From Cafeteria roenbergensis (taxonomy: Eukaryota > Sar > Bigyra > Bicosoecida > Cafeteriaceae), in NCBI GenBank assembly GCA_008330645.1, contig VLTN01000014.1, positions 1 through 64,000 of the forward strand: a DNA stretch of 64,000 nt, in the 5' to 3' direction. The notes below the pieces were generated by a model. That model worked only from the letters and a program-made list of their open reading frames with translations. It did no database searches and was not told the origin of the DNA. Positions 1 through 64,000 of this stretch are shown one piece after another (positions within the stretch are counted from its first letter, which is position 1; each line of letters begins with the position of its first letter). The translations under genes and the position numbers were made by a program.

Positions 1-5
1 TTCAT

Positions 6-3000
6 TCAAGTCCAACAGGGGGCGTGCGTCAAGGCGACCCGGCAGCGGCGCACTGTTTGCGATCGCAGTGCACCCCCTGGTGGACGAGGTGAGGCGCGCC
101 TTCCCAGATGTGCTCATCTTGCAGATGGCCGACGACACGACGCTCGTGGGCCCGAGGAGGAGCGCCTTCAAGGCAGCCCAGATGCTGGCCGAGCGGCTCA
201 GCACGGTGGGGCTGCGGATGAACACCAGCAAGACCCAGGTGCTGTGCAAGCGAGGACAGCTCGAGAGAACCAAAGCCAGAATTCGGCGGGAGATGAAGCG
301 GAGTAGGGACGATCCAGGGTCCCCACCCTCGGTGCTGGAGGGGTGCCACCTCACCGAACGGAGCGTGGCGGTGCTGCAGTGTCCTGTGGGGGAGGAACTC
401 CCGCCGGAGGTGGCACTTGAGCACTCGATGAAGCGACTGGAGAAGGAGTTCGGGCCGGCCGCGGAGCGCCTGCTCGCGGGCATCGAGGTCTGCGGGCTCA
501 AGCGGGCGCACCACCTGCTGCTGTCGGTGGTGGGCCAGAAGTTCAGCTACCTGCACAGAGCAGCGGGTGCGGCGGCGGGCCAGGAGCTGGCGGTGTTCCA
601 CGCGGCGCTGCTGGCCAACCTGTCGGCGGTGGCGCACAAGACGGAGCTGGATGCGATCGGCCACGCGCGCTCTCGGACGAGATGTGCACGGTGACCGAGG
701 ACGGCTTCCGTGAGGCCATGTCCAAGGCCATCGAGGCGCTTGTTCGGGGGCTGCCGGACGAGCACGCAAGGCGGGAGGCGTGGTGGGCGCTCCTGGGCCG
801 GGAAGCCGACGGTGTGACTCGGCTCGCATCGGCAGCGTCCAACCCGGCCTTGAAGAAGGGAGGCTACGCTCAGATGAGGCTGGCAAAGATGCTGAGCAAG
901 GGCTGCAAAGCCGGGGGCATGGGCCTGCCTGGCGTGGCGCAGTTCCGCTTCGAGGCGACAGCGGGCTTCATCGAGGCCGTTCGGGACATGCGGAAAGGGC
1001 GGTTCGAGATGGCACCACCGCCGGAGGAGGCCCTCGACGGACCCGGCACTGGTGGAGGCGGAGGCGAAGCGGCGTCGGGGAGTGGTGCCGGAGCGGGACC
1101 AGCCAACGCCGGCGAGGCGGAAGCGGAGGATGAGTCGGGTGCGGCGGCTGCTGCAGCGGGCGGCACGCCGTGGGTGGACCACCCGGCGGTCGGAGAGAGC
1201 GAGTCCAAGGAGGACTGCGAGGAGGGGCCGGCGCACGGGCAGCAGCTTGCAGGTACGCTGGACGGCTGGCTCGTCAGCGGTACGGGGGGAGCGGCTGAAC
1301 CGGGGCATCAGCCAACACCGACAAGCGGAGGCCAGACGGTCGGCGGAGGTGCGGCTGCCGCCAGCGCGGCGGGAGCGGCGACCGAGATGACGACGAGCGG
1401 CGGCGGCGCAGCGGCAGCTAGTGCGGCTGGCGCTCCAACCGGCCAAGAGACATCTGATGCCGCACAGCCGAGAGCGGATGCGGCACAGGTCTACTCGGTC
1501 AGGCGAACGCCGGCGATCGGGTTGGCCAGGGACGGACCCGACGCGGACGCGGACGGCAACGACCCCAACTGGAAGGGCATCTCGCTCAAGAAACTCGTGA
1601 GGAGCTCGCTGAAGCGCTCAGACCGCAGCGATGCGACCAAGGAGGTGGGCGACATCCTGCTGCGATGCGAGGAGGTCGCCAAGGGAGCCTACCGGGACTA
1701 CGAGCGGGACAGCAAGGAGTACAAGGACGCCTGCACCGAGGCACGGTACTTCAGGCCGGACAAGGACTGCGTCGTGGGCAAGGAGGCCGACCTTCATGAC
1801 GCCAGGGTGAAGAAGCGCTACCAGCTGGCGCACGTGTGGAGGTCGGACATCGCGGGGGCTGTCGAGGGCCTGGAAGAGCTGCGCGCCGAGATCGAGGAGC
1901 TGGCGCTGGAGGCGATGATGGAGCTCAGATCTGACGACGAGTCGTCGGATGACATGGAGGCAACTGCAAACCTGGTGGAGGAGTTCATCAGGGCATGCAA
2001 GGGAGCCCGCTGCCTGGCCGCAGCGACAGGGTTCGAGGGCTTCTTGCCCGACACCCTGGGTAAGCTGCCGGGCGAGCTGAAGGCCAAGCTCCGCAAGTGC
2101 CTGTACGGCGACGGGGTGACGGCGCGGGCGAACGAGCAGACCGAGGCGCCCTGGCAGCGCAAGATGGTGCTGCACCACGACGACATGCTGCGCATCAAGC
2201 ACGAGTGCGCCTTCCTGCGCCGGCTGGCCAAGGCGCGCAGGGCCTGCACAGCACGCTGCAGGGCCGAGGCGCTGGCCAAGGGCACACGACGGAGAAGCGT
2301 GTCGCCAACATCGACGACCCGGCCATGTTCCGCGTCATGAGCGACCTGGTCGCGTTCCGGGAGGCATGCGTGCCGGGAACACACTACTGGCTCCGCAACA
2401 CGATGATGGGACCCCGCGGGCTCACGGACGAGGAGTTTGCGGTGGTGGAACGCTACCGCATCGGAGCCTCCGAGGCCGACCACGTGGTGCCGGACGGCGT
2501 GTCGATCAACTGCGCGTGCGTGCAGGGGGACACCACGGCGAGAGGCACCGTCCACATCGGCGGGGTCTCCGGCGTGGCACACCACCTGGCGCGTTGCCGC
2601 TGCGGCAAGGGCTCCACCATCCGGGCGCACAACGACGTCCGCGACGTCCTGCACGCGGCGGTACGCTCGGCGGGGCTGCAGTCGGTGGTGGAGCCCTCCA
2701 GCTGGCAGGACGGTCAGGCGCGCTTCGGGATCCCAGCCGGGGTCCAGCGAGGCCGCGCGCAAGCGACCGGACCTGCGGGTGCACGTCGACTTCGAGACCA
2801 CCCGTCTCGTCGACGTGCAGATCACCTCGGCGGTGAGCAAGTCCTACGTGACGCAGGGCCTGCAGAACATGGACGCCTTTCTCGAGCGCCGTGAGAATGA
2901 CAAGATGAGGGAGTACAAGAAGAGCTCAGCTACAAAGGACAACATGAGCTCCATTGTGCCCTTCGTCATCACGACCACGGGACGCATGGGACCGGCGGCC

Positions 3001-3364
3001 TTCGCCTTCCTCAAGAAGGTGGCGGACACGGCCTTCGGCGACCGGCCGAGGGAGCGTGCGCGCTGGGCCTTCCGCTGGCTGTCGAGGCTGAACGAGGTCA
3101 TCGCCAAGGGACTGGCGACCCAGCTGATCGGGCAGACGCAGTACCTGCGACAGCAGGTGGAGCGTTTGCGGTGAGCAGGGGCGGCTGAGTGGCGACTCGA
3201 GGCAGTGTGATGGCAGGGATCTGGGATTTGAGACTTGGGATTGTGGGTTTGGCGCGGTTTGTGACTCATTGGTGATGGAGTTGCTGGATTGGTGATTGGT
3301 GAGTCTGTGAATCGAGTGTGTGGTATGGTTACGCGAGTTTTCGACCCCCCCCAACGATGTTCAT
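6..3364 (+). mobile_element. Non-LTR retrotransposon copy A (5'-truncated, frameshifted)
   Basis: This is a 5'-truncated copy of the same element as the intact-frame copy at 4142-7495. It starts in the middle of the reverse transcriptase, just before the GVRQGDP motif, and runs through the endonuclease, a stop at 3172-3174 and a ~190-nt 3' tail ending in CCAACGATGTTCAT. Compared with the copy at 4142 it carries a compensated single-base pair of indels near 19 and 47, a 2-base insertion near 666, a 2-base insertion near 2285 and a 1-base insertion near 2730. The reading frame is therefore split into blocks at about 14-666, 667-2285, 2286-2730 and 2731-3174, and the copy is a pseudogene. The window opens on TTCAT, the end motif of a preceding copy, so the array continues to the left. 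Confidence 0.85.
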
Positions 3365-3969
3365 CAAGCGACCGGACCTGCGGGTGCACGTCGACTTCGA
3401 GACCACCTGTCTCGTCGACGTGCAGATCACCTCGGCGGTGAGCAAGTCCTACGTGACGCAGGGCCTGCAGAGCATGGACGCCTTTCTCGAGCGCCGTGAG
3501 AATGACAAGATGAGGGAGTACAAGAAGAGCTCAGCTACAAAGGACAACTTGAGCTCCATTGTGCCCTTCGTCATCACGACCACGGGACGCATGGGACCGG
3601 CGGCCTTCGCCTTCCTCAAGAAGGTGGCGGACACGGCCTTCGGTGATCGGCCGAGGGAGCGTGCGCGCTGGGCCTTTCGCTGGCTGTCGAGGCTGAACGA
3701 GGTCATCGCCAAGGGACTGGCGACCCAGCTGATCGGGCAGACGCAGTACCTGCGACAGCAGGTGGAGCGTTTGCGGTGAGCAGGGGCGGCTGAGTGGCGA
3801 CTCGAGGCAGTGTGATGGGAGTGATCTGGGACTTGAGACTTGGGATTGCGGGTTTGGCGCGGTTTGTGATTCATCGGTGATGGAGTTGCTGGATTGGTGA
3901 TTGATGAGTCTGTGACTCGAGTATGTGGTATGGTGACGCGAGTTTTCGACCCCCCCCAACGATGTTCAT
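3365..3969 (+). mobile_element. Retrotransposon copy B (severely 5'-truncated)
   Basis: This short copy begins abruptly at the codons for KRPDLRVHV, the catalytic core of the endonuclease, directly after the TTCAT terminus of copy A. It stays in frame to the stop at 3777-3779 and carries the usual 3' tail. The tail ends in a C-run and AACGATGTTCAT at about 3969. The junction has no spacer, poly(A) or obvious target-site duplication. The first nucleotides CAAGCGACCGG match copy A at 2759 onwards, so this is an independent 5' truncation point. Confidence 0.85.
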
Positions 3970-3990
3970 CCTAAATCTAACCCTAACCCA
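3970..3990 (+). repeat. Interstitial telomere-like repeat at a retrotransposon junction
   Basis: About 21 bases sit exactly between the 3' terminus of copy B and the 5' truncation of copy C. They hold two perfect TAACCC units preceded by imperfect CCTAAAT and CTAA units. The C-rich strand is the + strand, as expected of a left chromosome end. This is the only stretch of the array that is not retrotransposon-derived. It is read as a remnant of a chromosome end captured between two insertions; that is inference, since the tract is short. Confidence 0.7.
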
Positions 3991-4141
3991 AGTGATCTGG
4001 GACTTGAGACTTGGGATTGTGGGTTTGGCGTGATTCGTGATTCATCGGTGATGGAGTTGCAGGATTGGTGATTGATGAGTCTGTGAATCGAGTGTGTGGT
4101 ATGGTGACGCGAGTTCTTGACCCCCCCCCAACGACGTTCAT
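3991..4141 (+). mobile_element. Retrotransposon copy C (3' tail only)
   Basis: Only the last ~150 nt of the 3' untranslated tail remain, from AGTGATCTGGGACTTG to the terminal C-run and AACGACGTTCAT. It follows the telomere-like tract directly and is followed without spacer by copy D. Confidence 0.8.
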
Positions 4142-7100
4142 TCAAGTCCAACAGGGGCGTGCGTCAAGGCGACCCGGCAGCGGGCGCACTGTTTGCGATC
4201 GCAGTGCACCCCCTGGTGGACGAGGTGAGGCGCGCCTTCCCAGATGTGCTCATCTTGCAGATGGCCGACGACACGACGCTGGTGGGCCCGAGGAGGAGCG
4301 CCTTCAAGGCAGCCCAGATGCTGGCCGAGCGGCTCAGCACGGTGGGGCTGCGGATGAACACCAGCAAGACCCAGGTGCTGTGCAAACGTGGACAGCGCGA
4401 GGAAACGAAGGCCAGAATTCAGCGGGTGATGAAGCGGAGTAGGGACGATCCAGGGTCCCCACCCTCGGTGCTGGAGGGGTGCCACCTCACCGAACGGAGC
4501 GTGGCGGTGCTGCAGTGTCCTGTGGGGGAGGACCTCTCACCGGAGGTGGCTCTAGAGCACTCGATGAAGCGACTGGAGAAAGAGTTTGGGCCGGCGGCGG
4601 AGCGCCTGCTCGCGGGCATCGAGGTCTGCGGGCTCAAGCGGGCGCACCACCTGCTGCTGTCGGTGGTGGGCCAGAAGTTCAGCTACCTGCACAGAGCAGC
4701 GGGTGCGGCGGCGGGCCAGGAGCTGGCGGTGTTCCATGCGGCGCTGCTGGCCAACCTGTCGGCGGTTGCGCACAAGACGGAGCTGGATGCGATCGGCCAC
4801 GCGCTCTCGGACGAGATGTGCACGGTGACCGAGGACGGCTTCCGTGAGGCCATGTCCAAGGCCATCGAGGCGCTTGTTCGGGGGCTGCCGGACGAGCACG
4901 CAAGGCGGGAGGCGTGGTGGGCGCTCCTGGGCCGGGAAGCCGACGGTGTGACTCGGCTCGCATCGGCAGCGTCCAACCCGGCCTTGAAGAAGGGAGGCTA
5001 CGCTCAGATGAAGCTGGCGAAGATGCTGAGCAAGGGCTGCAAAGCCGGTGGCATGGGCCTGCCTGGCGTGGCGCAGTTCCGCTTCGAGGCGACAGCGGGC
5101 TTCATCGAGGCCGTTCGGGACATGCGGAAAGGGCGGTTCGAGATGGCGCCACCGCCGGAGGAGGCCCTCGACGGACCCGGCACTGGTGGAGGCGGAGGCG
5201 AAGCGGCGTCGGGGAGTGGTGCCGGAGCGGGACCAGCCAACGCCGGCGAGGCGGAAGCGGAGGATGAGTCAGGTGCGGCGGCTGCTGCAGCGGGCGGCAC
5301 GCCGTGGGTGGACCACCCGGCGGTCGGAGAGAGCGAGTCCAAGGAGGACTGCGAGGAGGGGCCGGCGCACGGGCAGCAGCTTGCAGGTACGCTGGACGGC
5401 TGGCTCGTCAGCGGTACGGGGGGAGCGGCTGAACCGGGGCATCAGCCAACACCGACAAGCGGAGGCCAGACGGTCGGCGGAGGTGCGGCTGCCGCCAGCG
5501 CGGCGGGAGCGGCGACCGAGATGACGACGGGCGGCGGCGGCGCAGCGGCAGCTAGTGCGGCTGGCGCTCCAACCGGCCAAGAGACATCTGATGCCGCACA
5601 GCCGAGAGCGGATGCGGCACAGGTCTACTCGGTCAGGCGAACGCCGGCGATCGGGTTGGCCAGGGACGGACCCGACGCGGACGCGGACGGCAACGACCCC
5701 AACTGGAAGGGCATCTCGCTCAAGAAACTCGTGATGCGGGCGCTGAAGCGCTCAGACCGCAGCGATGCGACCAAGGAGGTGGGCGACATCCTGCTGCGAT
5801 GCGAGGAGGTCGCCAAGGGAGCCTACCGGGACTACGAGCGGGACAGCAAGGAGTACAAGGACGCCTGCACCGAGGCACGGTACTTCAGGCCGGACAAGGA
5901 CTGCGTCGTGGGCAAGGAGGCCGACCTTCATGCCGCCAGGGTGAAGAAGCGCTACCAGCTGGCGCACGTGTGGAGGTCGGACATCGCGGGGGCTGTCGAG
6001 GGCCTGGAAGAGCTGCGCGCCGAGATCGAGGAGCTGGCGCTGGAGGCGATGATGGAGCTCAGATCTGACGACGAGTCGTCGGATGACATGGAGGCAGCGG
6101 CAAACCTGGTGGAGGAGTTCATCAGGGCCTGCAAGGGAGCCCGCTGCCTGGCCGCAGCGACAGGGTTCGAGGGCTTCTTGCCCGACACCTTGGGCGTGCT
6201 GTCGGATGACCTGAAGGCCAAGCTCCGCAAGTGCCTGTACGGCGACGGGGTGACGGCGCGGGCGAACGAGCAGACCGAGGCGCCCTGGCAGCGCAAGATG
6301 GTGCTGCATCACGACGACATGCTGCGCATCAAGCACGAGTGTGTCTTCCTGCGCCGTCTGGCCAAGGCGCGCAGGGCCTGCACAGCACGCTGCAGGGCCG
6401 AGGCGCTGGCAAAGGGCACGCCGGAGAAGCGTGTCGCCAACATCGACGACCCGGCCATGCTGCGCGTCATGAGCGACCTGGTCGCGTTCCGGGAGGCATG
6501 CGTGCCGGGAACGCACTACTGGCTCCGCAACACGATGATGGGGCCCCGCGGGCTCACAGACGAGGAGTTCGCGGTGGTGGAACGCTACCGCATCGGAGCC
6601 TCCGAGGCCGACCACGTGGTGCCGGACGGCGTGTCGATCAACTGCGCGTGCGTGCAGGGGGACACCACGGCGAGAGGCACTGTCCACATCGGCGGGGTCT
6701 CCGGCGTGGCACACCACCTGGCGCGTTGCCGCTGCGGCAAGGGCTCCACCATCCGGGCGCACAACGACGTCCGCGACGTCTTGCACGCAGCGGTGCGCTC
6801 GGCGGGGCTGCAGTCGGTGGTGGAGCCCTCCAGCTGGCAGGACGGGCAGGCGCGCTTCGGGTCCCAGCCGGGGTCCAGCGAGGCCGCGCGCAAGCGACCG
6901 GACCTGCGGGTGCACGTCGACTTCGAGACCACCCGTCTCGTCGACGTGCAGATCACCTCGGCGGTGAGCAAGTCCTACGTGACGCAGGGCCTGCAGAGCA
7001 TGGACGCCTTTCTCGAGCGCCGTGAGAATGACAAGATGAGGGAGTACAAGAAGAGCTCAGCTACAAAGGACAACTTGAGCTCCATTGTGCCCTTCGTCAT

Positions 7101-7305
7101 CACGACCACGGGACGCATGGGACCGGCGGCCTTCGCCTTCCTCAAGAAGGTGGCGGACACGGCCTTTGGTGACCGGCCGAGGGAGCGTGCGCGCTGGGCC
7201 TTTCGCTGGCTGTCGAGGCTGAACGAGGTCATCGCCAAGGGACTGGCGACCCAGCTGATCGGGCAGACGCAGTACCTGCGACAGCAGGTGGAGCGTATGC
7301 GGTGA
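4142..7305 (+). CDS. RLE-type non-LTR retrotransposon polyprotein, 5'-truncated
   Basis: An open frame of about 1,050 codons has no native start; an ATG at 4117 lies in the tail of the previous copy and is fortuitous. Order of parts: reverse transcriptase motif 4 (GVRQGDPAAGALF), the catalytic ADD in ILQMADDTTLV (Met in place of the usual Tyr), thumb and connector, a long Gly/Ala-rich linker (about 5150-5620), a conserved helical region, a Cys/His cluster (CACVQGD, then HHLARCRCG) and the endonuclease signature RPD followed 14 residues later by D. The R/K-PD-X(12-14)-D pattern after a Cys/His knuckle is the hallmark of the restriction-like endonuclease of R2/CRE/NeSL/R4-type elements, which nick DNA and prime reverse transcription at the target. 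The missing N-terminal half (reverse transcriptase motifs 0-3 and any DNA-binding domain) makes this copy incapable of autonomous movement. Confidence 0.85.
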
Positions 7306-7495
7306 GCAGGGGCGGCTGAGTGGCGACTCGTGGCAGTGTGATGGGAGTGATCTGGGACTTGAGACTTGGGATTGTGGGTTTGGCGCGGTTTGTGACTCAT
7401 CGGTGATGGAGTTGCTGGATTGGTGATTGGTGAGTCTGTGAATCGAGTGTGTGGCATGGTTACGCGAGTTTTCGACCCCCCCCAACGATGTTCAT
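4142..7495 (+). mobile_element. Retrotransposon copy D (5'-truncated, frame intact)
   Basis: This is the best-preserved copy. It keeps the second half of the reverse transcriptase, a long linker, the endonuclease and the complete 3' tail (7306-7495). The tail contains several near-repeats of GTGATGGAG/GGTGATTGGTGAGTC and ends in ACCCCCCCCAACGATGTTCAT-like sequence. Its left junction (TTCAT then TCAAGTCCAACAGG) is the same as that of copy A at position 1, so the two share a breakpoint. No promoter or 5' UTR is present. Confidence 0.85.
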
Positions 7496-7884
7496 TCATT
7501 GACCCCTGGGACCGGCGGCCTTCGCCTTCCTCAAGAAGGTGGCGGACACGGCCTTCGGCGACCGGCCGAGGGAGCGTGCGCGCTGGGCCTTCCGCTGGCT
7601 GTCGAGGCTGAACGAGGTCATCGCCAAGGGACTGGCGACCCAGCTGATCGGGCAGACGCAGTACCTGCGACAGCAGGTGGAGCGTATGCGGTGAGCAGGG
7701 GCGGCTGAGTGGCGACTCGTGGCAGTGTGATGGGAGTGATCTGGGACTTGAGACTTGGGATTGTGGGTTTGGCGCGGTTTGTGACTCATCGGTGATGGAG
7801 TTGCTGGATTGGTGATTGGTGAGTCTGTGAATCGAGTGTGTGGCATGGTTACGCGAGTTTTCGACCCCCCCCAACGATGTTCAT
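7496..7884 (+). mobile_element. Retrotransposon copy E (5'-truncated) with short filler
   Basis: After the TTCAT terminus of copy D there are about 10 unmatched bases (TCATTGACCCC). Element sequence then starts at TGGGACCGGCGGCC, in the 3' part of the coding region, and runs through the stop near 7692 and the tail to TTCAT at 7884. The filler is the kind of small insertion often seen where target-primed reverse transcription ends. Confidence 0.8.
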
Positions 7885-7983
7885 TCATCGGTGATGGAGT
7901 TGCTGGATTGGTGATTGGTGAGTCTGTGACTCGAGTGTGTGGCATGGTTACGCGAGTTTTCGACCCCCCCCAACGATGTTCAT
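7885..7983 (+). mobile_element. Retrotransposon copy F (last ~100 nt)
   Basis: A stub of the 3' tail begins at TCATCGGTGATGGAG and ends in the C-run and AACGATGTTCAT. It is joined head-to-tail to copy E on its left and copy G on its right. Confidence 0.8.
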
Positions 7984-8247
7984 GCAGTATATGGCGTCTG
8001 ACGCGCAGCTGAGAGCGGATGCGGTGCAGGTGTACTCGGCGGGGGGGACGCAGACGATCGGGATGGCCAAATGCGTGACGCAGGGCCTGCACAGCATGGA
8101 CGCCTTTCTCGAGCGCCGTGAGAATGACAAGATGAGGGAGTACAAGAAGAGCTCAGCTACAAAGGACAACATGAGCTCCATTGTGCCCTTCGTCGTTACG
8201 ACCACGGGACGCATGGGACCGGCGGCCTTCGCCTTCCTCAAGAAGTT
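7984..8247 (+). mobile_element. Retrotransposon copy G (internally deleted, 3' end lost)
   Basis: The segment starts with codons matching the linker region of copy D (near 5590-5670: AQ..ADA.QVYS). It then jumps at about 8070 to the region after the endonuclease (CVTQGL..SMDAFLERREND) and stops inside FAFLKK at 8247. It is therefore internally deleted by about 1.3 kb relative to copy D and is the only copy in the array without the 3' terminus. Unrelated sequence that forms an inverted repeat follows. Confidence 0.75.
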
Positions 8248-8251
8248 GGCT

Positions 8252-8868
8252 GTCCGGCAACGCCTCCGATTCGCCCTGGTGCGTGTGATCGTAAGGGATG
8301 GTGATCACGCATCCAGCAGTGGCCAAATGGGCACCCGTTAGGAGTCCGGCGCCAGCAGGCTAGGAGTGGCAGTGCCTTGCTCGGAGTCTGCACCCACAGG
8401 GGCACTGAAACCTCGCAAGCCACCTCCCAGCCTGCCGCGGGATGGGCGGGCGGGCCACGAATGCGGATTTTCTCTCTCGCACAACCTCAAAGCCGACCGC
8501 GACGGGCCCTGGAGTGCTGTGCGAACGTTCGCACGGCACGGACGGCAAAGCGAAGCGCCCGATGCGCACGCAAACCTGGAGAGCTGCTCGTCCTGGCCGC
8601 CAAAGTACGCGGGCAGACCAGAGATCGGGACCCTTAGGGTCAAGCTGGGGGCACCGCAAGCACGCTGCGGGCAAGCCGCGTAACCCAACAAAGCGTCGAG
8701 ACGATGCCAGGCGGCTCGTCTGCTTGTCGTCTCCGAGCAAGGCACCGCCACTCCGAAACCGCTGGCGGCGGACACCTAACAGGTGCCCATTTGGCCACTA
8801 CCGGATGCGTGATTACCATTCCCTACGATCACACGCACCAGGACGAATCGGAGACGTTGCCGGCTAGA
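8252..8868. repeat. Inverted repeat 1 (arms 8252-8386 and 8731-8868)
   Basis: The two arms of about 135 bp are imperfect reverse complements. For example, CCAAATGGGCACCCGTTAGG at 8322 pairs with CCTAACAGGTGCCCATTTGG at 8776, and the CGATTCGCCCTGGTGCGTGTG block pairs with its counterpart near 8830-8850. The ~345-bp centre has no recognisable coding content. It may be a foldback element or an inverted duplication; no terminal target duplication was identified. Confidence 0.75.
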
Positions 8869-8914
8869 CTTTGTTTGTGCTGTCTTGTTTCTGGTTGGCA
8901 GAGTGGAGGCGAGA

Positions 8915-9565
8915 ATCGCCGATGCTGACCTAGTGGCTAAAGATTCGGCTCGGCGGGGACCGCCAGGGTCGCCCGAGCGACGGGAGGGTGGGTCAAACGA
9001 GTTCACGCACACACCACACGGGGCGCGCGCGCGAGACAATACGGGGGGTCGCCCGGGAAGCCCACGTGGGCTTGACCACCGGGTGCGCTCGCTTCTCGGA
9101 GGGCGCAAAACGATTGACGATCGGCGAGGTGCAGCTCTGCCGTAGGAAGCAGAGCCACATGCGCTCGCAAGGTTTAGCGGTAGCGTTTCGATGCCAACCA
9201 AGTTGTACAGCAGCCCTAGGTTTCGATCATTTCCATGATGTAAATCTTGTGCTGCTGCTCCACCGAGTTGAGCGGCCGCCGCCCTCAGACAGGGCAACAA
9301 CCCCAGGCCCGCTCTGCCCCCACGGCAGCCGCGGGCCATCCGACCGCTCGCAAGCTCGCCCTCAGGGCGGGCACACTGGTCCGAGCCCACGTGGGGCTCA
9401 CCGGCCGCACCCGTACCCGTACCGGCCGCACGCACGCGCCCCGAGTGGTGTATGTGTGTACTCAATTCGATCGTTTGACCCCTCCCTCCCGTCCCTCGGG
9501 CGACCCCGTGAGGTCCCCGCCGCGCCGAACCTTAGCCATTGAGGTCAACATCAGTCCTTCACCAG
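8915..9565. repeat. Inverted repeat 2 (arms ~8915-9085 and ~9385-9565)
   Basis: This is a second, independent pair of diverged inverted arms. GTGGCTAAAGATTCGGCTCGGCGGGGACC at 8933 pairs with the reverse complement of GGTCCCCGCCGCGCCGAACCTTAGCCAT near 9512-9539, and CCCACGTGGGCT near 9061 pairs with AGCCCACGTGGGG near 9387. The ~300-bp centre contains no convincing gene. Together with inverted repeat 1 this fills the stretch between the last array copy and the isolated tail at 9.6 kb. Confidence 0.65.
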
Positions 9566-9595
9566 AATGCGGCCTCTCAACGTCCACACAGGTCA

Positions 9596-9690
9596 GCAAG
9601 TGTGTGGTATGGTGACGCGAGTTTTTGATCCCCCCCAACAATGTTCATTCCCAACTATGTTCATTCTCTCCCAACGATTTTCATTCAAGC
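9596..9690 (+). mobile_element. Isolated retrotransposon 3' tail (copy H) with iterated terminus
   Basis: GTGTGTGGTATGGTGACGCG followed by a C-run and AACAATGTTCATT reproduces the last ~45 nt of the element. The terminal motif is then repeated in degenerate form: CCCAACTATGTTCATT and CCCAACGATTTTCATT. It marks the right-hand limit of recognisable retrotransposon sequence and lies just beyond the 3' end of the ankyrin gene. Confidence 0.7.
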
Positions 9691-9703
9691 AATTCAAAAT
9701 GCA

Positions 9704-12700
9704 TCAGCTCCGTGCCGCCTTAGCCGCCCTGACCAACGCTTGTGTTCGCACCCACAGCGTCAAGGTGCGGCGGCGGTGCCATCGCTGGCGCTGCTCGGCA
9801 ACGAGGAGCACTTCGGTACAGGAAGCGCTCGTGCACATGGCCAGCGCGTTGTTGCCAGCCTGCGTTCGGGGACACCTACCATCGTGCAAAGCAATAGCTG
9901 ACGAGGCTTTCATCACTGCTATCATCTCGCACGGCAAAGGCCAGGGGCAGGGCCTAAAGCCTGGGTAGCTCTGGTTCCAGCGCGCCTCATGCCCAGAGTG
10001 GGACCAATTCGCGGAGGACTGAGCAGGCTATAAGAATTTGGGCAGGCTCACATTGTTCTTGGCCTCCAGGTCGGCGCCCCGGTCCAGCAGTAGCTCCACC
10101 ATGTCCTTGTGGCCACGCCGTGCCGCTGCAACAAGAGCCGTTGCACCATACTGCGACGCCACAGGCCCGCATGTCACCTCACGTCGTCGCACCATCGCCT
10201 CCCTGCTAACGTCTCACCCCGCCACCGCCGCCTCCCTCGCCGGCCTGCCACAGGAGCACGACGCGCCGACGCATCACAGCCGTCGCCGCGCCCCGGTACC
10301 CGCCCGTGGCACCCGGCGTGGCCCGTCGCGAAGCAACACACGGCCGCCGCACTCACGCGGTCCTTGGCCTCCAGGTCGGCGCCGCGGTCCACCAGCAGCT
10401 CCACCGTGGCTTTGTGACAACGCCATGCTGCCGCAACAAGCGCCGTAGCACCGTTCTGCGACGTCGCAGGCCATCGCGTCACTGCACCTCGCCGCACCAT
10501 CGCTCCCCTGCTGACGTGCCACCCAGCCACCGCCGCCTCCCTCGCCGGACCGCGATGGCAGCAAGACGCCCCGACGCATCATCGCCACCGCCACCCCATA
10601 GCCTGTCCGTTATGCCTGGCGAGCCCCGTCGCGCAGCAACACACGGCTGCCGCACTCACGCGGTCCTTGGCCTCCAGGTCGGCGCCCCGGTCCACCAGCA
10701 GCTCCACCGTGGCCATGTGACCACGCCATGCTGCCGCAACAAGCGCCGTAGCACCGTTCTGCGACGTCGCAGGCCATCGCGTCACTGCACCTCGCCGCAC
10801 CATCGCTCTCCTGCCGACATGCGCCCACCAAGCACCGCCTCCCACGCCGGCCCGCAATGGCAGCAAGACGCCCCGACGCATCACAGCCATCGCCGCGCCT
10901 CGGTACCCGCCCGTGGCACCCGGCGTGGCCCGTCGCGAAGCAACACATGGCCGCCGCACTCACGCGGTCCTTGGCCTCCAGGTCGGCGCCGCGGTCCAGC
11001 AGCAGCTCCACCGTGGCCATGTGGCCACGCCATGCTGCCGCAACAAGCGCCGTAGCACCGTTCTGCGACGTCGCAGGCCATCGCGTCACTGCACCTCGCC
11101 GCACCATCGCTCTCCTGCCGACATCGCCCCCCGCCACCGCCGCCTCCCTCGCCGCACCGCGATGGCAGCAAGACGCCCCGACGCATCACAGCCATCGCCG
11201 CGCCTCGGTACCCGCCCGTGGCACCCGGCGTGGCCCGTCGCGAAGCAACACATGGCCGCCGCACTCACGCGGTCCTCGGACTCCGGGTCGGCGCCCCAGC
11301 CCACCAACAGCTCCACCGTGTCCTTGAGGACTTGCCAGGCAGACCGAACAAGCGCCACAACGAAGTGCTGCAACGTCGAACAACACAGCACCTGATCCAC
11401 CATCGCCCCTCTGCTGACGTCCCACCCCGCCACCGCCACCTCCCTCGCCGGCGCGCGATGGCAGCACGACGCCCCGACGCATCGCCACCATCGCCACATT
11501 CCGTGCCCGCTCGTGGCATCCGGCGCGGCCTGTCGCGAAGCATCACATGGCCGCCGCACTCACGCAGTCCTGGGCCTCCAGGTAGGCGCCGCGGTCCAGC
11601 AGCAGCTCCACCATGTCCTTGTGGCCACGTCGCGCTGCCGCAACAAGAGCCGTTGCACCGTACTGCAACGTCGCAGGCCTTCACGAAACAGCAACTCGTC
11701 GCACCATCGCTCCCCTACCATCATCGCCCCCCAGCCAGCGCCGCCGCGCACGACGGCCTGCGACGGCAGCACGACGCCCCGACGCAGCATCGCCATCGCC
11801 GCCCCCCCTGGCCGGCCCACGACGCCCGGCGCGGCACGTCACGCAGCAACACACGGCCGCCGCACTCACGCAGTCCTTGGCCTCCAGGTCGGCGCCCCGG
11901 TCCAGCAGCAGCTCCACCGTGTCCTTGTGGCCACCGGATGCAGCTCGGGTAAGCGCTGTAGAGCCATCCTGCGACGTTGCAGGCCCGCATGTCACCGCAC
12001 CTCGTCGCACCATCGCTCCCGTGCTGAAGTCCCACTCGGCCAGCGCCGCCTTCAAACAGGCACGCGATTGCAGCACAACGCCCCGCCGCACCATCGCCAT
12101 GCTGCACTCCCCACCCGCCCGTGGCTCCCGGCTCGGTCCGTCGCGCAGCAACACACGGCCGCCACACTCACGTAGCCCTTGGCCTCCAGGTCGGCACCCC
12201 GGTCCAGCAGCAGCTCCACCATGTCCTTGTGGCCATGGTACGTAGCTTGGAATAGCGCCTTAGCGCCAGCCTGAGTTGTCGCAGGCGCGCACGTCACCGC
12301 ACCTCATCGCACCATTGCTCCCCTGGTGGCATCGCCCCCGCCAGCGCCGCCTCCCACGCCGGCAGCGTGCTTTGCTGCACCACCCCCCGACGCATCACCG
12401 CCATTGCCGCACCCTCCGTGCCCGCCTAAATCGCCCGTCGCGCAGCAACACACGGCCGCCACGCTCACGTAGCCTTTGGCCTCCAGGTCGGCGCCGCGGT
12501 CCAGCAGCAGCTCCACCGTGGCTTTGTGGCCATCGTACATAGCTCCAAGAAGCGCCGTTGCACCACACTGCGATGTCGCAGGCCATCGCGTCACCGCACC
12601 TTGTCGCACCATCGCTCCCCTGCTGACGTCCCAACCCGCCAGCGCCGCCTCCCACGACGGCCTGCCACAGCAGCACGACGCCCCGACGCATCGCCGTCAT

Positions 12701-15700
12701 CGCCACATCCCCGTACTCGCCCGTGGCACCCGGCTCGGCCCGTCGCGCAGCAACACATGGCCGCCGCACTCACGCAGTCCTTGGCCTCCAGGTCGGCACC
12801 CCAGTCCAGCAGCAGCTGCACCGTGTCCTTGTGGCCACGGGACGCGGCAAGACCAAGCGCCGTAGCCTCACCCTGCGAGGTCACAGGCCCGCACGTCACC
12901 GCACCTCATCGCGCCATCGCTCCCCTGCTGACGTCGCCTCCAGTCAGGGCCGCCTCCCACGCCGGCAGCGTGCTTTGCTGCACCACGCCTCGACACATCG
13001 CCGCCATTGCCGCACCCCCGGTGCCCGCCTCAAACGCCCGTCGCGCAGCAACACACGGCCGCCACGCTCACGTAGCCTTTGGCCTCCAGGTCGGCGCCGC
13101 GGTCCAGCAGCAGCTCCACCGTGGCTTTGTGGCCATCAGATGCGGCTGCAACAAGCCCCGTCGCGCCATGCTGCGACGCCGCAGGCCCGCACGTCACCGC
13201 ACCTCGTCGCACCATCGCCCCCCTGTTGACGTCCCACCCCGCCACCGCCGCATCCCACGCCGGCCTGCCACAGCAGCACGACGCCCCGACGCATCATCGC
13301 CATCACCACACCCCTGTACTCGCCCGTGGCACCCGGCATGGCCCGTAGCGTAGCAACACACGGCCGCCACACTCACGCGGTCCGTGGACTCCAGGTCGGC
13401 CCCCCGGTCCAGCAGCAGCTGCACCGTGTCCTTGTGGCCACGCCGTGCAGCCGCAACAAGAGCCGTTGCACCGTACTGCGACGTCGCACAACATATCAAT
13501 TCGTCGCACCATCGCCCCCCTGCTGACGTCCCACCCCGCCACTGCCGCCTCGCAAACAGGCACGCGATGGCAGCACGACGCCCCCACGCAAACCGCCAAT
13601 ACTGCGCCCCACGCCCGTCCGGCCACAACACCCGGCGCGACCTGTCGCGCAACATCACACGGCCGCCGCACTCACGTCGTCCTTGCCGTCCAGGTCGGCC
13701 CCCCAGTCCAGGAGCAGCTGCACCGTGTCCTTGTGGCCAGCAAACGCCATCAGGACAAGCGCCGTTGCACCGCACTGCGACGTCACAGGCCCTCACGTCA
13801 CCGCACGTCGTCGCACCATCGCTCCCTTGCCGGCATCACCCCCTGCCAGAGCCGCCTCCCACGCCGGCCCTCGTCGAGAGCACGACGCCCCGGCGCATCA
13901 CCGCCACCGCCGCACCCCGGTACGCGCCCAGAACGCCCCGCGCGACCCGTCACGAAGCATCAAACGGCCGCCGCACTCACGTGGTCCTTGGAGTGCAGGT
14001 CGGCGCCTCGGTCCAACAGCAGATCCACCGTGTCCTTATGACCACGCCGTGCTGCTGCAACAAGAGCCGTTGCACCATACTGCGACGTCGCAGGCCTTGA
14101 CGTCACAGCTTCTCGTCGCACCATTGCTCCCTTGCCGGCCGGCGCCACCTCGCACGCCCGCCCGCGACAGCAGAACGACGCCCCAACGCATCTTCGCCAT
14201 CCCCGCCCTGCCCGCACGTACACGACGCCTGGCGCGGCCCGCCGCGCAGCATCACACGGTCGCCGCACTCACGCGGTCCTTGGCCTCCAGGTCGGCGCCC
14301 CGGTCCACCAGCAGCTCCACCGTGTCCTTGTGACCACGCCGTGCCGCCGCAACAAGAGCCGTTGCACCGTACTGCGACGCCGCGTGCCAGCACGACACCG
14401 CACCTCGTCGCGCCGTCGCTCCCCTGCTCGCATTCCACCCCGCCAGCGCGGCCTCCCACGCCGGTCTGCCAGCAGCACGACGTCCCGATGCATCATCGCC
14501 TTCGCCGCACCACGGTACCCGCCCGTGGCACCCGGCGTGGCCCGTCGCGAAGCAACACATGGCCGCCGCACTCACGCGGTCCTTGGCCTCCAGGTCGGCG
14601 CCGCGGTCCAGCAGTACCTCCACTGTTGCCATATGACCAACTTGAGCCATCAGAACAAGCGCCGTGGCACCGTTCTGCAATGTCGCAGGCCCTCACGTCA
14701 CCGCACCTCGTCGCACCATCGCTCGCCTGCTCACGTGCCCCCCCGCCAGCGCTGCCTGCCTCGCTGGCCTGCCACAGGGCCACCACGACCCGACGCATCA
14801 TCGCCATCGCTGCACTCCCCTCCCGCCCGTGGCACCCGGCGTGGCCCGTCGCGAAGCAACACACGGCCGCCGCACTCACGCGGTCCTTGGCCTCCAGGTA
14901 GGCGCCCCGGTCCAGCAGCAGCTCCACCGTGTCCTTGTGGCCATGGTACGTAGCTCGGAAAAGCGCCGTACCGCCAGCCTGAGTCGTCGCAAGCCCGCGT
15001 GTCACCTCACGTCGTCGCACCATCGCCTCCCTGCTGACGTCACACCCCGCCACCGCCGCCTCCCTCGCCGGCCCGCGATGGCAGCACGACGCCCCGACGC
15101 ATCACAGCCATCGCCGCGCCCCGGTACCCGCCCGTGGCACCCGGCGTGGCCCGTCGCGAAGCAACACATGGCCGCCGCACTCACGCGGTCCTTGGCCTCC
15201 AGGTCGGCGCCGCGGTCCACCAACAGCTCCACCGTGGCCATGTGACCACGCCATGCTGCCGCAACAAGCGCCGTAGCACCGTTCTGCGACGTCGTAGGCC
15301 AACGCGTCACTGCACCTCGCCGCATCATCGCTCTCCTGCCGACATCGCCCCCCGCCACCGCCGCCTCCCTCGCCGCACCGCGATGGCAGCACGACGCCCC
15401 GACGCATCACAGCCATCGCCGCGCCTCGGTACCCGCCCGTGGCACCCGGCGTGGCCCGTCGCGAAGCAGCACACGGCCGCCGCACTCACGCGGTCCTCGG
15501 ACTCCAGGTAGGCGCCCCGGTCCAGCAGTAGCTCCACCATGTCCTTGTGGCCACGCCGCGCTGCCACAACAAGCGCCGTTGCACCGTACTGCGACGTCGC
15601 AGGCCCGCACGGCACAGCAACTCGTCGCACCATCGCCCCCCTGCTGACATCCCACCTCGCCTGCGCCGCATCCCACGCCGGCCCGCAATGGCAGCACGAC

Positions 15701-16583
15701 GCCCCGACTCATCGCCGCCATCGCCGCGCCTCGGTACCCGCCCGTGGCACCCGGCGTGGCCCGTCGCGAAGCAGCACACGGCCGCCGCACTCACGCGGTC
15801 CTTGGCCTCCAGGTCGGCGCCCCGGTCCAGCAGTAGCTTCACCATGTCCTTGTGGCCACGCCGTGCCGCTGCAACAAGAGCCGTTGCACCACACTGCGAC
15901 GTCGAAGGCCCTCACGTCACCGCACCTTGTCGCACCATCGCTCCCTTGCCGGCATCGACCCCGCCTGCGCCGCCTCCCACGACGGCCCGCGATGGCAGCA
16001 CGACGCCCCGACGCATCATCGCCATCGCCACATTCCCGTTCCCGCCCGTGGCACCCGGCGCGCCCCGTCGCGCAGCAACACACGGCCGCGGCACTCACGC
16101 GGTCCTTGGCCTCCAGGTCGGCGCCCCGGTCCACCAGCAGCTCCACCGAGTCCTTATGACCACGCCGTGCTGCCACAACAAGCGCCGTAGCACCACCCTG
16201 CGAGGTCTCGTGCCTTCAGCAACCACAATCCACACGGCTCGCGACCGGCGCAACTTCACGCCAGTCACCGATCGGCAACCAGCAAGTCTTGCCACCGCCT
16301 TTGTCGCCCTCGCGCTCGACGGCCCCCACGCTGGCCCGCGCAGTCCGTGGCGCAGCAGCCCAACAGGTGAAAGAAAGGCACCACTCTGGTTGTATCACGA
16401 CCCATGCCCCCGCCAGTGAGCGGGGAGCGTGGCTTCAGTCGCAGTGCTCACAGCACGAGCGTTGTTCCAGTCCACCGGCGCGCCCTCATCGAGCAGCCTG
16501 CTGGCCTCAGCGGTGTTCCCGGCCCTCGTCGCCTCCCAGAGCGCGCTTGCCATTGCGCTTGCATCCACACGGAAGGTGGCCAT
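9704..16583 (-). CDS. Ankyrin-repeat protein, one repeat per exon (21 repeat exons)
   Basis: Exon 1 (16583-16452) encodes 44 residues starting MATFRVDASAM and includes a first degenerate ankyrin unit. Then come 21 exons of exactly 99 bp, phase 0, each one 33-residue ankyrin repeat of pattern xGATALxxAAxxGHxxxVELLLDRGADLEAKDR. Exon left ends are at 16099, 15795, 15490, 15185, 14880, 14576, 14273, 13981, 13676, 13377, 13072, 12774, 12469, 12172, 11870, 11564, 11269, 10964, 10660, 10357 and 10052. All donors are GTGAGT/C and acceptors are of the CGACGTCGCAG type. A final exon (9859-9704) adds 51 residues with a basic RWHRRR motif; its intron (192 bp) fits the others. Predicted length is 788 residues. 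If the last intron is retained, translation stops at 10028 and gives 744. There is no signal peptide or membrane segment. Ankyrin arrays are protein-binding scaffolds; the partner is unknown. Confidence 0.85.
10052..16197 (-). repeat. Tandem array of ~300-bp exon+intron units
   Basis: The coding exon (99 bp) and following intron (193-207 bp; 254 bp for the first intron upstream of the array) recur 21 times with a period of 292-306 bp. Introns share long blocks across the array, such as GATGCGTCGGGGCGTC and GTGCCACGGGCGGGTAC. The unit that amplified was therefore exon plus intron, not the coding repeat alone. Confidence 0.9.
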
Positions 16584-17099
16584 GCTGTCCGATGAGCGGG
16601 GGGGCGGGCAAGCGCTGGGTGGAACGGTCAGAGTGTGCCGTCGCTCTCTTGGGCTATGGTTGGGTCGGGAACTGGGGCAGAGCCCGACGGCCCCAATGTT
16701 CGTTCAAATCAGGGCCAAGAATTCAAGACTCGCAGCGTCCCCGTGCTTGCCAGCCAGCCGCGCCGGTGAGCGGGATGCGACGAACATGCTACGACGAGCA
16801 CTGCCATTGTAGCACGCTCAAGCCTCTCCAGCGTGCTTGTTTTGGCATGCCGCTGTGCTGCAACCCCGGTCGTGCAAAGACTGCCCGACAGAGCAGAGTT
16901 CACGGTGCCTCGGGATCTCGGCGCGCGCGTGACAAGTCTATAGGTTTGGCAACAGGATGAGACACACGTCTCGCTGGTCACGGGACTGAGTCGTGATAGC
17001 AAAGTGGGCGTTGAGCATCGGGATCTCACAACAACAAAATTTACACGTTGTGTTCACGTTTTAGTTATCCATAGTCATATACCCGTTACTTGAGCACAT
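16584..17099. other. Intergenic region, nothing recognised
   Basis: About 515 bp separate the start of the ankyrin gene from the tRNA. It presumably contains the ankyrin promoter. I see no conserved open frame, TATA-like box or repeat. Its last ~100 bp are clearly more AT-rich than the surroundings, as often upstream of tRNA genes. Confidence 0.5.
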
Positions 17100-17181
17100 G
17101 ACAACGTGCCCGAGTGGTTAAGGGGGCAGTTTCGAACACTGTTACATTTCATGTGCGTAGGTTCGAGTCCTGCCGTTGTCG
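17100..17181 (+). tRNA. tRNA-Ser(CGA)
   Basis: An 82-nt class II tRNA. The acceptor stem GACAACG pairs with CGTTGTC. The D arm carries GAGTGGTTAAGG. The anticodon stem GCAGT/ACTGT closes the loop TTCGAAC, with anticodon CGA (reads UCG, serine). A long variable arm (ACAT..ATGT) fits serine, and the T arm is GTAGG-TTCGAGT-CCTGC. The discriminator is G, as in eukaryotic serine tRNAs. CCA follows in the DNA (17182-17184), probably by chance. A T-run from 17188 can end RNA polymerase III transcription. No intron. Confidence 0.93.
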
Positions 17182-17187
17182 CCATTC

Positions 17188-17196
17188 GTTTTTTTC
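17188..17196 (+). terminator. RNA polymerase III T-run after tRNA-Ser
   Basis: A run of T residues (GTTTTTTTC) lies a few bases past the tRNA 3' end, the normal position and composition for a polymerase III terminator. Confidence 0.6.
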
Positions 17197-17361
17197 TTCC
17201 TTGTCTGATTACATATTTTAGTGTGAAGCCCCGCACATTTGTGCTCATGCAATCCCGCGAGGGGACAATCGCCCTTGGTCCATTCGAGTGGGACGCCCGT
17301 GCGTAGCTGAGGCATTTTGCCTTGAGAGCGCTGCAGGGCGCCGGCAGCCAACACACAGAAA

Positions 17362-20300
17362 TCAATTCACGCCACTGCGAGCCGGAGTACTCGGGGAGTG
17401 ATCGATGGTTGGCTGCCCACCGAGCTCCGGCCCAGCAGCCTCCTCCTCGCCGCTTGCGCCAGCTGCGCCGGGGGACGTCGCGCCCCCTGCCAGCTGCTGC
17501 GCTTTGGCGAGGCGCGAGTACAACCCCCCCTTTTCAAGCAGCATGGCGTGGCTTCCTTGCTCCTTGAGCTCACCGTCCTCGAGCACAAGAATGTTGTCTG
17601 CGTCTTTGAGGGTCGAGAGCCTGTGGGCGACAAAGACGGAGGTCCGGTGGAGGTCCTTGCGCTTGGTTTCCGCGAGAAGGCGGTCCAGCGCGCGCTGCAC
17701 CTCCTGCTCGGACTTGGTGTCCAGTGCGGACGTCACTTCGTCGCCGATGAGGAATCCGGGCTTGCGCACGAGTGCGCGGGCGATTGCGATGCGTTGCTTT
17801 TGGCCCCCAGAGAGACGGCTGCTGCCCTGGTTCCCCACGAACGTAGAGTAGCCAAGTGGCAGCCGGTGCTGGATGAACTCGTGAGCAAAGGCCGACTTGG
17901 CAGCGGCCTCCACTTCGCCGCGGCTTGCCGCCACGCTCGCGTGCGTCCCCGTAGCGAGGCCCAGGTCTGCAAGCGGCTTGCCCGCCGTGCCGCCTCGCCT
18001 GCCGTACGCAATGTTGTAGTGGACTGTGTCGCTGAAGAGAGCTGGCTCCTGCCCAACAAGGCCCATGCGCTCTCGCAGCTCCACGATGTTGTACTCCTTG
18101 AGGTCCTTGCCGTCGAGCAGGATGGTGCCCGAGTCGGGGTCGTAGAAGCGCATGAGGAGCTGCACGATGGTGGACTTGCCGCTGCCAGAAGGGCCGACGA
18201 GGCCAATTGTCGAGTCGGTGCGGAAAGTTGCCGAAAAGTTCCGCAGGGCAACCGCCTCGGGCCGAGCTGGGTAGGAGAAGGACACATTGTGAAACTCCAC
18301 CACTCCTGGGGCGCTGGCCGGGGCTGCGGCGCCGGGTTTGGCTGCGGCTGCGCCGTCGCCGGCTGCTGCAGACGTCCCGCCGCCAGTCACAGCAACCGAA
18401 GCAAGGACCGCCGCGTTGTCCTCGGTCGGCGCCATCTTTGGCGTGCGGTCGACGATTGCAAAAATACTCGCCGCAGCAAGGCCGGCCTTGCCGATGTCTC
18501 CGCTCATTGCGCCTGCGCTTGCGCTCCCCGAGACGCCAAACGACAGACCGAAGAAGGCACGAAACACGGCGTTCACCTCGATGACGCCGTCGGCCACAAA
18601 GCGGCTTCCTGCCCAGAAGACGAGCGAGAACGCAGCGTAGTTGAGGAACTGCGCCACCCCCATGGCAAGCCCGCCCATGACGCCCTGGGCCACTGCGTCT
18701 CGCCGAGGCCCCTCCAGCGACCGCTCAAAGGACGCGACCACGTGACGCTGCACGCCCAGGCCAGCCACAGTTCGGTTGCTGCGCGCTGCCTCGTCCAAGA
18801 TTCGAGCGCCAGATTCGAGCGCTGCCTTTGCGCCGCCGCCGAACCCGCGGTAGGCGCGCGCCTTCATGATGCTCCCGAATGCAAGGGCAGGCACAATTGC
18901 CATGACGATGAGGGAGAGCTGCCACGTCGCTGAGAAGGCAATGGCCAGGCCCGCGATGAGACTGACGCCGCCAGCCAGCGTGACGCCAAGCCGCTCTCCC
19001 GTGGCGGCGCGAACCAGCGCAGAGTCCCCTGCCAGGCGCGCGGTCAGCTGGCCCGCGGCGTTGGACGGGTAGTCAAAGTACGCCACCTCCTGCCTGAGCA
19101 GCTTGCGAAACGCGAGCTTCCGCAGCCTCGTTGTGAGGCGCGCCCCAAGGAACACGAAGAGCGAGGTCTGCACCCAGTGGGCGACGAGGGAGCCCACCCC
19201 AATGCCCACGAACAGCAGGCAGTAGAAGAGCACGCCCTGCTCGAACTCCTCTCCAGTCTTGTACAGCACGGTGAGGATATCGCTGAGGCCCAGGGCGTAC
19301 ACCGGCATGATGGATCCGGCCACGGCGGCCGCCAGGAGTGCCGCAGCCAGCGCCAGCGCCTCGGGGCGCTGGTACCCCATGATGCGGTTGAAGGGCACGG
19401 GCTGCCGTGACGCCGTCAGCAGCTTGTCTAGCAGCGAGTTGCGCGCGCGCGCCGGCGGGATCATCAGCGCACGGTCCACAGCCTCCGGGGTCGCCTCCCA
19501 AAGAGCCGTCTTGGCGTCGCGGCATGCCTTGGCCATGGACTCGGACTCGGGAAGCAAGCGAACCGGTCCGCCCTTGCCCGCCCGGGCCTGCGCAACTGCC
19601 TCGGCGATTCCCGCGGGGCCCTTTCCGGCGGTGGCAATGAGCTCAAGAGCACGGTCGGCGGGAATGCCAAGCCACCACTGCAGCAGCCATTGTTTCTCCG
19701 ACTCGGCCATCTCCAGGAACGCAGACTGGAGTAGCACAACTCGCGGAAGCGAGCGTGACAGGGGCTTCGTGTCGCCGGTCAGGGCGCTGTCTGGCAGCAG
19801 GGCCGCGTCGGCCGCCTCAGCGTCTGTCATGGGAGGGCCGGTGGCCCCGTCAAGCAGGCCGAAAAAGAGAGCGTCGGCTGCCGTGCGCGTGCCCCCCGCG
19901 AGGAACGTGTCGACCCGCGCCCGGACCATGAGCAGCTCGGACATGGCGCGCTCGTCTGCGCCGGCCTGGCCGTCGTCCGTGTCCGCGGCCGACGACGCGC
20001 GGCGCGACCTGGAAACGCCAACGCCTCGCCCTGCCAACCCTCCAGCCGAAATGGCGGACGGGGAGGCCGGGACGGCGCCTCCTGCTTCAGCTGCGGCTCC
20101 GTCGGCAGGGGTCCCTGTCGCGCCTGCTTCGTCGGCCAGGCCCTGCCCGGCGGCCAGCGCGTGGTACACGCCCTTGGCGCGCATGAGCTCCTCGTGGGAG
20201 CCCTGCTCCACCTTCCGGCCAGAGTCGAGGACCACGATTGTGGTTGCGCGAGTGACCGTTGAGAGCCGGTGCGCAATGAGAATCGAGGTCAGTTCCGAGC

Positions 20301-22491
20301 CACCGGGTCCGCTGAGAAGGCGGTCGATCGCGCGGGACACCTGGCGCTCGGACTCGGAGTCAAGGGCAGAGGTCGCCTCGTCGCCGATGAAGATGGAGGG
20401 CTTCCGCACGAGGGCCCGGGCGATGGCAACGCGCTGCTTTTGGCCGCCGGAGAGCTGGCCGCCGCCGTCCCCGACGAGCGTGCGGTATCCGCGAGGCAGG
20501 GCCTCCACGAACGCGTGAGCGGATGCTGCCTTTGCCGCCTTGAGCACCGCGGCGCGCGCTGTCGGAGGCAGCGCGGGCAGCCCGTCGACAGTGCGGCCCT
20601 GCGACAGCTCGGCGTCGCCCCAGAGCCGGCCAGTCCCACTGCGCAGCGAGGCAAGGCTCGCTTCGTCGGAGGCAGCCTTGTCTTCCACGCTCACGCCGGT
20701 CTCGGCGACCTCGCCAAAGTTGGACCGGTAGCTGGGCAGCCCGAGGGCGATGTTCTCCTCGATGGAGGTGCTGAAGAGCGAGGGCTCCTGGCTGACGAGG
20801 CCCATCTGGGAGCGGAGCCAGGCCACGTCGTACTCCTTGATGTCCTTGCCGTCGAGCAGGACGACGCCGCTCTGGGGGTCGTAGAAGCGCATGAGGAGCT
20901 GCACGATGGTGGACTTGCCGCTGCCGGACTCGCCCACCAGGGCGAGCGTCTCCCCAGGACGCACGGTTACGGAAAAGTTTCGCAGAACGAGGCGGTCGGG
21001 GTCCGATGGGAACGCGAAGGACACGTCGCGAAACTCGATCAGTCCGCGGGCACGGGGTGGCGCCTCTGGGACGGCCGACGATTCCGCTGAGGGGCCAGAG
21101 TCGCTGGCCAAGCCAGTCGCGGCCATGGGGTCAATTGCAGACCGGCGATCGATCGTGGCGAAGATGCGAGCAGCAGCCGCCGTGGCGGCGCTGATGGTCC
21201 CGAGGGCGGGCGCGATTTGGCCCAGAGCGCTGCCGCCGATGAGCACCGCGAAGAACGTCTGCATGAGCGTGCCGGGCGTGTAGCAGTCGGCGGTAGCTCC
21301 CTCCGCCACGACGGCAAAGGCGCAGAGGGGGTTGTCTTGCCTCGAGACGCGAATCCGGTGCGCGCCGAACGCCATGCCTGCTGCGTAGGCGCTCATGATC
21401 ACGAGCCAGAGCAGCCCCATGCCGAAGCCGATGGCACGCCCAGCTCGCATGGCCACCTGCTGAGCCAGCGCGAGGTGGGAGTTGTATCGGCGGCTCTCGG
21501 CCTCCTGCCCGCCAAAGGCAAACACGGTGCGGATGTTGGACAGCGCCTCCGAGGCGACGGACTGGGCGCGGGCGTAGGCGTCGCTGTTGACGCGCTCCGA
21601 CACCCCTCGGGCGTTCCGGAGCACCAAGATGGGCAGGACCATCACAGGCATGACGGCAAGGATCACGAGGGCGAGATCCCAAGAGGCGGTGAACCCGAGG
21701 ATGAGACCGGCCACCGCCGTGGACACGGCCTGGACCACCTGCATCGTCGACTCCCCGATCCCGGAGACCACCTGGACGCTCGAGTCGACCAGCAGCGACG
21801 ATACCTCGGCGGGGTCCTGCTCGGTCTCAAAGTATCCCACTTCTTGCCGCACAATCGCTCGGGCGTACTGCAGCCGCATCCGGATTGCCTGGCGCTCGGC
21901 CGCGATGGTCGGGAGCGCGATTTCGCCCCAGGTCAGGACCCCCACAGCGATGGCAATGTACAGGAAGGACAGGGAAACGGCGTTCATGTTCTCGGAAATC
22001 ACAGCGGGGTCCGGGGAGTTGAGCGCATCGAGGAGCTGACCAAAAACCAGGGAGAACATGGGCAGCGCCACACCCACCCCGGCCGCGCACACCATGGCGA
22101 CTGCATACAGGACAATGTCGCTACTCTCGGCGAAGCGAAACAAGCCGTTGCCGCCGAACACTGGAACGCGGCTGAGGTCACCCTTCTTCGCGTCAGGGGA
22201 GCTTTTTCCTGCTGCCGAGGCGGTCGTTTCCTCCCGGCGCCGCGGGCACAGCAGGCGGCAGAAGGTCGTGTCCGAGAGAAGCTGCTCGCGCTCGCGCGCA
22301 ATGGCGGACTGCACGTCGCCTTCCTTCCGGGCCGCCTCGGCCGCATCCGGTGACGGGGCCGCGGCGTGGCCAGGGGAGGAATGCGCCGGCGCCTGCGGGC
22401 GGCGCGCCAGGGGTCTCGCGCGCGGGAGGGCAGTAGGAGAGCGCGGGTGCGTGTGCAATCGCCGCAGGCTGCCAGCCTCGTCACTTGGCAA
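17362..22491 (-). CDS. ABCB-type (P-glycoprotein-like) full ABC transporter
   Basis: An intron-free frame of 1,709 residues with the duplicated layout TMD-NBD-TMD-NBD. TMD1 lies at about residues 125-440. NBD1 has Walker A GESGSGKST (~520), signature LSGGQKQ (~680) and Walker B/catalytic Glu in IGDEATSALD. NBD2 has Walker A GPSGSGKST (~1435), LSGGQKQR (~1560) and IGDEVTSALD. Both catalytic glutamates and both H-loops (IAHRLST, VAHRLST) are present, so both sites should be competent for ATP hydrolysis. Such exporters move hydrophobic compounds or lipids across the plasma or organelle membrane. NBD1 has a ~50-residue insert before the signature, and the linker between NBD1 and TMD2 is about 300 residues, far longer than in ABCB1. 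The ~110-residue N-terminus is low complexity, so the exact start is uncertain. Substrate cannot be inferred. Confidence 0.9.
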   Translation of the reverse strand: MPSDEAGSLRRLHTHPRSPTALPRARPLARRPQAPAHSSPGHAAAPSPDAAEAARKEGDVQSAIAREREQLLSDTTFCRLLCPRRREETTASAAGKSSPDAKKGDLSRVPVFGGNGLFRFAESSDIVLYAVAMVCAAGVGVALPMFSLVFGQLLDALNSPDPAVISENMNAVSLSFLYIAIAVGVLTWGEIALPTIAAERQAIRMRLQYARAIVRQEVGYFETEQDPAEVSSLLVDSSVQVVSGIGESTMQVVQAVSTAVAGLILGFTASWDLALVILAVMPVMVLPILVLRNARGVSERVNSDAYARAQSVASEALSNIRTVFAFGGQEAESRRYNSHLALAQQVAMRAGRAIGFGMGLLWLVIMSAYAAGMAFGAHRIRVSRQDNPLCAFAVVAEGATADCYTPGTLMQTFFAVLIGGSALGQIAPALGTISAATAAAARIFATIDRRSAIDPMAATGLASDSGPSAESSAVPEAPPRARGLIEFRDVSFAFPSDPDRLVLRNFSVTVRPGETLALVGESGSGKSTIVQLLMRFYDPQSGVVLLDGKDIKEYDVAWLRSQMGLVSQEPSLFSTSIEENIALGLPSYRSNFGEVAETGVSVEDKAASDEASLASLRSGTGRLWGDAELSQGRTVDGLPALPPTARAAVLKAAKAASAHAFVEALPRGYRTLVGDGGGQLSGGQKQRVAIARALVRKPSIFIGDEATSALDSESERQVSRAIDRLLSGPGGSELTSILIAHRLSTVTRATTIVVLDSGRKVEQGSHEELMRAKGVYHALAAGQGLADEAGATGTPADGAAAEAGGAVPASPSAISAGGLAGRGVGVSRSRRASSAADTDDGQAGADERAMSELLMVRARVDTFLAGGTRTAADALFFGLLDGATGPPMTDAEAADAALLPDSALTGDTKPLSRSLPRVVLLQSAFLEMAESEKQWLLQWWLGIPADRALELIATAGKGPAGIAEAVAQARAGKGGPVRLLPESESMAKACRDAKTALWEATPEAVDRALMIPPARARNSLLDKLLTASRQPVPFNRIMGYQRPEALALAAALLAAAVAGSIMPVYALGLSDILTVLYKTGEEFEQGVLFYCLLFVGIGVGSLVAHWVQTSLFVFLGARLTTRLRKLAFRKLLRQEVAYFDYPSNAAGQLTARLAGDSALVRAATGERLGVTLAGGVSLIAGLAIAFSATWQLSLIVMAIVPALAFGSIMKARAYRGFGGGAKAALESGARILDEAARSNRTVAGLGVQRHVVASFERSLEGPRRDAVAQGVMGGLAMGVAQFLNYAAFSLVFWAGSRFVADGVIEVNAVFRAFFGLSFGVSGSASAGAMSGDIGKAGLAAASIFAIVDRTPKMAPTEDNAAVLASVAVTGGGTSAAAGDGAAAAKPGAAAPASAPGVVEFHNVSFSYPARPEAVALRNFSATFRTDSTIGLVGPSGSGKSTIVQLLMRFYDPDSGTILLDGKDLKEYNIVELRERMGLVGQEPALFSDTVHYNIAYGRRGGTAGKPLADLGLATGTHASVAASRGEVEAAAKSAFAHEFIQHRLPLGYSTFVGNQGSSRLSGGQKQRIAIARALVRKPGFLIGDEVTSALDTKSEQEVQRALDRLLAETKRKDLHRTSVFVAHRLSTLKDADNILVLEDGELKEQGSHAMLLEKGGLYSRLAKAQQLAGGATSPGAAGASGEEEAAGPELGGQPTIDHSPSTPARSGVN

Positions 22492-23019
22492 GCGCTGGCG
22501 GGGCCTGCCGGGCGTCTAGCGTGAGGCGAGGAGGGTTCTTGGCTTTCGCGCGAGTCAACTCGGGCCCGCGCAGGGAAATTTCGCCCCCCGGCCGTGCAGC
22601 ACCCTCCGTTCAGCAAGCTGCCGTGTAGCAGCACCACCACGGTATGGGCACGCGCGTGCACGGTGGGGGGGGGGGGGCATGGTTGTGGCCTCGGGAAAAG
22701 AGGCAGCCCACAGCAACAAACGAGTCGCCCCGTGTCCACCGCTTTCCAGCCGCAGGCGAGCGGACGCCTCACCGCATCGGGCCCCGGCTGCTCCTTCCCG
22801 TCGCTGTCCGCCACGCGTGCTGCGCCAGCAGCGTCACTCATCACCGCGCCCGCTGGAGGGGAGCGAGTGCGACTCCCGCAACACTGTGTGTTCCCGCCCG
22901 TCGCGAACAGCCCCAGTTGCGAAACTGCGCTGGCAGAGCCGCCGCTCTGCGCAACAGTCGGCAGTTGCCGTTCCCCGATCCGGTCGAGGCTGTGCACTCG
23001 CGCGCCCGAACTTGAGGCC
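22492..23019. other. Divergent intergenic region
   Basis: This ~530-bp region lies between the ABC transporter (leftward) and the ependymin-like gene (rightward) and must hold both promoters. It contains a run of 12 or more G at about 22665-22677. No TATA box or other known element was seen. Confidence 0.4.
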
Positions 23020-23899
23020 ATGCTCGCTCTTCTGTCCGTCCTCGCGCTGGCCGCCGTCTCTGCGGTGTCTGCCAACGACTGCCGCACTGACGCCCCCAAG
23101 GTGAGGGCAGCCGCGACGCCCCGCTCGTGCGCTCCGGCATCCGCCTGCCAGCCAAAGACAAGTCCCGGCCCGAGCCTTGGGCGCGCTGCCCGCCGCCGCC
23201 GGAGGCTTCCAGGCCCGCGAGCACCCTGAGCGGCCCCTTCCTCAGAGGATGCACCCGGTGCTGGCACGGGCAGGCCCGGCCCTCTCGCGTGCGCTGACCA
23301 CAACGGAGTTTGGCAATTGCAGCCCCGATCTTCCCCTCCCTCGTCCCGAATTGTTCCGCGACCATCGATTGCAGGCCTGGCTCGCCAACGTCGTGGCCTT
23401 CGACCCCGACCACCAGCTGTACCACAACGACACCACCGACTACTTCGTGCACGCCCACATGGCGTACGACGAGAACATCCAGGCCAAGCGGACGATCGAG
23501 ATGGCCGTTGTGGGCAACGACAAGCCGGAGCTGCTTGACGTGCTCGAGCTGTTCGACCGCAAGGAGGCATACGTGGTGAACATCCGCGCCAAGACGTGCC
23601 AGAAGTTTGACATCAAGTACCCGTTCATCCCCGTCTCCCCGCCCCAGTTCGCCAACTTCACCGGCATGACCACCATCGGGGTCGCCGGCCTCGATGGCAT
23701 CGACCTCAAGCAGTACGAGGCGCGCGACGAGAAGGCCGGCGTGGCGCTCTACCAGACCTACACCGCCCGCGACTGCATCCCCGTGAGGCACGACTTCATC
23801 AGCGACGACACGGGCTTCCACTACGCGCAGCTCAGCGACGTCTTGGTTGGCATCCCGGACCGCACCGTGTTCGATATCCCCGAGGTGTGCCGCAAGTGA
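23020..23899 (+). CDS. Ependymin-related-like secreted protein
   Basis: Two exons: 23020-23100, encoding signal peptide MLALLSVLALAAVSAVSAND and a few more residues, and 23375-23899. The intron (GTGAGG...TTGCAG) is phase 0, and the spliced product is 201 residues. The mature part has four cysteines, N-glycosylation sites (YHNDTTDY, NFTG) and the pattern of ependymin-family proteins: a segment ending in a Tyr/Val-rich strand before AKTCQKF, a middle block, then ARDCIPV and a final Cys near the C-terminus. Ependymin-related proteins are secreted, lipid-binding, LolA/LppX-like beta folds known mainly from animals and some protists. Family assignment is by pattern, so moderate confidence; signal peptide and splicing are well supported. 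Confidence 0.6.
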
Positions 23900-24048
23900 T
23901 GCTGCTCCAGCTGCCAGTGTGCGTGTCGACGGCGTGTGCGCCGGCGCGATGGCCTGTGCGCGCTACCGACCCAGACAGGCGCTGCCGCTGCACTGAGCGA
24001 CCGCCCGTAGCCCCTCGCTCGCGCCACACCTCTTGCTGCCGGGGGACG

Positions 24049-24076
24049 CACACACACACACACACACACACACGCA
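24049..24076. repeat. (CA)n microsatellite
   Basis: An uninterrupted CA/AC dinucleotide run between the convergent 3' ends of the ependymin-like and esterase genes. Probably a length-variable marker. Confidence 0.9.
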
Positions 24077-24096
24077 TCGTCGCACAGCCAGCCCAT

Positions 24097-25335
24097 TCAA
24101 GCCAGCGGCGTGGGCCGCAGCACCTTGGGCCCGAGCAGGAGTCGCTCCGGGATGTAGAATCGCTCGCCCCAGTACTTTTCGTTGTGGCGGCCCCCAGGCT
24201 GCACGTAGTGCCACACGCTGCCCCGGGCGGAGGCCGCGGCGTCCGGCAGCTGTCCTGGCTCGTAGCCGAGCTGCTGCATGCGGTTGTACACGCGGAGAGT
24301 CTGGGCCTCGTCGTCGTTGTCCGGGCCGCTGTCGCCGCTGTCCACGTACCAGTCAACCGGCGGCGCCGTGGCGGGCGAACCCTTGGCGAGCGTGGCGTTG
24401 AGGAAGTGCTCGCCGTCCCACCAGAAGGACGAGCTCATGCACCCGGCCTTGCCGTACACCCCCGGCCGGGTCCACGCCGCGTAGCAGGAGAGCAGTCCGC
24501 CCAGGCTGGACCCCAGCATCGGCCAGCGGAGGTCCTCCTCGCCTGCGGCCGGGGGAGGCGTGCCCCTCCGCGGTGGCGGCTCCACGTTGAGCACGCTGGC
24601 CACGAGCGGGTACACGGTCTGCTCGTAAAAGTCCAGCAGCAGGTCGGCGCCCCCGCCGTCCCCGACGGTGGGGTCCGGCTGCGGCGTGTACTCGTACGTG
24701 CGGTTTGCCGTGTTGTACACGCCCACGATGATGTACGGCCTCGCCCTGCCCGCGTCGATGTCCGGGTCCGCGGTGTTTTGCATCATCCACGCCGTGCCGA
24801 ACGCCGACGTGGAGGCGTTGAACAGGTTCTGCCCGTCGTGCGCAACGAGCACGTCCGCGCCCGAGAATCGACGAAGTGGGTTCTCAACCGCTGCCCCCGG
24901 CAGGTACAAGATCACGTCGCGGGTGTTGCCCAGCTGCGGCGACCACACGCCGTCCAGAATGGCGAGCTGGCTGGACGCCCAAAACCACGGGTGAAGCACC
25001 ACCACGCCGAGCCCGGACGACAGGTCGACCACGAAGTTCTGTCCCTTGCACCACGCCCCGTCCATCATGGGCTTCATGGACACGTTTGCGGGCGCAGCAG
25101 AGCCTGCCGGCAGCCTCAGGTCCACGGCCCACTGGTCCTGGCCGACGCGCTCGGCCGGCAGCGATTCCGACCACGAGAGCCCCAGCCCGTCGCCGCGAAG
25201 CCCCACTTGCGCGCCGCTCGGGGCGCTGCTTCCTGGGTACTCGATCACCACACGCAGCGTGGGGGCTGCGGCGGGAGCGCCAGCTCGAACGCCCACGGCA
25301 GCGGCAAGCAACAGGCCAATGCAGACGACGCGCAT
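24097..25335 (-). CDS. Secreted alpha/beta-hydrolase esterase (Fes/IroE/esterase D-like)
   Basis: The start at 25335 is chosen because MRVVCIGLLLAAAVGVRAG is a clear signal peptide; the open frame extends 113 codons upstream to 25674 without further recognisable sequence. The 412-residue product has an N-terminal beta-rich part (about 30-130) and a hydrolase domain. That domain has DVLVAHDGQNLF (strand and oxyanion region), the nucleophile elbow MLGSSLGG, a candidate acid in WYVDSGDSG and the catalytic His in GGRHNEKYW. This is the layout of the putative-esterase family (enterochelin-esterase-like) rather than of lipases. It should hydrolyse an ester in the secretory pathway or outside the cell; the substrate is unknown. 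It runs convergent to the preceding gene and divergent from the next. Confidence 0.8.
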   Translation of the reverse strand: MRVVCIGLLLAAAVGVRAGAPAAAPTLRVVIEYPGSSAPSGAQVGLRGDGLGLSWSESLPAERVGQDQWAVDLRLPAGSAAPANVSMKPMMDGAWCKGQNFVVDLSSGLGVVVLHPWFWASSQLAILDGVWSPQLGNTRDVILYLPGAAVENPLRRFSGADVLVAHDGQNLFNASTSAFGTAWMMQNTADPDIDAGRARPYIIVGVYNTANRTYEYTPQPDPTVGDGGGADLLLDFYEQTVYPLVASVLNVEPPPRRGTPPPAAGEEDLRWPMLGSSLGGLLSCYAAWTRPGVYGKAGCMSSSFWWDGEHFLNATLAKGSPATAPPVDWYVDSGDSGPDNDDEAQTLRVYNRMQQLGYEPGQLPDAAASARGSVWHYVQPGGRHNEKYWGERFYIPERLLLGPKVLRPTPLA

Positions 25336-25673
25336 GCTGAGCTGCTTCGGAGCGGGGCGAGCCTCTGCTTCGGCGCGTCGCGCGGTCGGTGAAGTCGCCG
25401 CCTGCTCGGCCAGGCGCCGGCTTTTCGCCTCCTCGCGAGCCTGCGGGGTGCGGTGGGCGGGAGTGCGCAAGGCGGCAGAGCCGGTCAAGCTGTCGCTTGC
25501 ATGGCAGTGCTTGACGCTCGGGCTGCAAACGCCCTGCCGGCCCGGAGCGGCCAACCTCGCGGGAGGTGGCGCATGCGGCACCCTCCGCGCCTGCAGAGGC
25601 CAACCTGTGCCCAGGGACCAGCGGCCGGGGCCGTGGAAGAGGCGAGGCGTGAGCGCCAGGTTGCCGCCTCGCA
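25336..25673. other. Divergent promoter region, no gene seen
   Basis: 338 bp between the esterase start and the start of the orphan membrane protein gene. The esterase frame stays open through it, but the encoded residues look like random GC-rich sequence. No recognised motif. Confidence 0.4.
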
Positions 25674-28600
25674 ATGTCCGCCAGAACTGGAGTCACTGGG
25701 GTCGTTTGCGCCGCTGCCCTCGCGGCACTGCTTCTCGGCGAGCCGGCAGCAGCAACGGCAGCGGCCACAGCGGGGCAGCGCTCGTGGCCCGGCCTTGTTG
25801 AAGAGCTTTGCGGCGGCCGGTTCCTCGCCTCCGGTGCGGCAGGAGCTGTTTCTGGAGCTCCGGGCAGCCTCGGTGAGACCAAGCAACCACCGTTGCCGCC
25901 TGCTCGGCAGCGCCGGTGCGCCCGAGCGCTTGCCCTCGCGCCCACCCAGAGGGTTTGAGTGCATTGCGGAAGAAGGGAGGGGGAAGCTCGCGGCTCTGGC
26001 CAGCCCTTGCGCGGTGGAAGCGTTGGAGCGGCGTTCGGCTGCAGCCACAATGCGTGCCTGGGCGCCAGCAGCCCGCTCTCCACCCCCTTGTCCAGCTCCG
26101 GTCACTGGTACGCGTGCCTCGCAGCTGATCTCGCAAGGTTGTGCGGTCAGCCGGCGCTGGAGCCCATCGGCGTGTGTCCGGGTGACTTTCGAGTCCCACT
26201 GACAGACTTTGGCGCCAGGTTTCCGGCGGGAGAGTGGCCCGAGCTGACGGACCCCTTTGGCGCCAACGCCTCTCACGCCGGGACGACTCACGCCTCTGGA
26301 TGGAGGGGCGCCGCGGCGCTTCCCTGCGCAGTGAGTATTCCGGCCGAGGGGCCAGCCATCGCGGCGTGTCCCGGCTTGGAAGTGCAAGCTGCACCAAGGG
26401 ACAGCCTTTTTTTTCTGATTGCGATGCACGTTGCTTGTGGCTGCGCAGAACGGACTGCTTGCTGCGCGCCTCGAGCAGGACAGCCGCGGATGGTCTGGCA
26501 ACAGCAGCGGGCGCTGCGAGCGCCACGCGTTTGACATGGGCAGAATCGAGCGGTCAATGCTGCCGGGAGAGCGCATTCTCATCGTGGAGTCGTGGGTCGT
26601 GCCGACAGCTGTCACGCCGCCATGTTGCGACGACCCCACCCAGTGGTGGCTCGCCTTCAGCGGGGTGGACGGACTGTACGAGCGGCGGTGCTGGGACCAC
26701 TTCCCGTACGTGTCGCCGTCCCTGGCCAACTCGGTGATGCTCACGTCGGACTACGCCAGCGCCGCCGCAGGGTTTCTCGCGTACACGTCGCTGCAGACCA
26801 CTCACAACGCATCCAGCAATCGTGCGAGCACCGTAGCCCAGGCGTGGCCTGTCATCGGCGAGGTTTCCGAGCCGGCCATCAACGGCGAGCCCATCGGCGC
26901 CAGGCCGTTTTTGCGGCGGCCCCACCAACTCATCACCGTGATGATTGTCAACGCGTCTGGCACGGGCTTGTTGTCGCTCCCGGACAGCCAGCCGGCCGCT
27001 GCGGCGGCCGCGCGAGGGCAACAGACAGCGTCGGCATCCTTGATCGCGCCCGGGTGGGACCCTTCCACCATGGCGTGGGCTGCCCGCGAGGGGTCGCTCG
27101 TGGCGGGCATTTGGGATGGCTCGTCTTCCGGAGCCTCCTGCCGCATCACGGGGGACACTGCTCAGGGCAGCCCGCGGCCTCCGTGGCAGGCCTACTCGCC
27201 GCCCGCAAACTTGTACCCCACCTCCGCGCTCGCCTGCTTCGGCGGCCACAACACCACCTGCGACGCGTCCGCGTCCGCGTGCCTCTCCGCGGCAGCCGTG
27301 GGCTACCACAACGTGTCCGACCCCACTGTGCGCCGGTGCGCCAGGGACTGGGTTCTCGGGTCCATGACCTACTCCATGCCCAGCGCGCCAACGCAGCCCT
27401 GGTGGCAGATTGGAACGACGGCCCTGACAGCGTGGTGGAAGCCGTGCGCTTCCTGCGGCCCAGGCGCCGCGCTGCGGGCGACGGGGACGAGCTCAGAGCA
27501 GGCGCAACCCTGCGACGAGTCTGCTTGCAGGGCCAACCTGTCGGCGGTGCTGCAGCGGCGCGTCGTTGCCCCGTGGAAGGTGCCGCTGCCCGGTGCCCTG
27601 CGGGCGCTCGCAGAGGCTGACCGCTTCGCTGCCCCGTGGTACCGCTGCCGCCCGGCGCCGCGCTCCGCCTTCCTGGCAGGCTTTCCCGTCTGCCAAGCCG
27701 TGTGCAGCGCGGGGGCGCGCGACCGGGCTGCCCTGCTGCCCGGGGCGTCCGGCCTCGCGTCCCGCACGTGGCTGATGGCTTGGGGCGGGCGAAGGCCGCG
27801 CAAGGCGGCGGAGGACGTTCGCTGCGGCAGCGGGACCGACGCCCTCGTTCAGGCGGAGCAGGTCGGGACGGTGCGACTGCGGCAGGCGACGAGATCGGCT
27901 CCGTCAGCTGCCGCCTGGCAACGGGCGCTTGCGCTGCCGCAGCTCCACACTGCCACGCTTCGGCTCACACTGGCGGTGCCCGAAGGCGAGCTGATGCAAG
28001 TGCCCCGCCAGCAGCTTCTGGCAGAGCTGGCTGGCGATGCGGAGGCGCTCGCGGGCGGAGCGGCCACCACCCTCTGCGTGGTGGCCCGGTGCGACGAGTG
28101 TCCCCCAGCTGATGACCCCGTGTGGCTGACTAGCCCCGGGGCGGACCGCTCGCGGTCGACCCGCGCGAGGCAGCATGGCCCGCCACCCAGCCCGGGCCGG
28201 GCGTCGCCGCTGCGGCAGCTCAAGGTGGCGCTGCGCTTCTCGTCACCAGGCTCCGCCGCGTGTGCTGGCGCTGAAGCGCCAGCGCAGCCCTCCTGGCTGG
28301 TTGATGCACGGGACGGCGGCGGTGCGGACCCTGTCGCCTTCACTGGCACTGGCAGCAACACGAGTTGGGCACGGATGCAGCCGGCGGCGGCGCAGCTGGC
28401 GGCCGGTCTGCTGCAGCTCAGCGACGCCGCTGTCGCCCCGGCTGCGGCTGTCGCAGCAGCGGCTGGGGCCTCAGCGTGGCCGGCGATGCACGCCCTGACA
28501 GTGTGGAGCGCTGTGGCGGATGCGGCGTCGGGCCGGGCCATGGGGGCCTGGCTGGTGTGGGGCGAGGCCTCCACGGCATTCCCGGCGCCGTCCAGCTCTG

Positions 28601-30270
28601 GGCCAGGCTCAGGCGCAGACGCCCCGGTCAGCGTCGCCGAACGTTGCCTGGGAGAGGCTGCGCCGCCGTGGGGAGCTTCAGAGGGGGCAGTTGCGGGCTG
28701 CTCAAGCCTTGTGCCCGCGCCGCTGTCAGTCGGAATTGCAGTAGTCCTGGCGGCCTCTCTCGCGTCGGGCGCGTGGCTGGTGTGGCGGTTCGGCGCCGCG
28801 GCTGTGTGGTGCCGCTCCGGAGGACATCATCGCGGCGCAGTGGCGTCGAGTGGCTCGCTGCTTGCGCGGTGGCGCCGGGTGCACGGCAGGCTGGCGATGT
28901 GGGGGACGGCGCAAGCGGTTGGCAGCGTGGCGCGGCTGGTGCAGATGCTTGGCCTGGCCTTCAACGTCGCAGCGGTGGTGGCGGCCGGCGCCCCAAGCCT
29001 TGCCGCGGTGCCAGCTGCTGCTCTTGCGCTGCTGGCCGGGGCGGGGGCAGCCTCTGCCGCCAGGCTCGCTTCTCGCGGGTGGGAGCGCAATGGCTCCAGC
29101 CCCGCTGCAGCCGAGGGTTCCAGGTGGGGGCGCCCGCACGAAGGCCAGCAGCAGGCAGCTCCCAGCGATGTGCTGCGCAAAAGGCTCGCGCTGGGCCCCG
29201 TCGACACCGGGGCGGTGATGCTGTGCGCGGTCGCAGACGCCAGCCGTGCGTGGGCTGCTGGCCACGCGCTTGCGCAGGCTGACGTGGCCGCGGCTCGCGT
29301 TGCCCAGCTCGCAGCAGTTCCGCGGCTTGGCACTTCGCTGCTGCGGAGCGCAACCCCGGGAACACTTCAGGCGGGCGGTGCTTCGCCCAACAGCGCGGAC
29401 GAGCCGTGCCGGCGTCATGCCTCCTCGCTGCAGCCGCCCCGTCCTCCGGCCGCCTGGGTGGCGGCCCGCGTCGCGCCAGCGCTCGGCTCTCGCGCGCTCG
29501 CCCAGCCCTTGGACGGCCCAGCACTCGCGAGGCGAGGCGCCGGCGTCGCTCCCGCAGCCGCCCAGTCTGCGGGCGGCAGCTGCCTGAGCGCCAAGGACAC
29601 TGGCGCCGAGCCGCGCGGAGCGAGGGCCGCGCAGGCGGCTTTGACAGTCAGTCTCGCGCCTGCCATGGGGGAGCCGTCAGGTGCCGGGGCCAGCCGCGAC
29701 GGCTGGCAGGGCGTGCGTCCGCTGCCCTCGGGCACAGCCGCCTGGACAGCCGCGGGGGTCGAGAGCCCGCGAACCGTTGACCCCAGCGACCCCGATCTCA
29801 TGGAGCTGCGCAGCCTCGCCAGCCCGACCGCTGTAAGCGAGTCCACGGGCCCGTCGTTGGGGGGCGCGCCGATTCAGCACGTGCCCCAACCGCCTGCTCG
29901 GCCCGCTGTGGCCTGGGGCGAGCGTCGGTGGCCCGTCTGCTGCCACCCCGCTGCGGCAGTGGCGGCCGATGTGCTTCCGGATTTGCTGGCGCTGGGTGTG
30001 GCGGTCGCTCGCATCGTCGTCCTGGGCTTCCCCGCCATCGCGCTGTGGATGGATTCAACCTTGGCAGACCAGTCGCTCGGCGGCGGGCCCGGGTCCAGCC
30101 TGCTTGTGCCGGCGGCGGAGGCGGCTGTCGCCACCTGGGCGGCGCACCAGCTGCTTGCCGAGTGCGCTGCTCCTCTTGCAGCAGTCATCGTTGCCGCCAT
30201 TGCCGGCCTGCTGTCGCGGCTGCCGGCCCGGCCTCAGGGCGCGGCGGGCTTCTCAGGCACCACAAGCTAG
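25674..30270 (+). CDS. Orphan large membrane protein with signal peptide, 1,408 aa
   Basis: Three exons: 25674-25872 (phase 1 end, GTGAGA donor), 26125-26330 (GTGAGT donor, phase 0) and 26449-30270. All joins keep frame and remove in-frame stops. Exon 1 gives a signal peptide (MSARTGVTGVVCAAALAALL). A Cys- and Trp-rich, N-glycosylated extracellular region of roughly 800 residues follows (CCDDPTQWW, CARDWVLGSM, AGFPVCQAVC). The C-terminal ~550 residues hold four hydrophobic segments: near SVGIAVVLAASLASGAWLVW, near NVAAVVAAGAPSLAAVPAAAL, near DLLALGVAVARIVVLGFPAI and a final AAPLAAVIVAAIAGLL. A long low-complexity loop of about 200 residues lies in between. I do not recognise the family. A cell-surface receptor, adhesin or channel-like protein is possible but unsupported. 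Confidence 0.7.
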
Positions 30271-30648
30271 CCAGGGCCCGTCTTGCCCGGTACAGTCCGA
30301 GCTGGACACACCTCTGCTGGAGTGTACATTTTTTGTGTGTTTGCGCCAGTGGCAACGCGGGGCGGCGGGTGTGTGTCTGGCCCACGCGTGGCGCTGGTAG
30401 CTTGTCGTCTTGGGCGCGTTTGCACTCGAGTCTTGTTTGAGGCGTGCTTGGCTGCGACGGGACTTGTGCGTGGACCGCGAAGCGAGCAAACGGAAGCGCG
30501 CCGTTGCAGCAGTGGCGTCTGCGGTGTTTGGATCAGCGCGCTGCTCGCACCGGACACAGCCCGAAACAATGACAGCGCTGCTCCGTGGGTCCATCGGCGG
30601 GTCGGTGGGGAGCGCAGGGTACGGCCGCGGGGCCGCGAGGTCGCTGGC
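30271..30648. other. Convergent intergenic region, nothing recognised
   Basis: 378 bp between two convergent stop codons. No open frame, RNA gene or repeat that I can support; polyadenylation signals could not be identified. Confidence 0.4.
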
Positions 30649-32984
30649 TCAGAAGCCGAGAGGGTGGCGGGCGGGGTACTCGCCGGCGGCGATGACGGAC
30701 TTTGCGATGTCGCGGCGCAGCGGGTCGATGGTGGTTCCGGCCTCGGAGGACGGGGTCATGTCGCGGATGAGCGCGCGCACGCGCTGGCCGGCCTCGAGTG
30801 CGAAGCCGTTGGCGAGGCTGACCTCAAGCGCGGCAGTGTCGGTCGAGCGGGAGACGGCGCGGGTGGCGCGGGCGATGGCGGCGGTGGCGGCGGTGATCTC
30901 CATGGCCGCGGACGCGGCGCGCTCGAGCGGGAGCTGGCGGTCGACGATGCCCTTGCCGTGCTTGAGCAGGAGCTCGCGGGTGGCGGCGCCCAGGCGGGCG
31001 GCGCAGTCCTCGACCACGTCGGCGGCGGGCCGCAGCTGGGCGGGCGCGAAGTCGAGAGAGGGCTTCTCCGGGGCGCCGATGCGGGCGCGGGCGATGGAGA
31101 CGGCGGGGCCGACGATGGCGCCGAGGTTCGCCAGCGGGTTCTTGAGCGCCTTCTGCAGGGGCTTGAGGTCGTCTCCCGCGGCCTTGACGCCGTAGAGAGC
31201 GACGAAGAGGCGGAGGATCTCAGAGCTGCCCTCGAAGATACGGAAGATGCGGAGGTCGCGCACGATGCGCTCGATGGGGTACTCGCGCATGAAGCCGAGC
31301 CCGCCGAGGATCTGCAGGGTCTCGTCGGCCACCCACCAGGCGCACTCGGAGGAGAAGACCTTGCCGCAGGCAGCCTCCATCTGGAAGTCGGTCACGCCGC
31401 GGTCCATGTTGCCCGCGATGGCGTAGGCGAGCGACTCGGTGGCGTAGAGGCGCGTGGCCATGCCGGCAAGCTTGCCCTGGATCATCTCGAACTCGCCGAT
31501 CTTCTTGCCGAACTGGGTGCGCTCGGCGGCGTGCGCGGCGGCGTACTTCATGCACGTCTTCATGGTGCCGGTGAGGGCGCCGCCCATGCCGAAGCGGCCC
31601 TGGTTGAGGATGCCCATGGCGACCTTGAAGCCGCCGCCCACCTCGCCGAGCACGTTGGCGGCCGGCACGCGGGTGTCGTCGAAGTTGAGGGTGGTGGTGT
31701 TGGAGCAGTTGATGCCCATCTTCTTCTCGGGGGCGCCGTTGGTGATGCCGCCGAAGCCGCGCTCCACGATGAAGGCGGTCATCTTGTCCTTGCCGTCCGG
31801 CTGCGGGGTCTGCGCGAACACGGTGAAGACCTCGGCGAGTCCGCCGTTGCTGATCCAGACTGCGGGCGCGACGCGGGGGCGGGGCGGGGGCGATACTGGG
31901 GCGGGGGCGATACTGGGGTGGGGGCGATACTGGGGCGATACTGGGGCGATACTGGGGCGGGGCAGAAGCGGCACCGGGGCCGTGGCGGCTTGCAGCGCTG
32001 CGGCGAAGCTCACTCTTGCCTCCGTTGAGGATGAAGTCGCCGCTGCCGTCGTCGGCCGGCACGGCACGCGTCTTGATGGACTGGGCGTCCGAGCCCGAGC
32101 CGTCCTCCGTGAGGCAGAAGGCGGCCACGTGCTCGCCGGACGCGAGCTTGGGCAGGTACTTCTCCTTCTGCTCCTTGTTGCCGTAGAGCACGATGCCCTT
32201 GTAGCCAATGCTCTGCGACGCGCCGAGGTGGATGCCCAGGCCGAGGTCGTGCGCGCCCACGACCTCCACGAGGCGGGCGTAGCCGGTGTGGTCAAGGCCC
32301 ACGCCGCCGTACTCCTCCGGGGTCATCATGCCGTAGGCGCCCATGGGCTTGAGGCTCTCCTTCACGGCCTCGTCCACTGCGCACTCGCGGTCGTTCTTGG
32401 CCGCGTCGTTCTCGTTCTCCATGAACTTGGAGAACGGGTCCACCAGCATCTTGAGCGTCTCAAGGTCCTCCTCCTTGGGCTCGGGGAAGGGGTGCATGAA
32501 CTTGGAGTTGAGGCGGCCCATGAACAGCTCGCGGGTGAACCCGGTGATGTCAGAACTGCGAAGGCGCGGGCGGGGCAGGGCGGGGGGCGGCCAACCGCAC
32601 CACGCGCGTGAGCAGCGAGGCACATGTTCACCACGTTGCGAACTTTGCAGCCCGGCGCTCCCGGCTGCCGCGCTCGGCGTTCACGCGGCGAGCGGCCGCT
32701 CAAGGCAGGCGCCCACGGGCAGCAGGCGGGAGCGCCGCTGACCCGTGCCGTGCCGGGTCGCCTGCTGCCACCGAGACCGCCAGCTGCAGGCCACGTGCTC
32801 GCCTCGTATCGGGATCTCGTCTGGGGCGCTGGCGGGGCGCGCGCGCGGCCAAACGCCGAGGGTTCAATCTGCGGCGAAGGGGATTGACCGCAGCATTCCC
32901 TCACCCGGCGGCCGAGGTGGAGGCCATGCGCAGGCCCCAAGGGGCCGCGCGGGACGTAGCGCGGGCGGCACGGCTGACGAGCAT
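30649..32984 (-). CDS. ACADVL: Very-long-chain acyl-CoA dehydrogenase, mitochondrial
   Basis: Three exons: 32984-32905, 32555-32014 and 31859-30649, giving 610 residues. Exon 1 encodes a basic transit peptide (MLVSRAARATSRAAPWG). Its GTGAGG donor (phase 2) and the next GTGAGC donor (phase 1) join in frame, and the second join restores the family motif GGKIWISNGG. The product carries the flavin-binding AFCLTEDGSGSDA, the mid-domain ERGFGGITNGAPEKKMGI, the ACAD signature around RTQFGKKI and the catalytic Glu in FRIFEGSSEILRLF. The C-terminal VLCAD-specific extension ends HPLGF, closely like the animal protein. It catalyses the first step of mitochondrial beta-oxidation of long fatty acyl-CoAs, passing electrons through ETF. 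Intron 2 holds a GGGGCGATACT minisatellite. Confidence 0.92.
31870..31975. repeat. Intronic minisatellite (GGGGCGATACT units)
   Basis: At least six copies of a GATACTGGGGYG unit with variable G-rich spacers (11-18 bp) lie inside intron 2 of the VLCAD gene. Units drift slightly in length. Confidence 0.85.
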
Positions 32985-33248
32985 CTCGGCTGCAGAGAGG
33001 CGCGCGCACTGAGTGGCCGTTCCCAACTGCGCGCTCGGCGGGCTCGGCTCGCTTGCAGTTTTGTTCGCGGCGGCGCCTGCTCGACGGCGGGTTTTTGTTT
33101 GGGCAGAGCCGGAGCGACCGGCAAAAGCAAGTTTGCGCCGCGAGGGGGCCGCTCCAGGCCCCGCGGGGCACGCGCGAGGCCCCTCCCGGTGAGCGCGCGA
33201 GGCGGGCCCGACCACGCCGCGCGCTCCCCTACGAGGCGCACTGGCAGC

Positions 33249-34919
33249 TCAGAACAAGCACGGCGAGAAGCACGCCTCGAGGGTGTCCAGCAGCGCCTCC
33301 ACTGTGGACGCGACCAGGCAAGCGATGGCCGCCGCTTTGATGGCGTCCAGGCTGGCATCCCAGCGCTGCTTGTCGGTGCTGTACGTCTCAGACCTGACAA
33401 GGACCTTTCGGCAGCCCTCCAGCGCCACCGACCGCACCACAGCGTTGTCCGGCCTGGCCGGAGCTGTCGGCGGTTGCTGGGTGGACTCGACGCACGAAAC
33501 CGTGACTGCTCGGCATGTCCGCGCCAGAGCGACTGCTTCGGGCCCAACAGTCACCTGCAGCTGCTGGTCGCTCAAGCTGGAGACGAGGGCGCGGACACGG
33601 GGCAGCCGCAAGGCGTCGCCCCCTGCTGCTGCCGCACCCTCCGCCCCGTAGCGAAACGCCCCCAGCGATTGCATGAACGGCGGGTCGCCGCGCTGCCCGT
33701 CGTAGCACGGGGCGGCTAGGACCTGCGAGAGGCCGGCGGTGGAAAAGTTCACCGCCACGGACTGCCCCCAGTCTTCCGCCTCGAGCCCGCAGAACCACTG
33801 CTCCGCGTCCCAGAGCGGAGCCCCAGCGTCTGCGTAGAAGGTTGCATGCGCAAGTGCATCGCACTGCACGCTTTGGTCGCCGCCCAGCTGCGGGGTGGCG
33901 TCGCGCACCACAGTCGCCCAGTTTGAGAAGACATAAGAGGCAAGTGGGCTCGTGCCAGCGCACCGCCTCAAGGGCCGTTTCTCGAACGGGGGCTGGTGCA
34001 CGCGCTCTGCACCTGGGTCGCTCAGGCCGTCGCTCGACACTTGGTCGAGGCACGCGGTCCTTGGGCCAACGGGCCTCATCCAGAGCATGCGGTCCGACGG
34101 CTCCGGAAGAGACGACCTGTCGGTGGGGATGCCGTGGTCGGGGATGGCGCCACGAAACTGGTCCTCTGTTGCGGCCTCAAGGGTCATTGACATGATGAAT
34201 GTTGCTTTGCACTCGTCAGAGAGCGGAACATTGCCCGACACCCCAGTTTGCCCAGACCCCGCCGACGCCATGGCGTACGCTGGCGCGAGCTCACACGCTT
34301 GGAACCACAATGCCTGGTTGATGGAGGCAGGATTTTGGGCTGGCCCGACCAACTGCGAGAACACCACGGCGGCAACAATGCCAAAGCATATGCGGGCTGC
34401 CCTTACTGCCCAAGACACGCCGTCGCGCCAAGAAAAGAGGCCGAAGTCGCGGTGGCGGAATACTATTCGCTGCGCACGCCACCACAGCGATGCCCCGGAA
34501 AATGCTGCTGCCATCACCACGGCCGTGGCCATCAGCGCCCCTGCAGGGCCTTCGAATAGCACGCCTGGCGAGTCTGTTGCGTACGTGGCAGTCCAGCCCA
34601 TCCAGCTTTCGACTGCCATGCGGGGCGGAGCAGCAGTGCCGACAGCGGTTGCAAACGCCAGCGCCGTGATCACGCTCAAGGCGGTGGCAGTGGCGAAGAC
34701 CATCCAGCACAGCGCCAGCCGCCCGCGAGCGACCTTCACGCGAGTCAAGTGGAGGGCGCCCAAGTCATCGACCTCATCGTGCTCAACCGGAATGCGGACG
34801 TCAAGTGCCACCGCATTGCCTCGTTGTCCTGGTGCAGCACTCGTTTCGGGCTTCTTGCTCGCCTCCTCGTGTGGCTGCACGAACGGCTGCATGCCTCGAG
34901 GCCGCCGCCGTCCGCCCAC
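33249..34919 (-). CDS. Orphan multi-pass membrane protein, 556 aa
   Basis: A single uninterrupted frame. After ~70 polar residues come three hydrophobic segments: LALCWMVFATATALSVITAL at ~68-92, LMATAVVMAAAFSGASLW at ~127 and ICFGIVAAVVFSQLV at ~170. A long, Cys-containing, probably extracytoplasmic region of ~300 residues (NPASINQALWF, CDALAHATFYADAG, QWFCGLEAEDW) follows, then a last hydrophobic helix (IKAAAIACLVASTVEALL) near the C-terminus. No family recognised. Its cysteine-rich loop between membrane segments recalls the neighbouring 1,408-residue protein only in general architecture. No intron seen, and the start could lie at a later Met. Confidence 0.6.
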   Translation of the reverse strand: MGGRRRPRGMQPFVQPHEEASKKPETSAAPGQRGNAVALDVRIPVEHDEVDDLGALHLTRVKVARGRLALCWMVFATATALSVITALAFATAVGTAAPPRMAVESWMGWTATYATDSPGVLFEGPAGALMATAVVMAAAFSGASLWWRAQRIVFRHRDFGLFSWRDGVSWAVRAARICFGIVAAVVFSQLVGPAQNPASINQALWFQACELAPAYAMASAGSGQTGVSGNVPLSDECKATFIMSMTLEAATEDQFRGAIPDHGIPTDRSSLPEPSDRMLWMRPVGPRTACLDQVSSDGLSDPGAERVHQPPFEKRPLRRCAGTSPLASYVFSNWATVVRDATPQLGGDQSVQCDALAHATFYADAGAPLWDAEQWFCGLEAEDWGQSVAVNFSTAGLSQVLAAPCYDGQRGDPPFMQSLGAFRYGAEGAAAAGGDALRLPRVRALVSSLSDQQLQVTVGPEAVALARTCRAVTVSCVESTQQPPTAPARPDNAVVRSVALEGCRKVLVRSETYSTDKQRWDASLDAIKAAAIACLVASTVEALLDTLEACFSPCLF

Positions 34920-35254
34920 CGGCGGTCAAGTGGTAGAGACGGTTCTCTCGAGGCAGGCCCTTCTCGACGGCTTGCGACGCCTCCTCCCGGTGCCTGCAAG
35001 GCCACGCGGCGCGAACCCGTGGCCGGCTCCTGGTGCGCCGCGAACCCTCGCTGCGTTTTCCAATCGCGAGGCTTCCGAGCCCTCGCCAACGGTGTCGAGA
35101 GTTCACACGGCCCAGCTCGGGATCAGGTCGCAAAGCAGCCGTGTATGGATAATCTGGGCGGCGGTTGAATCAGCGGCGGGGGGGAGGGGAGAAGAGCGGG
35201 GTAGGGTGGGGCCATGCCTTGCTCCGGTCGGCGAGCAGAGCCAACTCGAGTTGA
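34920..35254. other. Divergent intergenic region
   Basis: 335 bp between the leftward membrane protein and the rightward helicase gene. If the helicase starts at its second plausible Met (35699), the gap is 780 bp. No recognised element. Confidence 0.4.
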
Positions 35255-38200
35255 ATGCTCGCGGCTGCCGCCGCTCCGAGTCAGGATCTGGTGGGCCAGC
35301 CTCGCGAGAGCTGGTGCGAGTCACCCCAGCAGCGGGCGCGAATCACTCCAGTGCATTGCCTGCTCGGCGATTCCAGTGAACGGCAGCCTACGCTCCTGCT
35401 GGCTCTGGCGGGGTTGGCGGAGTCCCACGCCTTGCCGGCGCGCGCGCACACAGCCCGGCCCAAAGCGCGACATTGCATTGGGTTGGCCGAGTGTGGATAT
35501 CCGGAGGGCGCATGGACTCGGCAAGCGCTGCGCTTCAGCTGCCTGGTGCGCGCGAGCAGCAGAGCCCTGGGCAGAGGGCGTGCCATGACGCTGGCCCCCG
35601 CCCGCAAAGCGAGGCCGCAGCCATCCCTTCGAGGTGCACACAATCGCACGGGCCTTGTTTTCTGGTTCGCGGTTCCGTGCGGTCCGAGCTTGGGCCCGAT
35701 GGAAGAGGCTCAAGCGAGCCTGCGGGCCGAGGCAGCGCTGCTCTCAATCGGTCGGCTTTTCAAGGCGCCCGCCAGGTTTGCTGCGACGCGAGGCTCAAAC
35801 CTCGCTCCTGAAGACGCACGGTCCATGCGAGTTGGATCGGGCAAGCACTGGCGCGGTTGGGAGCCGCTTCCCTGCGAGGCGCCAGTGACGTTTGATTCTG
35901 TGGAAAGCTACTGCGAAACAATGAGCCTCCTCGTCCGCGAAGAAGCGTGGGAGCAGGCGGCCGCAGAAGCCCGAAGCCTTGCATCTCAATCGCGCCCGCC
36001 CTTGGTTGCGCTTGCCACGAGCGCGGACCTCGTCGTGGGGCCCAAAGCGGATGTTGCGACGGATGCGCCGCGCCCCGCGGAGCCACGGACGGGCGACGGG
36101 CGGCGCAGGCCGCGGCTGTCCGCCTTGCCCCTCCCGGGTGCAGTGCAGCAGCCGGCGGGCCCGTGCTCGGTGGTGCGAATTCGGCTGGTGAAGCCGCCCG
36201 CCGTTGGCGAGAGCGAGGCAGCTGCCACTCGCGCGCCTTCGCTGGCGTCCCTGGCGCCTGGCTCCCTCGTCATCATGTCCCGCGCCCGGGACTGTCTTCC
36301 GGGCCCATCGGGCGTGGGGAGGGACCACCTGGTGGGTCTGGTGGCGGCCGGCGGCGGCGCTGGTCGCGGCGGCAGTGCGGGCGGCACGGAGGTGCGCGCC
36401 CTCGCGGGGGCGCTGGCCAGCGTCGACGGCCACCGGCCCGGGGCGTGCACTGCTGATTTAGTGTCGCCTCTGCTCGTCAAGCTGGCCCCGGCAGCGGCCG
36501 CAGCTCCGCGCGTGGCCACCGGAGGCGCCGCCACTCGCAAGCGACCCCTGAGCCCATCGGAGCGCGCGGTGCCCGCTGCGAAGCGATCGGCCACGGCTGG
36601 CCTGCGGCCGAGCCTACCGCGCGGTGCCGCGCCAACGGACGCCAAGGCGGCCGCCGTGGTGCCTGTCCCCGCGGCCGCTCGAGCCGTCGCGGCGGCCTCG
36701 GCTGCAGCCACTGCTGCCAGAGCGCCGGCCATTGGGCGCGCCAACACGGTCGTGGACGGGGACGAGGACGATGACGAGGACGAGGAAGGGGAGGTGGAGG
36801 AGGGGGGCGCCGCGGACGCGTGGAGCCTGTGGCCCCTCGGGTCAGTCACGTCCGTGCTGCGCGAGCTGACGGCGCTCTACCGCGCGTCGCTCCTTCCACC
36901 AGAGCTTCTGGACGCTCTCCTTCACGGTGCGGCCGACTCGGCCGCGCCGTCAGCTGACTCGGGCGCCACGGTTGCGGCGAGCTCCGGCGCCGCGTTGCGC
37001 GGCCTGGCTGGCCAGCTGCCGGCCGGGTTCCTGGCAGCGCGCCTGGCCGGGCTGAACGCCTCGCAGTCGGCCGCGGCCATGGCCTCGCTGGGCCCGCCCG
37101 GGCTGACCTTGGTGCAGGGGCCGCCTGGAACCGGCAAGACGACCACAGTGCTCGCAGTACTCAACTGCGCGCACCTGGCGGGTCTGCAGCGGTGGCGGGA
37201 GGTGCAGCGCCGCGGCGAGGCGGCGGTGCTGGCTGACGAGGCGGGGCTGAGCGCGGAGGTGCTGGCGGGTCTGGACGCCGCTGCCTCCGCCGCCGACGAG
37301 GCCGACGCGAGGGCCAGGGCGGCCAGGCGGGCGGCGGCGCCCGAGGGGGCGCGGGGGGGGTCCGGCGGCTCGTCGCTGCTAGGGTCGCTTCTCACGCAAG
37401 TGGGCGACGGCGCTCCGAGCGGCGACCACGCCGAGACCCCGCAGGCCGGCTCGCTCTCTGCCAAGGAGGAGGCCGCCTTGGCAAAGTCCGTGAAGCGAGC
37501 TCTGAGCGTGGTGTCGCTGCGGGAGCGGCTCCTGGAGCGAGCCATCGCCGCCGCAGCCCAGCGGGGCCACAAGGGCGCGGTGACGGCGGCGGCGTCCCTG
37601 CGGGGCGGGTCCAGTCGGCACCGCGGCCTCGCCTCCTGGCTCCTGCGGCCGGAGCAGGACGAGATGCACCTGCTGCGCGCTGCCCGCGGCGAGGTCCGCG
37701 ACCGCCCGCGAATCCTCGTCTGCACGCACAGTAACGCTGCCGTGGACAACATCCTTCAGCGCATCGTGGCGAGGGGCCCCGCCGACGGGCCGCCTTTTCT
37801 GGCCTCCCACACGCCGCCAGGGGGCGGCCCGCCCGCGCTGGCGCCGTACAACCCGGCCGTGCTCCGGGTGGGGTCGGCGGACAAGGCCGCCCCGGCAGTG
37901 CGAGCCTCCGGGGTGCTCCTCTCAGACCGGGCCGACGCCGTGCTGCGCCCGCCGGCGCGCCAGCTGGAGGAGGAGGCGGCCTCGCTGCGGGGCAGGTGCG
38001 ACGCCATCCGGGCCAGCCTGCGGGGCACGCGGCGGGCGTTCAAGCAGGACGTCAGCAGGGCGCTGGCGGCCCTGGGGGCGGACCCGCCGGCCTCCGCCGT
38101 GGCCGCCGCCGTGGACGACCGCGTGCTGGCGTGGGCCGAGCGAGCCCTCATCACCGTGGAGGACTGGCAGCGCGCCGCCGCGGCGCTGGAGCGGGCCGAG

Positions 38201-39424
38201 TGGGCGCGGCGGGCGGGCACCGGGGGCAGCGGCATCCACGCCTCCGCGGCCAGGGAGGCCGTGCAGTGGTCCCTCATGGACGACGCGGACGTGGTCTTCG
38301 CCACCCTCAGCTCTGCCGCCGTGTCCTCCGTGGAGGCGTACGCGCGCGAGACGGGGAGGGGCTTCGAGACGGTGGTGGTGGACGAGGCGGCGCAGGCGCC
38401 GGAGGCGTCCACGCTCATCCCGCTTCGGTACGGGTGCAGGCGGTGCGTGCTCGTCGGCGACCCGCAGCAGCTGCCGGCCACCGTGATCAGCCCCGTGGCC
38501 GCGCGGCTGGGGCTGGATCGCTCCCTCTTCGCCCGGCTCGCGGCGGCAGGCAGCGGCGTCCTCCTCCTCAATGTCCAGCACCGCATGCACCCTGCCATCG
38601 CCGCCTTCCCTTCGGCGCGCTTCTACGGCGGGCGCGTGATGGACGCCCGCGAAGTGCGCGGCTCTGCCAGGGAGCAGGCGTTCCACGCGCTCGCGCACTT
38701 CAGGCCGTTTGTGTTCTTCGACTGCGCGGCGGGCGGGGGCGAGCGCCGAGGTGCGGCGGGCGGGGCCTCTCGCTCCTACTCCAACGAGGCGGAGGCACGG
38801 CTCGCGGCCTGCCTCGTCGCCTCGCTCATGCGCTGGCGCGGGGCGAAGCGCGTGTTCGTGCCGGCTCCAGGGTCGGCGCCCGGCAGCGGGCAGGGCGACT
38901 GGCGGTGGGAGACGCGCGTCTTCACGGGCAGCGTCGGCATCCTCACGCCCTACCAGGGCCAGATCGGGGCCCTTCGCGCGGCTCTGCTCCGACAGTACGC
39001 CGAAGTCAACGCGGCGGGGGAACCGGGCCCCTCGCTGCCGACGATCGAGCCCATCGTCTCCACGGTCGACTCGGCCCAGGGCAGGGAGTTCGACGTGGTG
39101 ATTCTGAGCGCCGTGCGGTCCGCCGGGGGCGAGGCCGCGGCCTCTGCGGGCGGCGGGGAGGACGACACCCCTGACGGCGCCCTGCTGCGCCGCAGGCGCA
39201 CCATCGGCTTCGTCAAGGACCAGCGACGGCTCAACGTGGCCCTCACTCGCGGCCGCTTCGCTGTGTGGGTCATCGGGGACGCGGCCACGCTGGCGGGGGG
39301 CAGCCAGGACTGGAGCGCGCTGGTGGAGCACGCAACGGCCAACAGGGTGCTCTACCCGGTGCGCGACGTCGGGGAAACGACGGCTGCCATTCTGGCGGCG
39401 ACGGCTGCCTCCAGGGCCGAGTAG
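35255..39424 (+). CDS. SF1B helicase, Sen1/senataxin-like
   Basis: A long intron-free frame of up to 1,389 codons. The first ~148 codons look like untranslated sequence, so Met at 35699 (MEEAQASLR) is a more likely start, giving 1,241 residues. A Sen1-type N-terminal signature (FDSVESYCETMSLLVREEAW) precedes a 300-residue disordered, acidic stretch. The core has a Q motif LNASQSAAA, Walker A GPPGTGKTT (~37118), motif Ia VCTHSNAAVDNIL, Walker B VVVDEAAQAPEAS, motif III GDPQQLPATV, motif IV QHRMHPAI, motif V SAQGREFDVVILS and motif VI DQRRLNVALTRGR. DEAA, GDPQQLP and the stalk insertion of ~200 residues after Walker A place it in the Upf1-like family, nearest Sen1. Such nuclear helicases unwind RNA:DNA hybrids and act in transcription termination. 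Confidence 0.88.
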   Translation: MLAAAAAPSQDLVGQPRESWCESPQQRARITPVHCLLGDSSERQPTLLLALAGLAESHALPARAHTARPKARHCIGLAECGYPEGAWTRQALRFSCLVRASSRALGRGRAMTLAPARKARPQPSLRGAHNRTGLVFWFAVPCGPSLGPMEEAQASLRAEAALLSIGRLFKAPARFAATRGSNLAPEDARSMRVGSGKHWRGWEPLPCEAPVTFDSVESYCETMSLLVREEAWEQAAAEARSLASQSRPPLVALATSADLVVGPKADVATDAPRPAEPRTGDGRRRPRLSALPLPGAVQQPAGPCSVVRIRLVKPPAVGESEAAATRAPSLASLAPGSLVIMSRARDCLPGPSGVGRDHLVGLVAAGGGAGRGGSAGGTEVRALAGALASVDGHRPGACTADLVSPLLVKLAPAAAAAPRVATGGAATRKRPLSPSERAVPAAKRSATAGLRPSLPRGAAPTDAKAAAVVPVPAAARAVAAASAAATAARAPAIGRANTVVDGDEDDDEDEEGEVEEGGAADAWSLWPLGSVTSVLRELTALYRASLLPPELLDALLHGAADSAAPSADSGATVAASSGAALRGLAGQLPAGFLAARLAGLNASQSAAAMASLGPPGLTLVQGPPGTGKTTTVLAVLNCAHLAGLQRWREVQRRGEAAVLADEAGLSAEVLAGLDAAASAADEADARARAARRAAAPEGARGGSGGSSLLGSLLTQVGDGAPSGDHAETPQAGSLSAKEEAALAKSVKRALSVVSLRERLLERAIAAAAQRGHKGAVTAAASLRGGSSRHRGLASWLLRPEQDEMHLLRAARGEVRDRPRILVCTHSNAAVDNILQRIVARGPADGPPFLASHTPPGGGPPALAPYNPAVLRVGSADKAAPAVRASGVLLSDRADAVLRPPARQLEEEAASLRGRCDAIRASLRGTRRAFKQDVSRALAALGADPPASAVAAAVDDRVLAWAERALITVEDWQRAAAALERAEWARRAGTGGSGIHASAAREAVQWSLMDDADVVFATLSSAAVSSVEAYARETGRGFETVVVDEAAQAPEASTLIPLRYGCRRCVLVGDPQQLPATVISPVAARLGLDRSLFARLAAAGSGVLLLNVQHRMHPAIAAFPSARFYGGRVMDAREVRGSAREQAFHALAHFRPFVFFDCAAGGGERRGAAGGASRSYSNEAEARLAACLVASLMRWRGAKRVFVPAPGSAPGSGQGDWRWETRVFTGSVGILTPYQGQIGALRAALLRQYAEVNAAGEPGPSLPTIEPIVSTVDSAQGREFDVVILSAVRSAGGEAAASAGGGEDDTPDGALLRRRRTIGFVKDQRRLNVALTRGRFAVWVIGDAATLAGGSQDWSALVEHATANRVLYPVRDVGETTAAILAATAASRAE

Positions 39425-39697
39425 AGCCGCGGCGGCCGCCGGCCCCATCGCGTGCCCCGCGTGCGGCGAACAGTGTTTGCTGTGGTGAGGCGAGTGTGCT
39501 GCTGCGGGTCTTTGGGCCAGCATGACTGGCGCGGGGCATTGCGTGGGGGTGGGGGTGGGGTGGGGAAGCGCGATTTCCTTGTCAGAACCCGTCTCCGCCA
39601 CACGCAACACGTCACGCGCGACACCCGATGCTCGCAGCCAGCGTGCAGGTGCTGGCGCGGCCCGGGCCGGCGCGCGCGCGCACGCACAAACACGCGC

Positions 39698-41762
39698 TCA
39701 GTGGCTGGCGCACTGCACGCGCTGGCCGCCGGGGCCGCCCTCGTCGCTGTCGGAGCCCTCGGCCTCGTTGGCGAGGTCCTCGCGGGCCTTGCGCGCCTCC
39801 ATGTCGGCCTCCTGGAGCACCTTGGTCTCAATGAACTCCTCCTCCGCGGCAGCCTCGCCGGAAGTGGCGGCGCTTGCCGCGCCAGCGGCGCCGGGGGGAG
39901 TTGCGCCCAAGAGCATGCCGAGGGCGCGCTTCTGCGCCTCGGTGAACTCGAGCTTGGTGGGCATCTCCACGTCGAACTGCACGAAGAGCACGCCCTTCAT
40001 GTAGCTGCTGTGACCGAAGATGGGCAGGCCCTCGTCAGGCACCTGCTGCACGGTCTCGTCGGAGAGCACCTGGCCGGGCGCAGACTGGATGCGCACCTTG
40101 TGGCCGTCAAGGTGCTCGAGGACGAAGCTCACGCCGGTGAGGGCCTCGAAGAGGGAGATCTTCTTCTTCATGATGAGGTCGCCGCCCTTGCGCTGGAACA
40201 CGGGGTGGTCCTGCTGCTTCAAGACGAAGATGACGTCGCCGGCCTCGTGGCCGGGGAGGACGTCGCCGTCACCGGGGAAGACGATCTTGTGGCCGTTGCG
40301 CATGCCCTTCTCGATGTGCACGGTGAGCACCTTGCGCTCCTGCTTCCGCCTGTAGCGGGTGCCGTCGCGGGTCATGATGTCGCCGGAGCTGTCCTCCTCG
40401 AACAGGTCGCGAGTCACGGCCATGCGCACAGTCTTGCCCTCGTAGATGTGCTCCAGCTTCACGGCGAGCTGGTGGACCGTCGGCTCGCTCTTGGGCGGGC
40501 CGCGGCGGCGGCGCCCGCCGCCAAACATCGCCTCGAACGGGTCCCCGCCGCCGGGGCGGCCACCGGCCTCGACGCCCTCCTCGCCGTGCTCGTCGTACAA
40601 CTTGCGCTTGTCCTCGTCAGACAGGATGGAGTAGGCGTGCTGGATCTCCTTGAACTTCTCGGGGTCGCCTCCGCGGTCGGGGTGCGCCTGCGGCAGCGGC
40701 CGGGACAACCGAGAGCAGGAGGCACAGTGAGTGCGGGTCGCGGGTGGAAGCAGCACGCGCCAACGCGGAAGCCGGCCGGCGCAGCGGGCAGCGCAGGGAC
40801 CCCTTTCTCGCACGGGCGGGAAAAAGGGCGCGATGCCAAAAGGGCGGCGTGGAGCGCGACACCTGCGCCGGCCCGGACACGTGGCCTGTTGCCGGCTCCT
40901 GGATGCCGCGCGTGGGGCACTGCCGGGAGCGGGCGCGACCATCGGAGGACGGGCAGCCCGGCGGCATGGCGGCGCCCGAGAGCAGCGCGATGGGAGGGGG
41001 AGCGTCCTCCGGCAGCGAGCGCGTTGGAATCATTGGCGGCGCAAGCTGCCCGCGCGCCGCGCTCCCCGGCCGGGCTGCCGCGGTGGCCGCCGCGCTCCGT
41101 GCCGCGGCGCTGGGGTTCCACGCGGGGCATGCACAGGCCAGCGACCCCGCCCCGGAGGCGGCGCCCCGGCCGCCCTGGAGGGCAGGCAAGCGCGGCGAAC
41201 GCCGAGCCGCGAATTCCTCGGCCAGCCACTCCCTGGTAGAGGTCGTCATCAGCGGCCCGGCCAGCGCCCCAGCGCCCCCAGGCCCTGCCCCGCCGCGTGC
41301 GCGCAGCTCTCGCTGCCGGCCGCACCGAGGAGGCGGGGGCGGGGACGGACCGGGGCAGGCCGGGCCGGGCCGCGGGCGCGGGCGCGCAGCCAAGTGGCGG
41401 AGGCTGCAAGCGGGGGGGTCTCACTGTCCTCGCCAACTTCATGTACGCGCGCTTGATGTCGCGGCCGCTGGCGCTCTTCTCGATGCCGAGCGCCTCGTAG
41501 AGCTTGGTGGTGTCAACCTGCGGCAGGCGGCCCGGGGAGGGGGCGGGAGGGCGGGGGGCAGGAGGTCGGGCGGCGGGGAGGAAAACAGGGCGCAAGAAGC
41601 GAGGTCGGCGTCCACGCGTCCTCCGCAGCGCGAAAGACGCACCTCCTTGTCGTTGGGCATGCCGCCGGGCATGCCGCCGGGCATGCCGCCGGGCATGCCG
41701 CCCATGTTGACGAAGCGGGCGCCACCGCCGCCAAAGGCAAAGGGAATGCCGCCAGCGAACAT
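39698..41762 (-). CDS. DNAJA-type (type I-like) Hsp40 co-chaperone lacking the zinc finger
   Basis: Exons 41762-41643, 41517-41425 and 40687-39698, all phase 0, give 400 residues. Exon 1 is a Gly/Met leader with four GGMP units. The J domain is split by introns ([18 protein letters not shown]..., then [15 protein letters not shown]) and has HPD intact. A short G/F stretch ([17 protein letters not shown]) precedes the substrate-binding part, which aligns with DNAJA1/Ydj1: [55 protein letters not shown] and [10 protein letters not shown]. The four CXXCXGXG zinc-finger repeats between these blocks are absent and replaced by about 20 residues ([16 protein letters not shown]). The protein ends RVQCASH, in the position of the farnesylated VQCxxx end of DNAJA proteins. 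It should stimulate Hsp70 ATPase and deliver clients. The GTGCGT donor of intron 1 is one of few non-GTGAG donors. Confidence 0.88.
41657..41703. repeat. 12-bp coding repeat (GGMP units)
   Basis: Four copies of GGCATGCCGCCG in exon 1 of the DNAJA-like gene encode GGMP repeats. Identical units suggest recent slippage. Confidence 0.9.
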
Positions 41763-41973
41763 GGTTGCGATTCGTGAGTGCTGGCGGCGGCGACAATTCC
41801 GCGTGGCGAGGCCTCGCTCAACTATGGCTCTGCCGGCCGACTGGGCGGTCAGTTGGAGGCGGTTGGCTCGCAGAGTTCGAAATCGGGTGCCACCGTTGGA
41901 GCGCAGCCTGCGGCCCTGCCGGCGCCGCGTGCCTCCGAGCTGCTCGCCGCACAGCCCCCCAGGCCCGGACCCG

Positions 41974-44900
41974 ATGTTCGGCGCATCGCACACATACGGC
42001 GCGCGGCCGTGGCGCGCCGGGGCAGGCGCAGCCTACGGCGCGACCGGACCTCGGCGCTCGCCGCGCCGGCAGTCGCCGTTGCCCGGGGCGAGGGCCAGCC
42101 CACGAGCGGGCCCGCGCAGGAGCCGCTCCGCAGGGGGAGGTGCCATCCACCACACCCCCGGGGGCGCGGCAGCTGGCGCGAGGGGGGCCTCCAGCAGGCG
42201 GCGTCCACGTCCCAGTTGGAACGACGACAAAACAGACCTGAGCAAGTACAGGGCCACTCCTGACGAAATGGTGCGCCGAACGACAGGACCGACATGCACA
42301 GGCTGTGTCTGGCTGCCAGCAGCGGTGGGGCCTCGGTCGCAGTGCCGCCGCTGAAGGTGCCTGCTTGCAGGCGCTTGCTCATTGCCCGCCGTTGCCGCCA
42401 GCCCATTGCCCGCCCGACTCCCCGCCCCCCCCCCCCCTCCTTCCACGGTGCCGCGCAGCTGCTCCGGAAGCTTTCGGCGGTGTCGCCGCACAACCCCCTG
42501 GCCCGCATCGAGGTGGCGCGGCGCATCGCGCAGGTGAAGGCGCTGTCGGGCCGCCAAGCCGGCGCGACCGCCGCTGCGCAGCCTCACCTCAGCGCTCTGG
42601 AGGCGTGGCAGGCAGCGGGCGGCGCCCCGACCGTCGAGCGCGGCATGCACCTCGTGTCCAGCCGCGGCTCCCCCTCCAAGCGCGCGGTGCACGCCCTCTC
42701 AGCGGCAACAGCCCGCCCCCGCCCCCGCCGCCGCAGCGGCGCAGCGGCCCCGAGCTCTGCCCCCGGTCCGCCCAGCACCGCCACCGTCAGGGCAGCGGCG
42801 AGGCCCAGCGCTTCCCGCCGCCGCAGCGCCGCCTCCGCCCCCCGCACGCGTCGCTCGGCCCGCCCGGCACCCGCTGCCGCGCGCAGCGCCGCCTCCGCCA
42901 CGGCCGCTGCGGCGGCGGCAGAGGGCTCCGTCAGGCCGCCTCGCCACTCCCGCCCGCTGTCCGTCGGCGCCACTGCTCTTCCCGGCAGGAGGGATCGCCA
43001 CCGTCGCGTCTCAGCTCTGCCGCGTCGCCACCTCGACTTCGATGACGTGTCACTCGGCTCCCCGCCACGGACCGGCGGCTCTGCCGAAGAGGGGAGCCCC
43101 CCCAGCCCCCCGCAAAGGAGCCCTGCCAAGCGCGTGGCGCAGCCCGTGGCTGCCGCCAGCGGCGCCTCCGAGGCGTGGCCCCTGCCATCGGACCCCAGCC
43201 GGCTGCTGCGGGCGGTCGGCGGCGCAGTCCGCAGGACTCGTCTGCGCCGGCAGGGCCGCTGGGACGCGGCCGAGGCCGATCTGCACGCCTGCCGAGGACG
43301 CACCCCGGGGGCCGCCGGCGAGGCAGCCAGCGCCGGCGCCGGCGGCGACGGCGACGGCGACAGCGACAGCGGGCTTGCTGGACAAAGGGCAGAGCCAGAG
43401 TCCTTCCAGCACCACTCGTCCCGTGCAGACCCCGCCAGTGGAAACGACGCCGGAAGCAGCGCCCCTCGCCGCCTCGCCCCAGCAGTCACGAGGGCGGCGC
43501 CACCCAGCCTGCCGGCGCCAGCCTCCCTGGCGCCACCGTCGTCGTCGTCGCCTTCACCAGCAGCACCACCGGCGCAAGCTGCATCAGCAGCGCCAACGGC
43601 AGAGGCCTCGTCCGTTCCGAGCGCGGTCCGCGGGCCGGCAGCCGGGGCCTGCTCTGCCGCTCTGGCTCGCGGCGCTGCGCCGACACCGGCAGCGGCGTCC
43701 GCCGTGCCAGTCACTCGTGCTTCCCAGGCAACGCCGGCAGAGCCACCGCTTGATGCTGCGTGGGACGACGCGAGCGTGTACGCGCCGTGGTCCGAGGCAC
43801 CCGCGGCCGCCCGGGACGCTTCTCCTTCCTCCTCCTCCTCCGCGTTCGGCGCTGCCACTGCTGCTGCTTTTGCTGCTGCTCCGACCACCCCCGGCTGGAC
43901 GGGCGAGCACAAGCTGCGCGCAGCGGAGGCGCGCCTCGAGGGGATGCTGCGCCGCAGCTCGGGCGCCTCAGGCCGCCGCCCTCTGGCCAGCCCTCGGTCC
44001 GATGTGCAGCCGACGGCGGCGCAGGAGCCGGGCGGAGAGGCGCTCGCCCAGGCGCAGGACCGCCACTGGGCAGAGCCCGAGCGCGCCCGCACGCCAGCCA
44101 GGTTGGGATCCAGCGCTGGCACCAGCACCAGCCGCCAGGACCTGACAGAAGGCGCTTCACAGGCGGCGGACAGGGCAGAGCCAGAGCTGGAGCCAAAGGC
44201 GAAGGCGAAGCATGAGGAGGAGGAGGAGGCGGAGGCGGAGGAGCACGACGACGAGGCGCAGGGCGGGGCGGCGACGCCCACCCGCCCACAGTCGCTCTCC
44301 GTGGCAGAGCCGCCCTTCGGCGCGGCGGCAGAGCCGGATGCTGCGCCTTCCACCCGAGAGGCAGCAACGCAGATCCGACCCACTGCAGACGCCGCCACGC
44401 AAGCAGACGAGTCTGCCGATCCAGCGGCTGACGACGCCGATGCCGTTCCAGTGTCCGTAGCTGAGGGCTCCGTCGCCCCATCGCAGGGTGCCACGTCGAA
44501 GGGCGCGCGCACTGACCGGGCGGCCGCGGCCGCGGCCACCGCCACGGCGCCCCCTTCCCCTGCCGCGCTGGCCGAAGGGCGCTCGCAGGCGGTGCCAGCT
44601 CCTGCTCTGGCGACGCCCCTCGCCCCGCGCCCGGCTGTCTCGGATGCGGCCACGCGTTCCGCCGCCTCCGTCCGGTACGCAACTCGGTCCGGACGCCACA
44701 GTGAAGGCCTCTCCGGCTCCGGCCAGCGCGGCGCCACCCCTCCCAGCGCCGCCCCGTCGGTCGCCTGGGCGCGCACTTCAGGCCTCTCCCCGCTTCCCTC
44801 CATCGCGCTGTTCGACTCCGCGCCGCGGAGGCCTCGAAGCCCCTCCAGCAACGCGTCAGCCGGCGGGAGCAACGCGGCCGGTGCCCATCCCCTGGCGGCC

Positions 44901-45356
44901 CCGCGCTGGACCCGCGATGCCGTTGCCGACGCTGCCGACGCTGCCGACGCCGTCGACGCCGTCGACGCTGGCGCTGCCCACCCCGACTGGGCGAGCGACG
45001 CCGAGTCGCTCACCGACGCCCCCATCCACACCGGCTGGGCGCGCGCCAGCTACGACTCCTCCTCGGCCCACGTCCCGCAGCCGCGGTCATTCCTACCCGC
45101 CCCGTCCCCGGCTCTGCCGAAGAGTGCGGCGACGCGTTGGGACGCAGCGCCCACGCCCGAGTCCGGCTGGGCCGGCGGCGCGGCCTCCGTGCCCGTCCCG
45201 CTCTCGCCCGCTCTCGAGCGGCTTCGGGACATCGGCAGAGCTGCCCCTGCTCGCATGCCCTACTCCTCGCTGGCGGACACGGGGCCGGGGGCCTCTCGGG
45301 AGGAGCGGTTTCAGGCGCTGCGCGCCCGCATCAGCGGCGTCCTCTCCAGGGCGTGA
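41974..45356 (+). CDS. Orphan low-complexity protein, 1,064 aa
   Basis: Exon 1 (41974-42270) begins MFGASHTYGARPWRAG and ends in a conserved-looking block WNDDKTDLSKYRATPDEM. A phase-0 intron with GTGCGC donor and a strong C-rich tract before GCGCAG joins it to exon 2 (42459-45356), which opens with a helical segment LLRKLSAVSPHNPLARIE. The rest is Ala/Ser/Pro/Arg-rich and probably disordered, with an acidic coiled stretch (KAKAKHEEEEEAEAEE) and a C-terminal repeated motif containing Thr/Ser-GWAR and ending FQALRARISGVLSRA, a likely helix. No catalytic domain, signal or membrane segment. Possibly a cytoskeletal or centrosomal scaffold, but that is a guess from composition. The start lies 211 bp from the divergent DNAJA-like gene. 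Confidence 0.55.
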
Positions 45357-45592
45357 CTGTTCGGCAGCAAGGCCCCACACCTGGCCAGCGTGTGGGGCGC
45401 GGCGGGGCTGTGCGCAGCGTGCCGCTTCCGTATCATTGGACCGCGTGACTGGGTGTTGATTCAGCATTGCTTGCACTCCGATCGAGGCTGTTGTTGGGTG
45501 ACGAGCGTGATCCCCCACGGCAAGGCTGCGCTCGACACGCAAGCAGCGCCTGCGCGCCCCCGGCTGGGCCGGAACCGCGCCGGAGCCTTCGC

Positions 45593-47421
45593 TCAAACCA
45601 TGCCCCGGGGCGCGAACCGCGAGCTCATCACCTTGTGCGTGCGGCGTCTCGGGTCCTCGAAGGAGGCCAGCGATGTGCGCGCCACGCTGGTGATGAACCA
45701 GACCTGCAGGATGGCGAGCGCGAGCACGGCCACAGCCTCCGTGCCCTTCCACACGTTGATGCGCCAGGCCGTTGACTCGGCGGCTGCGGGGCGGAGGGCG
45801 GCAACAAGGACGCGAGTTTAGGGCGGAAGCGGTGGCGGTGGCGGTGGCGGTGGCGGTGGCGGTGGCGGTGGCGGTGGCGGCGGTGGTGGTGGTGGTGGTG
45901 GGGGGGGGGGGTGTCGGGGTGAGCGCGGGGGGGGAGCAGGGGCTATTGGGCGGCAAGCGCCCCCGCCCCCCCCAAAGCAAAAGCACCGCGCATGCGAGCG
46001 CTGCCAACAGGCGCTGGGCGCGCGGCGCCGTGCGCCTGGCAGTCGCGGATCCACTCACTCTGGTGGTTGTGCCGCATCCACACGGCGTTGGTCTGCATGC
46101 GCGCCTGCGCGGCGTCCATCGAGGCGTGCACTGCCGCCGTCGCCCGCGTCATCGAATCCATCAGAGCGGATATGCGGGGGCCGCTCTCCAAGTCGACAGT
46201 CGCGCCGCCGCCAGAGGCGCTCTCGCCTCTGTCGCTCTGCTGGGCGAAGGCGTTGTCCTTGTCGCCGCCCACTACCCAGCCAAGCGTCATCACGGCCAGT
46301 CCCGGGTTGCTGTTCGTGATCTGCACCTCCAATGTGCCGCGCTGCGCCTTGAATGCCCAGGTGCCGCTTTGCCGACCGCGCCCCTCCCAGACGGTCTGTC
46401 CCCACGAGCCCGTCACCCGCACCGTCGCGGTGGCGTCCCCAGTGGTCGCCACCGCGAACCCGCCGCGCACAACCCAGCCTTCCCGGTCAGGCCCGATGTC
46501 CTCGAACAAGGACACAGTCTCGCCCGCGGCCAGCGGCAGCGTCAGCAGGTTGGACGGCTGGAACACGGCGTCTGCCCCGCCGGCGCGCTCCACGTCGTGC
46601 TGGGGGGCAGTCTTGTCGCTGGACTGGCGGTTGCTCTGCCCACCTTCGGGGTTGACGTCGGCTGCTGGGGGGTCCGCCTCCTCGCGCACCTCCCCGGGGC
46701 CGCGGCCTCCACCCTGCGCCTCGCTGGCGCGTGAAGCGATCGGCACCTCCTGGGGACTGGGGGCGGCCGGGGCCTCCTCCTCCTCCGCAACGGGGGCGGC
46801 CGGGACGCTGGCAGCATCAGGCGGGGACTGCTCGCTGGGTGCGGCCGCCGCGAGGGAGCGACGCGGTGGCGCAGCGGCCGCTGGAGCCTCCTGCGTGGGT
46901 GGCTCGTCACGGGGAAGTGGCTGGCCGTCGGAGGCGCCGCTGGCGGCGGGGTTTGGCTGACTGTCAGCCGGCGCTGCTTCCGGCTGGCCGTCGGAGGCGC
47001 CGCTGGCGGCGGGGTTTGGCTGACTGTCGGCCGGCTCTGCTTCTGGCTGGCCGTCCGCAGCGGTTTGCGCCGGCGCGATCGCCTCTGCTGGCGAGGCAGG
47101 GGCTTCCTCCGCCGCAGAGCCCGTCGAATCAGGAGCAAGGTCGCTTGGCGCGCGCCCCGAGTCCGCCTGGCTTCCTGTGGGCACTTGTGCAGCGTCGGGT
47201 GCGTCGGGGTGGATCACGGGAGCATGTCCACCGTGGACTGCTCCCAGCACGGGGCCCGTCCCCCCAGGCTCGCCGTCAGCTGTGCCACCTGGGGAGCTCG
47301 CTTCGCGGATGGCCTCTTGGGCGCCGGAGCCGAGCTCGGCCGGGTCTGCGCCGGTTCCAAGTGCGGGAAACAGCACCACGAGAGCTGCGGCCGCCGTGCA
47401 CGCCAGGGAGATGCGAACCAT
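45593..47421 (-). CDS. p24/TMED-like cargo receptor with long luminal extension
   Basis: Exons 47421-46059 and 45783-45593 give 517 residues. The start MVRISLACTAAAALVVLFPA is a signal peptide. Residues ~25-280 are a Pro/Ala/Glu-rich extension containing two and a half copies of a 21-residue repeat. From ~285 to ~400 is a beta-rich GOLD-like domain (ETVSLFEDIGPDREGWVV, TVRVTGSWGQTVWEGRG, LEVQITNSNPGLA). A coiled coil (MDSMTRATAAVHASMDAA) follows, then HNHQTAESTAWRINVWKG, matching the p24 juxtamembrane pattern. Next come a single membrane helix (AVAVLALAILQVWFITSV) and a cytoplasmic tail ending RFAPRGMV. p24 proteins cycle between ER and Golgi in COPI/COPII vesicles and sort GPI-anchored cargo. 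The splice join (GTGAGT donor, phase 1) recreates this motif. The tail lacks a clear KKXX signal. Confidence 0.75.
45836..45912. repeat. (GGTGGC)n / (GGTGGT)n microsatellite in intron
   Basis: About eight GGTGGC hexamers, GGTGGT units and then a run of about 11 G lie in the single intron of the p24-like gene. On the coding (minus) strand this is a very long C/A tract upstream of the acceptor. Confidence 0.9.
46921..47060. repeat. 63-bp tandem coding repeat
   Basis: Two complete copies (46921-46983 and 46984-47046) and part of a third, differing at a few bases. They encode a 21-residue DGQPEAAPADSQPNPAASG-type unit in the luminal extension of the p24-like protein. Confidence 0.9.
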
Positions 47422-47663
47422 GCGGCCCAACTCGACCCGCAGCCACTGCAGTGCGCGAAAGCAAGCGCGAGAGGGTCCTCCAGAGCAGCGCGTGCACCCG
47501 AGGCGGTTCGCTCCGCTTGCTCGTGCACGCGGCAGCCGCGTGATGCTTGCAGGAGGAAAGATGCAGTCGCTGGCAGAGCCTCGCGCCTCGCTTGCCCGCC
47601 GCCGCCGCCCCTCGCTGCAGGCGGCACCGCTAGCCGCCGCAAGTTGCGCGGAAGAATCAGGGC

Positions 47664-48333
47664 ATGGCCGACGCAGCGTCTGGAGCCGGCGACAGCGTCG
47701 ACAAGCGCAAGGAGGATGCGGGCGCGGAGGAGCAGGAGGAGGAGGAGCCCCGCAAGCCCACCGGCGAGCAGGGCAAGGAGGCGGCAGCCATGGCAGCCAT
47801 GGCAGGGGACGACAGTGCTGATGGAGTCGAAGTGGACAAGGCAAAGATTGACGAGGTCATGCAGTCGCTCAACACCAAGCTTGCCGACAAGGCCAAGTCC
47901 GAGTCGCTTCGGTGAGCTGCCGCAGCGGTTCGCGCCATAGTCCCGAGTACGTGCCCGGTGTGGCAGATTGGTTTTGCCCTTTGGCCATACCCCGTCCCGT
48001 AGTTTCCATGCGGCCCCCTCACGGGGGGCAGGGCGGGAGGCTTCCGCCTGAGACGGGTGGTCGCGCACCGCTGCCGCCGGGAGCAACTCACGCCCGCGTG
48101 CCCGCCCGCTTGACACGCAACCCCTCCCGCCCGGTCCTTCCACCGCACGCGCTCGCAGCGCCAAGGTTCTGTCGGCGGTGACGGTTTCGGCGGAGGACAT
48201 TGCGCTGGTGGCGGACGCCACCGAGCTCGACGCCAAGCAGGCCGAGGCAGCCCTGCGCGAGGCGGCCGGCTCTGCCGAGGTGGCACTGGCGCGGCTCGCC
48301 GGGGTGGCGGTGGATGGCTCCCACACTGGCTGA
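47664..48333 (+). CDS. HYPK: HYPK-like protein (NatA-associated, UBA domain)
   Basis: Exons 47664-47911 and 48159-48333, joined in phase 2 (GTGAGC donor, CTCGCAG acceptor), give 140 residues. The N-terminal half is acidic and disordered (MADAASGAGDSVDKRKED). A helix DEVMQSLNTKLADKAKSE leads into a C-terminal UBA domain: VSAEDIALVADATELD, then KQAEAALREAAGSAEVALARL. This arrangement is that of huntingtin-interacting protein K, which binds the NAA10/NAA15 N-terminal acetyltransferase complex on ribosomes and dampens its activity. Human HYPK is 129 residues, so length fits. It is transcribed divergently from the p24-like gene, 242 bp apart. Confidence 0.88.
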
Positions 48334-48690
48334 GCCTGCCTCCTGCCGGCTACGTCTGAGGCGCGCAGTGCGGCGGCAAGCGGCATGGGGCCTTTGGAGG
48401 CGAGGGGCGGCTGGCTCGGTGATGTGCGCACCAGTGCGTGGCACCGTCGCCGCCGCAGCGCCCAACCCAGTCGCTTCTGCACGGGCCAAATGTCGGAGCG
48501 CGCTGCCGCCAGTTTGTTGCCGGCTGCCGGGCCACCCAGGCGGCGCGGTCTCTCGCGTTCTGACACACGCACTCACACACTCACACGCATTCGGTCGGTC
48601 TCACGCACGAGGAGGGGCAGGGGGCAGGAGGGCACAGCCAACGCATGAGCCGCAGGTCACGGGACACGCCGTGTACCAATCGCCCGCGCA
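48334..48690. other. Convergent intergenic region
   Basis: 357 bp between the HYPK and AK6 stop codons. It holds an imperfect ACACAC/CTCACA stretch near 48560-48590. No gene seen. Confidence 0.4.
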
Positions 48691-49586
48691 TCAGTGGCCG
48701 GGGGAGCCGGTGAGCGACGCAGCGGCCATCGCAAAGGCAGATCCGGAGGAGGCGGCGGGAGCCGCCTCAGGCGCGGCTGCGGACGCGGAGGAGCTGCTCT
48801 CCGCCGGCTCCGCCCCGCCGACGGGCACGCCGTGCGGGTGCTCCGCGCGCCAGTGCGCCACCCATGCAACGGCCCGACCGACGTTGGACTCGAGGTCCGC
48901 TGCGGTGACGGACGGGAGCTCCACCACGGCGGCCGCCTCGTAGGACGCCTTGGCCTCGTCGGCGCACACGCCCATGATCTCCGCGCTGGCGTTCTCCTGA
49001 AGCTTCAGCTCCGAGTAGCCCCGGCGCACGAGCCGGTCGTAGAGTACGCTCGTCTCGGCGCAGCGCAGGACCAGAACCAGGTCGAACCACCGCTCGGGGA
49101 AGAGCTCCGTTGCGTGGAACTCCACCACGCGCGCTCCGGGGGCGAGCTGCTCCTCCAAGTCATCGAGCAGCCTGTCCTCGCCGTCGTCGTCCAGCACCAG
49201 CGTGTCAAACGCCTCGTCACGGCCCCCGTGGTAGCCCTTCTCGCGAACAAGGTCTGACACGGGAATGTGCGTCCACGCCGATCCCGAGGCCTTGTTGAGG
49301 CGGCTCTGTGGGCACACAGGCGACGGAAGGGCAGGCAAGCAAGGTGCGCACAGGGCGCGCGGTCGCGCTTTCGCAGGCTGTCCAGCCCCCAGGGCCGCAG
49401 CTGAGCCACGCACGACGGGGCGCGCCGCCACCAGCCAGAGAGGTACTGCGCGGTTCGGGGTGCCGTGCTGCTCACCACCAGCTCGGCAGCGAGCGTGCTC
49501 TTGCCAGTGCCCGGCGTGCCAGTGACCAGAATGTTCGGCATCAGCCGCATCTTGTCGCCCCCGGTGGCGCCAGCTGCCGCAGCCAT
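48691..49586 (-). CDS. AK6: Adenylate kinase 6 / Fap7-type nuclear ATPase
   Basis: Exons 49586-49476 and 49305-48691 (phase 0; donor GTGAGC, acceptor CCACAG) give 241 residues. The P-loop GTPGTGKST is near residues 23-31. An NMP-binding part with HIPVSDLVREKGYHGG and DTLVLDDDGEDRLLDDL follows. The typical VVEFHATELFPERWFDLVLVLR block, the short LID RLVRRGYSELKLQENA and the helix EIMGVCADEAKASYE complete the fold. AK6/hCINAP/Fap7 is a nuclear ATPase and adenylate kinase needed for final maturation of 18S rRNA with Rps14. Animal and yeast proteins are about 170-200 residues; here a Ser/Ala-rich C-terminal tail of ~50 residues is added. Confidence 0.92.
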
Positions 49587-50202
49587 GTCGCCTTGGGACG
49601 CTGCTCGCGGCGAGTGCGGCCGTGGGGGGCCGTTGCGGGCGCGTTTTGGCCTGGGCGCGCAAGCAACCTCGTGCTTCGTGGCGGCTCTGCACGCGACCGC
49701 TGCCAACCAAAGGCTCCATCAGCAACCGCCGGGCTTTGAGCGGCCGGAGCAGCGGCCGCCGAGGCCTGGCCCACCGCACTTGGCCGAATCCCCGCAGAGC
49801 AGCGCGGCCCTCGCAGCCCGGGGGGGGGGGTGAGGCCAGCAGCCGGGGCAATCTGCCAGGGGCACATTGTTTTCGTCCCAGTACGCGTGTGCAATCGCAT
49901 TGACGAGAGCTCGGCTGCAGCGAGCAGGTCTGCAACGCCATGTATGCGCCAGCGTGCGTGCGCGCGCGCGTGTGTGTGTGTCCACACACGCGCGCGCGCG
50001 GTCGTGTGGCCGCCTTGCCCCTGCCTCTCCAGGACCGGGCGAGGAAGGCAGAGCACCGTCGCGGCAAGTGCCTCATCGCTGAGGCGCAAGTGTCGAAAAC
50101 GGCACTCGCGGGCACCAGGTTCGGTTCCGCGGCTGCGTGCTCTCCCGCCCGCACTCGCAGCACCGCGCGGCGTCCTCGTTCTTTCGCTGCAAGTTAAAGC
50201 CG
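49587..50202. other. Divergent intergenic region with alternating purine-pyrimidine hairpin
   Basis: 616 bp between AK6 and GCLC. At 49960-50000 lies (GC)5(TG)n followed by (CA)n(CG)n, a perfect inverted repeat with arms of about 17 bp made only of alternating purine-pyrimidine bases. A run of about 10 G lies near 49820. No gene or TATA box seen. Confidence 0.6.
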
Positions 50203-53200
50203 ATGGGCTTCCTCAAGGCGGGCACGCCGCTGCCCTGGAACCAGAGCCTCAAGCACAGCAAGTACGGTAAGATTCCTGCATTGACAGCACCGGCACGAGC
50301 AAGCCCATCCCTAATCCATGGCGCCAAAGCGGATAGTACAGGGGTTCTGGTCCTGGCAGGGGGGGCCGTTCCGCCCCAGCGCTCCATTGCCGGGCGGGAC
50401 TCACGCTGACGGGCCACCTCATCCGGCTGTTCCTGCCGGGAGCAATCCGCTCGCGCCTCTCCGCGAGCCTGGCTGCCTCCCGTGCCGGCCCTGCCTGACA
50501 GCGCCGTCCTGGTTCTCGTGTTGCAACTCGCAGTTCGCGAACATGGCATCGAGCAGCTTCTCCACGTGTTTCGGCGAGAGCGGGATCGGTCGGCAGACGG
50601 ACTCAAGTGGGGTGACGAGGTCGAGTTCCACCTGATCCGCTTCGAAGGGGAGGGCAAGGACCGCAGGGCTACTGTCCACCTCATCGCGCCGGCGGTGCTG
50701 GAGCGTCTGGAGGCAGAGGAGCGCCGCGGCAAGTTGTGAGCATCGCGGACGTTTTCCGCCCCGTGACGCGAAGGGAAAACCCCAGCTGAACGCCGCCGCC
50801 AGCTCAAGCGGGGCCGGCCGCGCGCGGGCGGGCCCCGCGCGGGGGCTCGCGCCTGTGCAAGCTCGCCATGCGCCAAGGCCCACCTCGCAAGCTCGCCCCT
50901 TGCGGCTGAACGCGCGCGCCACTCACGGGCTCGTGTCTGTCGCGCCGCTGCCGACGCGCTTAGCTAGCGCACCGCGTCGTCCTGTGCCACCGCAGTCCCG
51001 TTCCGACGGCATGGCACCCCGAGTATGGACGCTGGATGGTGGAGGCCACGCCCGGGCGCCCGTACGGGGACCGCACCTCGGACTTGCTGCTGGTCGAGGT
51101 GTCGATGGCCACGCGCCGCTTGCGCATGCGCGCCGCCCTGCCCCCCGGCACGATCCCGGCCTCCGTCACCGCGTTCCCGTCCCTGGGCCAGTCTGGAAAG
51201 CCGTTCACCACCCCCGCTCTCCCCGTGGGCGGGCGGTTCGCGCGTTCGCCGTACATCCCGGACGAAATCATCAGCCCGCACCCCCGCTTCGGCACGCTCA
51301 CCGCCAACATCCGTCGGCGCCGCGGCGGCCATGTGGCCGCGATGGTGCCCCTGCTCGGCGGCAGCGACAGCGGCGTGCCCGCGGGAGTGGATCCGGCGCT
51401 GGAGGCGTCCATCCGCGACGCCCAGGCAGCCTCTGTCGCAGCTCTCGGCCCCACCGCCCTGCTCGACAGCGGCGAGTCACCCGAGGTGGCGAGCAAGGCC
51501 GCCGCATCGAGCGGCACTGCCTCTGCACCCGCCGCTGCCGCCGCCGCCGCGGCCGCGGCCGCCGCATCGCACGCTGACGAGGAGCCGTCCGAGGAGGACG
51601 ACGCGGCTCTGCTGGCAGAGCCCGTCGAGGACATGACGGCCCGCGCGGAGGCCTCCGTCATCGACGACCTCATCGCCTCATGCAGCCGGACCGCGGACTG
51701 GGCCGAGGACCGCGCGAGAGGCGCCGCCGCCGCCGCCGGCGGCCCAGCGACCGACTCTGCGGCCAGCGGGGCCGGGCCCCGGGCTCAGCGCCCCAGCAAA
51801 GCCGCGGACGTGGTGCCCGGCTCGCTGCACCGGCCGGTGGACCTGCCCTGCCCGTGGACCCCCACCATTTCCCACGTGCATATGGACGCCATGGCCTTTG
51901 GAATGGGCTGCTGCTGCCTCCAGGTGACCTTCCAGGCCAAGGACCTGCCCCAGTCGCGCCGCCTGTACGACACGCTGGCGGTGCTCGCGCCGCTCATGCT
52001 GGCCCTCTCGGCCGCCACGCCAGTGGTGCGCGGCCGCCTCGCCGACACCGACACCAGGTGGGGTATCATCTGCGACGCGGTGGACTGCCGCACCCCGGAG
52101 GAGCGCGGCGTGGCGGGCTGCGGCGCGGGCATGCTCTCGGGCTCCGCCGCCGCGGGCACCGTTGCCAGCGACAAGGTCGCGGTGGCCGTGGCAGCCGCCG
52201 CCGCGGCGAGCGCACGTGCCGAGGAGGCTGCCGGCGCCTCGCAGCTCAAGGGCGCTGCCGGCGCGGTGGCCGCGTCGGACGACCCGGACGCGGCGTCGCT
52301 CGTGGCTGGCGCTGCCGCCGCGGCCCGCGCTGCCTGCCTCGCCGCCCCCGCGTTCGACCCGTCGGTGGCGGGGTCTGGCTCTGCCCCCGGTGAGCCGGCC
52401 TCCCCGTGCGCCAAGCTGCGCGCGGCCCCGCTGTGGGCGACGCACCCCGACGCCCAAGGCTCCACGGCGGCCGCCCACCGCCACCTCCCGAAGAGCCGCT
52501 ACTCGAGCGTGGACACGTACATCAGCCCGCGGTCCGAGGCGCCCGCCGCGCTCTCCGACCTGCCCGTGCCCCGCGACGACGCCGCCTTCGAGCGGTGCGT
52601 GGCCGGCGGGCTGGACGAGGCGCTGGCCGCCCACGTCGCCAGCCTCTTCGTCCGCGACCCCCTCGTGATCTTCTCCGAGCGCGTGGAGTCGGTGGACGAC
52701 GCAGCGGAGGCGGATCACTGGGAGAACATCCAGTCCACCAATTGGCGCTCGATGCGCTGGAAGCCGCCCCCGCCCGACTCGGACGCCATCGGCTGGCGCG
52801 TGGAGCTCCGCACGATGGAGGCGCAGGCCACCGACTTCGCCAACGCGGCCCTCACCGTGACCTCTGCGCTGTTCAGCCGAGTGGTCCTCTTCTTCGACCT
52901 CAGCCTCCTCGTCCCGCTCTCGCTCGTCGACGCGAACATGGTCACCGCCAGGCGCCGCAACGCCGCGCGCTTCGGCCAGTTCTACTTCCGCCGCGGGGTG
53001 TCCACGCTCCCAGACACCAAGGTCAGCGGCGCTGGCGCTGGCGCTGGCGCCGGCGCTGGCGCCGGCGCTGGGGCGGCGCCCGACTCGGTGGACCCGTCGG
53101 GCACCTCGGGGGTGACCGCCGGCGTCCCCTGGGCGCTCTCCAGCCTGGAGACCATCCTCATGGGGGAGGAGTCGCTGCGCGCCCCGAGCGCGGACCCCTC

Positions 53201-54002
53201 CTCCGAGGCCGACGCCTGGCCTGGCCTGATCCCGCTCTGCTTCGCGTACCTGGATCTCATCGGGTGCGAGGGCGCCCCGCGCGAGCGCGTGCAGTCCTAC
53301 CTCCGGTTCGTGGCGGGGCGGGCGCGCGGCGAGGTTCCCACTGAGGCGCAGTGGATGCGCCGCTTCATCGCCGCGCACCCCGACTACGAGGGCGGTTCCG
53401 CCGTCCCCGACACGGTGCTCCACGACATGCTCGCGGCGCTCGACTCGGTGGAGGCCCCGGCCGGGGACGGCGAGCTCGCCGCGGCCGAGGCGGCGGCGCA
53501 GCGGTCGCCGGCACCCGACGCGTCGGGCGGTGGCGCAGCTGGGGCGGGCGCCGAGCCCGCAGCGGGGGCCGTCCCAGCCCACGGGTCCTCCCACGCGGCG
53601 AGGCAGGCTGCCGCGCGCGCCGGCGTGGCCATCGACGGCGAGGAGGTCGCCCGGGCGCTCCTGGGGCCCGTGGCAGCGGCTGCGCGCGTCAGGGGCGCCG
53701 CAGCGGCAACGGCCATGGCTGGCGTGCGTGCGGGCGCCGCCCCGGGCTCAGTGGCCCACGCGGGCGAGGCGGTCGCGGAGTCGGCGGCCGCCGCCGTGGC
53801 CGCCGCCACGGCCGAGGCCGACAGCGCCGCGCAGCGCCTGCGCGGGGCCTCCTTCGTGGAGGAGGTCAGGAGCGCGCGCGGCTGCGCCCAGGTTCGCAAG
53901 CTGGTCAGCGGCCACACCATCAACGCAGGCGGCAAGGGCCACAAGAAGAAGAGCTTCGCGACCACGCCGTCCTTCCTCCCATCCATCCCCGGCCTCTCGT
54001 GA
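50203..54002 (+). CDS. GCLC: Glutamate-cysteine ligase catalytic subunit
   Basis: Exons 50203-50266, 50534-50735 and 50996-54002 (phases 1 and 2) give 1,090 residues. Conserved blocks follow the animal/fungal enzyme in order: MGFLKAGTPLPWN, KYVREHGIEQLLHVF, LKWGDEVEFHLIRFE, HPEYGRWMVEATPGRPYG, IPDEIISPHPRFGTLTANIR, HVHMDAMAFGMGCCCLQV, TRWGIICDAVDCRTPEERG, KSRYSSVDTYIS, ENIQSTNWRSMRWKPPP, SDAIGWRVELRTMEAQ, FYFRRGVSTLPD and TEAQWMRRFIAAHPDY. The enzyme joins glutamate and cysteine, the rate-limiting step of glutathione synthesis, in the cytosol. The ~450 extra residues over the human 637 are Ala/Gly-rich inserts, mainly around 51360-51840, 52100-52480, 53030-53085 and the C-terminal 200 codons. 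Intron 1 has a GTAAGA donor, unlike the usual GTGAG here. Plants use an unrelated ligase, a hint on lineage. Confidence 0.93.
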
Positions 54003-54322
54003 GCCGCTGCTGCCGCGGCTCGCGGCCGTCATGCCAGTCGTCGCAGCAGCCGCGGCGAGCTTGCGCGCACACGCACTCGCGCCCGCGCCCTTCGGCACGG
54101 GCCCTTGCAGCGCGCGCCGGACTGCGGGTGGCCGTTCGCGATTGGCTTGCAGCGAGTGCGGCTTGTATGACCCAGCGAATCCTTCGGGAAGACGCGGCGC
54201 AACAGCATTTCATGCGCCCACAATCGATTCTCGCAAGCTGAGCTCTGCCAGGGCCGAAGCGCGACGGCAACGCGGCATGCCGCCGCGCCCAATGGCACCC
54301 GAGGCAACAGCTGGCTGCAGCC
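54003..54322. other. Intergenic region, nothing recognised
   Basis: 320 bp between GCLC and the co-directional AP2-RsfS gene. No regulatory motif recognised. Confidence 0.4.
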
Positions 54323-55907
54323 ATGCTGCGCATGATGACCCCCCGCGCGGCGTGCGGGCTCGCCGGTGGCGCTCGAGCCCCTTTGGTGAATGCGATGCGC
54401 ATGTCCACCTCGGCCGGGACTCCCAAGCTGCGCGGCGCGCACTTTGACAAGCGCACCAAGAAGTGGCGCTCGTCTGTGATGGTGAATGGCGTGCGGCACC
54501 ACTTGGGTGAGTGGCGCAGCGGCCACCGCAACTCGGAGCGTGGCAAAGCGGCAGTGCGACGCTGTGTCCGCATGCCACCCGTCTTTGCGCGCCTGCGCTC
54601 GCCACTCGACGCTCGCAGGCACGTTTGACTCCGCCCAGGAGGCGCACGACGCGTACCACACGGCCAAGGCGGGGCTTGTGGGCATGGAGGAGGCCAACGC
54701 GGCGCAGACGAGCAAGTCTGCGCGGAAGCGGGCAGCGGCCTTGCACCCGGTGCAGCCAGTCGAGGGGCTCATCGGCGTGCTGTTCGACCGCGACTCTGGT
54801 CTGTACGAGGCGGTGGTGGACTTGCCGCGCGTCGACGGCGACACTGGGCGGGCGGCGCAGGCAACGGGCGGGCAGTTCGACTCTGCCGAGGCAGCGGCGC
54901 ACGCCCACGACGCCCTTGCTCGCATGTACCACGGCGTGGACGCGCCCTGCAACTACCCGGCAGACAGCTACGCGGCCTTCGAGCCGCCCCAGGCGGAGGC
55001 GCGGTCCCGGGGCCTGGAGCCCACTCGCGGCAAGCCGATTGGCGCGGGGGAGGTGGTGGCGGCCCTGAGGGACGAGCGCGCCATCGACCCGGTGGCGATC
55101 GACGTGCGGGGCCGGGTGGACAGCGTGTCGTGGCTGGTGGTGTGCTCGGGGCGCAGTGCCGGCCACATGCGGCGGCTTGCAGACATGGTGTTCAAGGGCC
55201 TGCTCGAGCGGCGGCTCAAGCCCCCCGCGGACATGGGGGACTGGGGCGTGGAGGGGCGGGAGGGGGACGACTGGATGGTGGTCGACTGCGGCGAGGTGGT
55301 GGTGAATGTGATGTCGCCGCTCGCGCGGGAGGCATACGCGCTGGAGAAGCGGTATGGCCCCGGCGGGTCCCTGGCAGGCGCGGAAGAGCCCAGCGACGAG
55401 GAGGAGGAGGACGGGGCGGAGGGGTTCCGCGCGGGGGCCGGCGTGTCAGACGACAGCGACGGTGCGTTTGACGCGGTGGATGCCGACACGATGGAGCCGC
55501 TCACCGCGGAGGAGCTGGCCTCGCTTCGGGAGGCGCTCGGGCCCGACTTTGCAGGCCTTGCTGCCGCTGCAGCCGAGGACGAGGAGGACGGGGAGGACGA
55601 GGAGGCGGCCGCCAGGATGCGCAGCAGCGTCGAGGTGGCGCTGGCCGCGGGAGCGCGGCGTCACCGGGCAGAGCAGCGCGAGCTCGCTGCCGCCAAGGCC
55701 CCGCGCAAGGGCCTCCACGGCGCCATCAGGGGCGGGGCGGGGCGCGCGGGCAACGACGAGGACCCCATTTCGCAGTGGGTAGTCGAGAACCCGATTCCCG
55801 AGGAGTGGCTCAACAAGATGGAGGCTGAAAGCGCGCGCCCGCAGCAGGGCGCCGGCGAGGACCCCGACGTGGACGCCGAGTGGCATGCCTCCGTGCCCCG
55901 CCGCTGA
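54323..55907 (+). CDS. Fusion of two AP2-like domains with an RsfS/Iojap ribosome-silencing domain
   Basis: Exons 54323-54506 and 54619-55907 (GTGAGT donor, phase 1) give 490 residues. The N-terminus MLRMMTPRAACGLAGGARAP is basic and Ser/Ala-rich, fitting an organellar transit peptide. Residues ~35-85 form an AP2-like domain (RGAHFDKRTKKWRSSVMVNG..HHLG, then TFDSAQEAHDAYHTA), reconstructed only after splicing. A second, more diverged copy lies at ~105-165 (LIGVLFDRDSGLYEAVVD, FDSAEAAAHAHDALA). Residues ~200-310 are a full RsfS domain (DPVAIDVRGRVDSVSWLVVCSGRS, DWMVVDCGEVVVNVMSPLAREAY). RsfS binds ribosomal protein uL14 and blocks subunit joining in bacteria, mitochondria and plastids. The acidic C-terminal 180 residues are unassigned but end in a conserved-looking PISQWVVENPIPEEWL. 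Role proposed: organellar ribosome factor with added nucleic-acid-binding domains. Confidence 0.8.
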
Positions 55908-56245
55908 CCCGGTTGCCCCTGAGTCGTGCCCGGGCGCGTCTGCGTGCGTGATTGTGGATGTGTGCGGGAGTGCGCTGCTCGAGCTGCCCAGACTTGCGCG
56001 CGGTTCGAAATCCGCATTGCCACGCACAGCCGCCAGCGGCGAGGCAAATCGTGCTCCTCCCAGACTGCTGTGTGTCGGTTTGCTGGTGCGCGCGTTTGTG
56101 GGTGGCTGGTGCTCTTGGCCGGGCGTTTGCGGGGCGGCCTGGGCGCAACTGCGGGCTTGCGCCTGCACTCATCGCCCGGCGACGGAAGCTCTGCAGCTGC
56201 CCCAAACGGGAGCATCGCATGCGGCGCGCTCCCACCCTGGGCGCC
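55908..56245. other. Intergenic region, nothing recognised
   Basis: 338 bp between the AP2-RsfS gene and MCM5, same direction. An upstream in-frame Met at 56219 could extend MCM5 by nine residues. No other feature. Confidence 0.4.
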
Positions 56246-59200
56246 ATGTCGGAGTGGGACACCGGGTCCATCTCGTTTTCGAGCCAGCGGCTCGGCTCGT
56301 CCCGCGACCTCTCGTCGCGGGACAGCCTCACTGTCGCTCGCCGCGAGTTCCGCGCCTTTGTGCGTGGCTTCCGCGAGGGGGAGTTCTTCCTGTACCGGTG
56401 AGCGCCGCAGCAGGGCCCAGCGTGGACCGGCACAGGGTGCCTGCAACCAGAACTGGTCCGCCTGCAGCGCGGCCCGCGTGGGTGCTGTCGCGGCGGGGGC
56501 GCGCGAGTTCCGCTGGCAAGGTCCTGGCAAAAAAAGGCCTTCGCCGCCTGAGTTGCTGTCTCGCCCCCGCGCCCTCGCAGCGAGCAGCTCATCCGGCAGT
56601 ACCGGCGAGCGGAGCCATGGCTTCAAGTGGACATGCGTCACCTGTCGTCGTACTCCAAGCAGCTGCACGACCTGATCCGCGACGCGCCGAATGACTATAT
56701 TCCTGTGGTGAGCAGTCGCCCACCGACTCGCACCCGCCGGCGGCGAGCGCGCCCGCCTCGCTCCCCGCGCCTGGCTGCGGCCCGAGAAAGGCCCACCTCA
56801 AGTGACAAGGCTAGCACCGCTTCTGATTGATCAAACGCGCTGGCCTCTCCGCGTGCTTCTCTGCGCAGTTTGAGAGCTCAATCAAGGACACGCTCAAGGA
56901 GCTGATTGGCGAGGGCTTGCCCGCCTCGGGCGAGGACGCCGACCCCGACGTTGCCTCCGCCGTCGCTGCGTCGTCGGACGCGGCTCCTGACTTCCAGCTC
57001 TCGCTGGTGTCGGACATGGCGCCCACGCGCATCCGCTCCATCACGGCGGCGCACATGAACAAGCTGGTTGTCGTGCCTGGCATTGTTGTCAACGCCAGCC
57101 GCACTGCCCCCAAGGCCACCCGCGTCGCGCTGCGCTGCCGCAATTGCGGCTCGCGCATTTTCGCGCCGGTGTCGCCCGCGTTCGGAGGCTTCAGCATCCC
57201 CAGGCGCTGCAACGCCCTGTGAGTCTGCGGCAGGACGCCCAGCCGCCAGTGGGCGCCCTCTTTGCGTGCGCGCGCGCGCACCCCCGTCGCTCCCACGGCT
57301 ACGTCTGCTCTCTGCTCTCGGGCCGCTTGTGTTTGCGTTTGCCCCACCCACCCGCAGTCGTGCCGACGCTGGCGATGGCGACGGCGCCCCCGGCGACCAG
57401 CCCTGCCCGCTGGACCCCTTCGTCGTGGTGCCCGACCACTCTGCCTACACCGACGCGCAGACGCTCAAGCTGCAGGAGGCGCCTGAGGACGTGCCCACGG
57501 GCGAGATGCCCAGGCACGTCATCGTGGCGGCAGAGCAGTCCCTCGTCGACCGTGTGGCCCCGGGCGCCCGCGTGCGCATCGTGGGAGTCGCCTCCATCTT
57601 CACCGCCAAGGCGCCAAGAGTGAGAGGCGCCCCCGTCGCTGGGCCCCGGCAGGGATGCGCCCTGCGCAGCCGCCTGCCAGCGCCCGGCTGCGCTGCTCTC
57701 CCGCCCCCAGGCAGCGCGCCCGTCCGTGCCCCCCCCCCCTCGCACAAGTCTGCCCCGCCCCCCCCCCTCAAATCTGCCCCGCCCCCTCGCACAAATCTGC
57801 CCCGCCCCCCCCCTCAAATCTGCCCCGCCCCCGCACGAGTCTGCCCCCCCCCCTCAAATCTGCCCCGCCCCCGCACGAGTCTGCCCCACCCCTCGCAGGC
57901 GTCCAGGGGCTCCTCGCAGGCGGTGCGCACCCCCTACGTGCGGGCCGTGGGGTTGCTTCAGGAGGACGACAGCGGCACCCGCGGCGCCCCCGCCTTCAGC
58001 GCCGAGGAGGAGGAGGAGCTGCGAGCCATGGCCGCGGAGCCGGGCCTGTACGACCGCCTCTGGCCGTCGGTGGCGCCGGCCATCAGCGGCGAGTACACGA
58101 ACGACATCAAGAAGGCAGTCCTCTGCCTCCTAATGGGCGGATCCCGCAAGCTGCTGCCGGACGGCACGCGCCTCCGCGGCGACATCAACGTGCTCATGCT
58201 GGGCGATCCCTCCACCGCGAAGAGCCAGTTCCTCAAGTTCGTCGAGCGGGTCGCACCCGTGGGCGTATACACCTCGGGCAAGGGCTCCTCCGCTGCGGGT
58301 CTCACGGCGTCGGGTGAGCGCGGGCCGCGCTTGCCGCGCTGCTGCACAGCGGCCGCATGCAGCTGCCGGCCACAGCCAGCCCAGGCCGCCGCGGTGCTCG
58401 CCCGCACGCCCGGCTGTCTTGCCCCCCCCCCCCCCCTGCGCTGCCGACGCGCCTGGAATGCGTTTGGGTTTTGTGACGTTTTTGCGCTTGCTGTTGCTCC
58501 TGCACGCGCCTAACCCGCACTTGATGCCGCAGTTGTGCGCGACCAGCGCGGGGAGTTCTACCTGGAGGGTGGCGCCATGGTGCTGGGCGACGGCGGCGTG
58601 GTGTGCATCGACGAGTTTGACAAGATGCGGGAGGAGGACCGCGTGGCCATTCACGAGGCGATGGAGCAGCAGACAATCTCCGTGGCCAAGGCCGGGATCA
58701 CGACGGTGCTGAACTCTCGCACGGCCGTGCTCGCGGCCGCAAACCCCGTGTTCGGGCGTTACGACGACAGCATGTCCGCGGCGGAGAACATCGACTTCAT
58801 GCCGACGATTCTGAGCCGTTTCGACCTCATCTTCATCGTGCGGGACGTGAGGGACGCGAAGCGCGACGAGGACATTGCGAGGCACGTGATGCGGATCCAT
58901 ATCAACGCTGCGGCCGCGGCCGCGGACGAGGAGGCCGGGGTGGGCGGCGGCGCGGCCGAGGAGGAGAGCGACGGCGAAATGGGCCTGCACCGCATGCGGC
59001 GGTTCATCGCCTTTGCCAAGTCGCGCGTGGCGCCCAGGCTGTCTGCAGAGGCAATGGACCGCCTTCGGGAATTTTACGTGCAGATGCGCCGGGAGCAGAG
59101 GGCACTCAAGACAGCGGCCGCGGCGTCGGCGGTGGACGCGGGGAACTCGCACCAGCGCGCCGCCGCGCGCGCGGAGGGCCACGAGGCGGCGTCGGTGGTG

Positions 59201-59581
59201 CCAATCACGGTGCGCCAGCTCGAGGCGCTGGTGCGGGTGAGCGAGGCCGTTGCCAAGAGCGAGCTGGCCACGCACGCCACGGTGGACCACGCCGACGAGG
59301 CGATCCGGCTCTTCCGCCAGTCCACCCTCGCGGCGGCCAAGTCGGGCGTGGTGTCGGCCGAGGGCGGCCTGCCGGCGCACCTGCAGCGCAAGGCGCGCGA
59401 CGTTGAGGCCGCAATCCAGCGCGCCCTCCCGCTCGGCTCCGAGCCCATGGCCCTGGAGCGCCTGCGCAAGTCAATCGCCAACCCGGACACCAACGTGTTC
59501 CGCTGGGTGCTGAGCACGATGAAGCGGCGCGACGAGCTGGTCGAGGTCGACGAGGGCCGCAGGGTGCGTCGCAACAAGTGA
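56246..59581 (+). CDS. MCM5: DNA replication licensing factor MCM5
   Basis: Six exons: 56246-56397, 56581-56707, 56869-57218, 57358-57619, 57899-58313 and 58533-59581, all joins in phase, 784 residues. Start MSEWDTGSISF matches the MCM5 N-terminus; 56219 is an alternative. The N-terminal part has FRAFVRGFREGEFFLYR, the zinc-binding CRNCGSRI...CN...QPCPLDPF and QTLKLQEAPEDVPTGEMPRH, typical of MCM5. The AAA+ part has Walker A GDPSTAKSQ, GVYTSGKGSSAAGLTAS, Walker B VVCIDEFDKM, sensor 1 AAANPVFG, the arginine finger LSRFDLIF and the winged-helix tail. It is one of six subunits of the MCM2-7 replicative helicase. Intron 4 contains a C-rich minisatellite. MCM5 rather than MCM3 or 7 is chosen from VGVYTSGKGSSAAGLTASVVRD and the C-terminal ITVRQLEALVRVSEA. 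Confidence 0.94.
57728..57895. repeat. Intronic C-rich minisatellite in MCM5
   Basis: About seven units of CTGCCCCGCCCCC plus CTCAAAT or GCACRAGT occupy most of intron 4. The poly-C tracts differ in length between units. The coding strand is the C-rich one, so the repeat may serve as an oversized polypyrimidine tract. Confidence 0.85.
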
Positions 59582-60114
59582 TGGGAAGCGGCCCGGCTGC
59601 CGGGGCAGCGGTGGCTTGCGTGTGTGCGTTTCCGTCTGCACTTGCACGTGCGTTCTTCCCCCAATCGTTTGCTTTGCGCGTGCCGCGCGTGCTTCGGCCT
59701 CCGTCACCATGACTGCCACTCTCCGCTCGAGCAGCGGTCGCACCGCTGGACGCGCGATGCCCGTCACTCATGGCGCGCCCCTCCCGCGGAGCTGCGCCCG
59801 CGTGCCGAGCAGGGCCGCCTCTGCGATTGGTGCGCGAAGTGAGGCGCCGGGCCAAGCCCGGCTTGCCTGGGACAGCTGCGGGCATGGTCTCTGAAAAATC
59901 TGACTTTCAAAACCGGTATTTGCCTCCCATTCAACATGGCCGCCGCCCCGAACGGCCGAGCCTGCCGCGGCGGCGTGCCGCTTTGGGCGCCACACCGGCT
60001 TTGCAGACTCCTCCCCCCTCCCCGGCGACAGACTAGCGAAGCCTTTCGACCCTCGAGGCTCGTGGGGCGGGGTTGGGCGGGTCGAGCAGTTGCGCATCGA
60101 GAAAAAACTACAAC
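59582..60114. other. Intergenic region, nothing recognised
   Basis: 533 bp between MCM5 and the DIS3-type gene. The short stretch before the ATG (GAGAAAAAACTACAAC) is A-rich and may be the 5' leader. No repeat or RNA gene seen. Confidence 0.4.
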
Positions 60115-63100
60115 ATGGAAGCTCCTGCTGCCGCTGGCCAGGCGCACCAGGGCCAAGCGCCCATCATAGCGCGCGGGCCTGGGGCGGCGTGGGGCCGGGC
60201 CCGGGGCAAGGCAGCGCCGACTCCCATACCAATCTTGGCGGCGTCCCCCCCTGCGCGCAGGGCTTGGACGGGCGCAAAGCCTGAGCTGCTCGAGCCGTCG
60301 ACAGCATTTTCGGTCTCGGCCGCCGACGCGGCCAGCCCGACGCCCGCGCCTGAGGAGCCCCCCACGCGCGCAGCCCACGAGGACGCGTCGCACATCCATC
60401 TGAGGCGCGTCCCCGCAACCTGGGCACCGTCAGCTGGCGGGGTTTCTGGCCTGGGGCGGGCTCGTCGTTTTGCGTACGGCAAGGTGCGCTCCGGCCTCAA
60501 CGCGGGTCTCAAGAGCGGCGTTACCATGGGAATGTCCGGGGCCTGCCGCGCCAAAGAGGCCTATGCACGGGCAGGGGTGCCTGTGGCCCCCGTCCGCCTG
60601 GTGCCCAGTGCGCCAGGCCAAAGCCATGACGTGAGCGGCTCGGACGGCGCCTTGGCGCCGGCCGAGCGCGCGGAGGAGGCGTGGACCGGCCGCCCCGGCG
60701 GCTGCCTCCTGGTGCCCTGCTCCCAAACCCTCACCTACTTTCACGCCCTGCTGGAGGCGATGGGGCCGGGGGCGCTGCCGGGACGCTTGGCAGTTTGCGC
60801 CTCCTCCCTCGCCGTGGTCAAGGCTGGCCGCGACACCGTCACGCGCTCTCGCGCAGTGGCAGACCTCCTCGCGGCCGCGGCGACGCCTGCCCTGCCGCTG
60901 CCAGGGGCAGCTGACTCGGCCGCAGTCGCCGCCGTCGTGCCGGCCTGCGAGGCGTTGCTTCGTCGCGCCGCCCCTCCAGCCGCCGCCGCCGCCGCCGCTG
61001 CTGCCGCTGCAGCACCCAGCAGCGCAGACGAAGCGAAGGACCCGCTCGTCCGCGAGCCGCCCGCCCTCGGGTCGGCTGACAGCAGCGCTGCCCGCGGCCT
61101 TGGCCTCGAACTGGCAGCCGGCCACGGCGCGTGGCCGCTGGCGAAAGACTCCGCGGACCTCTGCGCCGCTGCCCTGGTGGCAGCCAGCGACAGCCGTGCC
61201 GCCCCCCTGGTGCTCGTGGTGACGCCCGACCGGCGCGTGGGCGGGGTGTCGACGGAGCTCGGTCGACGCCTCACGCTGGCGGCGGCAGGGCCGGGGATGC
61301 CAGAGGGCGCTAAGCTGGCGGCGTGCGACGCCGCCGCTGCCTGGGCCCGCGACACCCTCCGCCGCGGCGACAGCGAGAGCGGCGCCGCTGGCGGCGCGTT
61401 CACCTCCTGCTCAGGCACAACCGCCGCCAGCTCCGCCCGCGCGGCCGGCACCGGCATCGACGCCTATGCAAGCGAGTCCTCCGCGTCGCTTCTGGGCGTG
61501 TCCTCGTCTGGCTCCGACCGCCACGCCCTCACGGACCGGCCGTCGGACGAGCAGTCGGAGGGTAAGAGCTCTGCCGCGGAAGTGGCTCTGCCACCGGCGT
61601 CGGCCCGCTTGTTCGCCGTGACGCCGCTGGAGCTGGCGGCACTGGTCGGCCGCCTGAGCGCTGCAGGTTACCTCAGCCCAGGCATCTCGCCGAGCGACGC
61701 GGTGTCGCTCGCCCGCTCCCTCGAGTCCCGGCGAGTCAAACGGCAGCTCCGCGCCGCACGAAGCCTCGCCACAGCGAGCGCGTCTGAGCCCGCAACGGAC
61801 CCAGCAGTGGCCTCGCAAGCGCGACCCGCCGGCCCCGGCCTTGTGGCTCTGCCGGTGAGACGGCCAGGACAGCTGTTCCGGCCCCACTGGGCGGAGGGGC
61901 CCGCGGCGGAAGCCGTGCAGACGGGCGCCGCGACGAGGGGCAGGCTGGTGGTGGACTCCTCGTGGATGGCAGGGCGCAAGAGGCGCGGGGGCGCGGCCGG
62001 TGCCGGTGCCGGTGGAGAGGCCGGTGGAGCGGCAGCGTGGATGTCTGACGACGAGGACGACGCCGCGGACGCCGACGACGCGTCTCCGCTCCAGGCCGCG
62101 GCGCTCCCCACTGGAGGCGCGGGCGTCTGGGTGCGCATCGCGTGCGGCTCTGCCGGGGAGCGCGCTCGGCTGGCCGCAGTCCTCCGCCGCGCGGGGCTGC
62201 GCCTCGACGCCGTGCTCGGCTCTGCAGGCTTCCCGGGCGTTCGCCCGGGGCCAGGCGGGGCCTACGTGGACGTGGCGGTGCCTCGCATGGCCTGGCGAAA
62301 CAGGGCTCTGCCTGGGGACCAGGTTGTGGCGGTGTTGCGGCCTGCCGAGGGGAGCAGGGGCGTTGCCGCCGCTGTGGTGCGGGTGGCTGTGCGCGCGACC
62401 GCGCAGGTGGTCGCCACGGTGCTGCCAGCTCGACGGAAGCCTGCGAGCCAAACCAACGACCCCGCCAGCGCCGCTGGCGCCGCAGCTACTGCTGCCGGCG
62501 CGCACGATGGCCTGCTGACCGTGTCTCCCTCGCGCGCGCCGCCAGCGCCAGACGGCGCTGAGGCGGAGAGCGACGCGCTTCTCGCGCAAATGAGCGACTC
62601 GGGGAGCGACGACGACGTGGGCCTCGGCGCACAGCCAGGCAAGCGCGGCTTCGCGCTCGCAGTGCCCATCGACAAGCGCTTTCCGGCGTTCAGGGTCGCC
62701 CGGCCATCCGACCCCGTCGCCGCGCGCCGGTTCGAGGGCAGACGCCTCCTGCTGCACGTGGCAGCCTGGCCCGCAGCGGCCCGCCACCCCTCTGCTGACG
62801 TCATCCGCAGCCTGGGCAAGGCAGGCAGGCTGGAAACGGAAGTGAAGTGTGCCCTCATATCGGCGGGCATCGAGGCGCACGCCAGGCCCTTTGCCCCGTC
62901 TCAGCGGAGGGACCTGCCCACGCTGGACCGTGACGGGGGCTGGCGGCTCCCAGAGGCGCCGCCCTCGGCCCCGGCCGCGCGCCCCGCAGGCGACGGGGCT
63001 GGCCTTGGCCTCGGCCTGCCGCAGCCCCTGCCCCCCATGCTGGCCGCTGTGGGCACCCGCTGCCCGGCCAGGCCGGACGGCCGGCTGGACCTCCGCGCCG

Positions 63101-64000
63101 CTGTGCCGGTGCTCTCCGTGGACCCGCCGGGCTGCCGCGATATCGACGACGCGCTGACCCTGGCCACGCTGGCCGCCCCCGGTGGCGGCTCTACCTCCCG
63201 CCTGCTTGTGGGGGTGCACATCGCTGACGTGTCCCACTTCGTTCCCGCTGGCTCTGCCCTGGACAGAGAGGCGCGCACCCGCGGCACCACGGTGTACCTG
63301 CCCGACCGGCGGCTGGACATGCTGCCCTCGGCGCTCTGTGAGGTGGCCTGCTCGCTGCGTGCGCGGGCCCCCCGCTTCGCGCTCAGCATCCTGTGGGGGC
63401 TTCAGGTGCGGGGGTGGACGTGGGGCGCGCCGCCGTCGTCGGCTGGCTCCGCAGGCGCGCAGGGGGCGGGAGCGGCCCCGGGCGGGCTGTCGGCGCGGGC
63501 GCGCCGGGCCGTGGCTGCATGCGAGGCCGGGGCCCTGCCCTGCAACGAAGCCGGAACTGGTCTGGCGGCCGACACGGCGGCAGGCCTGTGGGAGGCCATG
63601 CAGGCGGGAAGTGGCTCTGCCGGCCCGGTGCTGGCCGTGGTGCCGGGCCAGGTGTGGGCGGGGCCTTCGGTCGTGCGGTCATCCCACGCCCTGACGTACG
63701 CGCAGGCGATGCGGCTGGCGGGAGGGCTGCCTGCCGGCGGGGGCAGGGGCGAGGAATCGACCGCCCGCCGGCACCGACCGGACGGCGAGCAGTGGTGGAC
63801 CACGGCCGGTGCCACGTCATCCGTGGCGGACGCGGCGTCCGCTGTGGCGGCGGCGGGCTGCCCAGACGGCGCAAGCCTTGTGCCCGGCCTTCGGTACACT
63901 GACCCGCCCCAGGGCGGCGAGTGCGGATGGGCGGTGCACCCAGCAGAGCAGGCGGCCCTGCGCGCGCCGCTGGTGCTCATGGCTGCGGTCGCGCGTTGGC
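60115..64000 (+). CDS. DIS3/Rrp44-type RNase II exoribonuclease, 3' end outside window
   Basis: The frame opens with ATG at 60115 (MEAPAAAGQAHQGQ) and stays open to the window end, at least 1,295 residues. The first ~100 residues are low complexity. From GKVRSGLNAGLKSG a region with VPCSQTLTYFHALLEA and APLVLVVTPDRRVGG may be a degenerate PIN domain. Cold-shock domains follow (QTGAATRGRLVVDSSW; AVPRMAWRNRALPGDQVVAV; FALAVPIDKRFPAFRV). The RNB catalytic domain has SVDPPGCRDIDDALTLA, with all four catalytic aspartates in place, LLVGVHIADVSHFVPAGSAL, REARTRGTTVYLPDRRLDML and LTYAQAMRLAGG. These enzymes degrade RNA 3' to 5' either in the exosome (DIS3) or alone in the cytoplasm (DIS3L2). Which one is undecided because the C-terminal S1 domain is missing. 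Inserts of Ala/Gly-rich sequence interrupt the RNB domain near 63400-63500. Confidence 0.9.
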   Translation, partial: MEAPAAAGQAHQGQAPIIARGPGAAWGRARGKAAPTPIPILAASPPARRAWTGAKPELLEPSTAFSVSAADAASPTPAPEEPPTRAAHEDASHIHLRRVPATWAPSAGGVSGLGRARRFAYGKVRSGLNAGLKSGVTMGMSGACRAKEAYARAGVPVAPVRLVPSAPGQSHDVSGSDGALAPAERAEEAWTGRPGGCLLVPCSQTLTYFHALLEAMGPGALPGRLAVCASSLAVVKAGRDTVTRSRAVADLLAAAATPALPLPGAADSAAVAAVVPACEALLRRAAPPAAAAAAAAAAAAPSSADEAKDPLVREPPALGSADSSAARGLGLELAAGHGAWPLAKDSADLCAAALVAASDSRAAPLVLVVTPDRRVGGVSTELGRRLTLAAAGPGMPEGAKLAACDAAAAWARDTLRRGDSESGAAGGAFTSCSGTTAASSARAAGTGIDAYASESSASLLGVSSSGSDRHALTDRPSDEQSEGKSSAAEVALPPASARLFAVTPLELAALVGRLSAAGYLSPGISPSDAVSLARSLESRRVKRQLRAARSLATASASEPATDPAVASQARPAGPGLVALPVRRPGQLFRPHWAEGPAAEAVQTGAATRGRLVVDSSWMAGRKRRGGAAGAGAGGEAGGAAAWMSDDEDDAADADDASPLQAAALPTGGAGVWVRIACGSAGERARLAAVLRRAGLRLDAVLGSAGFPGVRPGPGGAYVDVAVPRMAWRNRALPGDQVVAVLRPAEGSRGVAAAVVRVAVRATAQVVATVLPARRKPASQTNDPASAAGAAATAAGAHDGLLTVSPSRAPPAPDGAEAESDALLAQMSDSGSDDDVGLGAQPGKRGFALAVPIDKRFPAFRVARPSDPVAARRFEGRRLLLHVAAWPAAARHPSADVIRSLGKAGRLETEVKCALISAGIEAHARPFAPSQRRDLPTLDRDGGWRLPEAPPSAPAARPAGDGAGLGLGLPQPLPPMLAAVGTRCPARPDGRLDLRAAVPVLSVDPPGCRDIDDALTLATLAAPGGGSTSRLLVGVHIADVSHFVPAGSALDREARTRGTTVYLPDRRLDMLPSALCEVACSLRARAPRFALSILWGLQVRGWTWGAPPSSAGSAGAQGAGAAPGGLSARARRAVAACEAGALPCNEAGTGLAADTAAGLWEAMQAGSGSAGPVLAVVPGQVWAGPSVVRSSHALTYAQAMRLAGGLPAGGGRGEESTARRHRPDGEQWWTTAGATSSVADAASAVAAAGCPDGASLVPGLRYTDPPQGGECGWAVHPAEQAALRAPLVLMAAVARW

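Follow-up and report, generated by a model that had tools for sequence, protein, structure and literature searches.

Head-to-tail arrays of a non-LTR retrotransposon with an RLE-like region at contig ends of Cafeteria roenbergensis

The window (the whole 64,000-nucleotide stretch analysed, at the start of contig C14) opens, over positions 1–8250, with seven 5′-truncated copies of one non-LTR element, arranged head-to-tail and all on the + strand. Similar copies are found at many contig ends with their 3′ ends inward, and terminal target-primed reverse transcription (TPRT) onto chromosome ends, together with recombinational duplication, is in our judgement quite probably the best explanation. 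Flies, Giardia and some fungi are known to have such retrotransposon stacks at their chromosome ends. Among the open-licence papers listed by a literature search, none was seen to describe the present element.

Results

Anatomy of the array

Copies were mapped against a longer observed copy of 7363 nt on contig C28, hereafter ref (Table 1). The initial annotation had proposed at least seven copies in one orientation, 5′-truncated at differing or common points, and the mapping agrees: copies A and D have one 5′ breakpoint in common, and the other five each have their own. Six of the seven carry a common 3′ terminus, copy G being cut at 8250 by another repeat. Direct joining to the 3′ terminus of the left neighbour, also proposed, holds for some joins, but others contain 2–21 nt of filler. 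The TAACCC-like units that had been noticed at 3970–3990 are indeed there, with the C-rich strand on the + strand. The array had been taken to end at 8247; its existence was confirmed but its border shifted, to 8250, with a tail-only relic further in (9599–9648). As supposed, the array stands at a contig end: C14 starts inside it, and at the right end of C14 an inward-facing copy runs off the contig.

The ORFs beside the border repeats look like those of a tyrosine-recombinase (DIRS-like) retroelement, the type being judged by eye from the ORFs. Inverted repeats at ∼8256–8870 were considered as a DNA transposon, a reading dropped because the sequences that match at C7, C44 and C8 indicate the tyrosine-recombinase element.

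Table 1. Features of the left end of the window and their correspondence to the 7363-nt copy (ref).
Feature	Position	Strand	Remarks
Terminal TTCATTC	1-7		read as 3′ tail end of the upstream neighbour plus filler
Copy A	8-3364	+	ref 4009-7363, 97.2% identity to ref; frame split into several ORFs
Copy B	3365-3969	+	ref 6759-7363; 0-nt filler to 3′ terminus of copy A
Telomere-like filler	3970-3990		CCTAAATCTAACCCTAACCCA; C-rich strand on +
Copy C	3991-4141	+	ref 7214-7363, 91.4% identity
Copy D	4144-7495	+	ref 4009-7363
Partial reverse transcriptase domain, copy D	4135-4395	+	PF00078, E 2e-10; residues 10-96, profile 111-194 of 205
RLE-like motif, copy D	6643-6945	+	C-x1-C...H-x3/4-C...R-x-HN...E...RPD-x13-D; loosened pattern, found once
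3′ UTR, copy D	7306-7495	+	190 nt, also 190 nt in ref; ends in C-run, AACGATG, (TTCA)n
Copy E	7501-7884	+	ref 6980-7363; preceded by 5-nt filler TCATT
Copy F	7885-7983	+	ref 7265-7363 (99 nt)
Copy G	7999-8250	+	rearranged, ref 5457-5527 fused to 6846-7022; 3′ end missing at border of next repeat
Repeats common to contig ends C7, C44, C8, C10 and C107	8251-9598		DNA matches; array border
Isolated 50-nt tail relic and two ultrashort tail-like units	9599-9690	+	relic 9599-9648 = ref 7314-7363; units CCCAACNATGTTCATT, periods 16 and 20

Coding capacity

The reverse transcriptase (RT) of the element matches PF00078 (profile search, E = 4e-21), and its best relatives of solved structure are LINE-1 ORF2p (9.4e-5) and R2 (1.3e-4). 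The 7.4 kb ref copy contains an ORF of 1823 aa, counted from an ATG of our choosing, while in copy D the frame is open over 1065 aa, which cover the C-terminal half of the RT, a linker and the RLE-like region. RLE elements (CRE, R2, R4, NeSL, HERO) are characterised by the motif CCHC, RHD/N ... E ... R/KPD-x12-14-D/E. In our element RPD-x13-D, E, HN and H..C are found in order, C-terminal to the RT; the CCHC spacing deviates, and RAHN stands instead of RHN. A loosened pattern of our own matched, against 0 of 2000 shuffles, whereas the strict CRE/SLACS spacing, as printed in PMC12857005, is not matched exactly. The RT supports the non-LTR nature given in the initial annotation, and the RLE-like motif, in its loosened form, would fit the RLE type given there.

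Purifying selection acts on the RT frame: across 650 codons of 27 copies, which are among the best RT matches, pN/pS is 0.31, and none of the 27 has a stop. Stops were present in 26 of the 104 RT matches, these being weaker ones. No close relative of the window RT/RLE protein was confirmed in bacterial/archaeal and viral contigs by a protein query that reaches close relatives only. Structure prediction for the 301 C-terminal residues, run with no alignment, gave a mean pLDDT of 41 and was set aside.

Location and orientation in the genome

The genome has 213 exact tails, of which the first 100 listed were placed; a tail counts as near an end if a contig end lies no more than 25 kb away. With contig ends standing in for chromosome ends (assemblies also break at repeats), 88 of these 100 lie near an end, where 9% would be expected from the share of bases. 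Among these 88, 85 face inward, as the initial annotation had anticipated, and three outward (two on C10, one on C46). RT copies near the ends of contigs of at least 100 kb behave alike (45 of 46 inward); one RT copy, at the right end of C85, faces outward. Among the tails listed, nine contigs have inward tails at both ends. Several contigs begin or break off within a copy: C14 at its right end, C17 at both ends, and C28, C51, C109 and C162. Head-to-tail copies with 3′ ends inward at contig ends, the arrangement of telomere-associated non-LTR arrays, are thus what we found. At some ends (C1, C7, C107), sequence other than the array lies outward of it.

Internal copies scattered in both orientations had been named as the pattern that would speak against terminal addition. 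The genome is mostly free of it, but 12 of the 100 listed tails are internal; these are on the whole older. Of six testable internal copies, two show a possible 6-nt target-site duplication, so the element probably inserts internally now and then.

A neighbouring 305-bp repeat is also mostly near ends and in one polarity, among the matches listed and as read by eye.

Fixed 3′ termini, scattered 5′ ends and recombination

Across 36.3 Mb there are 213 exact matches to the 17-nt tail and 0 to its reversed control, which rules out chance. The terminus of the tail varies between (TTCA)1 and (TTCA)3, half of the tails having an extra TTCA. That the 3′ UTR folds into a conserved RNA structure received no support (4 of 2623 compensatory cells; MFE −54.3, versus −57.9±3.9 for shuffles). 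Among 97 terminal copy segments with a visible 3′ end, 93 have it complete. On the 5′ side, 67 terminal ends adjoin the complete 3′ end of a neighbour, with 0–34 nt of filler, and have 53 distinct start positions, ranging from 1 to 7346; 21 do not adjoin a neighbour's 3′ end, and 40 more are cut by the end of the stretch or contig. The copies therefore display the TPRT signature, a fixed 3′ end with 5′ truncation.

Recombination also duplicates array units and lengthens arrays. Two truncated copies with fillers of 10 and 7 nt form a compound unit that recurs on C55; the joins of this unit are present on C128 too. Four copies on C22 start at ref 7220, and 7 of the 5′ breakpoints recur among the 67 joins. 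Together with the 5′ breakpoint that copies A and D have in common, these cases would fit arrays arising mainly by break-induced replication or unequal exchange among subtelomeres, retrotransposition being marginal. We hold this to be unlikely, because recombination alone makes no new truncations joined to complete tails, and the 53 distinct starts count against it; so does the purifying selection on the RT frame.

Telomere-like filler at the joins

In the first 20 nt past the tail, telomere-like 5-mers were counted 39 times on the C-rich strand and 0 times on the other (shuffles: 15.7±5.1). It is only this total and the strand bias that exceed shuffles, since the number of joins with such a 5-mer, 13 of 87, does not (10.2±2.8). 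A few joins (on C14, C12, C22, C4 and C11) have short, irregular tracts that resemble CCTAA/CCCTAA and run in the polarity expected, as does the start of C7. The sole TAACC-TAACC-MAACC match in the genome is at bases 5–19 of C7, in the right polarity (control: 0). Only C7 starts with a telomere-like tract; at several ends the assembly stops inside copies. Three or four clean telomere units in a row are found nowhere in the assembly, from which alone they may be missing. The TERT profiles PF12009 and PF21399 had no match in the genome, in an intron-unaware search in which no control genome was positive either. Telomerase or a similar activity could be the source of the filler.

The short tracts would also be accounted for if a sequence-specific endonuclease inserted the element into ordinary telomere repeats, in the style of MoTeR or SART/TRAS, most of the units being lost later or in assembly. 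PMC12857005 describes FoTeR 5′ joins that contain a single degenerate unit in most strains. The same paper, however, has FoTeR 3′ ends followed by 3–7 TAACCC units, and several such units past the 3′ end were seen in none of the 87 distinct joins listed here. Clean tracts of three or four units being absent from the assembly, and inner flanks varying from end to end, we rate insertion into telomere repeats as distinctly unlikely.

Inner flanks and order of the copies

In a set of 16 inner flanks, drawn from 15 contig ends, no sequence is held in common at the join, which is what end addition without sequence choice would predict. This set left out C11 (another copy 32 nt on), C55 (copy ending at ref 6244, short of the 3′ terminus) and C22 (stretch too short). 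The right end of C14 and C70 have the same gene family behind the attachment point, the point itself differing between them. It appears that the element attaches to many sequences unrelated to one another.

The innermost copy was more diverged at 12 of 17 ends, less so at 4, with one tie (Wilcoxon p = 0.044), a weak age gradient within ends; in the pooled data, distance and divergence are correlated in the opposite sense (rho = −0.20, p = 0.085). The latter leans towards self-targeting, in which the endonuclease would cut just past an existing 3′ terminus, truncated copies entering on the inner side and arrays growing inward. The same join anatomy would be expected, the extra TTCA on half of the tails could be a duplicated target, and a paper on Cryptococcus CNL1 relays earlier reports of preferential self-insertion near telomeres, a question it leaves open (PMC12810828). 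We nevertheless find self-targeting improbable, as within ends the age of copies tends to rise inward rather than fall, as it does not by itself explain end location and orientation, and as the one-polarity telomere-like filler is left unexplained. Moreover, internal copies are followed by two or more TTCA units (6 of 11) just as often as terminal copies are (37 of 76), so that target-site duplication by self-insertion is not favoured as the origin of the TTCA repeats; slippage may have produced them.

That the element merely appears terminal because contigs break at any dispersed repeat is highly improbable: the assembly does have 167 contigs and copies reach the last base of several, but a dispersed repeat would give both orientations, unlike the listed near-end tails, and the 305-bp repeat (among matches listed, by eye) likewise has one polarity near ends.

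Terminal addition and known systems

The terminal-addition model of the initial annotation draws support from location, polarity and filler polarity, but has to accommodate internal copies and the lengthening of arrays by recombination. According to this model, the array would form the terminal part of the chromosome, and its builder would be a self-encoded non-LTR retrotransposon whose endonuclease is RLE-like. Reverse transcription would start at the 3′ end of the element's RNA (C-run, AACGATG, (TTCA)n), and because the primer would be a 3′-OH at the chromosome tip, or one at a cut or broken end, each new copy would have its fixed 3′ end inward and its 5′ end at the tip, truncated by incomplete synthesis and erosion. 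A few irregular bases resembling TTAGG(G) may be put on the tip before the following copy is added outside, and array units would additionally be duplicated by recombination. The element may in this way contribute to chromosome-end length and could, as the initial annotation suggested, serve in end maintenance.

A broader proposal, which we advance as speculation and think unlikely, is that the lineage largely gave up canonical telomere repeats, its ends being kept mainly by an RLE-type retrotransposon that primes on whatever 3′ end a chromosome offers, while of the repeats no more than TTAGG-like patches, short and degenerate, would remain. If true, retrotransposon telomeres would have arisen independently of Drosophila and with a different endonuclease class. 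Priming on arbitrary ends, if real, would offer a non-fly system for studying how a retrotransposon takes over or backs up telomere maintenance, and for asking if a single tip is extended by telomerase and by the element in turn; the telomere-like patches that separate one copy from the next would be a fossil record of such alternation. The host is probably not a photosynthetic alga, as the light-harvesting profile PF00504 had no match in its genome (one control genome was positive).

CNL1 of Cryptococcus neoformans, related to MoTeR, is likewise a non-LTR element with subtelomeric arrays and truncated insertions, but its full-length copies have TAACCCCC-like repeats outward, where no outer telomere tract is assembled here, and its longest insertion is ∼3.5 kb with an ORF of ∼2.5 kb, against 7.4 kb and 1823 aa for ref (PMC12810828). 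MoTeR of Pyricularia and FoTeR of Fusarium are RLE-type, as our element may be in view of its RLE-like motif, and resemble it in being at chromosome ends and present as truncated copies, MoTeR also in having 5′ ends nearest the chromosome end and FoTeR in upstream tandem repeats; MoTeRs, however, insert in telomere repeats, whereas here 3′ ends join varied sequence via (TTCA)n and short filler (PMC7367193, PMC12857005). The GilM/GilT elements of Giardia form one-way head-to-tail arrays at chromosome ends, with some 5′ truncations, a likeness by description; their arrays sit between subtelomere and telomere repeats (PMC5537684, PMC10999387). Giardia ends thus carry telomere repeats, whereas no canonical telomere tract was found in the present assembly.

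HeT-A/TART/TAHRE of Drosophila form terminal TPRT arrays, head-to-tail and with the 3′ end toward the centromere, as here. They are said never to be interior, in contrast to the internal tails reported above, telomerase is absent from Drosophila, and their 3′ end is poly(A) instead of a C-run and (TTCA)n (PMC5537684); we also count the RLE-like motif as a difference. What is distinctive here is the joining of 3′ ends to many unrelated sequences, the (TTCA)1–3 terminus and the short irregular telomere-like tracts.

Array in the window

Seven copies of the element, all on the + strand, were found at 8-8250 of the window by inspection of the sequence, repeat search and comparison with a longer copy observed elsewhere in the genome. 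The initial annotation had described at least seven same-orientation, 5'-truncated non-LTR copies at 1-8247: their number and orientation stand, while the span is slightly shifted. Six of the seven have a common 3' terminus, and the seventh is cut at 8250. Two copies (A and D) have the same 5' breakpoint, and the remaining ones each differ. Joins contain 0 to 21 nt of filler, and the TAACCC-like units noticed earlier at one join are indeed present, in the longest filler. Behind the tail relic, tandem-period analysis revealed two ultrashort tail units.

Features of the window, from the contig end inward
Feature	Position	Content	Basis
Copy A	8-3364	5' breakpoint as in D	
Longest filler	3970-3990	CCTAAATCTAACCCTAACCCA	
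Copy D	4144-7495	5' breakpoint as in A	
Repeats of another element	8251-9598		DNA matches to other contig ends
Tail relic	9599-9648	50 nt	mapping to the reference copy
305-bp tandem repeat	10058-16194	20 copies	
Genes inward of the 305-bp repeat		e.g. ABC transporter, glutamate-cysteine ligase	

Among the matches listed, relatives of the 305-bp repeat lie mostly near contig ends, in one polarity, and also further in on contigs C4, C10, C12 and C55. By eye, one of its strands resembles ankyrin repeats.

The element and its coding capacity

In this genome (36.3 Mb, 167 contigs; the window is C14:1-64000), the reference copy, C28:428638-436000, measures 7363 nt. It carries a 72-bp tandem repeat of ~19 units near its 5' end, a frame that stays open for 2390 codons inside the copy (1823 aa when read from the chosen ATG) and a 190-nt 3' UTR. 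The true 5' end of the element is uncertain, as the C28 and C62 copies, which both extend into the tandem repeat, start differently. A copy on C17 matched PF00078 (E 4e-21), and the best solved relatives of its protein were LINE-1 ORF2p (9.4e-5) and R2 (1.3e-4). A separate profile search of the genome with PF00504 (light-harvesting) gave no match. In the C-terminal region of copy D, RPD-x13-D, E, HN and H..C elements are arranged in the order of an RLE-like endonuclease. The CRE/SLACS motif spacing was taken from PMC12857005; the exact pattern as printed there was unmatched in this region, and a loosened one had one match in the element protein and 0 in 2000 shuffles.

All 27 examined copies spanning a region of 650 codons, drawn from the best reverse transcriptase (RT) matches, were stop-free over it, and 5 had a one-base gap (gaps only, insertions being left out of the count). 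Over 378 pairs and these 650 codons, with the C28 copy entered twice, pN/pS was 0.31. The absence of stops and this ratio indicate that part of the element family has been active under constraint. Stops occurred in 26 of the 104 RT matches, which were weaker ones.

Location and orientation in the genome

These 104 matches, obtained by a protein search with the RT part, represent 64 copies after merging. Counting only contigs of 100 kb or more (C71, whose length was lacking, left out), 46 of 47 copies lay less than 20 kb from an end, and 45 of the 46 faced inward, i.e. with the 3' end toward the contig interior. The exceptions are an internal fragment on C38 and the right end of C85, which faces outward. 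With a 3' tail as query, a DNA search scored 48 matches. Of these, 45 faced inward; for two of the remaining three, which lie on short contigs, it is ambiguous which end is closer. The exact 17-nt tail was found 213 times in the genome (control, 0). Placement was analysed for the first 100 listed out of the 213, covering C1-C49 and the first on C50 (the length of C48 was taken from neighbouring contigs, with no class affected). The expectation that tails are confined to contig ends and all face inward held for most of these 100: 88 were no more than 25 kb from an end, a zone that makes up 9.2% of the total length of the 33 contigs involved, and 85 of the 88 faced inward, but 12 were internal and 3 near-end tails faced outward. 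Nine contigs among them had inward tails at both ends. Contig ends stand in here for chromosome ends and may not all be physical ends. Opposite orientation near contig ends was seen at the C85 right end, the C10 left end and C46:294001, and may reflect inversion, fusion or misassembly.

Anatomy of the joins

Joins were analysed in 79 segments (306 kb). Of 97 terminal copy segments with the 3' end in view, 93 had it complete; besides these, 3 segments run on within a single copy and 32 are cut by a stretch or contig end. At 67 joins the 5' end abuts the complete 3' end of its neighbour, with starts at 53 distinct positions (reference positions 1 to 7346); the other terminal 5' ends have another flank (21), are cut (40) or are rearranged (4). 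Among 87 distinct joins, AACGATG is followed by one TTCA unit in 44, two in 41 and three in 2, a variation interpreted as slippage when reverse transcription begins.

The first 20 nt past the tail of these 87 joins held 39 telomere-like 5-mers on the C-rich strand, for a shuffle expectation of 15.7 +/- 5.1 (maximum 36 in 2000), and none on the opposite strand. Joins with at least one such 5-mer (13/87) were not in excess over shuffles (10.2 +/- 2.8), meaning that a small number of joins, mainly on C14, C12, C22, C1 and C3, account for the signal; further such joins are on C4 and C11. Clean runs of three or four CCCTAA units are absent from the whole assembly, and the only degenerate three-unit match, TAACCTAACCCAACC, has the right polarity and lies at the very start of its contig (C7:5-19).

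A comparison of 16 inner flanks from 15 contig ends, innermost in the sequence examined and not necessarily truly so, found no sequence in common where they meet the element. Certain flanks fall within shared subtelomeric repeats, e.g. those of C28 and C29, 8-17 nt apart. The C14 right-end flank belongs to a family of P-loop NTPase-like ORFs (760 aa at C70); such ORFs followed by element sequence are also present at C70 and at two sites inside C46, attached at a point differing from that of C14. At each of these places, the C14 right end included, the ORFs sit tail-to-tail with the element 3' end (stretches L126 3-2282, L127, L128, L039 1-799).

Proposed mechanism of addition

That the window holds a terminal retrotransposon array is well supported. 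The earlier proposal of self-addition at the chromosome end fits the fixed inward 3' ends, scattered 5' ends, end location and single polarity. Together with the unrelated inner flanks and the telomere-like filler, these features are consistent with a model in which the chromosome's own 3' end would prime reverse transcription of the element RNA; repeated rounds would stack copies outward, toward the tip. A main rival is self-targeting, new copies being inserted behind existing ones, as discussed for CNL1 in PMC12810828. It yields an identical join anatomy, but leaves the location of arrays at ends unexplained. Targeting of telomere repeats, in the style described for FoTeR in PMC12857005, is disfavoured, as element 3' ends at the 87 distinct joins are not followed by TAACCC tracts.

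The overall arrangement of terminal copies is like that of Giardia, CNL1, MoTeR/FoTeR or Drosophila arrays, but the 3' ends here adjoin diverse sequences that are for the most part not telomeric, and no telomere tract is visible. The lack of canonical telomere repeats may be a feature of the assembly alone. Two Pfam models gave no match for TERT, nor did any control genome match, introns being outside the models.

Age order and recombination

Growth at the tip receives weak support from the age order within ends: of 17 ends, 12 showed higher tail divergence (median versus copies at other ends) in the innermost than in the outermost copy examined, 4 showed the reverse and 1 was tied (Wilcoxon p 0.044; permutation within ends, p 0.053). 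With all ends pooled, however, divergence correlated with distance from the end at -0.20 (p 0.085), in the opposite direction. On the whole, internal copies are older: nearest-neighbour distance was 0.090 (9 copies) versus 0.007 for terminal ones (77 copies), and their segments had a median identity of 93.0% to the reference (17 segments) versus 97.0% (132). A possible 6-nt duplication, slightly off the boundary, was seen in 2 of the 6 internal copies with both flanks available.

There are signs that recombination also amplifies arrays, since a compound unit of two truncated copies, with 10- and 7-nt fillers, recurs in tandem on C55 (L109, L111), and its joins are found again on C128 (L002).

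Other elements at contig ends

Repeats that by eye resemble a tyrosine-recombinase (DIRS-like) retroelement lie at several contig ends: inward of the array in the window, and in stretches L084 (1-3338), L093 (1-1662) and L088 (1-1612). Outward of the C1 array, C1:1521600-1533563 (L105, L087) contains ORFs resembling, by eye, retroviral-type integrase and capsid-like proteins, as in a Polinton/virophage-like element; ~1.15 kb of this stretch matches the C8 right end (L089) at 98.6%.
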